Virus record (IMG/VR): IMGVR_UViG_3300044695_005206
Span: 1 to 40,684 of that record
Length of the DNA: 40,684 nt
Reading direction: 5' to 3' (one strand)
Source: a virus
Shown: piece after piece, positions 1 to 40,684 of the stretch
Position numbering within the stretch: position 1 is the first letter of the stretch
How the letters are laid out: each line of letters starts with the position of its first letter
Translations under genes and position numbers: made by a program
Notes under the pieces: generated by a model
Databases searched by the model: none
Told to the model about the DNA's origin: nothing
What the model saw: only the letters and a program-made list of their open reading frames with translations

Positions 1-1
1 G

Positions 2-394
2 CTGTTGACCGCGTCGACGGCGGCGAGGGCTGACGAGAAGCCCTGCCGGCGCAACGACGACGGCTCGGTGACCTGCTCCGAGGCCGGGCTCAAGACGGTG
101 ACCGACGCGGTGCTTGACGCTCGGGCGCAGAACGTCGCACTCACGTCGAAGCTCAACGCGGCGCAGGTCGACAAGACCGAGCTCCGGCACATGCTCGACG
201 TCTGCCGTGCGGACCTCAAAGCCGTGCCGCCGCCTCCCGATCCGACATGGCAGCGCGTCGGCTACTCGCTTGGCGTCGTCGGCGGAGCAATGCTTGCGAG
301 CGTGCCCTGGGCGGAGACCGTCGACCGGCGCGCGGCCCTCGGCGGCTTTGGCGCGGCGGCCTTGGCGGCTGGCTTCCTCGTCGTGACCTGGTAG
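2..394 (+). CDS. Exported protein with two C-terminal hydrophobic segments (5' end outside window)
   Basis: The reading frame is open from the window edge, so the true start probably lies upstream. The first visible residues, LLTASTAARA followed by D, look like the end of a signal peptide with cleavage after A-R-A. The mature part has a short helical, coiled-coil-like stretch, then hydrophobic segments (VGYSLGVVGGAMLASVPW and RAALGGFGAAALAAGFLVV) that could form a membrane hairpin at the C-terminus. A lysis role (spanin- or holin-like) is possible because phage lysis proteins often look like this, but no family is recognised. The last 133 bases overlap the convergent resolvase-like gene. Confidence 0.6.
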   Translation: MLTASTAARADEKPCRRNDDGSVTCSEAGLKTVTDAVLDARAQNVALTSKLNAAQVDKTELRHMLDVCRADLKAVPPPPDPTWQRVGYSLGVVGGAMLASVPWAETVDRRAALGGFGAAALAAGFLVVTW

Positions 395-759
395 CCGACG
401 TCCTTTGGCGAGCGTCGGTCCCAGAGAAGCAGCAGCAGACCGAGGAGCTCGAGCGGCATCATCGCTGTCGCCTCCTCCTGGTCGTCGCGGCAGATGGCGA
501 CGGGCCAGCAGTCGGCACCGGAGCGCACGATGGCGTCTCGGGCCTGTCGCAGCGCGGCGCGAGAGTCAGTCTTCTTCCCGCGCTTGAGTTCAAGCCACAA
601 CGGCCACCCGCCGGGCGTAAGGACGTCGGGCTCCTCGGCGGTCCCGCCTCGAGGCTGCGAGAGGCCGCGCTTCGCCTCGATGCCGACCGTCTCGCGCAGC
701 CACGCGGCGATCTCGCGCTCGAATCCGTGACCCTTCGTCCTGCTCGCTCGTCCGCCCAT
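262..759 (-). CDS. PD-(D/E)XK endonuclease, Holliday-junction-resolvase-like
   Basis: The 165-residue protein has the Hjc/VRR-like nuclease pattern: an N-terminal helix with acidic residues (GHGFEREIAAWL), an aspartate in EEPDVL near residue 45, and the catalytic ELK triad near residues 57-59. This family cleaves branched DNA, which would suit debranching of replicating or recombining phage DNA before packaging. The ATG at 759 was chosen because GAAGG lies just upstream and the nuclease domain begins immediately. The C-terminus after the Leu-rich segment (LLGLLLLLW) is a basic, low-complexity tail that overlaps the convergent gene at 2-394. RusA-type function is less likely because the motif order fits Hjc. 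Confidence 0.72.
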   Translation of the reverse strand: MGGRASRTKGHGFEREIAAWLRETVGIEAKRGLSQPRGGTAEEPDVLTPGGWPLWLELKRGKKTDSRAALRQARDAIVRSGADCWPVAICRDDQEEATAMMPLELLGLLLLLWDRRSPKDVGYQVTTRKPAAKAAAPKPPRAARRSTVSAQGTLASIAPPTTPSE

Positions 760-787
760 TCGCGCACCTTCGCACCGCGCGTTGCCG

Positions 788-816
788 TTGTCACGCGGTA
801 GCGTTTCGCGTACCGT
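788..816 (+). promoter_or_regulatory. Candidate sigma-70-type promoter for helicase-clamp operon
   Basis: TTGTCA at 788-793 and TACCGT at 811-816 are separated by exactly 17 bases. They lie between the divergent resolvase and helicase genes, about 25 bases before the helicase start. Confidence 0.5.
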
Positions 817-840
817 GCGCGTCTTCCGACAGGGGTGCGC

Positions 841-2205
841 GTGCAGGTCGAGTTCCGCAACGTCTCGTGCCGCATCGTTCGCGCGGACGACTACGAGCGC
901 GACTGGCTGCGGCACCTCCTGACGTTCCGCGCGGTCGGGGCAACGGGCGTCGAGCGGCCGATGTGCCTGCTCGACGAGACCGCCGGCGAGTTCCCGTCGG
1001 GCTTCCTGCCCATCGTCCAGTCGCGCGCGTCGAAGGAGCTCCGCACGCTCGATGTCCTCGATCTTCGCCCAACCTCGCCGGCGCGCGACGAGAGCGTGGA
1101 CGTGTCGTGGCTGCGCGACTACCAGCAAGCGGCGCTCGAGGCCGTCTGCGCGCGCGAGCGGGGCATCCTCTGGCTCCCGACGGCTGCGGGGAAGACCGCG
1201 ACCGCCTCGAGCATCGTCGCCTCGTTTCCGCAGTCGCGCTGGTTGTTCCTCGTCCACCGGCTCTCGTTGCTGAACCAGACGGCCGAGAGCTTCCGCAAGT
1301 TCACGAGCGAGACCGCCGGCAAGGTCGGCGAGAGCGGGTGGCGGCCGCGCCGGTTCACCGTCGCGACTTTCCAGACGCTCGCCGCCCGGCTGGCACACGG
1401 GGACATCGAGGCGCGGGCGCTGCTCGAGTCGGTCGACGGCGTCATCGTCGACGAGGCGCACGCTCTCGCGGCGTCGACCTTCACGACGGTGATGAGCGTC
1501 GCGACGAACGCCCGCTACCGCATCGGCCTGTCGGGCACGCCGCTCGCTCGAGGCGACCGGAAGTCCTCGCTCGTCGTCGGCGCGACCGGCCCGGTCATCT
1601 ACCGCATGCGCCCCGAGGTGCTCGTCGAGCGCGAGGTGCTGGCGCGGCCGACCATTCTCATGGCCGACTGCTGGCAGGACGAGCTCGATGATGCGACGTG
1701 GCCGACGGTCTATGACCGGCTCGTCGTTCACTCGGCGAGGCGAAACGCGCTCGTCGTCGAGGCCGTGCGGCGCTCCGAGAAGCCCGCGCTCGTCTTTGTA
1801 CAGGCGGTCGAGCACGGACAGGTGCTCATGCGCGCCTTCGCTCGCGTCGGCATCCGGGCGGGCTACGTCCACGGGGCGCACACGACCGAGCAGCGAGAGG
1901 CCGCCATCGCGCAGCTCGTCGAGGGTCGCATCGACGTCCTTGTCTGCTCGGTGATCTTTCAAGAGGGGGTGGACGTCCCGGCGCTGCGAAGCGTGGTCAT
2001 TGCGGCCGGCGGACAGTCGACCATCGCGGCCATTCAGCGCGTCGGGCGCGGGCTGCGAAAGAGTGAGGGGAAGACCTCCTGCACGGTGTGGGAGGTCAAC
2101 GACCGAGGCCAGCGGTGGCTCGAGGCGCACGCGCGCGCTCGACGCCTCGCCTATCAGGCCGAGGGCTACGAGGTGCGCGTGGAGCACCTGGGAGAGACGG
2201 AATGA
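841..2205 (+). CDS. DEAD/DEAH-box superfamily 2 helicase
   Basis: This is a complete SF2 helicase of about 454 residues. Visible motifs in order are a Q-like region (LRDYQQAAL near 91-99), Walker A (PTAAGKT near 113-119), DEAH (VIVDEAH near 201-208), SGTP (motif III), a conserved VFVQ strand opening the second RecA domain, and motif VI QRVGRGLR. The family includes T4 UvsW-like and type III restriction helicases, which unwind branched DNA or R-loops. I chose the GTG at 841 because AGGGG sits 5 bases upstream; a GTG at 835 is also possible. Its stop overlaps the clamp start (ATGA), so the two are probably translated together. Confidence 0.88.
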   Translation: MQVEFRNVSCRIVRADDYERDWLRHLLTFRAVGATGVERPMCLLDETAGEFPSGFLPIVQSRASKELRTLDVLDLRPTSPARDESVDVSWLRDYQQAALEAVCARERGILWLPTAAGKTATASSIVASFPQSRWLFLVHRLSLLNQTAESFRKFTSETAGKVGESGWRPRRFTVATFQTLAARLAHGDIEARALLESVDGVIVDEAHALAASTFTTVMSVATNARYRIGLSGTPLARGDRKSSLVVGATGPVIYRMRPEVLVEREVLARPTILMADCWQDELDDATWPTVYDRLVVHSARRNALVVEAVRRSEKPALVFVQAVEHGQVLMRAFARVGIRAGYVHGAHTTEQREAAIAQLVEGRIDVLVCSVIFQEGVDVPALRSVVIAAGGQSTIAAIQRVGRGLRKSEGKTSCTVWEVNDRGQRWLEAHARARRLAYQAEGYEVRVEHLGETE

Positions 2206-3305
2206 CGAGGGTTCGCACAGAGGAACTGCAGGAGGCGCTCGACCTCGGGCTGCGCGTGGGACGAACGGACGGAACGACGCAGGTCCGCCTCGAGGGCCAC
2301 GGCGACACGCTGCGCGTCAGCGTCAACGTGATCGGAGACTGGTACGAGCGGCGACTCGGCGTCTCGGGCGGCATCTCGACGCTGCAAGCCGTTGTGCCGC
2401 TGCGGCATTTCGCGGCAGTCGTCGGGGCGCTACACGGGGACGTGACGACGCTCGACTGCCCGTCGCTGGCTCGGCGCCTGACGGTCCAGAGCGGCGCGGC
2501 TCGGTTCGCGGTGCCGCTCATCGACGCAGACAGCGCGGCCGTCTCGGTGCCGTGCAAGGCAGACGACCTCTGCCCGCAGTGGGACAAGCTCTCAACGGCG
2601 CTCGAGCGCGTGGCGCACGCGGTGTCGCACGACGATACGCGGTACACGCTCTGCGGTGTCAGCCTGTCGCGAGACGGTGACCGGCTTGCGGTCATGTCCA
2701 CGGACGGCCACCGGCTCGCGCTCACCCGCACAGCATGGCCGGTCGGGCTGACGCTTACCGAGGGCGCGAACGTCATTGTCTCGTCGGACGCGGCCAAGCT
2801 CCTGCGCGCCTGCGCTCGGCCCGAGGGGCGCTTCACCTTCGACGGCTCGGCCATCCACTACGCTGACGACTCGCAGGCGCTCGTCATGCGCCTAATCGAC
2901 GGCCAGAGCCCCGATTGGCGCAGCGTCGTCGAGGGCATTAGCGACGGACAGACCGTCAGCATCGACCACGGGCTGCTCGTTGAGACGACCGAGCAGGCGC
3001 GGGCAATCGGCGCCGGGAGCCTGCGGGTCAGAGCGACGGTCGGCGGCCAGTCAGTCACGCTCACGGCAGCGCACCTCGAGCTGGGCGAGCTCGTCGTCAC
3101 GCACGACGCTGTGGTCGTCGGAACCGAGACGGAGAGCGACATCGGCCTCAATCCCGGCTATTTGCGGGAGGCCGTCAAGGCTGTCGGCGGGTCTCCGGTC
3201 GACCTGCGGCTCGTCTCGCGAGAGGAACCGATCCTCGTCCTGCCGCACGGCGAGACGCTTGAGTCGGCGAAGACGCTGGCCGTCATCATGCCCGTGAGGA
3301 TCTGA
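2202..3305 (+). CDS. dnaN: DnaN-like sliding clamp (beta clamp)
   Basis: The 367-residue product matches bacterial DNA polymerase III beta clamps in length and landmarks: the STDGHRLA motif in the middle domain and the typical C-terminus ending in VIMPVRI, where host clamps end in VMPMRL-like sequence. The clamp would encircle DNA and tether a polymerase or other clamp-binding partners at replication forks. It overlaps the helicase stop by ATGA. No clamp loader or polymerase gene is visible here, so it probably relies on the host loader. A phage-encoded DnaN homologue is uncommon but known. Confidence 0.88.
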   Translation: MTRVRTEELQEALDLGLRVGRTDGTTQVRLEGHGDTLRVSVNVIGDWYERRLGVSGGISTLQAVVPLRHFAAVVGALHGDVTTLDCPSLARRLTVQSGAARFAVPLIDADSAAVSVPCKADDLCPQWDKLSTALERVAHAVSHDDTRYTLCGVSLSRDGDRLAVMSTDGHRLALTRTAWPVGLTLTEGANVIVSSDAAKLLRACARPEGRFTFDGSAIHYADDSQALVMRLIDGQSPDWRSVVEGISDGQTVSIDHGLLVETTEQARAIGAGSLRVRATVGGQSVTLTAAHLELGELVVTHDAVVVGTETESDIGLNPGYLREAVKAVGGSPVDLRLVSREEPILVLPHGETLESAKTLAVIMPVRI

Positions 3306-3317
3306 CGCGGAGAAACA

Positions 3318-3349
3318 AGAGAGCCCGTCGGGTGACCGGCGGGCTCTCT
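3318..3349 (+). terminator. Strong hairpin terminator after the clamp gene
   Basis: A 14-bp stem (one G-T pair) with a GTGA tetraloop starts 13 bases after the clamp stop. No long T-run follows, so termination may rely on the stem or a factor. Confidence 0.6.
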
Positions 3350-3369
3350 CGGAGAGCTGGGACTCTCTA

Positions 3370-3397
3370 CTGACGGTCGCGGGGGGACGACCGTCAG
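3370..3397. terminator. Second hairpin between convergent operons
   Basis: A perfect 10-bp stem closes an 8-base G-rich loop. It overlaps the stop codon of the leftward gene ending at 3394, so it could serve transcripts from both directions. Confidence 0.5.
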
Positions 3398-3582
3398 ACC
3401 TTGTGTTCGAGTGCGATGACAAGATCGGCGTGCAGACGCGGCGACCTCCGTATAGCGCGGATTACGGCGCGCAGGATCGCCTCGTCGTACTGCACGTCGT
3501 CCTCGTCGTCGGGAGTCTGCTGCTCGTGCTGGGTGACGTACGCGACGGCGTCGTCCTGCCAGTAGGTCGTCGTTCGGCTCAT
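3394..3582 (-). CDS. Small hypothetical protein (62 aa)
   Basis: The last gene of the leftward cluster. The start has a strong Shine-Dalgarno sequence (GGAGGAGAG) 2 bases upstream, inside the end of the upstream gene. The protein is charged, with an acidic centre (DDEDD) followed by a basic helix (AVIRAIRRSPRLHADL). I do not recognise the family. Confidence 0.65.
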   Translation of the reverse strand: MSRTTTYWQDDAVAYVTQHEQQTPDDEDDVQYDEAILRAVIRAIRRSPRLHADLVIALEHKV

Positions 3583-3836
3583 CGCTCTCCTCCGTAGCAT
3601 TCGTGTACGTCGCCGCGCCAGGCGTGCGCGTCGGGCTTGAGCCGCAGATTGCTGAGTTGCAGCCTCGGCGCCGTGTAGTCGACGCGCGGCTCGTCGGGCG
3701 TCGTCCAGATCATCCACTCGCCCGGCGACGTCGGGTGATAACTCGCCGAGCAGACAATGGGAACGCGGGCGCCGGTGAAGGCGTGCGTCGCGAGGTGGAC
3801 GGGTCGGTGGCATCGGTCGCAGTGGCGCTCACTCAC
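3579..3836 (-). CDS. Small protein with N-terminal Cys/His zinc-type motif (85 aa)
   Basis: It begins MSERHCDRCHRPVH, a CxxC pair followed by histidines, with one further Cys near residue 29, which suggests a partial zinc ribbon. The start is GTG, and the stop overlaps the next gene by 4 bases. Function unknown. Confidence 0.55.
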   Translation of the reverse strand: MSERHCDRCHRPVHLATHAFTGARVPIVCSASYHPTSPGEWMIWTTPDEPRVDYTAPRLQLSNLRLKPDAHAWRGDVHECYGGER

Positions 3837-3894
3837 GACGGGAGCCCGCCCACCAGTCGCGCAGCGCCCAGGGGAGGTCGTTCGTCGGGGTCAC
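3829..3894 (-). CDS. Possible 21-residue mini-ORF
   Basis: This GTG-started frame begins exactly on the GTGA overlap with the upstream stop and runs 22 codons into the start of the next gene. Its product, VTPTNDLPWALRDWWAGSR plus E, is rich in Trp. It fits the stop-start coupling of the whole cluster, but its length gives no statistical support. It could simply be a translational coupling spacer. Confidence 0.35.
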   Translation of the reverse strand: MTPTNDLPWALRDWWAGSRRE

Positions 3895-4124
3895 GACTGC
3901 ACCACGTCCTTAGGCTGGAACTGCTCAAGCGCGGACTTCAGGATGGCATTCTCGGAGACGAGGCCGATATTGCCGGCCACGACCTTCGGGAGCTCGTAGA
4001 GAAGCGTCTGGCACTGCGTGAGCGCCTGCGCGGCCTGCGCGACGATGGCCGACACGCGGGCGACCTCGGGGTGGACCTGCTGCTCGGCGACGGGGGTGGC
4101 TTCGGTCTTCTCGGTCTCAGACAT
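3891..4124 (-). CDS. Small helical hypothetical protein (77 aa)
   Basis: A predicted all-helical protein with an Ala-rich central part (SAIVAQAAQALTQCQTLLYEL) and possible coiled coil. No family is recognised. It starts with ATG in the leftward cluster, about 46 bases after the preceding stop. Confidence 0.55.
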   Translation of the reverse strand: MSETEKTEATPVAEQQVHPEVARVSAIVAQAAQALTQCQTLLYELPKVVAGNIGLVSENAILKSALEQFQPKDVVQS

Positions 4125-4170
4125 TGGTGGTCTCGATGCCCTCTCGGGCGGCTGTGCCCTTGCGGGCGGG

Positions 4171-4500
4171 TCAGTGGATAGACGGGTCGACCGGCGTCTC
4201 GTCGGCGCCGGGAACGCGCAGGGCGCGCATCTCCTCGGTCGCCTCGCCGAAAAGCAGCCACTCGTCGGAGCCGTGTCGCGTTGAGCGGGCGGCGTACTCC
4301 TCGAGGAGCTCGGCGGCGCGCTCGCGAACGGCGAGGCCGTTGCCGGCGGCGATCTGCTCGGCGGCGTGACACCACGCCTCGCGCTCGAGGTCGCCGAGAG
4401 CGGCCCACGGCGGCGTCAGCGCGAGCAGGTCGGGCGCGGTCTTGTCGAGGCGCAGGTGGATTGCGGCGAGGAGGAGCTGGCCGAGGTTGGTCTGTGCCAT
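4171..4500 (-). CDS. Hypothetical protein (109 aa)
   Basis: Helical protein beginning MAQTNLGQLLLAAIHLRL, with a second Ala/Glu-rich helical part (ERAAELLEEYAARS). The ATG at 4500 has GGAGG 9 bases upstream. Family not recognised. Confidence 0.55.
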   Translation of the reverse strand: MAQTNLGQLLLAAIHLRLDKTAPDLLALTPPWAALGDLEREAWCHAAEQIAAGNGLAVRERAAELLEEYAARSTRHGSDEWLLFGEATEEMRALRVPGADETPVDPSIH

Positions 4501-4517
4501 GGTCGGAGGCCTCCTCT

Positions 4518-4751
4518 CTACTTCGCGAGGGCGACGCAGCGGGCGTCGCTGGCACCGTGGTCGAGGATGCACTGCTGGTAATCGTCGAGGGCGCGCTGCT
4601 GGGTGCAGCTCACGACGGCGAGCAGCGTAAGCCCGAGCGCGAGGCCGACGGCAACGAGCCAGGTCGGCGTCTCGCTATAGACGCGCTCGACGGTCGTGGC
4701 GAGGGGGAGCAGGTTACGGGAGGGGAGGGTCTTCGGGGTGTCGATGATCAT
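4518..4751 (-). CDS. Small single-pass membrane protein (77 aa)
   Basis: One strong transmembrane helix lies near residues 31-49 (WLVAVGLALGLTLLAVVSC). The C-terminal part is soluble, with Cys pairs that could form a disulfide outside the membrane. It is the first gene after promoter C, downstream of the endolysin gene. That location, together with one transmembrane helix, makes a holin-like or lysis-accessory role conceivable, but nothing specific shows it. A GGAGACGACAG leader provides the ribosome-binding site. Confidence 0.6.
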   Translation of the reverse strand: MIIDTPKTLPSRNLLPLATTVERVYSETPTWLVAVGLALGLTLLAVVSCTQQRALDDYQQCILDHGASDARCVALAK

Positions 4752-4792
4752 CTGTCGTCTCCGTGCCCGAGCGTCAGTGCCGGGGTGAGCGG

Positions 4793-4821
4793 AGATTGCG
4801 ACAGGTGACAGGGAGAGGCAA
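4793..4821 (-). promoter_or_regulatory. Promoter C of the three-copy leftward promoter cassette
   Basis: Read leftward: TTGCCT (4821-4816), a 17-base spacer, then CAATCT (4798-4793). The region down to the ATG at 4751 resembles those at promoters A and B, including a shared GCACGGAGA leader that carries the ribosome-binding site. Confidence 0.55.
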
Positions 4822-4822
4822 G

Positions 4823-4879
4823 AAAAAATCGACGGCGCGTCAATAGGGACGCCCGCCTCCCTCGCGAGAGACGGGCGTC
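4823..4879 (-). terminator. Terminator after endolysin gene
   Basis: Two elements follow the leftward endolysin gene: an 8-bp stem (GACGCCCG/CGGGCGTC, 4848-4879), then a smaller 6-bp stem with a CGC loop (4829-4843) directly followed by six T on the transcribed strand. Confidence 0.55.
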
Positions 4880-4907
4880 GGCCTTGGGGTGCTACCGCCG
4901 AGTGTGG

Positions 4908-5318
4908 TTACGCCTTGGGCGCCTGCCGCAGCGAGCGCCAGTCGCGCCACTCGAAGTGCGGCCGGTCGACGAACGACTTGAAATTCCCGCCCCATACGAG
5001 GCCGAGCTTCTCGCCGATGGCTCCAATTGCAGCCCACGGGCCGTTCCAGTCGACGCCGCCCTTGCCGTTGAGGAAGACGACATCGATGGCTGCGCCGTAG
5101 TTGTGCGGGCTCTGTCCGGGCTTGGCGTTCGTGACGATCTTGCCCGGCGCGGTGCGGCCCTGGGCATAGAGCGCAGCCTGCTCACTCATCGACCGCAGAC
5201 CGTAGGTCACGCGCAACCTGTGACCGGCCTTCTCGCACTCCGCGAGGAATGAACGAGCGAGCGCCTGAAACGGCGGATGAAGGGACGCGATCCGCTTCTC
5301 GCTGACGGCATCGAGCAT
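4908..5318 (-). CDS. Endolysin: L-alanyl-D-glutamate peptidase (M15 family)
   Basis: The 136-residue protein carries the M15/VanY signature SPHNYGAAID, giving zinc ligands His72 and Asp79, and the distal HFEW motif with His121. The Gly/Arg stretch VTYGLRS and Gln47 (SEQAALYAQGR) also match T5-type and Ply500-type endopeptidases, which cut the peptide stems of peptidoglycan. It has no cell-wall-binding domain, so it is a compact endolysin typical of phages with Gram-negative hosts, though that is only suggestive. The ATG at 5318 has a strong GGAGG 5 bases upstream. Confidence 0.88.
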   Translation of the reverse strand: MLDAVSEKRIASLHPPFQALARSFLAECEKAGHRLRVTYGLRSMSEQAALYAQGRTAPGKIVTNAKPGQSPHNYGAAIDVVFLNGKGGVDWNGPWAAIGAIGEKLGLVWGGNFKSFVDRPHFEWRDWRSLRQAPKA

Positions 5319-5368
5319 CAGAACCTCCACGCGGGCACGGAGAAATGCGCGGCCCGTCGGTGGGGTTC

Positions 5369-5617
5369 CTACTCCTCGCCGTCGCGCCCAAGGCGCGCCG
5401 CGAGCCGCTCGACGCGCAGCTTGTGCGCGTACCACTTATGCTCCTGACAGAGCTTCGTGCGGCTGTGCGCGGCGCAGCGGTGCTTGCACGACTCGTCGAA
5501 CGCGCACGGCCACGCGACCGAATAATGGGCGTCGCAGAAGCCGAGCCTCGCCCGCGTCAGGACGGTGCAGCCGGCGAACCCGCACGGGCGAGCGACCTTG
5601 ACGGGGCAACCGCTCAC
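5369..5617 (-). CDS. Cys-rich zinc-binding repeat protein (82 aa)
   Basis: The chain has repeated C-x3-C then C-x2-H units: CGFAGC with FCDAHY, then CAFDESC with LCQEH. The same unit occurs several times in the protein at 19966-20460, so the two are probably paralogs. Each unit could bind one zinc ion. The GTG start overlaps the upstream stop. A nucleic acid or protein-binding role is possible but not shown. Confidence 0.6.
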   Translation of the reverse strand: MSGCPVKVARPCGFAGCTVLTRARLGFCDAHYSVAWPCAFDESCKHRCAAHSRTKLCQEHKWYAHKLRVERLAARLGRDGEE

Positions 5618-5871
5618 GCGAGCTCCACGCGCTGCACGATGCCGCCGCGCGACCAGACATCGACTCGGTGACCGAGCAGCCGCCAGACCTCGGCGCGGAT
5701 ATTGTCGTCGGCGAGCCGGAACCAGCGTACGTCGCGGTCGCCGGTCTGCCCGACGGACACGCCGAGCTGGTAGCCGTCGGCGAGCAGCATGACCGCGAGG
5801 CACAGGCCGCCAACGTGCTGCGTCAGCGGCGCTTCTTCGCCGGTGCTTCGGGACTCGGAGTCAGGAACCAT
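5614..5871 (-). CDS. Hypothetical protein (85 aa)
   Basis: No family recognised. The C-terminal 55 residues look like a small beta-rich domain (YQLGVSVGQTGDRDVRWFRL). The ATG at 5871 gives a 49-base overlap with the sigma gene; a later ATG at 5790 would give a 58-residue product that starts at this domain. Confidence 0.5.
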   Translation of the reverse strand: MVPDSESRSTGEEAPLTQHVGGLCLAVMLLADGYQLGVSVGQTGDRDVRWFRLADDNIRAEVWRLLGHRVDVWSRGGIVQRVELA

Positions 5872-6671
5872 GTGCGGAGGCTCGTCGGTGCGGGTGGAGG
5901 CGGAGCATCGGGGGCGTCTTCCTCGGGGACCAGCTTGCGGAATCGCGCCAGCAGCGCGGCCGGCGAGGCGTCCTGCCCGCGCGAGACGAGCAGCAGGCCG
6001 AGGACGCGCTTCGTTACCCGGTCGACATCGTTCTCGCGCCAGTAGGGCCACGTCCTCGCGTACCGCTCGGCGACCTGCGCGGGCGTCAGACGGTGCAGGA
6101 CGCGCAGAGAGAACAGCTCCCATTCCTCGCCTGGCACCTGCGGGACCGCCTCGCGGAGCTCGGCCCACGCCTCGGCGGGGCGCTCGGCGTCCTCGAGCAG
6201 GTCGTCGGCGCTGCGCTGGTGCGACGGCAGGCGGCGGGACAGGAGCTCGTCGTTCTCGTCGCGGGCAACGTCGAACGACTCGCCCGGCTCGAGGCGGCGC
6301 GCCGAGCCGGTGCGCCACCACGCCATGTAGTTGCGGTACGAGACCGGCGGGATCAGGCGGACCATCGCCTCGCGGATGCGGAGGTCGACCCAGTGCGCGG
6401 CGTATGACCATGGCGCGGTATCGTCGAGGCGGCTGACGTCGTACTTCTCGAGCCCCTGCACGAGCCCGACAGTGCCCTCGCAGATCAGGTCTTCGCGGAG
6501 TTCCGGGTCCATCGGCTTGCGGCCCGCGAAATACTGCACGCGAAGCTTCACGCTCGGAATCAGCCCGACGATCAGCCGCTCTCGCGCCTGTGCGTCACCC
6601 GCTCGCCACGCGACGACGAGGCGCCGCTGTTCGGCGGTCGGGAGGAACGGGGCGGAGGAGAGTTGGGACAG
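5823..6671 (-). CDS. Sigma-70-like factor with non-standard start
   Basis: The chain shows sigma region 2: AWRAGDAQARERLI, then a conserved DLICEGTVGLVQGLEKYD block and SYAAHWVDLRIREAM. A region-4-like helix-turn-helix follows near the middle (EEWELFSLRVLHRLTPAQVAERYART ... VTKRVLGLLL, residues split here). Such a factor would redirect host RNA polymerase to phage promoters. The first ATG/GTG/TTG is the GTG at 6551, which would cut off the start of region 2. Homology continues upstream through 6671, where an in-frame CTG follows GGGG. I used that CTG, giving 282 residues. In the same frame, one TAG (6711-6713) separates it from the upstream HTH gene. Confidence 0.75.
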   Translation of the reverse strand: MSQLSSAPFLPTAEQRRLVVAWRAGDAQARERLIVGLIPSVKLRVQYFAGRKPMDPELREDLICEGTVGLVQGLEKYDVSRLDDTAPWSYAAHWVDLRIREAMVRLIPPVSYRNYMAWWRTGSARRLEPGESFDVARDENDELLSRRLPSHQRSADDLLEDAERPAEAWAELREAVPQVPGEEWELFSLRVLHRLTPAQVAERYARTWPYWRENDVDRVTKRVLGLLLVSRGQDASPAALLARFRKLVPEEDAPDAPPPPAPTSLRTWFLTPSPEAPAKKRR

Positions 6672-6710
6672 GGGAACCCCGGAGCGTGAATATCTGTACG
6701 GTCGCGCAAC

Positions 6711-7229
6711 CTACGGTATTTTGCGGTCGTTCGGCAAGGGAACGACGACCAGTTGCGGTCGGCGAACGGCGGCAGGAACGAGGCCGCGCTCGACGAGCCG
6801 CGCCTTGCGGACGGCCTGCGAGATGGTCGACGGGTGGACGCCGAGCAGCTTCGCGGCGGCTGCGTGCGTCTTCGCCTCGAGGATGGCGCGGACAACGTCG
6901 CCCTCTCGCACTCGCGGCGGCCGTCCTCGGGTCAGCGATGGGCGAAAGGTGACGCCGAGCCGCTTGCCCATGCCGACGACCGTCGTGTGCGGCAAGGTGA
7001 GGATGCGCGCGACGTCGCCGACGGACGATATCGGCGCGAGCTCGACAAGCAGCTTCTCTCGCCGGCTGCGGAGGTCGGCGTCGGGCGCAGGGATGCCGTA
7101 CCGCCGACGGATGGCCCAGACCCGCTGCCGGGTCACGCCGAGCGTGCGAGCGATGGCGGCGTCGCTGATGCGCCCCATGCCAATAGCTCGCGCCTCGAGC
7201 TCGGACGCGAAGACGAGGTTCCTACCCAT
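6711..7229 (-). CDS. DNA-binding protein with three helix-turn-helix motifs (172 aa)
   Basis: Three successive HTH-like segments are visible: DAAIARTLGVTRQRVWAIRR, then SVGDVARILTLPHTTVVGMG, then AAAAKLLGVHPSTISQAVRK. The spacing suggests a tandem array of small DNA-binding domains. It sits between a ParB-like gene and the sigma factor, so a regulatory role is likely. The ATG at 7229 overlaps the ParB-like stop by 8 bases. Its TAG stop is followed in the same frame by the sigma coding sequence. Confidence 0.68.
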   Translation of the reverse strand: MGRNLVFASELEARAIGMGRISDAAIARTLGVTRQRVWAIRRRYGIPAPDADLRSRREKLLVELAPISSVGDVARILTLPHTTVVGMGKRLGVTFRPSLTRGRPPRVREGDVVRAILEAKTHAAAAKLLGVHPSTISQAVRKARLVERGLVPAAVRRPQLVVVPLPNDRKIP

Positions 7230-7896
7230 CGGACTCTGCTTCCCATCGGTCGAGCAGCGCCTTGACGGCGTCGGTCCACGACGCGCCCTTGCACGACCGC
7301 ATGACGGCTTGCAGGCGCGAGACGAACGCCTGGTACTCGTCGGCCTCGATGTGAAGCACGAGCTCGCGCGTCTCGGCCTCGCCCACGTCGAGCGCGTCCA
7401 TCGTCGCGTCGGCCTCGTCAAGCACAGACTGCGGGAGCGTCGAGTCCTTCGCGGCCGAGCGGAGCAGCGCGTCGACCTCACTCTCCGAAAAGCCCGTACC
7501 CTGTAGCGCGTCGGCGTCGCGGAGGTCGGCAAGGATGGCGTTGAGCAGCTCCTTGTCGTAGCCGCCCGTCTCGACGATGCGATTCGACGCGACGAGGTAC
7601 GCCTCGGCGGCGGTCTCGTCAGCGAACGCGACACCGGCCAGCACGGGGACCAGCCACTCGCCGCCCGCGCCCACCTCGACGTTGCTCGGCGGCTTCTTGC
7701 CCTCGGCCTTAAGCTGCTCGAGCGCCTCAGCCCGACCGTGGCCGGCGACGATGCGCCCGCTCGTGCCGTCGCGGACGATGAGCTCGACGTAGCCAAATCG
7801 CTGCAGCGACGCCTTGATGGAGGCAAGGTCGTGCTTCTTCGGGTTGCGCGGCCAGCGTTGAATCTCGCTCAGCTTGTACGTCTCAATGCGCTGCAC
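7222..7896 (-). CDS. ParB/Srx-fold protein (224 aa)
   Basis: The N-terminal 60 residues match the ParB-like nuclease fold: YKLSEIQRWPRNPKKH and the RIVAGHGRAEAL nucleotide-binding motif. Phage proteins of this type may be nucleases, CTP or ATP hydrolases, or partners of methyltransferases. The C-terminal half is helical and acidic. The GTG at 7896 has GGAGG 6 bases upstream, inside the end of the ParB-methyltransferase gene, so the two are likely co-translated. A longer TTG start at 7911 seems less likely. Confidence 0.7.
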   Translation of the reverse strand: MQRIETYKLSEIQRWPRNPKKHDLASIKASLQRFGYVELIVRDGTSGRIVAGHGRAEALEQLKAEGKKPPSNVEVGAGGEWLVPVLAGVAFADETAAEAYLVASNRIVETGGYDKELLNAILADLRDADALQGTGFSESEVDALLRSAAKDSTLPQSVLDEADATMDALDVGEAETRELVLHIEADEYQAFVSRLQAVMRSCKGASWTDAVKALLDRWEAESDG

Positions 7897-9448
7897 GGCG
7901 CACCTCCGCAATCTCGGCGAACGTGCGGCCGTCGCCGTCGAGCGTCGCCGCCTGTCCCGTGAAGTCCTGCCAGCGGCGCACGATGACGTCGACGTGGTTC
8001 GGCGTGAGTTCCATCGTGTAGCAGACGCGGCCGGTTTTTTCGGCGCCCATCAGAGTCGACCCGCTGCCACCGAAGGGGTCAACGCACAGGCCGCCAGCCG
8101 GAAGGCTCGACCGCATGACGCGCTCCATCATCGGGACGGGCTTCGGTGTTGCGTGGCCGTGGCGCTCGGTGCCACTCACTCGGTCGTAATCCCAGACGTC
8201 TGTCATGTTCTCGTGCGTGTTGTCGAAGAAGGCTCGCGTCGCGTAGAAGTCGCGCTTGAGCGCGTCGTGCTCGCGCTTGAGCGCGTCGTGCTCCCGCTTG
8301 AAGGCGTCGTGCTCCCGCGCGGCGGCTTGCAGCTTTTCGTAGTTGGCTTGCGTGATGAACGCCCACTGCGAGCGCGTCACCCAACGCGCTGCCATCTGCG
8401 TTCCCGTGATGCGATTGAGGTCGGCGGTCGTCCAGTCGCAGCGCCGCATCTCGCCTTCAAGGTAGGAGCGAATCGGCTCCCATCCGTCCCAGTAGTTGTC
8501 CGCGTTGATGTTGAACCCTTGCGCGCCAAGCATGAGAAAGATGCAGCGTTCGCCCGAAGGCGCGAAGCTCCGCAGGTCGTCGGACGCCTGTCCGCTTGCG
8601 TTTGGCTTTCGCCAGACGATCTCGTTCCGCATCGTCAAGCGTTCGCTGTCCTGTAGCCCTCCGACGTACCAGAGGAGCCACAGGTCGGGCGCGTTGCCCC
8701 AGATGTACGCAGAGGCGTTGTCCTCGACGCTCGGCCGATACGCTCGCCACCATGCCATCTGGAAGGCGTCAAGCTTAGGCCCGTAGAGATTGTCATTCGC
8801 GACGCCGTCGGCTTCCTTGCCCATACCGTAGGGCGGGTCCGCATGAACGAGCGCGGCCTTCTTGCCGTCCATGAGCCGCTCGACCTGCGCGCGGTCGGTG
8901 CTGTCGCCGCACATCACCCGGTGCTTGCCGAGCAGCCAGACGTCGCCGAGCTTCGAGGTGGGCGCGACGGGCGCCTCGGGGACCGCGTCAGGGTCGCCCT
9001 CGGACTTGCCGAAGTCGACGCCGAGCGTCTCCATGAGCCGGTCGACCTCCTCGGCATCGAACCCGAGGTCCGTGGCCTCGATGCCGACGCCCGAGAGGTC
9101 GGCGAGTTCCTGCGCGAGCAGGGCTTCGGACCACGTCGACATGAGAGCCGACTGGTTGTCCAAAATGAGGTACGCCCGCTTCTGCTCGTTGGTGAGGTGC
9201 CGGAGTTCGATGCACGGCACCTCGACGAGCCCGAGCTTCTCGGCGGCCATGATCCGCCCGTGGCCTGCGATGACGCCCCGGTCGCCGTCGATGAGGATGG
9301 GGTTCGTGAAGCCGTATTCGGTGATCGACTTGCACAGGACGTCGATCTGCCGCTCATCGTGCGTGCGGCTGTTGCGCGCGTAGCCGATGAGCGACGCGGT
9401 GGCCCGCATCACGATCTGCGACGGCATCACTACCTTCGGGGCGGTCAT
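7883..9448 (-). CDS. ParB-domain / DNA N6-adenine methyltransferase fusion (521 aa)
   Basis: The N-terminal 130 residues are a ParB-like domain (VIAGHGR near 59-65; LILDNQ near 94-99). The rest is a beta-class amino-methyltransferase: catalytic DPPYG at 204-208 and the AdoMet-binding DPFGGSGST near the C-terminus. This order, common in phages and mobile elements, yields an adenine methyltransferase that may protect DNA from restriction. Residues 378-400 are three heptads of the type EHDALKR, encoded by a 21-bp tandem repeat (8249-8317) in the likely target-recognition region. Confidence 0.85.
   Translation of the reverse strand: MTAPKVVMPSQIVMRATASLIGYARNSRTHDERQIDVLCKSITEYGFTNPILIDGDRGVIAGHGRIMAAEKLGLVEVPCIELRHLTNEQKRAYLILDNQSALMSTWSEALLAQELADLSGVGIEATDLGFDAEEVDRLMETLGVDFGKSEGDPDAVPEAPVAPTSKLGDVWLLGKHRVMCGDSTDRAQVERLMDGKKAALVHADPPYGMGKEADGVANDNLYGPKLDAFQMAWWRAYRPSVEDNASAYIWGNAPDLWLLWYVGGLQDSERLTMRNEIVWRKPNASGQASDDLRSFAPSGERCIFLMLGAQGFNINADNYWDGWEPIRSYLEGEMRRCDWTTADLNRITGTQMAARWVTRSQWAFITQANYEKLQAAAREHDAFKREHDALKREHDALKRDFYATRAFFDNTHENMTDVWDYDRVSGTERHGHATPKPVPMMERVMRSSLPAGGLCVDPFGGSGSTLMGAEKTGRVCYTMELTPNHVDVIVRRWQDFTGQAATLDGDGRTFAEIAEVRRAAH
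8251..8313. repeat. 21-bp tandem repeat, three copies, inside the methyltransferase gene
   Basis: Two identical 21-bp units are followed by a third with a few mismatches. Each unit encodes one heptad, so copy-number change keeps the frame. Confidence 0.85.
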
Positions 9449-9702
9449 CGGGCCTCCGTTCGGTTCGCTCGCTCGCGAAGGGCGGCGCGGTCAGCGAGGG
9501 CGGCGTCGAGTTGCTCGCGAAGCAGGCGCACCTCGTCGATCAGCCAGGCAATCTCGCGCACCGGGACGACGATGCGGGCGGGGTGCTGCTGCCGGTCGCA
9601 GCCGTAGGCGTGCTGTCCGAGTTCGGCGAGGGCGTAGCAGCAGCGGTCGGCCGGCGCGGCCTTCGCGCGGGCGTGCAGCGCGTCCATCTCGGCGTCGGTC
9701 AC
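9445..9702 (-). CDS. Small protein with C-terminal coiled coil (85 aa)
   Basis: The first part contains Cys and His residues (DRCCYAL, HAYGCDRQQH). The C-terminal 30 residues form a regular leucine-zipper-like helix (VRLLREQLDAALADRAALRE), which suggests dimerisation. Starts at a GTGA overlap, ends at an ATGA overlap with the ParB-methyltransferase gene, and supplies that gene with its GGAGG site. Confidence 0.6.
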   Translation of the reverse strand: MTDAEMDALHARAKAAPADRCCYALAELGQHAYGCDRQQHPARIVVPVREIAWLIDEVRLLREQLDAALADRAALRERANRTEAR

Positions 9703-9917
9703 TGAAGCTCCGTGTTCGAGACCATGTCGAGGACGCGAGCGAGCACGCGCAGCACTTCTTCGCGGGTCTCCTCGTCCTTGCCGGTGAAGGTCGGCGTGTG
9801 CGCGTAGACGAGTTGCTGCTGGAGCAGGATCTCGACGACGCGGGCGCGCAGGCTTTCGCGGGCGGCGCGTTCAAGGATCTCGGAGACGTCTTGCTCGTCG
9901 AGCGGTACGGTTGTCAT
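9699..9917 (-). CDS. Small helical hypothetical protein (72 aa)
   Basis: An amphipathic, charged helical protein (ESLRARVVEILLQQQLVYAH). Family not recognised. It is the first gene after the noncoding interval, and the preceding ribosome-binding site is weak. Confidence 0.55.
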   Translation of the reverse strand: MTTVPLDEQDVSEILERAARESLRARVVEILLQQQLVYAHTPTFTGKDEETREEVLRVLARVLDMVSNTELQ

Positions 9918-9966
9918 GCCGTCGTCTTTATCACGAGAGAGGGGACACGCCGCCGCACGAAAGACA

Positions 9967-9994
9967 ACGGCCCCGAGCGTGAGCCCGAGGCCGT
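9967..9994 (-). terminator. Hairpin terminator in the interval after SSB
   Basis: A 12-bp stem with two wobble pairs has the loop GTGA on the plus strand and is followed on the minus strand by TGTCTTTC. It resembles the 3318-3349 hairpin in build. Confidence 0.5.
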
Positions 9995-10307
9995 CGTGGT
10001 GCTGCTGGTAGTGCCGGCTCGCCCCGTCGGCCCTGCGGAGAATCCCGCCGGGCCTTGCCGCCGCTGCCGGCCAGCCTCGTCGTCGCGTAGCGGTGCGACT
10101 CGGCTCCCTGTGGTCGCGGAAGGAAAGAGTGGTCTCCCGCGCTGCGTCCACCTCGGACGCGGTCCTGTGCTTCACCGGCTCGCCCCTCCTGCGCTGCCGG
10201 TCAGCGGTTAGCCGACGGTCGGACTCCGTCGCCGCTCTCTCTCGCGGTTCGCGCCCTCGGTCGATGCCCACCGAGCGACGGTTGGGACCACGCGGCCCGT
10301 GCTTGGC
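9995..10307. other. Intergenic interval without a convincing gene
   Basis: No frame here looks like protein. It contains several small hairpins (10029-10054, 10082-10099, 10144-10160, 10213-10231) between the SSB stop and the 9967-9994 terminator. It could be a structured 3' region or a small RNA, although hairpins this short are expected by chance at this GC content. Confidence 0.4.
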
Positions 10308-10733
10308 TCAGAATGGCATATCGTCCGAGTCCGTGGGGAACGGCGCGGGCGGAGATCCAAAGCCGTCGTCGACGGGCGCGCCGCGCTCGCCTTGCGGGCG
10401 GTCCTTCGGCGACGAGAGGAAGACGACCTCGCGGGCGACGATCTCGGTCGACTGTCGCTTCTGACCGTCTTTTTCAAAGTCCCGCACCTGCATCTTGCCC
10501 TCGACGTAGACCAACTTTCCGGGCGAGAGGTACTGTCCGCAGAGTTCAGCGAGGCGTCCCCATACGCTGATTTTCACCCAGGTCGTCGTCTCCTTGTCGG
10601 AGCCGTCCTTGCCCTTGTACTTCTCGTTGCACGCGATGCTGAAGTTAGCGACGGCCTGCCCGCCGCCCGTGTAGCGGACCTCGGGCTGCTTGCCGACCCG
10701 ACCGACGAAGATGCACTTGTTGACGCTGCTCAT
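10308..10733 (-). CDS. ssb: Single-stranded DNA-binding protein
   Basis: This is a full-length OB-fold SSB of 141 residues. It starts with MSSVNKCIFVGRVGKQPEVR and contains the SSB core (ANFSIACN, TTWVKISVWGRLAELC, GKLVYVEGKMQVRDF). It ends in a flexible Pro/Gly/Asp-rich tail and the acidic tip DDMPF, which recruits partners to ssDNA in bacterial SSBs. It lies downstream of the RecT and nuclease genes, in line with a shared recombination and replication module. Confidence 0.95.
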   Translation of the reverse strand: MSSVNKCIFVGRVGKQPEVRYTGGGQAVANFSIACNEKYKGKDGSDKETTTWVKISVWGRLAELCGQYLSPGKLVYVEGKMQVRDFEKDGQKRQSTEIVAREVVFLSSPKDRPQGERGAPVDDGFGSPPAPFPTDSDDMPF

Positions 10734-10737
10734 GAGA

Positions 10738-11187
10738 CTAGCTTTCGCGCGTGGCGAGGCGCAGCTCGCTCGCGAGGGAGATCACCGTCTGCGCACGGGT
10801 CTGTACGTTCGGATCGTTGCCGTGCTCGCCGAGCAGCCAGGCTCGAGCGAGTCGGAGAAGCTGCGTGTGCTGCGCGAGGAGCTCGTCGCGCCCGTCGAGG
10901 GCGGCGCGGACGTCCATCGCCTTCCTCTCGGCCTGCACCTTCGCGAGCATCTCCTTTGCCATCGCGGCGCGAGCCTCGGCCTCGGTCGCCATCGCGTCGG
11001 CGAGACGCTGCGCGGCAAACGCCTTCGCCTGGGCGGCGACATCGGGGTGGTCGGCATAGAGCGCCATCTGCTGCTCGGCGATGCGGTCGACGACCGACGG
11101 CGGAGGCGCGTCGAGCGGGATCACCTTGGGCTTGCGAGTGCGCTTCTTCGCCGCCGTCTCCTTGGCGAGCTTGTCGAGAGCGCCCAT
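10738..11187 (-). CDS. Helical hypothetical protein (149 aa)
   Basis: The N-terminus is basic (KETAAKKRTRKPK), followed by a long Ala/Glu/Arg-rich helical region (AMATEAEARAAMAKEMLAKV) with coiled-coil character. Between the nuclease/RecT block and SSB, a recombination accessory role is plausible but not shown. Confidence 0.6.
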   Translation of the reverse strand: MGALDKLAKETAAKKRTRKPKVIPLDAPPPSVVDRIAEQQMALYADHPDVAAQAKAFAAQRLADAMATEAEARAAMAKEMLAKVQAERKAMDVRAALDGRDELLAQHTQLLRLARAWLLGEHGNDPNVQTRAQTVISLASELRLATRES

Positions 11188-11224
11188 TACGACTCCTCGG
11201 TGGTTGTCGGTTTAGTGGTTGGCG

Positions 11225-11467
11225 TCATTCGGGTAACCGGGGAAGGCGCGTCGTCGAGGTCTTGGGCTTCCCGTCGCTGGACGGCAGCGTCGTGTCTCGG
11301 CTCGTCGTACCGAGGCGCAGCTCGCGCGCTACCTCGATGATGGTTCGGGCCAGTTCGCAGCGTGCGGCCATGACTTCGGGTGCCGGGTCGATGCCGACGA
11401 CGTTCAGCATTTCGAGCTCGGCCATGTGTATCAGCCGGTGGTATCTCTCCTTCTCTTTGTCGGTCAT
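11225..11467 (-). CDS. Small hypothetical protein (80 aa)
   Basis: The N-terminal 50 residues are helical (MTDKEKERYHRLIHMAELEM), and the tail is Ser/Thr/Pro-rich and probably disordered. It starts just after the nuclease stop. Family not recognised. Confidence 0.55.
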   Translation of the reverse strand: MTDKEKERYHRLIHMAELEMLNVVGIDPAPEVMAARCELARTIIEVARELRLGTTSRDTTLPSSDGKPKTSTTRLPRLPE

Positions 11468-11468
11468 C

Positions 11469-12698
11469 TCACTCCTCCTCGGCCCCGGCCACGACGGGCT
11501 CGGGACGCTGCTTGCGGGCGGTGTAGACCGCTCGCGTCTTCGTCTTCGTCAGGCCGGCCTCAGTGAGTTCGGCCAGTGTCCGCTCGTACGCGGCCTCGAG
11601 CGCCTTGCCCTTGAGCCCGCGTTCCTTGAGCGCCGCCTTGAGCTTCGTCGTCCCGAGCTTGTGCTCGATGGCACTGTCGAGGTCGAGGCGCATGAGGGTG
11701 CCCATCTGCGCCGAGTCGAGCGCCGAGAGGTCGGGCTCCGTCCAAGTGTCGAGGTGCCGGCCGTACCATTTCCCGTCGACCTCGATTCCCTGCCGCTCGT
11801 CGACGTAGGCGCGGACCGCCTTCTCGGCGAGGTCGACCGCCGCCTGCACAGCCTTGACGCGGTGCAAGATCCACATTGCCTGCTCGGGCGACTCGATAGC
11901 GCCGGTCAGCGGGTAGACGACGCCCTCAGTCAGCGGGACCGGCGCGAGCTCGTCGGTGGACTCGTTGGTCTTGCTGCACGTCGCACGAATCGGACAGTAG
12001 AGCCCCGTGCAGTGCTCGCCAGGCTGCAGCCTTGGCCCCTCGTCGGCCTCGCGCTGCCAGCGGGTGACGTTCGCCTCGATGCCGTCGAACTCGATGGCGT
12101 CGACCTCGCCCTCGCTCGTGCGGAGCTCGCCGTCCTCGTCGACGGTGTGCAGGTAGACGCGCACGCTGTCGAGGTCGTAGGCGCGGGCGAGGAGCATCGC
12201 CCCGAAGAGGAGCTGCCAGTTCGCCTTCGCTTGCGGGAGCTTCGTGCGGCCCGTCTTCCAGTCGTGAACCTCGCCGCTCTTGCTCTGCGTGTCGACGCGC
12301 ACGAGGTCGAGCGTCGCGCAGATCACGGTGTCGGGCAGGCCGTCGTACGCGGCGCGCCCCTCGCCTCGCGGCAGCAGGACGACGGTGCCGGTGGCCGTGT
12401 CGTAGCCGGCGCCCCACTCGGGCGTGGCGTCGGTCAGGCTCGCGACGCGGGACGTCGACCATCCGTCGAAGGCGCGCTCGAGGCGGGCGGACTCCTCGTC
12501 GCTGAGGCCGTGGCGGGCGGCGATACCCTCGAGGTCGACCTCTCCGCTCGCGTACCAGAGCTCGGCGCAGGCATGGAACGCGGTCCCGTAGACGGCGGGA
12601 CGACCCGGAGGCGACGGCGGCCAGACGACGTTGGGCGCGAAGGCGCCGCGACAGAGAGAGACGAGCGGCAACTTGGACCCTGAGATTCGACTCGGCAT
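11469..12698 (-). CDS. RecB/Cas4-like PD-(D/E)XK nuclease (409 aa)
   Basis: The protein has the phage Cas4/DUF2800-like layout: an H-and-E motif near the N-terminus (YGTAFHACAELWY), then the LDLV strand and HDWKTGR carrying the DxK catalytic residues. A later Cys cluster (HCTGLYCPIRATC) would hold an iron-sulfur cluster. Such nucleases resect DNA ends and are usually paired with annealing proteins, which fits the RecT gene directly upstream. The ATG at 12698 has AAGGA upstream. The C-terminal third (ALKERGLKGKALEAAYERTL) is helical. Confidence 0.78.
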   Translation of the reverse strand: MPSRISGSKLPLVSLCRGAFAPNVVWPPSPPGRPAVYGTAFHACAELWYASGEVDLEGIAARHGLSDEESARLERAFDGWSTSRVASLTDATPEWGAGYDTATGTVVLLPRGEGRAAYDGLPDTVICATLDLVRVDTQSKSGEVHDWKTGRTKLPQAKANWQLLFGAMLLARAYDLDSVRVYLHTVDEDGELRTSEGEVDAIEFDGIEANVTRWQREADEGPRLQPGEHCTGLYCPIRATCSKTNESTDELAPVPLTEGVVYPLTGAIESPEQAMWILHRVKAVQAAVDLAEKAVRAYVDERQGIEVDGKWYGRHLDTWTEPDLSALDSAQMGTLMRLDLDSAIEHKLGTTKLKAALKERGLKGKALEAAYERTLAELTEAGLTKTKTRAVYTARKQRPEPVVAGAEEE

Positions 12699-12714
12699 AG
12701 CTCATCCTTTCGTT

Positions 12715-12732
12715 GGCCGCCTGCCAGCGGCC
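12715..12732 (-). other. Hairpin between RecT and nuclease genes
   Basis: A 6-bp stem (GGCCGC/GCGGCC) with a 6-base loop, 17 bases before the nuclease start. It may attenuate transcription or affect translation; there is no T-run. Confidence 0.3.
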
Positions 12733-12762
12733 GCGGTTCGGCTCGACGAACTGGATGGGCGG

Positions 12763-13836
12763 TCAGATGGGGCGGAGGGTGGCAAACTGAGTCGGCGCGT
12801 CCTTGCCGGTCGCCTGCTTGCGCGCCCAGTAGTAGAGCCAGCCGAGCGCCTTGTAGCGGTCAGGCGCGAGCATGGCCTTGGCGTCAGTCACCGTCTTGAG
12901 GGCGGCAGCGAGCTCGTCCTCGGTGTTCGCGCTGCCGACGCTGGCGAACGCGCCGGCCTCGAAGCCCTCGAGCACCTCGCCGGTCAGCGGGTCGATAATC
13001 TCGCCCGTGTCGTTGCGATGCGGACCGGCGACCGGCGCGGCGTCCTCGGCCTGCTCCTGCTCGGCGGTCTCCTCGACGACCGGCTCCTCCTCGACGGCGG
13101 CAGGCGACTGGACGACCGGCGCAACGACCTGCGCGGCGGGAGCACGCTTGCGGACCTTCGTGGCGGCCGGCAACGCGGGCTGCGTCGCCGTCTCGGCCGC
13201 AGCGTGGACGACCTCGGCGACCGTCGAGCGCGGCGAGACGTCGACGATGTCCTCGGCCTCGTCGCGGGAGTAGAGACCGGCGACGACGTCGGGGAAAACG
13301 GCGCGGACGCACTTCGTCAATGCGCGGTGGCGGAGCATGTCGGCGGGATTCGCTTTGTAGGTGGCGCGGCCGGTAAGCCCCGCCTTGCCGGCGTCCTCCC
13401 AGCTGAACGAGAACCGGAACTCGACGCCGCCCTTCCGCTTGGCGACGTAGGTGCTACGCTCAGGCGTCATCTCGACGCAGCGCAGGTACTCGCAGACGGC
13501 CGACTTGAGCACCATCGCGGCCATGAGGTCGCTCGAGAGCGAGACCTTGCCCTCGACGACGTAGATGTTCCCGAGGCTCTGCATCGTGCTTAGGCCGAGC
13601 TCGCGGCCCTGCGCCATGATCAGGAACGCCTTCTGCGGCGTGTCGACGCCGCGCGGCGTCAGGCCCGACGAGACGAGGATCTGCGCCATTCGGAAGGCTT
13701 CGTCGAGATTCGTCGGCTCGTACGCGAGGGTGTTGACGCCTTGCACGGGCGCCTCGTAGCGGGCGGGGACGGCGCCCTGCGTTGCGGTCGTCGCAAGGGC
13801 GCGGGACTGGAACTGCTCTTTGGTTTCTGCGGCCAC
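12763..13836 (-). CDS. recT: RecT-family ssDNA-annealing recombinase (357 aa)
   Basis: Residues 45-230 match the RecT/Red-beta superfamily: AFRMAQILVSSGL, AFLIMAQGRELGLSTMQSL, GKVSLSSDLMAAMV, FSFSWEDAGKAGL, MLRHRALTKCVRAVFPDVV. The family anneals complementary ssDNA and works with an exonuclease partner, here most likely the neighbouring PD-(D/E)XK nuclease. A long Ala/Glu/Pro linker follows, then a conserved-looking C-terminal helical part (LGWLYYWARKQAT). The GTG start has GAGGAGG upstream. Confidence 0.85.
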   Translation of the reverse strand: MAAETKEQFQSRALATTATQGAVPARYEAPVQGVNTLAYEPTNLDEAFRMAQILVSSGLTPRGVDTPQKAFLIMAQGRELGLSTMQSLGNIYVVEGKVSLSSDLMAAMVLKSAVCEYLRCVEMTPERSTYVAKRKGGVEFRFSFSWEDAGKAGLTGRATYKANPADMLRHRALTKCVRAVFPDVVAGLYSRDEAEDIVDVSPRSTVAEVVHAAAETATQPALPAATKVRKRAPAAQVVAPVVQSPAAVEEEPVVEETAEQEQAEDAAPVAGPHRNDTGEIIDPLTGEVLEGFEAGAFASVGSANTEDELAAALKTVTDAKAMLAPDRYKALGWLYYWARKQATGKDAPTQFATLRPI

Positions 13837-13893
13837 GGTGGCCTCCTCTGCGGCGGGGTGCCGCGTGTTTGCCGCTCCTCGCGGCGGTGTGTG

Positions 13894-14181
13894 TCAGTGG
13901 GGGTCGGGGCGCTCAAGCCGGGAGGCGAGCACCTCGCGGACGATGTCGGCGTAGGTGCCGGCGGCGAACCGCTGCTCAATCTGCGTGACCGTCAGCGGGC
14001 GAAGGTGCTCATCGAGCACCTCGACGTCGACGACGCTCGCCGGCTCGCCCTCGTGACAGTGCTCGGGGCGGCGATTGGTGACCGGCTCAACGCCGGGGTC
14101 GACCTCGGCGCGAACGGTCAACTCGACGGTGGTCTCGTCGGCGGTCTCGGCCCAGTAGGCGAATCGGACGTTGGCTTGCAT
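13894..14181 (-). CDS. Hypothetical protein (95 aa)
   Basis: The N-terminal part looks beta-rich (NVRFAYWAETADETTVELTV) and the C-terminal part is helical. Family not recognised. The ATG at 14181 has GGAGAGG upstream; an ATG at 14193 is an alternative. A 7-bp hairpin (14195-14213) lies directly before the start. Confidence 0.55.
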   Translation of the reverse strand: MQANVRFAYWAETADETTVELTVRAEVDPGVEPVTNRRPEHCHEGEPASVVDVEVLDEHLRPLTVTQIEQRFAAGTYADIVREVLASRLERPDPH

Positions 14182-14194
14182 CGGCCTCTCCATG

Positions 14195-14213
14195 CCCTGC
14201 CGTCGCGGCAGGG
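14195..14213 (-). other. Hairpin upstream of the 13894-14181 gene
   Basis: A perfect 7-bp stem (CCCTGCC/GGCAGGG) with a 5-base loop, right before the start region. It could act on translation or as a weak terminator after the gene ending at 14223. Confidence 0.35.
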
Positions 14214-14222
14214 TGTCGGGGT

Positions 14223-14675
14223 CTAGCGGAGGTACTCGCAGTCGGCGCGGTTCAGCAGGACGAGGTCGTCCGAGCACTCGCCGACCAGGAGGCGGGTCTC
14301 GTCCCACGACCAGACGCCGACCGTGTTCTCGGGCGTCGCGCCGCCGTAGTTCGGGAGGTCGGTCCAGTCGGCGTCGCAGCCGCTCAGCGCGCCCGAGCGC
14401 ATCGAGGCGAGCAGGCTGTCGAGGGTGGGATGCTGGGCCTTGAGCGGCTGCGCGGCCAGCAGCGCGCGGAGGCCGGCGTCGAGAGCGGCGTAGACCTCGT
14501 CGGTGGCGTCGTCGTTGTCGCGGACGAGCTGCGCCGACGTGTCGGTGATTCCGTTGAGCCACTTGCCCGAGCCGGCGTCGATGCCGTCGACGTCGAGCGA
14601 GACGCGGAGAGTCTCGGTGTTGAGCGTCGCGGTGATGGTCGAGGTGCCGTAGGTCGTCGAGGTCGTCAGGGTCAT
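14223..14675 (-). CDS. Hypothetical protein, first gene after promoter A (150 aa)
   Basis: The N-terminus is beta-strand-like and Thr-rich (TTYGTSTITATLNTETLRVS), followed by a helical segment and a Trp/Asp-rich end. Family not recognised. Its leader carries the conserved GGAGACGAAG ribosome-binding site shared with promoters B and C. Confidence 0.6.
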   Translation of the reverse strand: MTLTTSTTYGTSTITATLNTETLRVSLDVDGIDAGSGKWLNGITDTSAQLVRDNDDATDEVYAALDAGLRALLAAQPLKAQHPTLDSLLASMRSGALSGCDADWTDLPNYGGATPENTVGVWSWDETRLLVGECSDDLVLLNRADCEYLR

Positions 14676-14716
14676 CTTCGTCTCCGTGCCGCCGCGTCAG
14701 CGCGTCGGTGATGGGA

Positions 14717-14745
14717 ACCTTGCCACGCCTAGATGCGCCGGTCAA
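14717..14745 (-). promoter_or_regulatory. Promoter A of the three-copy leftward promoter cassette
   Basis: Read leftward: TTGACC (14745-14740), a 17-base spacer, then CAAGGT (14722-14717). Most of the sequence from the -35 region to the ATG at 14675 aligns with promoter B. Confidence 0.6.
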
Positions 14746-14977
14746 CAGAAAAACACACGGTGTCTTTTCGGCGCTCCCGCAGGGCTTTCCGGTCGCGAGA
14801 GAGTTGCCGCTCGCCAGCGTCGGTCAGCGGCCAGAAATGGCCCCAGGCGGCGTGGATCTCGCTCGCGAGCATCCCGTCGCAGCGGGCGAGCACCGCGAGC
14901 CGGCGGGACTGCGTGTGCCGCCCGTAGCAGTCGTCGCACCACTGCGGCGAGCCTGGGCGCGCAGCGCGGCTACTCAC
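14729..14977 (-). CDS. Small protein with CxxC motif (82 aa)
   Basis: The N-terminal WCDDCYGR may bind zinc. A winged-helix-like segment follows (MLASEIHAAWGHFWPLTDAG), ending in a basic helix. Its GTG start uses a GTGA overlap, and its 3' end runs into promoter A. Confidence 0.55.
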   Translation of the reverse strand: MSSRAARPGSPQWCDDCYGRHTQSRRLAVLARCDGMLASEIHAAWGHFWPLTDAGERQLSRDRKALRERRKDTVCFSVDRRI

Positions 14978-15279
14978 GGCGCGGCCTCGGCGAGTTGCAC
15001 CGCGAGCACTCGTCGAGCGACCTCGGGGTGCATCCTCGTCCCCGGCTGCCTCGCGATGCGGTCGAGCGTCGACTCGGCGACCAGTGCCGCTCGAGCGATG
15101 CGACGACGACCGACGCCGGCCGCCTGCAGCGCCCGCATGTGCGCGACGACCGGCTCGACAGGAACAAGTGGCCGCGCCACGCGGCGAGCTCGTCGGTCGG
15201 CGGCGTTCGCCCCTCGGCACTCGTCGCAGCGGCACCCCATGACGTACCGCGAGCGCGTCCCACACTTCGTGCCGCTCAC
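14974..15279 (-). CDS. Phage protein with CxxC motif and helix-turn-helix (101 aa)
   Basis: It begins with the GTRSRYVMGCRCDECRGANA block seen in many small phage proteins of high-GC hosts. An HTH-like segment follows (GVGRRRIARAALVAESTLDR), so it is probably a DNA-binding regulator. The GTG at 15279 has GGAGG 5 bases upstream and overlaps the upstream stop. Confidence 0.65.
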   Translation of the reverse strand: MSGTKCGTRSRYVMGCRCDECRGANAADRRARRVARPLVPVEPVVAHMRALQAAGVGRRRIARAALVAESTLDRIARQPGTRMHPEVARRVLAVQLAEAAP

Positions 15280-15488
15280 GACAGCCTCCGCAGCAGCCGC
15301 TCGGCGCGGGCCTCGGTCTGGTGCTCGCCCGGCGTGTCGTGCAGGACCGTGACGACGCGGGCGAGGATGAGGCGGGCCTCCTCGAGCAACTCGACGGCCT
15401 CGCGGGCGTCGGCCGCGTGGACGACGACATCCGTGAGTCCCTGGTTGGGCGCGAGCGCCACGGCGAGGCGCAGGGCGGCGAGGGTCAC
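15276..15488 (-). CDS. Small helical protein (70 aa)
   Basis: Predominantly helical (DAREAVELLEEARLILARVV). GTG start with a 4-base overlap to the upstream gene. Function unknown. Confidence 0.5.
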   Translation of the reverse strand: MTLAALRLAVALAPNQGLTDVVVHAADAREAVELLEEARLILARVVTVLHDTPGEHQTEARAERLLRRLS

Positions 15489-15634
15489 AGGTCGTCTCCG
15501 TCAAAGTCGAAAGGTCCGGGTCCGGGGTGGTCATCGTCGTGGATCGGCCCCTTCGGGTCGGACAGCCACGCCCAGGCGAACAGCGCGGCCGCGCCGGCGA
15601 AAACGCCGAGGAAAAAGATCATGCGGTCGGTCAT
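15485..15634 (-). CDS. Small membrane protein (49 aa)
   Basis: The N-terminal hydrophobic helix (MIFFLGVFAGAAALFAWAWL) is followed by an acidic, Pro/Gly-rich tail ending FDFDGDDL. The ATG is coupled to the upstream stop. Function unknown. Confidence 0.55.
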   Translation of the reverse strand: MTDRMIFFLGVFAGAAALFAWAWLSDPKGPIHDDDHPGPGPFDFDGDDL

Positions 15635-15855
15635 CACTTGCACCTCGGGCAAAAGTCTCGACGGGCACCGTGCTCGGACTGCGCGAGCTTCCACTTCGGC
15701 GGCGCCTTGCCGTCGAGGAACCATGACGGCGGCGCCATGCGATTTCTGGCGACGATGTCATACACAAGCCCACATCCATCGCAGATGATGGCGGGTTCTG
15801 CGGGAGGGAACCCAAAGGCGGCCATTCCCAATCCGTTTCCGATTCGGTAGCTCAC
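15634..15855 (-). CDS. Zinc-ribbon-like small protein (73 aa)
   Basis: Two CxxC pairs (CDGC near residue 25 and CPRC at the very C-terminus) with aromatic residues between suggest one zinc ribbon. GTG start overlapping the upstream stop. Confidence 0.55.
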   Translation of the reverse strand: MSYRIGNGLGMAAFGFPPAEPAIICDGCGLVYDIVARNRMAPPSWFLDGKAPPKWKLAQSEHGARRDFCPRCK

Positions 15856-16100
15856 GGCTTGTCCTCCGGGATGGGCAGGTCGCGAATATCGCCAGACAAT
15901 CCGAGTTGCATCCAGCCTTCGACCTCTCGAATAACAAGCTGAGCAGCGGCCTCGCGCATCGCCTCGGCGCCGCGACGGAAGGCGGCCCGCTCTATGTCGG
16001 CGAGCTGCTCCACGGTGACACCCGCAGCGCGATCAAGCACCATCTCTCGAACGAGCGCGTGCAACGCTGGCCTGTCCAGCTTGCTGAAGTCCGGCATCAC
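15852..16100 (-). CDS. Small protein with FRRGAEAMREAA motif (82 aa)
   Basis: The motif AAFRRGAEAMREAAAQ recurs in the genes at 16097-16564 and, as FARGAEAMRTAL, at 21237-21734, all followed by a short tail ending in PEDK/PEDR. These look like shuffled copies of one helical domain. Start may be GTG (16100) or ATG (16097). Confidence 0.55.
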   Translation of the reverse strand: MMPDFSKLDRPALHALVREMVLDRAAGVTVEQLADIERAAFRRGAEAMREAAAQLVIREVEGWMQLGLSGDIRDLPIPEDKP

Positions 16101-16564
16101 CTGTCCTCGGGGATGAGTGTCTCTTGGACGACAGCGGCATATCCGAAGCCGTCCTGCTCAATGCAAAAGACCTCGCACGCCCTCGCCGCCGCCTCGCGCA
16201 TCGCCTCGGCGCCGCGTCGAAAGGCATCGGCCCGAATCAGGTCGGCGCTCGTGAGATTGCAGAGGTATTCGATGTTCTCGCGTTGCAGCCGCTCGACCTC
16301 GGCCAGCAAGACTCCGATGTCGTCGGCCGCCGAGGCGATAAAACAGGCGTCCGAAGCGTCCGACGCCGGCGAGCTCAAGTTCAGGCGCGCAAGCGTCTCC
16401 ATCCGCTCCTTCTGCGTTCCCTCGTCAAGCACGGCGTTCACGCACCAGCCGTCGTTGTCCAGCGTCGCGAGCCACGAGCCCGGCGTCCTCGCCGCGAGAC
16501 GCGCGCGAATGTCGGTGATCTGGATGGCTCTCACTTCTTCGATGGTCAGTTCGTCGAGGTTCAT
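16097..16564 (-). CDS. Ea22-like phage protein (155 aa)
   Basis: The layout matches the common phage pattern: IRARLAARTPGSW near residues 19-31, a middle segment, then FIASAADDIGVLLAEVERLQ, the usual 'DAEFIAHARxDIPxLLAEVERLR' element. A FRRGAEAMREAA tail follows. Function of this family is unknown. The ATG at 16564 has GGCGAGGA just upstream. Confidence 0.6.
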   Translation of the reverse strand: MNLDELTIEEVRAIQITDIRARLAARTPGSWLATLDNDGWCVNAVLDEGTQKERMETLARLNLSSPASDASDACFIASAADDIGVLLAEVERLQRENIEYLCNLTSADLIRADAFRRGAEAMREAAARACEVFCIEQDGFGYAAVVQETLIPEDR

Positions 16565-16791
16565 TCCTCGCCTCCGCTGCACTTGTGGGTCTCCTCGAGG
16601 ACGCGCAGCGCCTTGATTGCCTTCGCGTAGTCCTCGTCCAGCACGACGACCCTCTCCACGTCGCCACACGAGTCGCACTTTCGCGTCCATATCGACGTGG
16701 CGATGTTGCGGGTCTTGAACATCCGGTGAATCGTGAAGAAGAGGCCAACGCCCATGAATACCGGCACGGCAAAAATGGCGTAGCCGCTCAC
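16561..16791 (-). CDS. Membrane protein with CxxC motif (76 aa)
   Basis: An N-terminal transmembrane helix (YAIFAVPVFMGVGLFFTI) is followed by KCDSCG and a C-terminal HKCSGGEE, which could complete a metal site. GTG start, 4-base overlap upstream. Confidence 0.55.
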   Translation of the reverse strand: MSGYAIFAVPVFMGVGLFFTIHRMFKTRNIATSIWTRKCDSCGDVERVVVLDEDYAKAIKALRVLEETHKCSGGEE

Positions 16792-17009
16792 GGCTGCACC
16801 TTCTTCGCTTTGAGCTCGTCGAGCATCGACTGCATCGCACGCTCGGCGCGGTCAATGCCTTCGGCTTTCGCGATGGTCTTCTTCAGCGTGTCGCGAACGC
16901 CTTTGACATTGTGCGCGACAGAGTGCGCCAGCACGACCATGCAGCCGAAGGCGCCCACCAGCCCGCCGAGTGCAAAGCACCCGACGCCCAACAGAATCGA
17001 TCCGGTCAT
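16788..17009 (-). CDS. Small membrane protein with cytoplasmic helix (73 aa)
   Basis: A Gly/Cys-rich transmembrane segment (LLGVGCFALGGLVGAFGCMV) precedes a charged amphipathic helix (VRDTLKKTIAKAEGIDRAER). The ATG has GAGGA upstream. Function unknown. Confidence 0.55.
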   Translation of the reverse strand: MTGSILLGVGCFALGGLVGAFGCMVVLAHSVAHNVKGVRDTLKKTIAKAEGIDRAERAMQSMLDELKAKKVQP

Positions 17010-17209
17010 TCCTCGTACCCTTCCCCGCCTCGCGGCGGAATCACCTTGCCTCGTTTCGCAGCGGCCTTGCCGCACGCGCCGCAGATGCCGATCGCGATTC
17101 GCGGCCCCTGCAAGTTCGCGCCGTCGCACGCGATCTGCGCGGTACAGGTCGGCGTGCGCGAGAACGACGTGTCGGCCGTCGGCCAGCGTCGAATCTTGGG
17201 CGTGGTCAT
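17006..17209 (-). CDS. Small Cys-containing protein (67 aa)
   Basis: Four Cys residues, with CGACGKAAAKRGK near the C-terminus; an isolated C at TCTAQIACD may complete a zinc site. The ATG overlaps the upstream stop (ATGA). Confidence 0.5.
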   Translation of the reverse strand: MTTPKIRRWPTADTSFSRTPTCTAQIACDGANLQGPRIAIGICGACGKAAAKRGKVIPPRGGEGYEE

Positions 17210-17505
17210 GACGCCAACACCGCCTCGACGCGGCCGCGCAGCTCGGGGTCGAGCGCGTCCTGGTCGATAATCTCCCACAGCTCGGCCAGCACGCCGAGCG
17301 CGTCAGGCTCGTCGGCGACGAGGCGCAGATGCGCCCCCGGTCGCGACTGTTGCGCGGCGATGAGTTCGTCGAGGCCATCGACCGCATCTCGCGCGCCGCA
17401 CTGCGGGCAGGGATCGTCGCCTCGATGAGCGGCCGGCAGACAGTCCGACGACGCGAACAGGTGGCGGGCAAGGTTGCGCGCCGAGAGCAGTGTCGAGAGG
17501 TTCAT
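17206..17505 (-). CDS. Small protein with CPQCG motif (99 aa)
   Basis: Contains DPCPQCGARDAVDGL in the middle and a C-terminal acidic helix (LGVLAELWEIIDQDALDPEL). The ATG has GGGGGA upstream. Family not recognised. Confidence 0.5.
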   Translation of the reverse strand: MNLSTLLSARNLARHLFASSDCLPAAHRGDDPCPQCGARDAVDGLDELIAAQQSRPGAHLRLVADEPDALGVLAELWEIIDQDALDPELRGRVEAVLAS

Positions 17506-17837
17506 GGGTTCCCCCGGTCGGCCTTTGCCTTCGCGACGGCCTCGGTAACGATTTGATGGATGCGCTTTCCCATTTCGGTCTGGGGCGCAAAGTCCGGCCA
17601 CCGCTTCACGGCGTGTCGCTCACTCCAGTCCTTCGACATTCCTGCGAAGGCCATCATCCTGACGACGTCCTCGTGCACGCGGGCCATCTCGTTTGCGGGG
17701 TCCATCGTTTCGTCACACGCCGCGTCGACTTCGACGGGGTCGGCGTCGGATCCGACGGCGTGCTGGCGCAGCGCGACGACCTGCGGCGATTGCCCGTCGC
17801 GATGACGGACGCGCACGTCCCACGGCGACGTCTTCAT
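17502..17837 (-). CDS. Hypothetical protein (111 aa)
   Basis: Soluble, mixed charge, with a central helical part (MARVHEDVVRMMAFAGMSKD) and a basic C-terminus. The ATG overlaps the upstream stop by 4 bases. Function unknown. Confidence 0.5.
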   Translation of the reverse strand: MKTSPWDVRVRHRDGQSPQVVALRQHAVGSDADPVEVDAACDETMDPANEMARVHEDVVRMMAFAGMSKDWSERHAVKRWPDFAPQTEMGKRIHQIVTEAVAKAKADRGNP

Positions 17838-18097
17838 GAGCACACCTTGTCGAGCGCAGCGCGCACGTCGGCGGCGGTCGCCGGCAGCTCGCTCGCGTCG
17901 AGCTCGATAGCGCGGCGCAGGACCGCATCGAAGACCGTCACCTTGCCCGCACCGTCGCGGATGGCGATCACCATCGAGTCCCGCTGCCGTCCGGTCCACC
18001 ACCACTTTGCGTGGTGGATGCCCTCAACCGCCTTGACGACCAGCAGGTCGCGGTCCTCGTCTCGGACGGGCGTGCCCTCGTACCGTTCAACCTTCAC
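17834..18097 (-). CDS. Hypothetical protein (87 aa)
   Basis: Alpha/beta-looking sequence with a Trp-rich strand (HHAKWWWTG) and a C-terminal helix (TAADVRAALDKVC). The GTG has GGAGG 5 bases upstream. It follows the terminator at 18112-18135. Function unknown. Confidence 0.55.
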   Translation of the reverse strand: MKVERYEGTPVRDEDRDLLVVKAVEGIHHAKWWWTGRQRDSMVIAIRDGAGKVTVFDAVLRRAIELDASELPATAADVRAALDKVCS

Positions 18098-18111
18098 GAC
18101 GACCTCCGACG

Positions 18112-18135
18112 AAAAGGGCGCCCCGAAGGGCGCCC
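18112..18135 (-). terminator. Rho-independent terminator with UUCG loop
   Basis: On the minus strand an 8-bp stem (GGGCGCCC on both sides) closes a TTCG tetraloop and is followed by TTTT. It lies just after the gene ending at 18149. Confidence 0.8.
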
Positions 18136-18148
18136 GAGGTGGCGGCGA

Positions 18149-18463
18149 CTAGGCGCGACCGACGACGGCAACGAGGCGGCCGGTCGTGGTCTTGGCCCAG
18201 CCGACCGTGTAGCCGGCCTCGGTGACGCGAGCGAGCAGCGCCTTGCGCGTCGAGGCGTAGCGGGCACTGTACTTGCGGGCGGCGCCGGTCAGGTCCGAGC
18301 CCGACCAGCGAGCGCGACCGTCGAGCAGGCGCTCCTGATAGTCGCCCTTCGCGAGCGCGGAGATCTGCGCGGCATCGACGCCCTCGGCGTACACCGTGTC
18401 TGGTGTCGAGTCGTCGAGCGAGCGGGTGGCGAGGGCGGGGGTCTGGGCGGTCTGCGTGTTCAT
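18149..18463 (-). CDS. Hypothetical protein, first gene after promoter B (104 aa)
   Basis: The N-terminal third is Thr/Ala-rich; the rest may be a small alpha/beta domain (KYSARYASTRKALLARVTEA, then YTVGWAKTTTGRLVAVV). It forms a single-gene unit between promoter B and a strong terminator, so it may be highly expressed. Function unknown. Confidence 0.6.
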   Translation of the reverse strand: MNTQTAQTPALATRSLDDSTPDTVYAEGVDAAQISALAKGDYQERLLDGRARWSGSDLTGAARKYSARYASTRKALLARVTEAGYTVGWAKTTTGRLVAVVGRA

Positions 18464-18505
18464 CGTCTCTCTCCGTGCCGTCGCGTCGTTGCGCCGGTGA
18501 GAGAA

Positions 18506-18534
18506 ACCTTGCCACGGGTAGTTGCGCCGCGCAA
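18506..18534 (-). promoter_or_regulatory. Promoter B of the three-copy leftward promoter cassette
   Basis: Read leftward: TTGCGC (18534-18529), a 17-base spacer, then CAAGGT (18511-18506). The spacer, the -10 and the leader to the ATG at 18463 align closely with promoter A. Confidence 0.6.
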
Positions 18535-18555
18535 GAGAAAAGCGACAGCGTGTCT

Positions 18556-19551
18556 CTAGTGGTGCTCGGTGCCGCCCTTTCGCAGCAGATACCGCTCGGA
18601 GACGACCTTGAGCGTGCAGCGCACGGCCATCGAGACGCGCTCGACGACCGGCCGAACCACGACGCCCTCTCGGATGCCACCGTGTACCGAGTCCTCCTCT
18701 GCCAGCCGCGACAGCAGCGCCACGTCGAGCGGCCCTCGGTACAGCACCGGCACCGTCGGCAGCATCAGTTCGTCGAGCAGCGCCTCGGCCGCCCCGTGCG
18801 ACAGGTAGTCGCCGGTCCGCGAGTCGAAGACGTCGAAGAACGCCAGGGAGAGCCGCCCGTTCGTGTGGCCGTAGGTCATGTCTTGGACGCCGCTGCCATA
18901 GACCTCGCCGAAGAAGATCAGCCCCGGATGCCGCGCCAGCTTCTCGCGCAGGCCGTACTGCTCGGCCACCCGCGCCCAGACCGTCGTCCCGCCGTCGAGC
19001 TGCTTCCAGGTGCGGTGACTCCCGACGTGCAGCCGCCCCTCGGCGTCCACGACGAAGCGCCCGTTCGTGCCGTGCAACTTCTCGGTGACGACGACCTCCT
19101 CGCCCGCGTCGAACAGCAATGACCCGTAGTGCCGCCACGCTTCGAGCTCGTACGTCGGCACCAGCAGGCTCGGCGCCTTTGCCTGCTCGCCGGCCATCGA
19201 CACCGGCTCAGGCTCCTTGTATTTGACGATGCGGAGCCGCTCGGCGAGGTCGTCGCCCTCGGCCGCATCGGCGGGCGCCGGAATCAAGAGGCCCATCGAG
19301 AACGTCCCGCGCAGCCGCTTGGCGCGAATGCGGGTCGACGTCTTGCCCTCAGCCGCGAGGAACGCGAGCTCGGGCACCGTCGTGTCGACGACCGCGTCGA
19401 CCGGGACGTAGACCGCGAGATCGCCCTCGACGAACGAGCCGGTCCGCAGCACGACCGGGCAGCCGCGCACCTCGGTCAGAGACAGCGCGTCGGCGTTCGG
19501 GTGGCGCGAGATCGCGTTCACGCGAACGACAGGAACGGAAAAGGTGCTCAT
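18556..19551 (-). CDS. RNA ligase, Rnl5/DRB0094-like (331 aa)
   Basis: The C-terminal two thirds hold the nucleotidyltransferase motifs: motif I TEKLHGTNGR with the adenylated Lys at 158, motif III-like FFGEVYGSG near 213-221, motif IV REGVVVR near 294-300 and motif V TLKVVS near 313-318. The N-terminal about 110 residues form a separate domain, as in Deinococcus DRB0094-type ligases. The family seals 3'-OH/5'-phosphate nicks in RNA using ATP. A phage could use it to repair RNA cut by host defences, which is inference. The start overlaps the small gene upstream. Confidence 0.85.
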   Translation of the reverse strand: MSTFSVPVVRVNAISRHPNADALSLTEVRGCPVVLRTGSFVEGDLAVYVPVDAVVDTTVPELAFLAAEGKTSTRIRAKRLRGTFSMGLLIPAPADAAEGDDLAERLRIVKYKEPEPVSMAGEQAKAPSLLVPTYELEAWRHYGSLLFDAGEEVVVTEKLHGTNGRFVVDAEGRLHVGSHRTWKQLDGGTTVWARVAEQYGLREKLARHPGLIFFGEVYGSGVQDMTYGHTNGRLSLAFFDVFDSRTGDYLSHGAAEALLDELMLPTVPVLYRGPLDVALLSRLAEEDSVHGGIREGVVVRPVVERVSMAVRCTLKVVSERYLLRKGGTEHH

Positions 19552-19796
19552 GGCTTGTCCTCCTCGGCGTCAGGCCCGAGCACGACGTGCGGCACGCAGG
19601 TCACGCCGGCCGAGCGCACGCCCTGGACAACGACGCAGGTCGCCTTCGTTCCGTCGCCGAGCGTCACCTCGTACTGGCGGAGGCGGCTGTCGCCCGAGTA
19701 GAGCCAAGCGAGCAGCGCGACGAGCGCGAGCACCGCAGGCAGCAGCAGCAGCACATGCCGCGCGTCGTCAGACAGTCCTTGCCACCATGTCTTCAT
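19548..19796 (-). CDS. Small membrane protein (82 aa)
   Basis: One transmembrane helix near residues 14-31 (VLLLLPAVLALVALLAWLY), then a soluble beta-rich domain with two Cys residues (ATCVVV, GVTCVPHVV). The ATG is coupled to the upstream gene. Function unknown. Confidence 0.55.
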   Translation of the reverse strand: MKTWWQGLSDDARHVLLLLPAVLALVALLAWLYSGDSRLRQYEVTLGDGTKATCVVVQGVRSAGVTCVPHVVLGPDAEEDKP

Positions 19797-19969
19797 CGCT
19801 CCCCCCTCGCCTGCGCGGCAGCCAGCCGCGACAGGGCATCGTCACGCTCGCGCACGACCCGCCGCACCTCCGCGACAACGTCGGCCCCGGCGTCCACCTC
19901 GAGCACCTCGCCGAGCCGGTGGCGCAGCCACGACAGTTCGACCTCTGCGTCTCTCGTCGTCTCGATCAT
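19793..19969 (-). CDS. Small helical protein (58 aa)
   Basis: Entirely helical and charged (VELSWLRHRLGEVLEVD, VRRVVRERDDALSRLAAA). The ATG has AGGAGA 5 bases upstream. Function unknown. Confidence 0.5.
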   Translation of the reverse strand: MIETTRDAEVELSWLRHRLGEVLEVDAGADVVAEVRRVVRERDDALSRLAAAQARGER

Positions 19970-20460
19970 GCCTGTCTCCTCGCGGCTCGTCGCCGCTCCG
20001 TCCTCGCGAAGTGCCCGTGTCGCCGGCACAGGCCGGTCTTGCTGGCGAACACGATGCGCTCCGAGCAGCCAACGAACCGGCAGACGCCGCCCGACGACAG
20101 GTAGTGCGCCTTGCACAGCCCCGTGCGCCCGTGGACGACGACCGTGCAGCCGACCGCCGTGCAGGGCGCGACCCGCTCGGCCCTCTCCTTGTCGTTCTTC
20201 ACGCGGCAGACTCGGCAGAACGGGTGGCCCCGCTGGCACGGCCCGAGGCATCGCTTGCACTGACCGCCCGCCTGATGGTGCGACCGACAGAAGCCCGAGC
20301 GGTTGTCCGACCGCAACTTTCGGTCGCAGCCCTGCTTGCGGCAGACCGTCCACGTCTGCTTGCCTGTCCCGCGCGCGCGCTTCGGGGCGCGCTGCCGCTC
20401 CTGCTCTCGCGCCGTCTTTGTGCGGCCGTCGATGCAGAACTCTCGCCAGGGCGTGCTCAC
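19966..20460 (-). CDS. Multi-repeat zinc-binding protein (164 aa)
   Basis: At least four Cys/His units are visible: CRKQGC...FCRSHH, CKRCLGPC...FCRVC, CTAVGC...LCKAHY and CRFVGC...LCRRHG. The pattern is C-x(2-4)-C-x(8-13)-C-x2-H/C, so up to four zinc ions could be bound. It shares this unit with the protein at 5369-5617. The N- and C-termini are strongly basic (RQRAPKRARG, RTERRRAARRQ), which suits nucleic acid binding. GTG start overlapping the upstream stop. Confidence 0.65.
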   Translation of the reverse strand: MSTPWREFCIDGRTKTAREQERQRAPKRARGTGKQTWTVCRKQGCDRKLRSDNRSGFCRSHHQAGGQCKRCLGPCQRGHPFCRVCRVKNDKERAERVAPCTAVGCTVVVHGRTGLCKAHYLSSGGVCRFVGCSERIVFASKTGLCRRHGHFARTERRRAARRQA

Positions 20461-20771
20461 TCGAGTCCCTCCGCGTTTCGCCTCGCAGCGACGTCCGACA
20501 GGAACGATGCAGCAGCCTTCGGCAGCGGCTCCTTCTCGGAGGCCGGCGCGCAGCATTCGCACGGTTTGAAGCCGACCATGCCCGGCGCGATTCCGACGAG
20601 CTTCGACCCGACGCCTCGGCACTCGCGGCAGTCCTTCTTGCCCACCATCGCGCCGATGGCCTGTCGCACACGCTCGCGCAGCTCCGCCACCTCGGCCCAC
20701 TGGTCGTCGCCGAGCGGCTCGACGCCGAGCCAGCGTTCGCACTCGGCGAGCAGGGAATGGAGAGTCGTCAT
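20457..20771 (-). CDS. Small protein with CRECRG/CECC motifs (104 aa)
   Basis: The pair CRECRGVG and later CECC resembles half of a DnaJ-type zinc domain. The N-terminal 50 residues are helical (WAEVAELRERVRQAIGAMVG). ATG start, coupled downstream. Function unknown. Confidence 0.55.
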   Translation of the reverse strand: MTTLHSLLAECERWLGVEPLGDDQWAEVAELRERVRQAIGAMVGKKDCRECRGVGSKLVGIAPGMVGFKPCECCAPASEKEPLPKAAASFLSDVAARRNAEGLE

Positions 20772-21031
20772 TGTTCGGTATCCAGTGCGGCGAGTCGCCG
20801 CTTGAGTTCGTACTGGTCGATGCGCTTCGCGAGGTAGTCGTCATAGATAGCGTCGATGGGCTTGACCTCGCGCCCCTGCGGCGTCCAGTCCTGCTCGACA
20901 AGCACGTCGTCGATGCGTCGAGCCAGGTCTCGAGCGTCGAGGACAACCTGTTTCTCGTGCGACGAGACGCTGAGTGCGACGAGCAGTTCGCTCGCCTCGT
21001 GCAGCAGGACCAGCGCGTCGTCGAGCGTCAT
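20768..21031 (-). CDS. Small helical protein (87 aa)
   Basis: Two helical halves: MTLDDALVLLHEASELLVAL and YLAKRIDQYELKRRLAALD. The ATG overlaps the upstream stop by 4 bases. Function unknown. Confidence 0.5.
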   Translation of the reverse strand: MTLDDALVLLHEASELLVALSVSSHEKQVVLDARDLARRIDDVLVEQDWTPQGREVKPIDAIYDDYLAKRIDQYELKRRLAALDTEQ

Positions 21032-21240
21032 TGGTCGGTCCTCGCGGCCAGCTTGCGACCGATGCTGACGTTCGCGGTTGCGCGGAGGTCTGCGTTGCGC
21101 AGCGTCCAGATCTCGCCGGTGTCGCGCATCACCACGACCCAGAGCAGGTCCGCCTCGGGACCGTAGTCGAGCAGGAACTCGGCGTGCCCGCGCCCCTTCG
21201 GCGTGTCGACCTCGAGCACGGGCGAGAGTTGCAGGATCAC
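21028..21240 (-). CDS. Conserved small phage protein (70 aa)
   Basis: The sequence FLLDYGPEADLLWVVVM followed by DTGEIWTLRNADLRA matches a widespread small phage protein of unknown function that has a DYGPEHDLxWVV...DTGExWTxxNPEIRAQ-NITxGR pattern. The GTG at 21240 has GGAGG upstream and a GTGA overlap. Confidence 0.65.
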   Translation of the reverse strand: MILQLSPVLEVDTPKGRGHAEFLLDYGPEADLLWVVVMRDTGEIWTLRNADLRATANVSIGRKLAARTDQ

Positions 21241-21734
21241 TTGTCCTCCGGCACGGGCTCGTCGCGAATGCGGTCGGCGAGGTCCGAGCCCCACGAGACG
21301 CGCTGCACGAGCGCGGTCCGCATCGCCTCGGCGCCGCGAGCGAAGGACGACGCACCCTGCTCCATCGTGTGGGCCTTGAACGCCTCCCATTCGTCGCGCC
21401 ATTTCACCAACTCGCACCGGCACGACTCGCCAGGGAACCGCATCGCCCAGCCGCACTTCTCGCAGAGTTCGCCGCTCACCTGTCGAGCCATCGCGAGGTC
21501 GTTCGTCAGGCGCTCGACCTCGTCCAGCAGGGCGCGGAGGTCGGTCGGGGCGTGGTGCATCAGCGTCACGAGGCATCGGACCCGATACGCGTCGTCGTGT
21601 GAGGAGCACAGGAATGGTCCGAGATTGATCCAGCGGGTGGTTCCGTCGCGGTCGGTCTCGATCTGCGTAGACATCGCGTGCGTGTTCGCCGCGTCGAGCC
21701 GTGCGCGGATGGCGGTCAGTTGGTCGGGGGTCAC
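21237..21734 (-). CDS. Ea22-like phage protein with Cys motif (165 aa)
   Basis: It starts LTAIRARLDAAN and has LRALLDEVERLTNDL, the two outer elements of the Ea22-like pattern seen at 16097-16564. A Cys cluster (LCEKCGWAM, ESCRCEL) is inserted before the FARGAEAMRTAL motif and the PVPEDK end. It is a rearranged paralog of that gene. GTG start with GGAGG upstream. Confidence 0.6.
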   Translation of the reverse strand: MTPDQLTAIRARLDAANTHAMSTQIETDRDGTTRWINLGPFLCSSHDDAYRVRCLVTLMHHAPTDLRALLDEVERLTNDLAMARQVSGELCEKCGWAMRFPGESCRCELVKWRDEWEAFKAHTMEQGASSFARGAEAMRTALVQRVSWGSDLADRIRDEPVPEDK

Positions 21735-22024
21735 GACCTGTCCTCCACGCCGTCAGCCTCGACAACGATACAATCCTCGGGCGTGGCGGACTCGTCGTCC
21801 ACGAGGAACGATGCGACGCGATCCGTGAAGACGTACTCCATGCAGTTCGTGATGGGTGTCTCGACGCTCACGATCCGCGCCGTCCGAAGAAGGAACTGCA
21901 GCTTCTCCATCGCATCGAACGTGAGGTGCCACTGCGCACTGTGTCCGTTGACAAAGTCCACCCAGACTCGGTAGCTCACGTCAAACCGAGCGCGGCGTTC
22001 GCGGACCTGTTCAATTTTCGTCAT
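21731..22024 (-). CDS. Hypothetical protein (97 aa)
   Basis: Likely alpha/beta fold: FDVSYRVWVDFVNGHSAQWH, a helix (DAMEKLQFLLRTA), then strands. The ATG has GAGGGG upstream. Function unknown. Confidence 0.55.
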   Translation of the reverse strand: MTKIEQVRERRARFDVSYRVWVDFVNGHSAQWHLTFDAMEKLQFLLRTARIVSVETPITNCMEYVFTDRVASFLVDDESATPEDCIVVEADGVEDRS

Positions 22025-22398
22025 CGCATCCCCCTCGCCGCCGCGATGGCGGCGGACTTGGCCTCGGCCTCGGTGGCGCACTTGCCTGAGTTGCCCTCAC
22101 TTGAAGGCAACCGCTTCCACACGGTCCAATGCCATTCGCGAGCATTCGCACGCCACACGCGAAGATGCACCCGTCCTATGTCTGCCTCTTGCTGCGACAA
22201 CGACCACCACTCCGTCTCAGGGGGCGCGACGGCAGTGTCAGACTCCACAACGTCCTCGGTCGAGCCTTCGGCCCGACCCGCGAGCGCGGCGTCGATGCGG
22301 TTGGCGAGGTCCATGCAGTCCCACGCCCCTCCGCTGCGCCCTTCGTCTTGCAGGATGTCGTACGCCTCGCGCAGCAGCGCCCACGGGTCAGCGGTCAT
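22021..22398 (-). CDS. Small protein with WxxxV...EAxxAA C-terminal domain (125 aa)
   Basis: The N-terminal 40 residues are helical (ALLREAYDILQDE, ANRIDAALAG). The C-terminus runs EWHWTVWKRLPS, then CATEAEAKSAAIAAARGM. That strand-then-Ala-rich-helix pattern repeats in neighbouring genes (22388, 22699, 24445, 24995) and resembles the end of a dsRNA-binding-like fold, but the match is not specific. Confidence 0.55.
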   Translation of the reverse strand: MTADPWALLREAYDILQDEGRSGGAWDCMDLANRIDAALAGRAEGSTEDVVESDTAVAPPETEWWSLSQQEADIGRVHLRVWRANAREWHWTVWKRLPSSEGNSGKCATEAEAKSAAIAAARGMR

Positions 22399-22702
22399 CG
22401 GCCATCTCCTTGGCTGCGTTGTACGCGGCAAGGCACGCGGCCTCGCGGGTGGTCTCGGTGCCGTCCTTGCGCGTGCGAACGACGCCCACGCGGCCGAGCT
22501 CGTGGAACTCAAGGGTCGTCCACTCGTAGAGGTCGACGCCGGCAAACCGCACTTTGCACTCCAGTGTGACGCCCTCGCGCTTCACCGACCGGAAGTGCGC
22601 GACCTGCTCGGCGGGCTCAAAGAACCGCTTCGCCTCGCTCTCGGCCATGCCTTTCGCGATCCGCGCCGACCAGTCGTCGGGCAGGTTCGTCGGTTCGCTC
22701 AC
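22388..22702 (-). CDS. Small protein with the shared EAxxAAYNAAK end (104 aa)
   Basis: The middle part (RFAGVDLYEWTTLEFHELGR) is strand-like and the end (TTREAACLAAYNAAKEMADD) matches the Ala-rich helix of the neighbouring paralog group. GTG start overlapping the upstream stop. Confidence 0.55.
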   Translation of the reverse strand: MSEPTNLPDDWSARIAKGMAESEAKRFFEPAEQVAHFRSVKREGVTLECKVRFAGVDLYEWTTLEFHELGRVGVVRTRKDGTETTREAACLAAYNAAKEMADDR

Positions 22703-23046
22703 GCCAGCCTCCTCGCGGCGTCGAGCGCCGCCGCCTGTGCCTCGGCCTCGGTCGAGGCGTAGCCTTCGGCGAGCCACTGCATCGTCGCCAGCCCCGGCTT
22801 GAACCCGTTTACCGCCCACTGCCAACGCGGCCCGACGATCTGTGGCTCAACGGTCAGAAGCCGGTCCTCCTTGGCCTGGTAGAGCGACGAGCCCCGCGAC
22901 CGCCATCCGTCCGCGACCGCCTCCTCCTCCGCCTCCAGCGCCCGCTGGGCCTCGATACACAGGGTCCGCGAAAGTCCGCCGTCGCCCAGCGACTCGACCA
23001 GCCGCCGCACGAGGTCGACCAGCTCCGCTCGCGTGAGGCGGGTCAT
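22699..23046 (-). CDS. Small protein with the shared C-terminal domain (115 aa)
   Basis: N-terminal helices (MTRLTRAELVDLVRRLVESL) precede the shared C-terminal unit: WQWAVNGFKPGL, then GYASTEAEAQAAALDAARR. ATG start, overlapping its neighbours by 4 bases. Confidence 0.55.
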   Translation of the reverse strand: MTRLTRAELVDLVRRLVESLGDGGLSRTLCIEAQRALEAEEEAVADGWRSRGSSLYQAKEDRLLTVEPQIVGPRWQWAVNGFKPGLATMQWLAEGYASTEAEAQAAALDAARRLA

Positions 23047-23255
23047 TTGTCACCTCCCGACGGAATCGCCAGGTTCAGCGAAACGAAGTCGAGACGGATC
23101 GGCATCACGACCTCAACTCGCGCCTCCTTCTGGCCGTCGTAGGCAGTTGCGTGCAGGTCGACGCTCTTGACCTGACCGCCGGTAAGGCGTTCGACGGTAG
23201 ACCGGACCAGCCCGACCAGCGCCTCGTTGTCTATCATTCCGTCGTTCTCGCTCAT
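23043..23255 (-). CDS. Small hypothetical protein (70 aa)
   Basis: A helix (ALVGLVRSTVERLTGG) is followed by two strand-like segments (VKSVDLHATAYDG, ARVEVVMPIRLDFVSLN). The ATG has GAGGGG upstream. Function unknown. Confidence 0.5.
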   Translation of the reverse strand: MSENDGMIDNEALVGLVRSTVERLTGGQVKSVDLHATAYDGQKEARVEVVMPIRLDFVSLNLAIPSGGDK

Positions 23256-23419
23256 CGCTTCCCCTCGGCCTTCTCGGCCTTCGTGCAGTCCCGCATGGGA
23301 CCGCTCCACCACGTCTCGCCGCACCGCACGCACCGCTTCGTGCCGCTCCGCGCGTCGAGCTCCCACTTGTGCCCGGTCGTCGGCGCGGCCACCGCAGGGT
23401 GGCGAATGTAGGACGTCAC
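23252..23419 (-). CDS. Small protein with CVRCG motif (55 aa)
   Basis: Contains KRCVRCGETWWSGPMRDC, which may bind zinc with the nearby third Cys. The GTG at 23419 has GGGAGG 5 bases upstream and overlaps the methyltransferase stop (GTGA). Confidence 0.5.
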   Translation of the reverse strand: MTSYIRHPAVAAPTTGHKWELDARSGTKRCVRCGETWWSGPMRDCTKAEKAEGKR

Positions 23420-24405
23420 CACAACCTCCCCTGCTTCGTTGCCTCGGCAATCCGAACCTCGGCCAGCTTGATGTACTCGGGGTTCAGCTCGTTCAGCACG
23501 ACGTTCCGTCCGTTCTTGAGCGCCACCTCGGCAGTCGTTCCCGACCCGCCGAACGGGTCGAGGACCGTTCCGCCCTTCGGGCATCCGGCGAGGATGCACG
23601 GTTCAATCAGGGCAGGCGGGAACGTGGCGAAGTGCGCGCCTCGGTAGGGGCGCGTGTTGACGGTCCAGACGGAGCGACGGTTGCGTCCAGTCTTTTCAAC
23701 GTCATCGTGATGCGAACCAGCACCTTGCGTTTGCAGAAAAGCAACGCCCGCTGATTTTTTGTTGTCGCCGCCGAATCCCTTGGCGCTGTTCCATGAACCC
23801 TTGGATTGTTCTGCGATGGCGCCGGCGTCGTAATAGTACCGCTCCGACTTTGACAACAGGAACAGGTACTCGTGCGCCTTCGTGCAGCGGTCGGTGACGC
23901 TCTCGGGCATCGGGTTCGGCTTGTGCCAGATGATGTCCTGCCTCAAGTACCAGCCGTCCGCTCGCAGAGCGAAGGCGAGCATCCACGGGATGCCGACAAG
24001 GTCTTTGTGCTTGAGGCCGGCCTCAATAGCGAGCTTTCCCGTACCCGTGCGTGACGACATGCGGTCCATGCCTGCGGGATTGAACTTTCCCCAGGCGTTC
24101 TTGTCGCCGGAGGCTCGGGCCTGATTCGTCGGTGCGTTAGGCGCGAAACCTCCGCCTCCTGCATAGCTATCCCCGATGTTCAACCACAGCGTTCCGTCGT
24201 CGCGCAGAACTCGCTTCACCTCGCGGAACACCTCGACCATGTTCGCGACGTACTGCTCGGGCGTCGACTCTAGGCCGAGCTGTCCCTCGTGGCCGTAGTC
24301 GCGGAGCCCCCAGTAAGGCGGGCTCGTGACGCACATATTCATCGACCCGTCTGGCAGGTCGAGCTTGCGTGCGTCGCCTTGGATGATTCGCCACGTCTCG
24401 TTCAT
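23416..24405 (-). CDS. DNA amino-methyltransferase (329 aa)
   Basis: A complete beta-class methyltransferase: catalytic TSPPYW at 27-32 near the N-terminus and AdoMet-binding DPFGGSGTT near residue 290. The SPPYW form is common in N4-cytosine enzymes, though some adenine enzymes share it, so the base modified is uncertain. It probably shields phage DNA from host restriction. There is no partner restriction gene nearby. ATG start with GGAGGACG upstream. Confidence 0.87.
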   Translation of the reverse strand: MNETWRIIQGDARKLDLPDGSMNMCVTSPPYWGLRDYGHEGQLGLESTPEQYVANMVEVFREVKRVLRDDGTLWLNIGDSYAGGGGFAPNAPTNQARASGDKNAWGKFNPAGMDRMSSRTGTGKLAIEAGLKHKDLVGIPWMLAFALRADGWYLRQDIIWHKPNPMPESVTDRCTKAHEYLFLLSKSERYYYDAGAIAEQSKGSWNSAKGFGGDNKKSAGVAFLQTQGAGSHHDDVEKTGRNRRSVWTVNTRPYRGAHFATFPPALIEPCILAGCPKGGTVLDPFGGSGTTAEVALKNGRNVVLNELNPEYIKLAEVRIAEATKQGRLW

Positions 24406-24444
24406 CGTCCGTCCTCCACATCGGCGCGAATCGGCTCGCGCCTG

Positions 24445-24663
24445 TCAGTCGTTCTCAGCCCTCGCCGCCGCTTCGGCCATCGTCTGCGCGGCCTCGAGCG
24501 TCGGCGCGTAGCCCTTCCGTCCGTCGCCAAAGCATCGGCCGGTAGACCACGTCCACGACAGCGGTCCTTCGACGCCTCGCAGTCGCACCGGGAAGACGAC
24601 GACTGGCTGGCGGCCGACCATTGCCTTCCACGCGGAGCCGGCGAGCGAGTGCCAGGTGGTCAT
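24445..24663 (-). CDS. Small protein with the shared C-terminal domain (72 aa)
   Basis: The strand-rich first part ends in GPLSWTWSTGR, then GYAPTLEAAQTMAEAAARAE, matching the paralog group at 22021-23046. The ATG overlaps the upstream stop. Confidence 0.5.
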   Translation of the reverse strand: MTTWHSLAGSAWKAMVGRQPVVVFPVRLRGVEGPLSWTWSTGRCFGDGRKGYAPTLEAAQTMAEAAARAEND

Positions 24664-24998
24664 CGATGTCCCCACGTTCGTCCGCAGACGTTGCAGCGCC
24701 ACTCGGTCAGCCAAGGCATCTCAGCGAGCGCCTTACCTGTCGTGTGCGTCTCGCTGCTGCCGCAGTTGCCGCAGTAGTTGAACGTGCCAACGGATTGGTA
24801 ACGAGCGTCGCCTCCCGTCAACGTTACTGATCCGCCATGCCTCGGGAGTCGTCGCTCAAGGTCCGCGACCTTGGCCTCCAGCTCCTTGACCCGCCGCACC
24901 ATGTCCGCGTGCGTCTCACCTTGGCAGACGTCGCAGGACTCGCGGTCCGGTCGTGCCGCACCATCGTCATGCATGTGCCACTCGCCGGCGGTCGTCAC
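24660..24998 (-). CDS. Zinc-binding protein with central coiled coil (112 aa)
   Basis: A CDVC pair, then a leucine-heptad helix (DMVRRVKELEAKVADLERRL), then two CxxC pairs, CGNCGS and CNVCGR, that form a likely zinc ribbon. GTG start in a GTGA overlap. Function unknown. Confidence 0.55.
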   Translation of the reverse strand: MTTAGEWHMHDDGAARPDRESCDVCQGETHADMVRRVKELEAKVADLERRLPRHGGSVTLTGGDARYQSVGTFNYCGNCGSSETHTTGKALAEMPWLTEWRCNVCGRTWGHR

Positions 24999-25192
24999 TT
25001 GGCTTCCCTCACCGCCGCAACCGCAGCGGCCTTGGCGGCGTCGAGGGTGTCGGCGCGGCCCCGCTTTTTGACCGGGGACAATGACGCCTCCCACCAAAAA
25101 CCTACGTTCGGGCGACCGTGAATATGCACGGCGACTGCGTCGACGATGCCAGCGACCGCATCCACGGGAATCCACTCCACCTCGGCGCTCAC
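24995..25192 (-). CDS. Small protein with the shared C-terminal domain (65 aa)
   Basis: Short version of the paralog group: NVGFWWEASLSPVK, then GRADTLDAAKAAAVAAVREA. GTG start in a GTGA overlap. Confidence 0.5.
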   Translation of the reverse strand: MSAEVEWIPVDAVAGIVDAVAVHIHGRPNVGFWWEASLSPVKKRGRADTLDAAKAAAVAAVREAK

Positions 25193-25494
25193 TTGCCGCC
25201 CCGCTTACCCTTGCCGGCGACGAGCTCCTCGACGAAGGACGCCAGCGTGGCCGTCACCACGGACAGCCGCGTGACCTCGGCGCGCAGCGCGAGCACCTGC
25301 GACGAGACGGTCTGCCCCGGCTTGCGGGCCTTCTTGACCCACCGCCGGAACGTCTCGCGGTTGACGCCGATGCTGTCTGCGAACGCGGGCGACGACAGCT
25401 TGCCGGCGGCAAACCGCTCGACCGCCTTCTCTCGGAACTCGGCCGTATAGAGCGTCGTCTCGCGGCGCTGCATGACTCGTTCGACCTTCTTCAT
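25189..25494 (-). CDS. Helix-turn-helix protein of the transposase-N-terminal type (101 aa)
   Basis: Residues 15-60 look like the HTH_Tnp_1 domain of IS3 OrfA proteins: LYTAEFREKAVERFAAG, SIGVNRETFRRWVKKA. A C-terminal helix with possible coiled coil follows. No OrfB, integrase core or inverted repeats lie nearby, so it is more likely a phage DNA-binding protein than an insertion sequence. ATG start with GGAG upstream. Confidence 0.6.
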   Translation of the reverse strand: MKKVERVMQRRETTLYTAEFREKAVERFAAGKLSSPAFADSIGVNRETFRRWVKKARKPGQTVSSQVLALRAEVTRLSVVTATLASFVEELVAGKGKRGGK

Positions 25495-25778
25495 TTGCCA
25501 TCTCCCCTCTCGCTCGCCTCTGTCCAGCCCTCTCCCCGCATCAGCCGCTCGGCGGCGACCTGCATCGCGTTCTGGAGAGGCTGCACCGACGGCCCCGCCA
25601 TCGACAAGGTGACAACCGGGACCGGCGACCCGCGCCGGTACATCAGCGCGCACCAGCCGTCGGGCGGCGAGCCGACCATCTCGACCTCGATGCGCCCGTC
25701 GTACGCAGTGCCGGCAAACCGCGTGATGCGGCCCTCGCTCGGACTGCCGTGCGGGAAGGTCCAGGCGATCGGGTTCAC
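25491..25778 (-). CDS. Hypothetical protein (95 aa)
   Basis: A compact alpha/beta-looking sequence (GRITRFAGTAYDGRIEVEMV, GWCALMYRRGSPVPVVTL, then an Ala-rich helix). The GTG at 25778 has GGAGG upstream and overlaps the repeat-protein stop. Function unknown. Confidence 0.55.
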   Translation of the reverse strand: MNPIAWTFPHGSPSEGRITRFAGTAYDGRIEVEMVGSPPDGWCALMYRRGSPVPVVTLSMAGPSVQPLQNAMQVAAERLMRGEGWTEASERGDGK

Positions 25779-26047
25779 GACCGCCTCCGCTTGCGCGACC
25801 GCACCGAGCCGTAGCCGTCGCCGGAGCCGTAGCCGTAGCCGTCGCCGTAGCCGGAGCCGGAGCCGGAGCCGTAGCCGTCGCCGTAGCCGTAGCCGTCGCC
25901 GGAGCCGGAGCCGTAGCCGTCGCCGTAGCCGTAGCCGGAGCCGTAGCCGTCGCCGTAGCCGTCGCCGGAGCCGTAGCCGTCGCCGTAGCCGGAGCCAGAG
26001 CCGGAGCCGTAGCCGGAGCCGGAGCCAACAGGCCGCGTCGGGCTCAC
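25775..26047 (-). CDS. Low-complexity Gly/Tyr/Ser/Asp repeat protein (90 aa)
   Basis: After a short start (MSPTRPVG) almost the whole chain consists of Gly-X dipeptides, with X being Ser, Tyr or Asp (GSGYGDGYGSGDGYG), ending in a basic tail SVRSRKRRRS. The protein should be disordered. Tyr/Gly-rich chains with a basic end can self-associate or bind nucleic acid, but that is inference. The GTG at 26047 gives a GTGA overlap; a GTG at 26059 is also in frame. Confidence 0.65.
   Translation of the reverse strand: MSPTRPVGSGSGYGSGSGSGYGDGYGSGDGYGDGYGSGYGYGDGYGSGSGDGYGYGDGYGSGSGSGYGDGYGYGSGDGYGSVRSRKRRRS
25808..26029. repeat. Hexanucleotide microsatellite encoding Gly-X dipeptides
   Basis: About 37 tandem hexamers of three kinds (GGCTCC, GGCTAC, GGCGAC on the coding strand). 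Copy-number change would keep the frame. Confidence 0.85.
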
Positions 26048-26373
26048 TTGAGTCCCCACCCGTCATGCACCGGCACGCAGAAGATCTCGGCGTCCTCGGG
26101 CATGTCGACGTCGGCGATGGGTCGCAGGTCGCCCTTTTCGGTCTCCACCAGCTTCGCAAAACCGATGGACTCCCACTTGAAGACCCAGACGGCCCGCGAG
26201 AGGTGGATGCGGCCGTTCTCGCGCTTGACGTCGCCCGCGAAGATCCAGCCTCGGTCGACGACGACCACGGCGCGCGTGCCGGCGGGACGAGGTTGGACGG
26301 GGGCGTACTCGACGCCGTTGATGGTGATCGTGTTGTTCATGGTCAGTGTCCCCTTCTGGTTGTTGTCAGACAT
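26044..26373 (-). CDS. Hypothetical phage protein (109 aa)
   Basis: Strand-rich core: AVVVVDRGWIFAGDVKRENG, AVWVFKWESIGFAKLV, then ADVDMPEDAEIFCVPV. The GDV...WVF...WES pattern is familiar from small phage proteins of unknown role. The ATG at 26373 has GGAGG upstream; ATG 26340 is an alternative. Confidence 0.55.
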   Translation of the reverse strand: MSDNNQKGTLTMNNTITINGVEYAPVQPRPAGTRAVVVVDRGWIFAGDVKRENGRIHLSRAVWVFKWESIGFAKLVETEKGDLRPIADVDMPEDAEIFCVPVHDGWGLK

Positions 26374-26666
26374 CACTTGCCTCCCTGCGCCCCGGTGAGC
26401 GCCTCCGGTCCGAGCGGCGGTCGGCCCGCCGCGTGCCAGGCGAGGGCGCGGCGTTCGAGCTCCTCGACGGAGGCGCCGAGGGTCCGAGCCAGCCCGACAA
26501 CGCCCTTGAGGCCGACGCCCGACTGATGCTGCCGGAGTTGCGACACGAAGCCGGTCGTCACGCCCATGCGCTTGGCGAGCTCCATCAGCCGTCGGCCGTC
26601 GCGGTCCCATGCGTTTGCGACCTCGGCCGCGTACCCGCTGACTGCCTTCCTCGTCTCGTCGTCCAT
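26373..26666 (-). CDS. XRE/Cro-like helix-turn-helix regulator (97 aa)
   Basis: Residues 28-65 form a Cro/C1-type HTH: LMELAKRMGVTTGFVSQLRQ, then a recognition helix and the usual LARTLGASVEELE tail. As the first gene of the leftward cluster, next to the divergent control region, it probably regulates this switch. The ATG has AAGGAGAAA upstream. Confidence 0.75.
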   Translation of the reverse strand: MDDETRKAVSGYAAEVANAWDRDGRRLMELAKRMGVTTGFVSQLRQHQSGVGLKGVVGLARTLGASVEELERRALAWHAAGRPPLGPEALTGAQGGK

Positions 26667-26676
26667 CGCTTTCTCC

Positions 26677-26773
26677 TTGCTTCGTTGTAGCGTGCTAAAC
26701 TAGTGTTCTCTCTCGCAGCTTAGGCGACTGCGTTGAGCGCGGTCAAGACAAAATCAACCGAGGTGTCAACCTC
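26677..26773. promoter_or_regulatory. Divergent control region with candidate operators
   Basis: Between the divergent regulator and replication genes lie the palindrome ACTAGT (26699-26704) and an inverted repeat GAGGT-GTCA-ACCTC (26760-26773). A weak rightward promoter, TTGCTT (26677-26682) with TAGTGT (26701-26706), is possible. These are reasonable repressor sites, not shown ones. Confidence 0.4.
26718..26746 (-). promoter_or_regulatory. Candidate leftward promoter of the early cluster
   Basis: Read leftward: TTGACC (26746-26741), 17 bases, then CTAAGC (26723-26718). It drives the HTH regulator gene. Confidence 0.5.
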
Positions 26774-26792
26774 AAGACCGAAAGGAGGGCGG

Positions 26793-27260
26793 ATGGCAGG
26801 ATACGAAAAGGCGAAGCTGATCCAGATGTCCCGATGGGAACCGTGGGCGGATGCGTACTTCCGAGCCATGAGTTCGCATCAGAAGCTCGCGTGGATGTTC
26901 ATCACGACAGGCCCACACACCTATCCTGCGGTGCCGGGTCTGTACCGGCTCACGTTCGCGCAGGTCTACGAGCGCCTCGACTTGCGACACGACAACGGGG
27001 AGCCGTTGACGCGCAAAGAGGTCGCCGGGATGACTCGCGAGTTCTTCGAGCAAGGCTACATGAAGGGCGACGGCGTCACCGGCCTCATTCGTGTTTTTGC
27101 GGTCACCGCCGACATGCCGATGTCATCGGCGACCGTCGTTTGCAACCAACTCAGCAAACTGCCGGCCTGCGACCTGAAGGACGAGCACATCGTCGAGATG
27201 ATGCAAGCCGTTTCATCCCCAGACGTTATCGACCTCCTCTCCCACCAGTTGGGCCGGTAG
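26793..27260 (+). CDS. Replication-module protein, initiator-like N-domain (155 aa)
   Basis: The chain resembles the winged-helix N-terminal part of phage replisome organisers: LAWMFITTGPHTYPAVPGLY and EVAGMTREFFEQGYMKG. It ends before a DnaD-like domain. It directly precedes the initiator gene (4-base spacing), so it may be a partner of it. Start: ATG with AAAGGAGGG upstream. Confidence 0.55.
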   Translation: MAGYEKAKLIQMSRWEPWADAYFRAMSSHQKLAWMFITTGPHTYPAVPGLYRLTFAQVYERLDLRHDNGEPLTRKEVAGMTREFFEQGYMKGDGVTGLIRVFAVTADMPMSSATVVCNQLSKLPACDLKDEHIVEMMQAVSSPDVIDLLSHQLGR

Positions 27261-27264
27261 GACC

Positions 27265-28287
27265 ATGCCGAACCGAATCATCAAGGACGCGATTCTCGTC
27301 AGCGCGAACATCGACCAGCTTACGGCCGACGAGGAGCGGTTTTTCTTCCGTCTCCTCCTTATCTCGGACGACTACGGCCGGTTCGACGCCCGCCCGCCGG
27401 TCATCCGGGGGCGTGCCTACCCGCTCAAGCCCGAAGTGACCGATCAGCACGTCCTGTCGTGGATTGCCAAGCTGGTCGAGGTCGACATCCTGCACGCCTA
27501 CGAGGTCAAGGGCGCGAGGTTCATCGGTTTCTCGAACTGGCACACCTATCAGAACGTCCGCGCCGGCAAGAGCAAGTACCCGAGTCCCGAGGGTGCGCAA
27601 CTCTTGCACTCGGAGGACATTGTCGGCAACGGCACGCCCCTGCTTGCGCCTGCGATCATCTGCAAGCAGATGCAATCAGATGATCCGTCTTCTCGTATCT
27701 CGTCTCTCGCTTCTCGCTTCTCGTCTCTCGGTTCTCGTGTCTCGCCTCTCGTCTCTTCTCCCGAACCTTCGCCGGCTGACGCCGGCGCGGAAGGCGACCT
27801 CGGACCGGCACCCCTCCTGCTGGCAGAGACGACCGACCCGCAGCCCGCAACCCCCGCCCGCCCGACGCCCGCCGTCGACGCCACCGGACAGGCAAGCCTC
27901 ATCCCGGCCACCGGCAAGCCCGACCGCCGCCGCAAGCCCGCAGGCGAGCCTGAGGACGAACCGACCGCCACGGCTGATCTGGACCGCTGGGTGGCCCGCT
28001 ACGTCGAGCTCAAGCGCCCGCCGTTCCCGCCCGCACTGACGAAGGAGGACCGGATCTTCTTCTTCCAGCAGCGCAAGGCGCGTGGCATCGACGAGCTCGT
28101 CTGGGTGCTCGAAGTCCTGCACGGCGACTCGTACAGCGCCCACCTCCCCATCCGCGCCCTCGTCGCGCCCGAGGCCGCCCAGAAGGCCGCCGGCCTCAAG
28201 GCGAAGGTCGTCCAGTCGGCTGGCCCGCAACCCTCCAAGCACATCACCGGCCGCGACCTCGACGGCCTCTGGGCCGGCGAAGCCTAG
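27265..28287 (+). CDS. Phage replication initiator (O/DnaD-like, 340 aa)
   Basis: The N-domain has the familiar phage initiator pattern: MPNRIIKDAILVSANIDQLT, FFFRLLLISDDYGRFDARP and FIGFSNWHTYQNVRAGKSKYP. A Ser/Leu-rich linker encoded by 7-bp repeats comes next, followed by a Pro/Ala linker and a C-terminal helical domain (DRWVARYVELKRPPFPP...) that may bind the helicase or loader. Such proteins bind the origin and recruit the replicative helicase. The repeats inside the gene look like that origin. Confidence 0.78.
   Translation: MPNRIIKDAILVSANIDQLTADEERFFFRLLLISDDYGRFDARPPVIRGRAYPLKPEVTDQHVLSWIAKLVEVDILHAYEVKGARFIGFSNWHTYQNVRAGKSKYPSPEGAQLLHSEDIVGNGTPLLAPAIICKQMQSDDPSSRISSLASRFSSLGSRVSPLVSSPEPSPADAGAEGDLGPAPLLLAETTDPQPATPARPTPAVDATGQASLIPATGKPDRRRKPAGEPEDEPTATADLDRWVARYVELKRPPFPPALTKEDRIFFFQQRKARGIDELVWVLEVLHGDSYSAHLPIRALVAPEAAQKAAGLKAKVVQSAGPQPSKHITGRDLDGLWAGEA
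27654..27685. repeat. Inverted repeat next to the iteron array
   Basis: Perfect 9-bp arms GATCATCTG/CAGATGATC are 14 bases apart, and the left arm also pairs with a nearer copy (CATCTG-CAAG-CAGATG). It lies 3 bases before the heptamer array. Confidence 0.7.
27689..27751. repeat. Nine heptamer iterons (NNTCTCG): candidate replication origin
   Basis: Nine consecutive 7-bp units end in TCTCG. Since 7 is not a multiple of 3, the repeat is conserved at the DNA level and read in all three frames. It is polypyrimidine on the plus strand, as in many unwinding regions. Confidence 0.65.
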
Positions 28288-28310
28288 CCGCCGCCCGAAA
28301 GGAACCCGCC

Positions 28311-29075
28311 ATGAAGCCCCTGTCTGAACTCGCCCCCTGGGAAAACTACTCCGGCCCCGAACTCGAGGAGCGCGTCGATCTGCCGCCCGAGCCGGAGCCT
28401 GTCGCCCGACCTGAGCCCGTCGTCGTCACCCTCGACCCGAGCGACCGCCGTCGAGGCTGCCTCCGGTTCGCCGGCGTCGAGAACGAGCGCCTTGTCGAGA
28501 CCATCGCGACCGGCCCCGCCTTCTGCCCCGCTTTGCCCGGTCACGAGGGTAGCCAAGCCGCCGTCGAGGCCGTCGCCGCCTTTCTCGCCCGTCCCGAGCT
28601 CGCCACCCTCGTCCTTGCCGGCAAGGCCGGTCGCGGCAAGACCTACGCCGCCATCTACCCACTCGCCCACCCGTCGCTCTGGGACATGGCGAAGCACAAG
28701 GTCTGCCAGTTCCTCCACGCCTCCCGCGTCACCGTCGGCGACCGCTGGACCGCCAAGCGGGACGCCTGCATCGACGCCCACCTCCTCGTCGTCGACGACC
28801 TCGGCCGCGAGTCGGGCGATTGGGCGAGCGACCAGGTGCTCTCCCTCATCCTCGACCGCCACGACAACGGCCGGAAGACCATCATCACGACCAACCTCCG
28901 CCGGTCGTCCAAGGTCGTCACACCCGAGCAGGCCGCCCAGTACCGCAACCAGTTCATGGACCTGCGGTACACCGACAGCCTCATGTCCCGCCTGTCCGAC
29001 CCGACCGCCACCCGCTTCGTCGTCTGCAGGGGCGACGACATCCGCCCCACTCACACGCAGGAGTCCGCCGAATGA
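28311..29075 (+). CDS. DnaC-like helicase loader ATPase (254 aa)
   Basis: An AAA+ ATPase with Walker A GKAGRGKT (104-111), Walker B LLVVDDLG (158-165) and a sensor TIITTNL. It follows the initiator gene, as in other phages, and would load the host DnaB-type helicase at the origin. The N-terminal 60 residues are a Pro/Glu-rich extension. ATG start with AAGGA upstream. Confidence 0.8.
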   Translation: MKPLSELAPWENYSGPELEERVDLPPEPEPVARPEPVVVTLDPSDRRRGCLRFAGVENERLVETIATGPAFCPALPGHEGSQAAVEAVAAFLARPELATLVLAGKAGRGKTYAAIYPLAHPSLWDMAKHKVCQFLHASRVTVGDRWTAKRDACIDAHLLVVDDLGRESGDWASDQVLSLILDRHDNGRKTIITTNLRRSSKVVTPEQAAQYRNQFMDLRYTDSLMSRLSDPTATRFVVCRGDDIRPTHTQESAE

Positions 29076-29569
29076 AGTTCATCGCGCCGAAAGCCCGCTC
29101 GCCCCTGCACCGCGCCGCCGAGGGCGCCGTTCAGCGCCTCGTCGAGACGCCCACCCTCCGCACTCTGCTCGTGCTCGACGACCCAGCCGACATCTCGGCG
29201 CCGGCTGTCGCCCGCTACCTCATGGCGAGCCTCACGCCCGACAACAAGGTCGGCGCGCCCTGGTGCGACATGCTTGAACCGAACATGGGTATCCCGTCGG
29301 ACGACGAGATGCTCCGGGTTCAGAACGCGCCGGTCGTCGTTTTCTACAAGGCGCACGGGTACATCGACCCCGGCGTGCTTTACGACTTTGTGATGCTCGT
29401 GCGGAACCGGCACGAGCGCGGCCTGCGGACCATCATTACGAGCCGCGTCGAGAAGCTGGCCGAGTGGTGCCATTGGCTCACGACTCACGGCGTCAACAGA
29501 GACGAGGTGCTGCCGCTCTGGAATCTGCTCCAGTCCGACACCGGCCGTGCGGTAATACTTACCAAGTGA
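29072..29569 (+). CDS. Degenerate DnaC-like paralog lacking Walker motifs (165 aa)
   Basis: The region NAPVVVFYKAHGYIDPG, then LVRNRHERGLRTIITSRV aligns with the DnaC-like Walker B to sensor region (DAHLLVVDDLGRESG, then ILDRHDNGRKTIITTNL). At the Walker A position (TLLVLDDPADISA) the GxxGxGKT is missing, and the Walker B acidic pair is replaced by FYK. So this looks like a pseudo-ATPase copy, not an active loader. It overlaps the loader by ATGA and may pair with it. Confidence 0.6.
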   Translation: MKFIAPKARSPLHRAAEGAVQRLVETPTLRTLLVLDDPADISAPAVARYLMASLTPDNKVGAPWCDMLEPNMGIPSDDEMLRVQNAPVVVFYKAHGYIDPGVLYDFVMLVRNRHERGLRTIITSRVEKLAEWCHWLTTHGVNRDEVLPLWNLLQSDTGRAVILTK

Positions 29570-29847
29570 TGCTCCCCCCGCTCTCCCCGCTCATGCGCTC
29601 GGTCCTGCTCCGCTTCGACTCGGAGACGACTGAGACCGACGTGACCCAGTTTCTCGACGAGGAGTCCGTCCGCGAACCGGCGACGCGCGCCCGCGCCGTC
29701 CTCGAGGCGCTGTGCAATATCGGCACACTCCACCGCGAGGGCGCCGTCTACCGCGTCACGCAGCGCGGCGAGCGCGTGCGAGACCAACTCCTCGCCGACC
29801 TCGCCGAGCAGGCCCGCGCCGCCCGACCCGTCCGCCGACGCACTTGA
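29569..29847 (+). CDS. Winged-helix protein (92 aa)
   Basis: A wHTH-like region (ALCNIGTLHREGAVYRVTQRG) with a C-terminal Ala/Arg-rich helix. It starts in overlap with the paralog stop (GTG 29566 also possible). A DNA-binding role is likely. Confidence 0.55.
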   Translation: MLPPLSPLMRSVLLRFDSETTETDVTQFLDEESVREPATRARAVLEALCNIGTLHREGAVYRVTQRGERVRDQLLADLAEQARAARPVRRRT

Positions 29848-29966
29848 CATAATCACGACCAGCAGGAACGGCCCGTCCGTCGCGTCTGGCGCGTCCGCCG
29901 TCCGCAGACAGCGGCACCCCTTCCGAAGCGCCCCCGACCCCCTTTCCGTCCGCGAGGCACCCGTCG

Positions 29967-30197
29967 ATGAGCGGCATCCTGTACGACCAGTCCTCCGGCA
30001 TCGGCACTGCCGGCCGAGCTCGCGCCCGCCGCGACCAGGTCATCGGCATGTCGCACTCCGTCGTCCGCGAGACCGACGACGAGCTCGCCGTTCGCAGGTG
30101 GTTCTCGACCGAGGTCTCCGTCTGGCGCAGGCTCGGAAGCCGCAAGGATGACCTCTGGGAGCTTGTGACCGGAGAAACAGACAGGGGCGGCCCGTAA
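29967..30197 (+). CDS. Possible small protein (76 aa)
   Basis: The chain (ELAVRRWFSTEVSVWRRLGS, DDLWELVTGE) looks protein-like. A GAGG lies about 12 bases before the ATG. Family unknown. The interval before it (29848-29966) shows nothing. Confidence 0.45.
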   Translation: MSGILYDQSSGIGTAGRARARRDQVIGMSHSVVRETDDELAVRRWFSTEVSVWRRLGSRKDDLWELVTGETDRGGP

Positions 30198-30216
30198 CCT
30201 GCACGGCACCGCCCCT
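30183..30216 (+). terminator. Weak hairpin after the 29967-30197 gene
   Basis: An 8-bp stem (AGGGGCGG/CCGCCCCT) with an 18-base loop, overlapping the stop; no T-run. Confidence 0.3.
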
Positions 30217-30363
30217 CACGCCAAAACACCACCTCATGGGGCGTCGAACCGTCGGCCACGCGCTTGCGCCCGTGTCCAGCCCGAGATGGGCCGGTCCGCT
30301 CCTTAGAGTCGGTCGCGCTCACCTATCGCGACCCCGCACCCCGGCGCTAGGGGATCCGGTCCC

Positions 30364-30582
30364 ATGACCTACAAAAAGCCCGACCCGTCCGCCGCCGTCA
30401 CCGTCGTCTGCTACCCCACCGGCGGCGCCTCCCTCGCCTGCGCCGACGGCCACGTCTGGTGCGGGTCGACCCGGCTCAAGGGCTGGCAGTCGGGCGACGG
30501 CGTCGAGGACCACGCGCTCTACTTTCCGACCGTCGCCCGCGCCCTCCAGTTCGCCCGAGGCAACGGCTGGGTGGGAGAGTAG
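30364..30582 (+). CDS. Small hypothetical protein (72 aa)
   Basis: Two Cys residues flank a short strand (LACADGHVWCGST), and the end is a helix (ARALQFARGNGWVG). The ATG has AGGGGAT upstream. Family unknown. Confidence 0.5.
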   Translation: MTYKKPDPSAAVTVVCYPTGGASLACADGHVWCGSTRLKGWQSGDGVEDHALYFPTVARALQFARGNGWVGE

Positions 30583-30665
30583 CTGCCGGGAACACGGGTG
30601 TCGGTCGCGTCGCCGACAGGGTTTTCGCTCAAGCTGGGCGCGGCCGAAAACGATTCGACCAAGAA

Positions 30666-30731
30666 CGAAGGACACATCGAGGGACACTTCTTCTTGATCG
30701 AGGGACACCCCGAGGGATAGGGTGTCCTTCG
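30666..30731. repeat. Array of CGARGGACAC repeats upstream of the terminase block
   Basis: Four direct copies start at 30666, 30678, 30699 and 30711 (the last degenerate), with spacings 12, 21, 12. An inverted copy, GTGTCCTTCG at 30722-30731, is the exact reverse complement of the first. They end at the start codon of the small-terminase candidate. Confidence 0.75.
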
Positions 30732-31649
30732 ATGTCCGAACGCTTCATCGACAAGGCGACCTACCTACGGCTCGTCGAGGCGTTCCGAACGCACGGCACC
30801 AACTGGCGGCGCGTCTCCATCGAGGCGGACGTCAGCCGGAACACCGCCAAGCGGGCCTACAACGCCGGCTGGCTCGACCGTTGGGAATGGGCACGACCCA
30901 TCGCCTCGGTGCTCGCCGACGGGTCCGAGGAAGTCCGCGCCGCGCTGACCGCGACCGTCCAGGCCGAGCTCGAGGCCGAACGACGCGCCCGACCGAAGGC
31001 TCGTAACAAGGTCGCCGAGCGCCGAGCCGCCGAACGGCAAGCCGCCCTCGCCGACGCCGAGGCCCGCCGACAGGCCGACACGGTCGCCGAGGTCCAGCGC
31101 GCCGAGTCCGAGGCCGACGAGCTCCGCCGTCGCATTGCCGAGCAGGCGCTTCGGGAACGGGAGGAAGCCGCCCGAGCCCGAGCGGCCAAAGAGGCGGCCG
31201 AGGAGGCCGAGCGCGAGAAGGCCCGCCAACAGGCGCTCGAGGCCCGCACGCAGGAGGCTCAGCTCGTCCGTCTGGCTCGAGGCGCCGCCATCGGTACCCT
31301 CGGCGGGACGATGAGGCTCATGCCGGGCCTCGCTAAGCTGGCCGACCAATTGAGGGCCGCCATCGACGCCGGCCAGATTCCCATCGACAAGGCCGCCTCG
31401 ACCATCGGGCAGATCAGTCGCACGGTGAAGGACGCGACCCTCGCCGCACAGGTGGTTATCGAGCTCGAGCGCCTGCACGTCGGCGCCCCGCAAGCGATCA
31501 TCGGCGTCGTGCAGCATGAGATCAGCGTCGACGAGGCGGTGTCCGCCGTCCAAGAGGCCGAGGCCGCAGTCCAGCGCGCCCGGCAACTCGGGCTCGTCGC
31601 AGAGCAACAGAACGCCCTCGGGGCGCGAACGAAGGTGGCAGAGGCATGA
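30732..31649 (+). CDS. Small terminase subunit candidate with long coiled coil (305 aa)
   Basis: An N-terminal HTH-like segment (THGTNWRRVSIEADVSRNTA, about residues 20-39) would bind DNA. A long Ala/Glu/Arg-rich coiled coil follows (residues about 75-185), then a C-terminal helical domain (MPGLAKLADQLRAAIDAG). DNA-binding HTH plus oligomerising coiled coil in front of a large terminase fits a TerS role, but the length is more than usual. The start lacks a clear ribosome site and lies in the repeat array, so autoregulation is possible. Confidence 0.6.
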   Translation: MSERFIDKATYLRLVEAFRTHGTNWRRVSIEADVSRNTAKRAYNAGWLDRWEWARPIASVLADGSEEVRAALTATVQAELEAERRARPKARNKVAERRAAERQAALADAEARRQADTVAEVQRAESEADELRRRIAEQALREREEAARARAAKEAAEEAEREKARQQALEARTQEAQLVRLARGAAIGTLGGTMRLMPGLAKLADQLRAAIDAGQIPIDKAASTIGQISRTVKDATLAAQVVIELERLHVGAPQAIIGVVQHEISVDEAVSAVQEAEAAVQRARQLGLVAEQQNALGARTKVAEA

Positions 31650-31927
31650 GCGACGTCGTCCGCGAGCAGTCCGCGCCCGTCGAGAGCGATCATCCTGCCG
31701 TCTGGCTGCTCGTCCTCGCTGACATGGCCGCCCGCGACGCCGACGGCCGCCGCAAGTACGGCGTGCCGCTGCAGCCGTTCAACGGCCGCGACCCGCTGGT
31801 GGACGCCTATCAGGAGAGCCTCGACCAGTCCGTATACCTGCGCTCCGCCATCTTCGAGCGGGCGGCGCTGCTGGCTCGCGTCGCGGAGCTCGAGGCCGAG
31901 GTCGCTCGGTTCAAGGGGAACGCATGA
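31646..31927 (+). CDS. dATP/dGTP diphosphohydrolase N-domain-like protein (93 aa)
   Basis: The block RKYGVPLQPFNGRDPLVDAY followed by QESLDQSVYLRSAI matches the small helical domain seen in phage proteins annotated as dATP/dGTP diphosphohydrolase N-terminal (MazG-like fold). The helical EAYQE-type acidic residues could bind a metal. It would tune the dNTP pool, though only this domain is present and activity is not shown. ATG overlapping the upstream stop. Confidence 0.6.
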   Translation: MSDVVREQSAPVESDHPAVWLLVLADMAARDADGRRKYGVPLQPFNGRDPLVDAYQESLDQSVYLRSAIFERAALLARVAELEAEVARFKGNA

Positions 31928-32250
31928 GAAAGCCCGACCACGTCCAGGTCGTCGTCCGCAAGCACCCGCGAGGGCGGACCACCAACGTCGAGTGCTCGCT
32001 CTGCGGTACGTCGCAGCCGCTCGTCGTCCCCGGTCGGCGCGTCCCGTCCGAGGCCAACATCAACCGGATCATCCACCTCTTCGGCGCCCTGCACGACCAG
32101 ACCTGCCGCGACCGAGTGGAGGGGCTCGTCGCCGCGCTCAAGGCCGAGGCGGCGCAGGCCGAGGCGCCGGCCGAGGCAGCAAAGGTCGAAACCACCTTCT
32201 ACCGGCACGTCAGCGACACCGCGCCGACCGACCCCGAGGTGCAGCCGTGA
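31924..32250 (+). CDS. Small protein with CSLCG motif (108 aa)
   Basis: N-terminal CSLCGTSQPLVV is a possible zinc site, completed by a later Cys (HDQTCRDR). The C-terminus is Ala/Glu-rich. Coupled by ATGA. Function unknown. Confidence 0.55.
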   Translation: MRKPDHVQVVVRKHPRGRTTNVECSLCGTSQPLVVPGRRVPSEANINRIIHLFGALHDQTCRDRVEGLVAALKAEAAQAEAPAEAAKVETTFYRHVSDTAPTDPEVQP

Positions 32251-32615
32251 CCGCCACCGAGACTGACGCCAAGCGGCAATCCGCTTTCATTCGCACCATA
32301 CTGAAAAAGGACTGTCTGCCGAGTCACTGCGGCGCTTGCGGTCGGTGCGCGTGGGTCGTCGAGGAGGTCTACTGCATCGAGCGGCTCGATGGCCCCAAGT
32401 CGAGGGTCGTCGAAGGCATTCTCGGGTTCCCGTTTGGGTCGAACAGCTTCTTCCCTGTCCTTCCTGTCTGGTGCGGCAAGTGCGGGAACACGCACCTGTT
32501 TAACGCCATCGTGCTCGGGATCGTCGACCGTGACGGGAAGGTCTGCGTCAACCTCGACGAGACCATGCCGTCGGGATGGGTCGAAGAGACCAAGACAACC
32601 GAGGTGCAGCCGTGA
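32247..32615 (+). CDS. Zinc-ribbon protein (122 aa)
   Basis: Cys pairs at HCGACGRC near residue 28 and WCGKCGNTHLF near residue 78 frame a possible zinc ribbon. GTG start (GTGA overlap). The end TTEVQP is similar to the end of the upstream protein (PEVQP). Confidence 0.55.
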   Translation: MTATETDAKRQSAFIRTILKKDCLPSHCGACGRCAWVVEEVYCIERLDGPKSRVVEGILGFPFGSNSFFPVLPVWCGKCGNTHLFNAIVLGIVDRDGKVCVNLDETMPSGWVEETKTTEVQP

Positions 32616-32800
32616 CGCCCGAGGAGCTCATCACGCTCGACTGCTGCGAGCGTGCCGAGGACACCGGCCTCGTGACCTTCAACGAGGACAGCGTCCGTTG
32701 GGAGATCGTCCGACTGCAGCCCGACGGGTCGACCGTCGCCACCGGCATTGACCGCTGCCCATGGTGCGGCAAATGGCTGCGCCACCTCATCGCCGGATGA
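32612..32800 (+). CDS. Small protein with CPWCG motif (62 aa)
   Basis: Starts LITLDCCERAEDTG and ends RCPWCGKWLRHLIAG, so two Cys pairs could form one zinc site. GTG start, and the stop overlaps the terminase start by ATGA. Confidence 0.55.
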   Translation: MTPEELITLDCCERAEDTGLVTFNEDSVRWEIVRLQPDGSTVATGIDRCPWCGKWLRHLIAG

Positions 32801-34974
32801 CCAACCCGTCCGTCTACGACCGCGAGACGGCCGAGCGCCTCGCGATGGTCGAGCTCCGCCGCGCCGGGCAGCGGGCGAGGCAGGCGCACTACGCGCTGGC
32901 AGCGGCCGACCCGCTCTCGTTCGCCGAGATGGTCCTGCGCGACACGGCGACCGGCGAGAAGATCAAGCTGTCGGGCGAGCAGATTCGGTGGCACCTCGCC
33001 GCCGAGCGCAGCCGTCGCACGGTCCTTTGGGCGCACGACCAGTCGGGCCGGTCGCTCTGGGCGGTGTCCCGCATCCTGCACACCCTCGGGAAAAACAGGA
33101 ACGCGCGCATCGTCATCGTCGGTCGCACCCTGCCGGCGGCTCGGACGGTCCTCGGGCTCGTCGCCCGCTACCTCGACTCGTCGCCCGAGCTGCGGCATGT
33201 CTTCCCCGACCTGCGCCTCGATGGCGAGCCGAAGGCCCGCAGCCTCGCCGTCGCCGGCCGAGTCCACCGCGACCCGTCGGTGCAGGCCGTCGGGACCGGC
33301 CTCGGCCTCGTGTCCCGCGCCCCCATCGACCTGCTCGTCATCGACGACGCCCTCGCCGACGAGCACGTCCGCACGCCCGGCGCGCGCCAGCTCATTCGCG
33401 ACTGGTTTGAGGCGGTCCTTTTTGCATCCGTCTCGCCCTTCGGGCAGGTCGTCGCCCTCGGGACGCCGCTGCACCCCGAGGACGCCGTCTCCCGCCTCGC
33501 CTCGCAGCCTGACGTGCAGGTCGTCCGCTCGCCGGTCGTCGACGCCGCCGGCGTCCCGACGTGGCCCGAGAAGTGGTCCGTCGAGCGCGTCGAGCGGCGC
33601 AAGAAGGACATGGACGAACAAGCGTGGCAACGCCGGATGCTCGTCGCGCCCATCCTCTCGGCCGACATGCGGACCGCCGCCGAGCCGCTCAACTCGTTCA
33701 TCGAGCGCGTATCGGGCGGCTCGCTCATCGCCCCGCGTCACCTCGCGCCCCTCGTCGCCCTCCTCGAGCGCGCCCGACACGAGCCGGTCCGAGCCGTCGT
33801 CTCCGCCCCGCCGCAGCACGGCAAGTCCGAGACGATCATGCACGCGCTCGCGTGGCACCTCGCCCAAGACCCGACGCGAACGCACGCATACGTCACCTAC
33901 GCGGGCAACTTCGCGACCGACCAGAGCCGGCGCATCCGGTCAATCACCGACTCGGCCGGCGTCGAGATGTCCGACCAGGCGGCGCTCCGTCGCTGGCGCA
34001 CCGCTCGAGGCGGCGGGCTCATCGCCGAAGGCGTCTCGGGCCAACTCACGGGTAAGAGCGTCGACGGCATTTTCGTGATCGACGACCCCTACAAGGACCG
34101 CGTCGAGGCCGAGAGCGCGTTGAAACGCGAACGGGTATGGCAGTTCTTTACCGACGTCGCGAAGACGCGTTTGAACCCGGCGGCCTCCGTCATCGTCGTC
34201 CATACCCGCTGGCACGAGGACGACCTCGCCGGTCGACTCGCCAAGCAGGGCTGGGAGCGGGTCAACCTGCAGGCCGTCTCGCCCGAGGGCGCCCCGCTCT
34301 GGCCCGAGCGGTACACGCCCGCGTGGCTCAAGGAGCAGCGCGAGGCGCTCGGCGAATACTCGTGGGCCTCCCTCTATATGGGCGAGCCACGCCCGCGAGG
34401 CGGCGCCGTCTTCCGCGACGTCCGCCTGTACGACCCGCAGACGACCGTGGTCCGCTCGCACGTCTGGCGTGTGGCCATCGGCGTCGACCTTGCGTACACC
34501 GCTCGCGCCAAGGCCGACTACTCGACCGCCGTCGTCCTCGCCGCCGACGGGCAAGGCGTCTGCTACGTCCTCGACGTCATCCGGGCGCAGGTCGAGGCGC
34601 CCGCCTTTGCCTACCAGCTCGCGCAGCTCAAGCAGCGGTACGCCGCCCCGATCCTCTGGTACGCCGCCGGCACCGAGCAGGGCGTGGCGCAGTTCATCCG
34701 CAACCAAGGCGTGCCGCTCGAGGTGCAGGCACCGAAGGGCGACAAGTTCGTGAGGTCGATGCCGGTCGCCGCCGCGTGGAACGCCTCACGAATCTCGGTC
34801 CCGATGAACGCCGCATGGAGCAACGCCTTCGTGGAGGAGGTGCTCGCCTTTACCGGCGTCGGCGACCTGCACGACGATCAGGTGGACGCCCTCGCCGCCG
34901 CCTACGACCAGCTGTTCCCGCAAGTCGCGACCCCGGTCGCGCAAGTCCTCAACCTCGACCTCCGACGCCGATGA
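32797..34974 (+). CDS. Large terminase with two tandem ATPase modules (725 aa)
   Basis: Two terminase ATPase modules occur in one chain. The first (residues about 37-284) has AHDQSGRSLW at the Walker A position, LLVIDD at Walker B and LGTPLHPEDA at the coupling motif; Gly-Arg replaces the usual Gly-Lys. The second (about 330-530) has APPQHGKSET (Walker A 337-346), IFVIDDPYKD (Walker B) and VVHTRWHEDDLAG (coupling). The nuclease follows: IGVDLAYTARAKADYS with Asp564, then LHDDQVDAL. So the second half is a normal TerL and the first an apparently defective duplicate. Starts by ATGA overlap. Confidence 0.85.
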   Translation: MTNPSVYDRETAERLAMVELRRAGQRARQAHYALAAADPLSFAEMVLRDTATGEKIKLSGEQIRWHLAAERSRRTVLWAHDQSGRSLWAVSRILHTLGKNRNARIVIVGRTLPAARTVLGLVARYLDSSPELRHVFPDLRLDGEPKARSLAVAGRVHRDPSVQAVGTGLGLVSRAPIDLLVIDDALADEHVRTPGARQLIRDWFEAVLFASVSPFGQVVALGTPLHPEDAVSRLASQPDVQVVRSPVVDAAGVPTWPEKWSVERVERRKKDMDEQAWQRRMLVAPILSADMRTAAEPLNSFIERVSGGSLIAPRHLAPLVALLERARHEPVRAVVSAPPQHGKSETIMHALAWHLAQDPTRTHAYVTYAGNFATDQSRRIRSITDSAGVEMSDQAALRRWRTARGGGLIAEGVSGQLTGKSVDGIFVIDDPYKDRVEAESALKRERVWQFFTDVAKTRLNPAASVIVVHTRWHEDDLAGRLAKQGWERVNLQAVSPEGAPLWPERYTPAWLKEQREALGEYSWASLYMGEPRPRGGAVFRDVRLYDPQTTVVRSHVWRVAIGVDLAYTARAKADYSTAVVLAADGQGVCYVLDVIRAQVEAPAFAYQLAQLKQRYAAPILWYAAGTEQGVAQFIRNQGVPLEVQAPKGDKFVRSMPVAAAWNASRISVPMNAAWSNAFVEEVLAFTGVGDLHDDQVDALAAAYDQLFPQVATPVAQVLNLDLRRR

Positions 34975-35201
34975 CAAAGAACAAGACGAAGCCAAAAGCC
35001 AAACGCATCCACACCGACGAGGCGCTGCCCGTCTGGGCGCTCGACTCCGGCCACGACGGCCTCCTCGAAATCTACGCGGTGAACGGCCGCCTCGAACTGC
35101 GCTGTGACCTGACCTTCGTCAACGACGACTCCGACGACGAGGACGGCCTCGCCCGGCTCAAGGAAGAGGCGGCGGGCTACGCCGAGGGGAATCGGGAATG
35201 A
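34971..35201 (+). CDS. Small acidic protein (76 aa)
   Basis: A basic start (MTKNKTKPKAKR) is followed by a strand-rich acidic part (LLEIYAVNGRLELRCDLTFV). ATGA overlap with the terminase stop. Function unknown. Confidence 0.5.
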   Translation: MTKNKTKPKAKRIHTDEALPVWALDSGHDGLLEIYAVNGRLELRCDLTFVNDDSDDEDGLARLKEEAAGYAEGNRE

Positions 35202-36079
35202 GCGCAGCCGACGAGATCAAGGCTCGCCTCGCCGGTCGCCGCGTCGTCGCCAGCGTCAGCGGCGGCAAGGACTCGGCCGCCATGTCGCTCTACCTGACCG
35301 AGCTCGGCATCGAGCACGACCGAGTCTTCTGCGACACCGGCTGGGAGCACGACCTGACCTACGAGTACCTGCGCGGGCCGCTCGTCGAGAAGCTCGGGCC
35401 GATCACTTGGCTGGAGCCCAAGCGGAAGATGGAAGAGCTGATTCTTCACAAGGGCATGTTCCCGAGCCGGCAGCGCCGCTGGTGTACGCAGGAACTCAAG
35501 GTCCGTCCTTTGGCGCGACACTTCAAGGCCCGGATGGACGAGGGTGACGACATCGTCAACGCGGTCGGGATTCGCGCGGCCGAGTCCGAGTCGCGGTCCA
35601 AGATGCCCGAATGGGAGTGGCAGGACGGTTTTGACTGCGAGGTCTGGCGACCGCTCCTGCGGTGGTCCGAGCAGGACGTCATCGACATTCATCACAGGCA
35701 CGGGCTTCGACCGAACCCGCTCTACCTGCGCGGGGCGCAGCGCGTGGGCTGCTGGCCGTGCATCTACGCCCGCAAGGACGAGATCAAGTTGATTGCCGAC
35801 ACTGACCCTGACCGCATCGTCCGTCTGCGAGTGCTTGAAGGACAGGTGGCTGAGAAGGCGCACGCCCGAGCCGCCGAGAAAGGCGAGACGCTCAAGAACG
35901 ACCCCGCGTGGTTCCAGGCGAAGAACGGGGGCACTGGCGACTGCTGGCCCATCGACAAGGCCGTCGAGTGGTCGAGGACGGCCCGAGGCGGAAAGCAGTT
36001 TGAACTGTTCGCCGCCGACTCTCGGGATGCGGGATGCATGAGGTGGGGACTCTGTGAGACGAATGGGAGGTCTGAATGA
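35198..36079 (+). CDS. PAPS-reductase/DndC-like PP-loop protein (293 aa)
   Basis: The PP-loop SVSGGKDSAAMS lies at residues 19-30, as in CysH and DndC proteins that bind ATP-type nucleotides. Four Cys (WCTQELK, GCWPC, CMRWGLC) may hold an iron-sulfur cluster. In phages, such proteins may affect sulfur use or DNA modification; here a role in DNA modification is suggested only by the methyltransferases nearby. Overlaps the upstream stop by ATGA. Confidence 0.75.
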   Translation: MSAADEIKARLAGRRVVASVSGGKDSAAMSLYLTELGIEHDRVFCDTGWEHDLTYEYLRGPLVEKLGPITWLEPKRKMEELILHKGMFPSRQRRWCTQELKVRPLARHFKARMDEGDDIVNAVGIRAAESESRSKMPEWEWQDGFDCEVWRPLLRWSEQDVIDIHHRHGLRPNPLYLRGAQRVGCWPCIYARKDEIKLIADTDPDRIVRLRVLEGQVAEKAHARAAEKGETLKNDPAWFQAKNGGTGDCWPIDKAVEWSRTARGGKQFELFAADSRDAGCMRWGLCETNGRSE

Positions 36080-36291
36080 CGTTCAAGCCGGGCGACAAGG
36101 TACGCTGCACCTCGCACTACAGCGGCGAGGACCACGAGCACGACTACGAGATCCTCGACATCGGCGAGGTCAACCCGAGACGACCGGACCTCGGCCGGCC
36201 GTGGACCGTGCGGCAGCTCGACTCGGGCGAGGTCTTCGGGATGGCGCACCTCGAGTCGAAGAACCCGCGACTGCTTGGGGGCAAGGAATGA
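36076..36291 (+). CDS. Small SH3/KOW-like protein (71 aa)
   Basis: The start FKPGDKVRCTSHYSG, then DYEILDIGEV, looks like a small beta-barrel of the KOW or SH3 type. ATGA overlap. Function unknown. Confidence 0.5.
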   Translation: MTFKPGDKVRCTSHYSGEDHEHDYEILDIGEVNPRRPDLGRPWTVRQLDSGEVFGMAHLESKNPRLLGGKE

Positions 36292-36473
36292 GCGCCCGCA
36301 TCTGGGACCGGCGGAGGCTGGCTCGACGTCGCGCCCGCATCGGAGCCCTCGCTAGCGAGCTCGCGACCGCGCCAACGCCCGAGCGCGAGCGGGAAATCGA
36401 CCGGCGCCTCGGCCGAGTCTATGCCCGCGTCTTCCATCCGCCGCGCCGCGTCCGCGTCTGGCTGGCGTCGTGA
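36288..36473 (+). CDS. Small Arg-rich protein (61 aa)
   Basis: Starts MSARIWDRRRLARRRARI, nearly the same as the start of the protein at 36673-36846. Basic helical chain, possibly nucleic-acid-binding. Confidence 0.5.
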   Translation: MSARIWDRRRLARRRARIGALASELATAPTPEREREIDRRLGRVYARVFHPPRRVRVWLAS

Positions 36474-36676
36474 GCGCCGACCCGAACGCCTGTGACGGCG
36501 CGACCTGCGCCGAGGCGCCGGCCATCGTCATCCACCGCGAGGCTTTCGACGGCAAGCACCAGACGGACGACGGCCCGTGCAACTGCCGGCCGACGGTCTA
36601 CTGTTCGGGCTGCGGCGGTCGCAAGCCGTCGACGACGCCGACACGCAACTCCCGAACGTGGTGGGTGACCGAATGA
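36470..36676 (+). CDS. Small Cys-rich protein (68 aa)
   Basis: Cys residues in DACDGATC-like spacing (NACDGATC, PCNCRP, CSGCGG) may bind zinc. GTG start, GTGA overlap. Function unknown. Confidence 0.5.
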   Translation: MSADPNACDGATCAEAPAIVIHREAFDGKHQTDDGPCNCRPTVYCSGCGGRKPSTTPTRNSRTWWVTE

Positions 36677-36846
36677 GCGCGAGAGCATGGGGCCGCCGTC
36701 GCCTCGCCCGCTGGCAGCAGGCCGTCGTCGTCGCCCGCTTCTGGGCCGAGTTCGGCGACCAGCACGAGCGCGACGAGGCGGCACGAATAATCCGACGGCT
36801 CGTCACCAGAGCGCGGCGCTACGGCGTCGACCTCGTTGTGGACTAG
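36673..36846 (+). CDS. Small Arg-rich protein, paralog of 36288-36473 (57 aa)
   Basis: Starts MSARAWGRRRLARWQQAV. The rest is helical (AARIIRRLVTRARRYGVD). The upstream stop overlaps this start by 4 bases (ATGA). Confidence 0.5.
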   Translation: MSARAWGRRRLARWQQAVVVARFWAEFGDQHERDEAARIIRRLVTRARRYGVDLVVD

Positions 36847-36867
36847 GGACCGACGCGGAGCGTGTGA

Positions 36868-38637
36868 ATGTCGAGCGGCACACTGGTGGACTGGACGGCC
36901 ACGCAAACCGTCTTCGGAGCTGCGATAGGCGGGGGCGCGATTCCCGATCAGTCGGACATCATGGGGCGCATCAAGCGCCTCGGCATGTCGCCGCGCCAGG
37001 TCGAGCTGAACCATCTGTGGAGCATCTATAGATCCGCTCAGTATGAGACCTGCTCGTCCGAGTGGGACGGGTCGCAGAAGATCAGTCGCATCGACCGCGA
37101 GGCGATCAACTCGGGCGCCTACATCCCGCCGGGCTTCTACGACCTCGGCGCGATGCTGCCACTGCGGTTCCGCAAGCCGACCGCGCCCTACCCGCTCGCC
37201 CGCGTCATCGTCGACCGCTTCACGAGCCTGCTGTTCAGCGAGAAGCGCCACCCGCGCGTCAAGGTCGAGGACGACGACGCGACGGACGATTATGTCGGCG
37301 CGCTGCTCGAGGCGTCTCGCTTCTGGCCGACGTGGATGCAGGCGCGTGGCTTCGGCGGCGCGATGGGCTCGGTGGCCGTCGGCTTCTCCATCCTCGCCGG
37401 CAAGCCGCACCTCGAGATCTTCGACCCGCGATGGGCAACGCCGACCTTCGTCTCCCGCACCGGCAACGAGCTCAAGCGGATCGAGGTGCTCTACCAGTAC
37501 CCGCGCGAGATCTACGACGGCGAGACGGGCGTCTGGCGCGAGGTGCCGTTCTGGTATCGCCGCGTCATCGACGCCGAGCGGGACATCGTCTACCGCTCCA
37601 TCCCGGTCACCGACGAGGCGCCGGTCTGGCAGGTCGAGAACGAGGTCGTCCACGGGCTCGGCGAGGTTCCGGTCGTCTGGGTGCAGAACACCCCGAGCCA
37701 GGACGATGCCGACGGCGACAGCGACTATCACGGCGTCCTCGAGATGCTGCATGCCATCGACCAGCTTCTCGCCCAGGCGCAGATCGGCACCATCGCGAAC
37801 GCCGACCCGACGCTCGTCATCTCGACCGACGCCTCGCTCCCGCCCGATCTCGCGAAAGGCTCGCGCGCCCCGATCCAGCTCCCGTCCTCGGGCAAGGCTC
37901 AGTACCTCGAGCTGCAGGGCATCGGCGCGAAGGCCGCGACCGAGCTCGCCGACCTCTACCGCAAGCGCGTCCTTGAGGCGTGCCACTGCGTCCTCGACGA
38001 CGCCGCCAGCGACGGCAGCGCGAAGGTCCGCCGCACCGCGACCGAAATTGAGCGCAGCTACGCGGCGATGATCGCCCGCACCGACGTCCTGCGCGAGCAG
38101 TGGGCCGAGATGGGGCTCAAGCCGCTCCTGCGGAAGATGCTGCGAGCCATCCGACACGTCGAGCAGGGGCGCGTCGGCGAGGACGGCCGAGTCGTTCGCG
38201 GCGTCGTCGTCATACCGCCGCACATCGACCGCGACGCGAACGGGAAGATCGTCGGCAAGCGTCCCCGCGAGATCGGCGAGGGCGAGGTCATCGAGCTCGT
38301 CTGGCCGTCGTACTTCGAGCCGACCATCGACGACGCGGACACGGCCGTGAAGACCGCCGCCGCCGCGCTCGCCGGCCAGCTCGTCGACCAGGAGGCCGCC
38401 GTCGCGTACGTCGCGCCGTTCTTCCACGTCGGCGACCCGAAGGCGATGGCCGACCGCATCCGCAACGAGGCGGCCAAGCAGGCCGCGCTCGTCGCCGGCA
38501 TCGAGGCGGGTCTGCCCGCCGGCGAGGTCATCGACGGTCCCGGCGGCGCCTCGCCGTTCGCGGCCGAGGACGAGCCCGCTGAGGACGAGCAGCCGGTCGA
38601 GGGCGAGGACGTCGAGGAGGCGGAGGTCGAGGCGTGA
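36868..38637 (+). CDS. Portal protein (589 aa)
   Basis: A phage portal (SPP1 gp6/HK97-like size) with landmarks: N-terminal LWSIYRSAQYETCSSEWDG, the wing and stem region (YLELQGIGAKAATELADLYRKRVLEACHCVLDDA) and a C-terminal helical barrel. The end is Glu/Asp-rich (EDEPAEDEQPVEGED). It forms the DNA entry channel of the capsid and binds the terminase. ATG with GGAG upstream. Confidence 0.8.
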   Translation: MSSGTLVDWTATQTVFGAAIGGGAIPDQSDIMGRIKRLGMSPRQVELNHLWSIYRSAQYETCSSEWDGSQKISRIDREAINSGAYIPPGFYDLGAMLPLRFRKPTAPYPLARVIVDRFTSLLFSEKRHPRVKVEDDDATDDYVGALLEASRFWPTWMQARGFGGAMGSVAVGFSILAGKPHLEIFDPRWATPTFVSRTGNELKRIEVLYQYPREIYDGETGVWREVPFWYRRVIDAERDIVYRSIPVTDEAPVWQVENEVVHGLGEVPVVWVQNTPSQDDADGDSDYHGVLEMLHAIDQLLAQAQIGTIANADPTLVISTDASLPPDLAKGSRAPIQLPSSGKAQYLELQGIGAKAATELADLYRKRVLEACHCVLDDAASDGSAKVRRTATEIERSYAAMIARTDVLREQWAEMGLKPLLRKMLRAIRHVEQGRVGEDGRVVRGVVVIPPHIDRDANGKIVGKRPREIGEGEVIELVWPSYFEPTIDDADTAVKTAAAALAGQLVDQEAAVAYVAPFFHVGDPKAMADRIRNEAAKQAALVAGIEAGLPAGEVIDGPGGASPFAAEDEPAEDEQPVEGEDVEEAEVEA

Positions 38638-39077
38638 TCATCTGCATCGACTTCGACTCGACCCTTGTCGACGAGTGGGGCCGGAAGTTCTCGGACGTCA
38701 CGACGCCGCTCAAGCTCATGGGCGGCGCTCGCAAGGCGCTACAGGCGATGAAGGCCGCAGGCCACGTCGTGCTCGTCTCGTCGGCGCGAGCAAACCGCGC
38801 CCTCCGCATCGACCCCGAACTCGACCCGCTCGTCCGAGCCGGCGTCGTGAAGCTCGACCGCAAGGCGTGGGAGGCCGAGCAGCCGCTCCACGAGGCGCGC
38901 TACCAGCAGATGGTGCAGTTCTGCGCGACGCAGCTCAAAGGGCTCGTCGACGCGGTGGACGACGGCGGGCAGGGGAAGCCCGTGGCGGACCTCTACATCG
39001 ACGACCGGGCGCTTCGGTTCGGTGGCGGCGTGGATGGTCACAACTGGTTCGACATCGCCCGCCAGTTCGGGGCGTGA
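38634..39077 (+). CDS. HAD-superfamily hydrolase (147 aa)
   Basis: Motif I IDFDSTLVDEWG (residues 5-16) gives the nucleophile Asp6 and Asp8, VLVSSAR is motif II-like, and LYIDDRAL is motif IV-like. Similar small HAD proteins in phages may remove phosphates from nucleotides or DNA ends. GTG start with GTGA overlap to the portal stop. Confidence 0.75.
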   Translation: MIICIDFDSTLVDEWGRKFSDVTTPLKLMGGARKALQAMKAAGHVVLVSSARANRALRIDPELDPLVRAGVVKLDRKAWEAEQPLHEARYQQMVQFCATQLKGLVDAVDDGGQGKPVADLYIDDRALRFGGGVDGHNWFDIARQFGA

Positions 39078-39096
39078 CACGGGAAGACGGGAGACG

Positions 39097-40254
39097 ATGC
39101 ACCAGGGGACATTTGACTTGCGGGAGGGCGACGCGCTCGACGTGCTGCGCTCGCTGCCCGATGCGTCCGTCAACCTCGTCGTGACGGACCCGCCGTACTT
39201 CAAGGTGAAGGCCGAATGGTGGGACCGGCAGTGGGAGAAGCCCGCCGGATTCCTCGCGTGGATGGGGCAGCTCGTCGACGAGTGGCGGCGCGTGCTCAAG
39301 CCGAACGGCTCTCTCTACGTCTTCGCCTCGCCGCAAATGGCTGCCCGCGTCGAGGGCGTCGTCGCCGAGCGCATGAAGGTGCTCAACAGCATCGTGTGGG
39401 CAAAGCCGCGCTTCTCGACGAAGGCCGAGATGTTCGTCAAGGGCGACCAGCGCGCCTTCTTCCCTGCCACCGAGCGCATCGTCTTCGCGGAGCAGTTCGG
39501 CACCGACAACATGGCGCGAGGCGAGGCAGGCTACGCCGCCAAGTGCAACGAACTGCGGTCGCTCGTCTTTGAGCCGCTGCGCGCTTACCTAGACGGCGAG
39601 CGCGAGAGGGCGGAGCTGTCGCGAGTGGAAATCGCTCGCGCATGGGGGGGGCTTCGCAAGGAGAAAAAGCGTAGCGACATGACATCGCACTGGTTTGGTC
39701 AGTCACAATGGCAGTTGCCAAGCCGAGCAAGCTACGAGTGGCTCCGTGCGCTGTTTAACGAGGCGCAGCCGGGCGGAGACTTGCTCGCTCGCGAGTACGA
39801 AGGGTTGCGGCGCGAGTACGAAGGGTTGCGGCGCGAGTACGAAGGGTTGCGGCGCGAGTACGAAGGGTTGCGGCGTCCGTTCGAGGTGTCCGACGAAGTG
39901 CCGTACACCGACGTCTGGACGTTCCCGACGGTGCCGCACCGCCCCGGCAAGCATCCATGCGAGAAGCCGGCGGACCTCATTCGGCACATCGTGCGGGCCT
40001 CGTCGCGCCCCGGCGACGTCGTGCTCGACTCATTTGCCGGCTCGGGCGTCGTCGGGCGCATCGCCATCGAGGAAGGCCGGTCGTTCATCGGCTCCGAGAT
40101 CGACCCGCACTGGGTCGCCGTAGCACGTCGCAGCATCGACGCCGCACAACCCGTCGCCGCGACAACGGGCGGGGCTAGGGACTCGACGAGAAAGACGCGA
40201 ACGGGGACCGCCTCGCCGTCGCAAGGCTGGTTGTTCGCACGGGAGACGGCATGA
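39097..40254 (+). CDS. DNA N6-adenine methyltransferase with heptad repeats (385 aa)
   Basis: The catalytic DPPYF lies at 31-35 and the AdoMet-binding DSFAGSGVVG near 312-321. Between them, residues 232-260 are four copies of REYEGLR, likely a helical coiled coil that separates two domains in the target-recognition region. It probably protects the phage DNA. ATG with GGGAGACG upstream. Confidence 0.85.
   Translation: MHQGTFDLREGDALDVLRSLPDASVNLVVTDPPYFKVKAEWWDRQWEKPAGFLAWMGQLVDEWRRVLKPNGSLYVFASPQMAARVEGVVAERMKVLNSIVWAKPRFSTKAEMFVKGDQRAFFPATERIVFAEQFGTDNMARGEAGYAAKCNELRSLVFEPLRAYLDGERERAELSRVEIARAWGGLRKEKKRSDMTSHWFGQSQWQLPSRASYEWLRALFNEAQPGGDLLAREYEGLRREYEGLRREYEGLRREYEGLRRPFEVSDEVPYTDVWTFPTVPHRPGKHPCEKPADLIRHIVRASSRPGDVVLDSFAGSGVVGRIAIEEGRSFIGSEIDPHWVAVARRSIDAAQPVAATTGGARDSTRKTRTGTASPSQGWLFARETA
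39790..39873. repeat. 21-bp tandem repeat, four identical copies
   Basis: Four perfect 21-bp units, each encoding REYEGLR, within the methyltransferase gene. Copy-number change stays in frame. Confidence 0.9.
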
Positions 40255-40640
40255 GCAACAGGGTCAAGAAGTTCATGGACGGCAAGGCGACACCGATGGA
40301 CATGCATCGGCGCTACGCATGGAACGGCAAGCCCTGCACGACTTGCGGCGGCGCGCCGGTCATCCGCCTCAAGACCTTCATGAAGGCCGACGACTTCACC
40401 TCGACCGTCGAGCCCGGCATCATGGCGATGATCGCGGCGGCGTGCGACGGCAGGCTCCCGACGGTCCCGACGAAGTTCGGACCCATCGTCCGCATCGGCG
40501 ACGCCTACGCCTGCCGTGCCTGCCAGAAGGATGCCGAGGTCGCGGCGGCTCGTCTGCCGGAATACGTCATCGTTGAGATCGATAGGGGCGTGCGCGATGT
40601 CCCGATCCAGGTCGGCGCGACCGGCCTCGTGCTGGCGTAG
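40251..40640 (+). CDS. Zinc-binding small protein (129 aa)
   Basis: Two Cys pairs, PCTTCGGAP and ACRACQKD, suggest a zinc ribbon split by a middle domain (ADDFTSTVEPGIMAMIAAAC). ATGA overlap upstream. Function unknown. Confidence 0.55.
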   Translation: MSNRVKKFMDGKATPMDMHRRYAWNGKPCTTCGGAPVIRLKTFMKADDFTSTVEPGIMAMIAAACDGRLPTVPTKFGPIVRIGDAYACRACQKDAEVAAARLPEYVIVEIDRGVRDVPIQVGATGLVLA

Positions 40641-40642
40641 CC

Positions 40643-40684
40643 GTGGACCGGCGCTGCAGGACGTGCGCGCAGGTCGCGACGCTC
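40643..40684 (+). CDS. Start of a further small gene (cut by window end)
   Basis: A GTG-started frame, VDRRCRTCAQVATL, runs off the window. The CRTC pair fits the many small zinc proteins here. Confidence 0.4.
   Translation, partial: MDRRCRTCAQVATL

Follow-up and report, generated by a model that had tools for sequence, protein, structure and literature searches.

The window (the whole 40,684-nucleotide stretch of viral DNA analysed here) carries a large terminase (TerL) gene located between a candidate small terminase (TerS) gene and a portal gene. The features of this region, and of the TerL protein in particular, are as follows.

30732-31649, plus strand: candidate TerS of the resident lineage, from its apparent helix-turn-helix (HTH), coiled coil, conserved C-terminal region, and synteny
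32797-34974, plus strand: TerL gene, 725 aa, well supported as chimeric (PHROG 38 matches in both halves, half-versus-half match, six further contigs)
32797-33651, plus strand: N-module, residues 1-285, N-terminus and ATPase of a resident-lineage TerL, predicted pseudo-ATPase (profile, fold, joint tree)
33034-33054, plus strand: degenerate Walker A of the N-module, HDQSGRS, residues 80-86 (alignments)
33331-33348, plus strand: retained Walker B of the N-module, LLVIDD, residues 179-184 (alignments)
33427-33429, plus strand: serine (S211) at the predicted trans-arginine finger position of the N-module (alignments; position from PMC5727402)
33454-33483, plus strand: coupling-like motif of the N-module, ALGTPLHPED, residues 220-229 (alignments)
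33652-33690, plus strand: inter-module junction, in the place of the charged N-terminal stretch of C-type TerLs
33688-34398, plus strand: C-module ATPase with intact motifs (Walker A PPQHGKS, 338-344; Walker B DD, 429-430; R458; TRWHEDD, 470-476)
34402-34920, plus strand: RNase H-like nuclease domain (Terminase_6C; acidic residues D564, D693, D694, and D697)
36868-38637, plus strand: portal protein of the resident lineage (PHROG portal matches, relatives, tree)

Two further genes lie amid the packaging genes, one PAPS reductase-like (35198-36079, plus strand) and one phosphoheptose isomerase-like (38634-39077, plus strand). Elsewhere, and on the minus strand, the window encodes a DNA methylase of the N6/N4 type with a fused ParB N-terminal-like region (7883-9448; the ParB match does not reach the curated cut-off), an RNA ligase with an OB-fold domain (18556-19551), and a sigma-70 region 2-like protein (5823-6551; match slightly below the curated cut-off).

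The TerL frame begins with an ATG at 32797 (a possible alternative ATG is found at 32761) and runs for 725 residues without an internal stop. A first-pass annotation of this DNA had proposed two TerL ATPase modules in one protein, and profile searches of the separate halves bear this out: the N-terminal half alone matches the TerL family PHROG 38 over residues 23-292 (profile positions 266-527, E=2e-31), the C-terminal half alone matches it over residues 315-711 (profile positions 293-708, E=1e-76), and BLASTP aligns the two halves with each other (E=1e-8, 24% over 132 aa). A frame error or a pair of separate genes is excluded, as the frame is single in every contig with a complete two-module gene. 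Pfam detects the second half only, with Terminase_6N at residues 336-540 and Terminase_6C at 561-704; the latter agrees with the earlier statement that a nuclease follows just the second module. The N-module ends at about residue 285 and C-type sequence starts by residue 298, so that the nuclease is absent from the N-module.

Judging from motifs and modelled fold, residues 298-725 amount to an almost complete TerL from a different lineage, in which the ATPase and nuclease motifs are intact. The catalytic lysine, K343, is invariant together with that of all 61 C-type ATPases compared, and the Walker B (D429, D430) and coupling residues (T470, H473, D475) are present. The acidic residues of the nuclease (D564, D693, D694, D697) are invariant in the C-half alignment; the domain finds the nucleases of G20c, P22, and SPP1 as structural matches, and the structure model with its PDB matches gives the C-half the fold of an ordinary TerL, an ATPase followed by an RNase H-like nuclease.

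The N-module also has a TerL ATPase fold, as structure prediction of residues 1-297 indicates. The AlphaFold model, for which the input alignment consisted of the N-halves of five two-module proteins only, is of modest quality (pLDDT 62, pTM 0.63); its top twelve matches among solved structures are all TerLs (Z 13.7-18.6, including PhiV-1, HK97, P74-26, T4, and T7), followed by DEAD-box domains at Z of 13.3 or less. Independently of the model, a profile of the N-half hits TerL ATPases of known structure, those of PhiV-1 and T7, and aligns the P-loops (HDESGRS versus RGIGKS). An unrelated fold for residues 1-300 is excluded by the PHROG 38 match, these profile matches, and the model fold. A phmmer search of the PDB with the full-length protein found nothing, and the full-length model (pTM 0.48) leaves the relative placement of the two modules unfixed. 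Among solved structures, 8dgc comes closest to both modules; it is a TerL bound by Avs3, which would suit a decoy or shield role in which the inactive N-module guards the real motor against TerL-sensing defence proteins of the Avs type; this reading is highly improbable, as nothing in the sequences points to it and the association with TerS described below would be left unexplained.

The residues needed for catalysis differ between the modules. In the N-module Walker A, R85 (33049-33051) aligns with K343 and stands at the position of the catalytic lysine; the first-pass annotation was right that this motif is degenerate, but the change is a lysine-to-arginine substitution at R85 and not simply SGRS in place of GK(S/T). 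All 19 single N-type TerLs and all 61 C-type ATPases carry the lysine, and all N-modules carry arginine instead, which answers the annotation's call to look for the lysine in homologues. The position between alpha-3 and beta-4 that is taken as the trans-arginine finger site of TerL (PMC5727402) shows the same pattern, with arginine in 18 of 19 N-type singles and in 61/61 C-type ATPases and serine in all N-modules; the equivalence of S211 to this site is inferred from the alignments. R155 had been favoured by a first alignment as a retained second finger arginine and was set aside, N-type singles conserving no arginine there. Both substitutions, lysine to arginine and arginine to serine, coincide with the two-module state. 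Because both residues are replaced, the N-module is predicted to have lost ATP hydrolysis, in line with the earlier view that the first module is probably inactive, while ATP binding may be possible. Deviant Walker A motifs occur in some terminases, lambda gpA being one example, hydrolysis by TerLs with deviant P-loops has been suggested, and the N-module keeps the Walker B DD, T223, H226, and D229, which would allow for hydrolysis through an atypical Walker A; with a P-loop that lacks a compensating lysine, and with the finger-position arginine gone as well, continued hydrolysis is quite unlikely.

The complete two-module arrangement is also encoded by six more viral contigs (L002, L003, L004, L009, L010, and L011), which represent four further distinct sequences. 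One is identical to the window over the protein and two are 93-96% identical in the N-half; the remaining three, two of which are alike, have N-half identities of 42-47% and a C-half identity of about 68%. Two additional contigs break off within the C-half. To the annotation's question of whether homologues have one module or two, the answer is mixed, since the more distant relatives of the C-half, as well as the relatives linked to the portal, are single-module. No further two-module protein is found among the matches listed from searches with the N-module profile, a P-loop DNA pattern, and C-type sequences. The N-half has five weak matches in phage records and four in plasmids, mostly annotated as terminase; one of the phage records, MW202423, has a TerL of ordinary length, as does MW202426, the best match of the C-half. 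Comparison of the window with L003 gives 96-99% identity in the N-module and C ATPase and just 82% in the nuclease part (34402-34920), which suggests recombination at the ATPase/nuclease border.

Sequence comparison indicates that the N-module is kept by purifying selection, though it evolves faster than the C ATPase. Its dN/dS is about 0.09 and 0.21 against two near relatives and 0.43 inside the second sub-lineage (pairs between sub-lineages are near saturation and were left out), and identity between the two sub-lineages is 41-47% in the N-module versus about 73% in the C ATPase. No stop or frameshift occurs in the N-module among the five distinct sequences of the two sub-lineages. Invariant positions make up 39/69 of the motif regions, which were picked by the analyst, versus 59/177 elsewhere in the module, and 3 of 246 circular shifts score as high. 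These observations bear on the idea that the fusion is recent and the old ATPase an evolutionary relic, a tolerated N-terminal passenger. Loss of two catalytic residues and amino-acid divergence faster than that of the C-half are what a relic might display; the purifying selection, the uninterrupted frames, and the invariant motif positions speak against it, and given the selection data a relic is the less likely reading and an improbable one.

The N-module and C-module are homologous, and the annotation had described a duplicated module. Relatives of the N-module were found through the portal gene adjoining the TerL region: portal relatives outside the two-module phages and the L115 group are 42-53% identical, and they are linked to single-ATPase TerLs of ordinary length with a nuclease. 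The N-module profile matches the near-complete ones among these TerLs with E values of 1e-44 to 1e-64 (150-216 bits; fragments score lower), versus 35-76 bits for the C-module profile. In a joint tree the N-modules group with the 19 N-type TerLs, while the C-modules group with their C-type counterparts and the TerL of contig L115, SH-aLRT being 100 for each group; this tree and the portal tree are quick searches with SH-aLRT support alone, and the sequence sets are viral contigs, many of them fragmentary. Forcing both modules into one clade costs 114 log units (p-AU 4.7e-5). An earlier tree, limited to C-type relatives and with the N-type TerLs absent, could not reject internal tandem duplication of the TerL ATPase (AU p 0.176), but with the N-type singles added the modules fall into two lineages and, within the limits of the model, duplication becomes so improbable as to be negligible. 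Because the joint tree separates the modules and the AU test rejects a common clade, the window protein is well supported as a chimera in which a resident TerL ATPase is fused to a foreign TerL. By these trees and profiles, the single-ATPase TerL that accompanies this phage's portal and TerS family is the ancestor of residues 1-285, which have lost its nuclease.

The gene at 30732-31649 is a candidate TerS from its architecture (what looks like an HTH at the N-terminus, then a coiled coil, then a conserved region at the C-terminus) and its synteny; a PHROG search with it gave no terminase match, nor did any other family library put a name to it. It lies upstream of TerL in every two-module contig that holds that stretch, and 13/19 N-type loci have a relative located 5' of TerL (in L122 about 2.7 kb from TerL; in L124 as a fragment match at the locus end). 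Resident-type TerS was found in 0/56 C-type tree rows and in none of the later C-type loci among the matches listed. The N-module was also considered as a stand-in for a missing TerS, an idea dropped since the candidate TerS is present upstream. L115 is informative in this respect: the portal tree makes it the sister of the two-module phages, with which it has many other genes of this lineage in common, and the joint tree makes its C-type TerL the nearest relative of the C-module. The small protein directly upstream of the L115 TerL matches proteins directly upstream of C-type TerLs. Positions 1-2394 of L115 hold a foreign-type TerS and TerL pair in a phage with this lineage's portal. No N-module is found on its 19.7-kb record, a fragment in which TerL lies about 1.4 kb from a contig end.

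The best explanation, and on balance a probable one, is that the chimera's N-module is a pseudo-ATPase adaptor on which the resident TerS docks, linking it to a motor borrowed from another lineage. This role is inferred because the chimeras keep the resident TerS, and L115, with a C-type TerS, shows no N-module on its record; the annotation's suggestion of a regulatory or structural role for the first module is to this extent probably correct. The C-half would pump and cut DNA. The N-module, no longer hydrolysing ATP but perhaps still binding it, would offer the resident TerS its familiar TerL N-terminal and ATPase surface, so that DNA recognized by the old TerS would pass to the borrowed motor via the N-module. 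In P22 a TerS-binding site lies within TerL residues 1-58 (PMC9611059). The charged N-terminal stretch of C-type TerLs is a putative site for their own TerS. The HK97 motor has its nuclease ring turned towards the portal and its ATPase domains on the far side of that ring (PMC10359639), and with this orientation an N-terminal addition would sit on the outer, DNA-entry side. A possible route to the fusion would be a single deletion in a tandem TerS-TerL/TerS'-TerL' arrangement, which would have taken out the nuclease of the resident TerL together with the foreign TerS and the N-terminal stretch of the foreign TerL. Several points weigh against an adaptor: the link between N-module and resident TerS reflects one or two lineage events, with few independent ones; L115 is a fragment; the TerS gene is a candidate by domain layout and gene order; and the divergence of the N-module between sub-lineages is high for a simple scaffold.

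The main alternative, though a rather unlikely one, is a second-ring motor, in which the N-modules would form a pseudo-ATPase ring, kept ATP-bound through the lysine-to-arginine change and stacked on the active ring, that grips DNA or holds the ring together, like tandem-ATPase machines with an inactive ring. It would account for an N-module fused in line with the motor, for the retention of Walker B and surrounding positions while the lysine and finger arginine are gone, and for the motif regions being the more conserved part of the module; it leaves unexplained both the pairing of the N-module with the resident TerS and its absence from the record of L115, which has a related motor. We know of no precedent for a TerL pentamer carrying ten ATPase domains. 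A built-in pseudo-ATPase ring of degenerate, TerS-facing N-modules stacked on the foreign active ring may be entertained tentatively; if that is the arrangement, one phage lineage fitted a new engine to the recognition and entry machinery it already had.

Phage terminases recombine, and how a motor can be swapped without losing recognition of the phage's own DNA is poorly understood. The window protein resembles such a swap, one in which the old ATPase stayed on in a non-catalytic role, and would be a TerL-derived pseudoenzyme within the packaging motor. A limited search of open-access text found no report of a two-ATPase, duplicated, or pseudo-ATPase TerL. If the N-module is indeed an adaptor, residues 1-297 mark the part of TerL that is read by TerS, an open question according to reviews (PMC9611059), and provide a model from nature for joining a TerS with a TerL to which it does not belong.

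Known single-ATPase TerLs (T4 gp17, P74-26, HK97, T7 gp19, and PhiV-1) share with the C-half the ATPase and RNase H-like nuclease and with the N-module the ATPase fold; the window protein differs from them in having two ATPase modules per chain, the first of which comes from another TerL lineage and is without nuclease, catalytic lysine, or finger arginine. The N-terminal TerS-binding segment of the P22 and lambda TerLs resembles the job proposed for the N-module, docking TerS, but the N-terminal part of the window protein is an entire ATPase module that stems from a different TerL. The packaging ATPase of the phi29 type is, like the N-module, without a nuclease; phi29 gp16 is active and free-standing, whereas the N-module is a degenerate part of a chain that also contains a complete TerL. 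Tandem ATPase machines, such as NSF, dynein, and some double-ring AAA+ proteins, combine active and inactive modules in one chain, as does the window protein; these belong to other ATPase families and their modules are old parts of one machine, whereas the fusion in the window unites two versions of one viral enzyme, from separate lineages.
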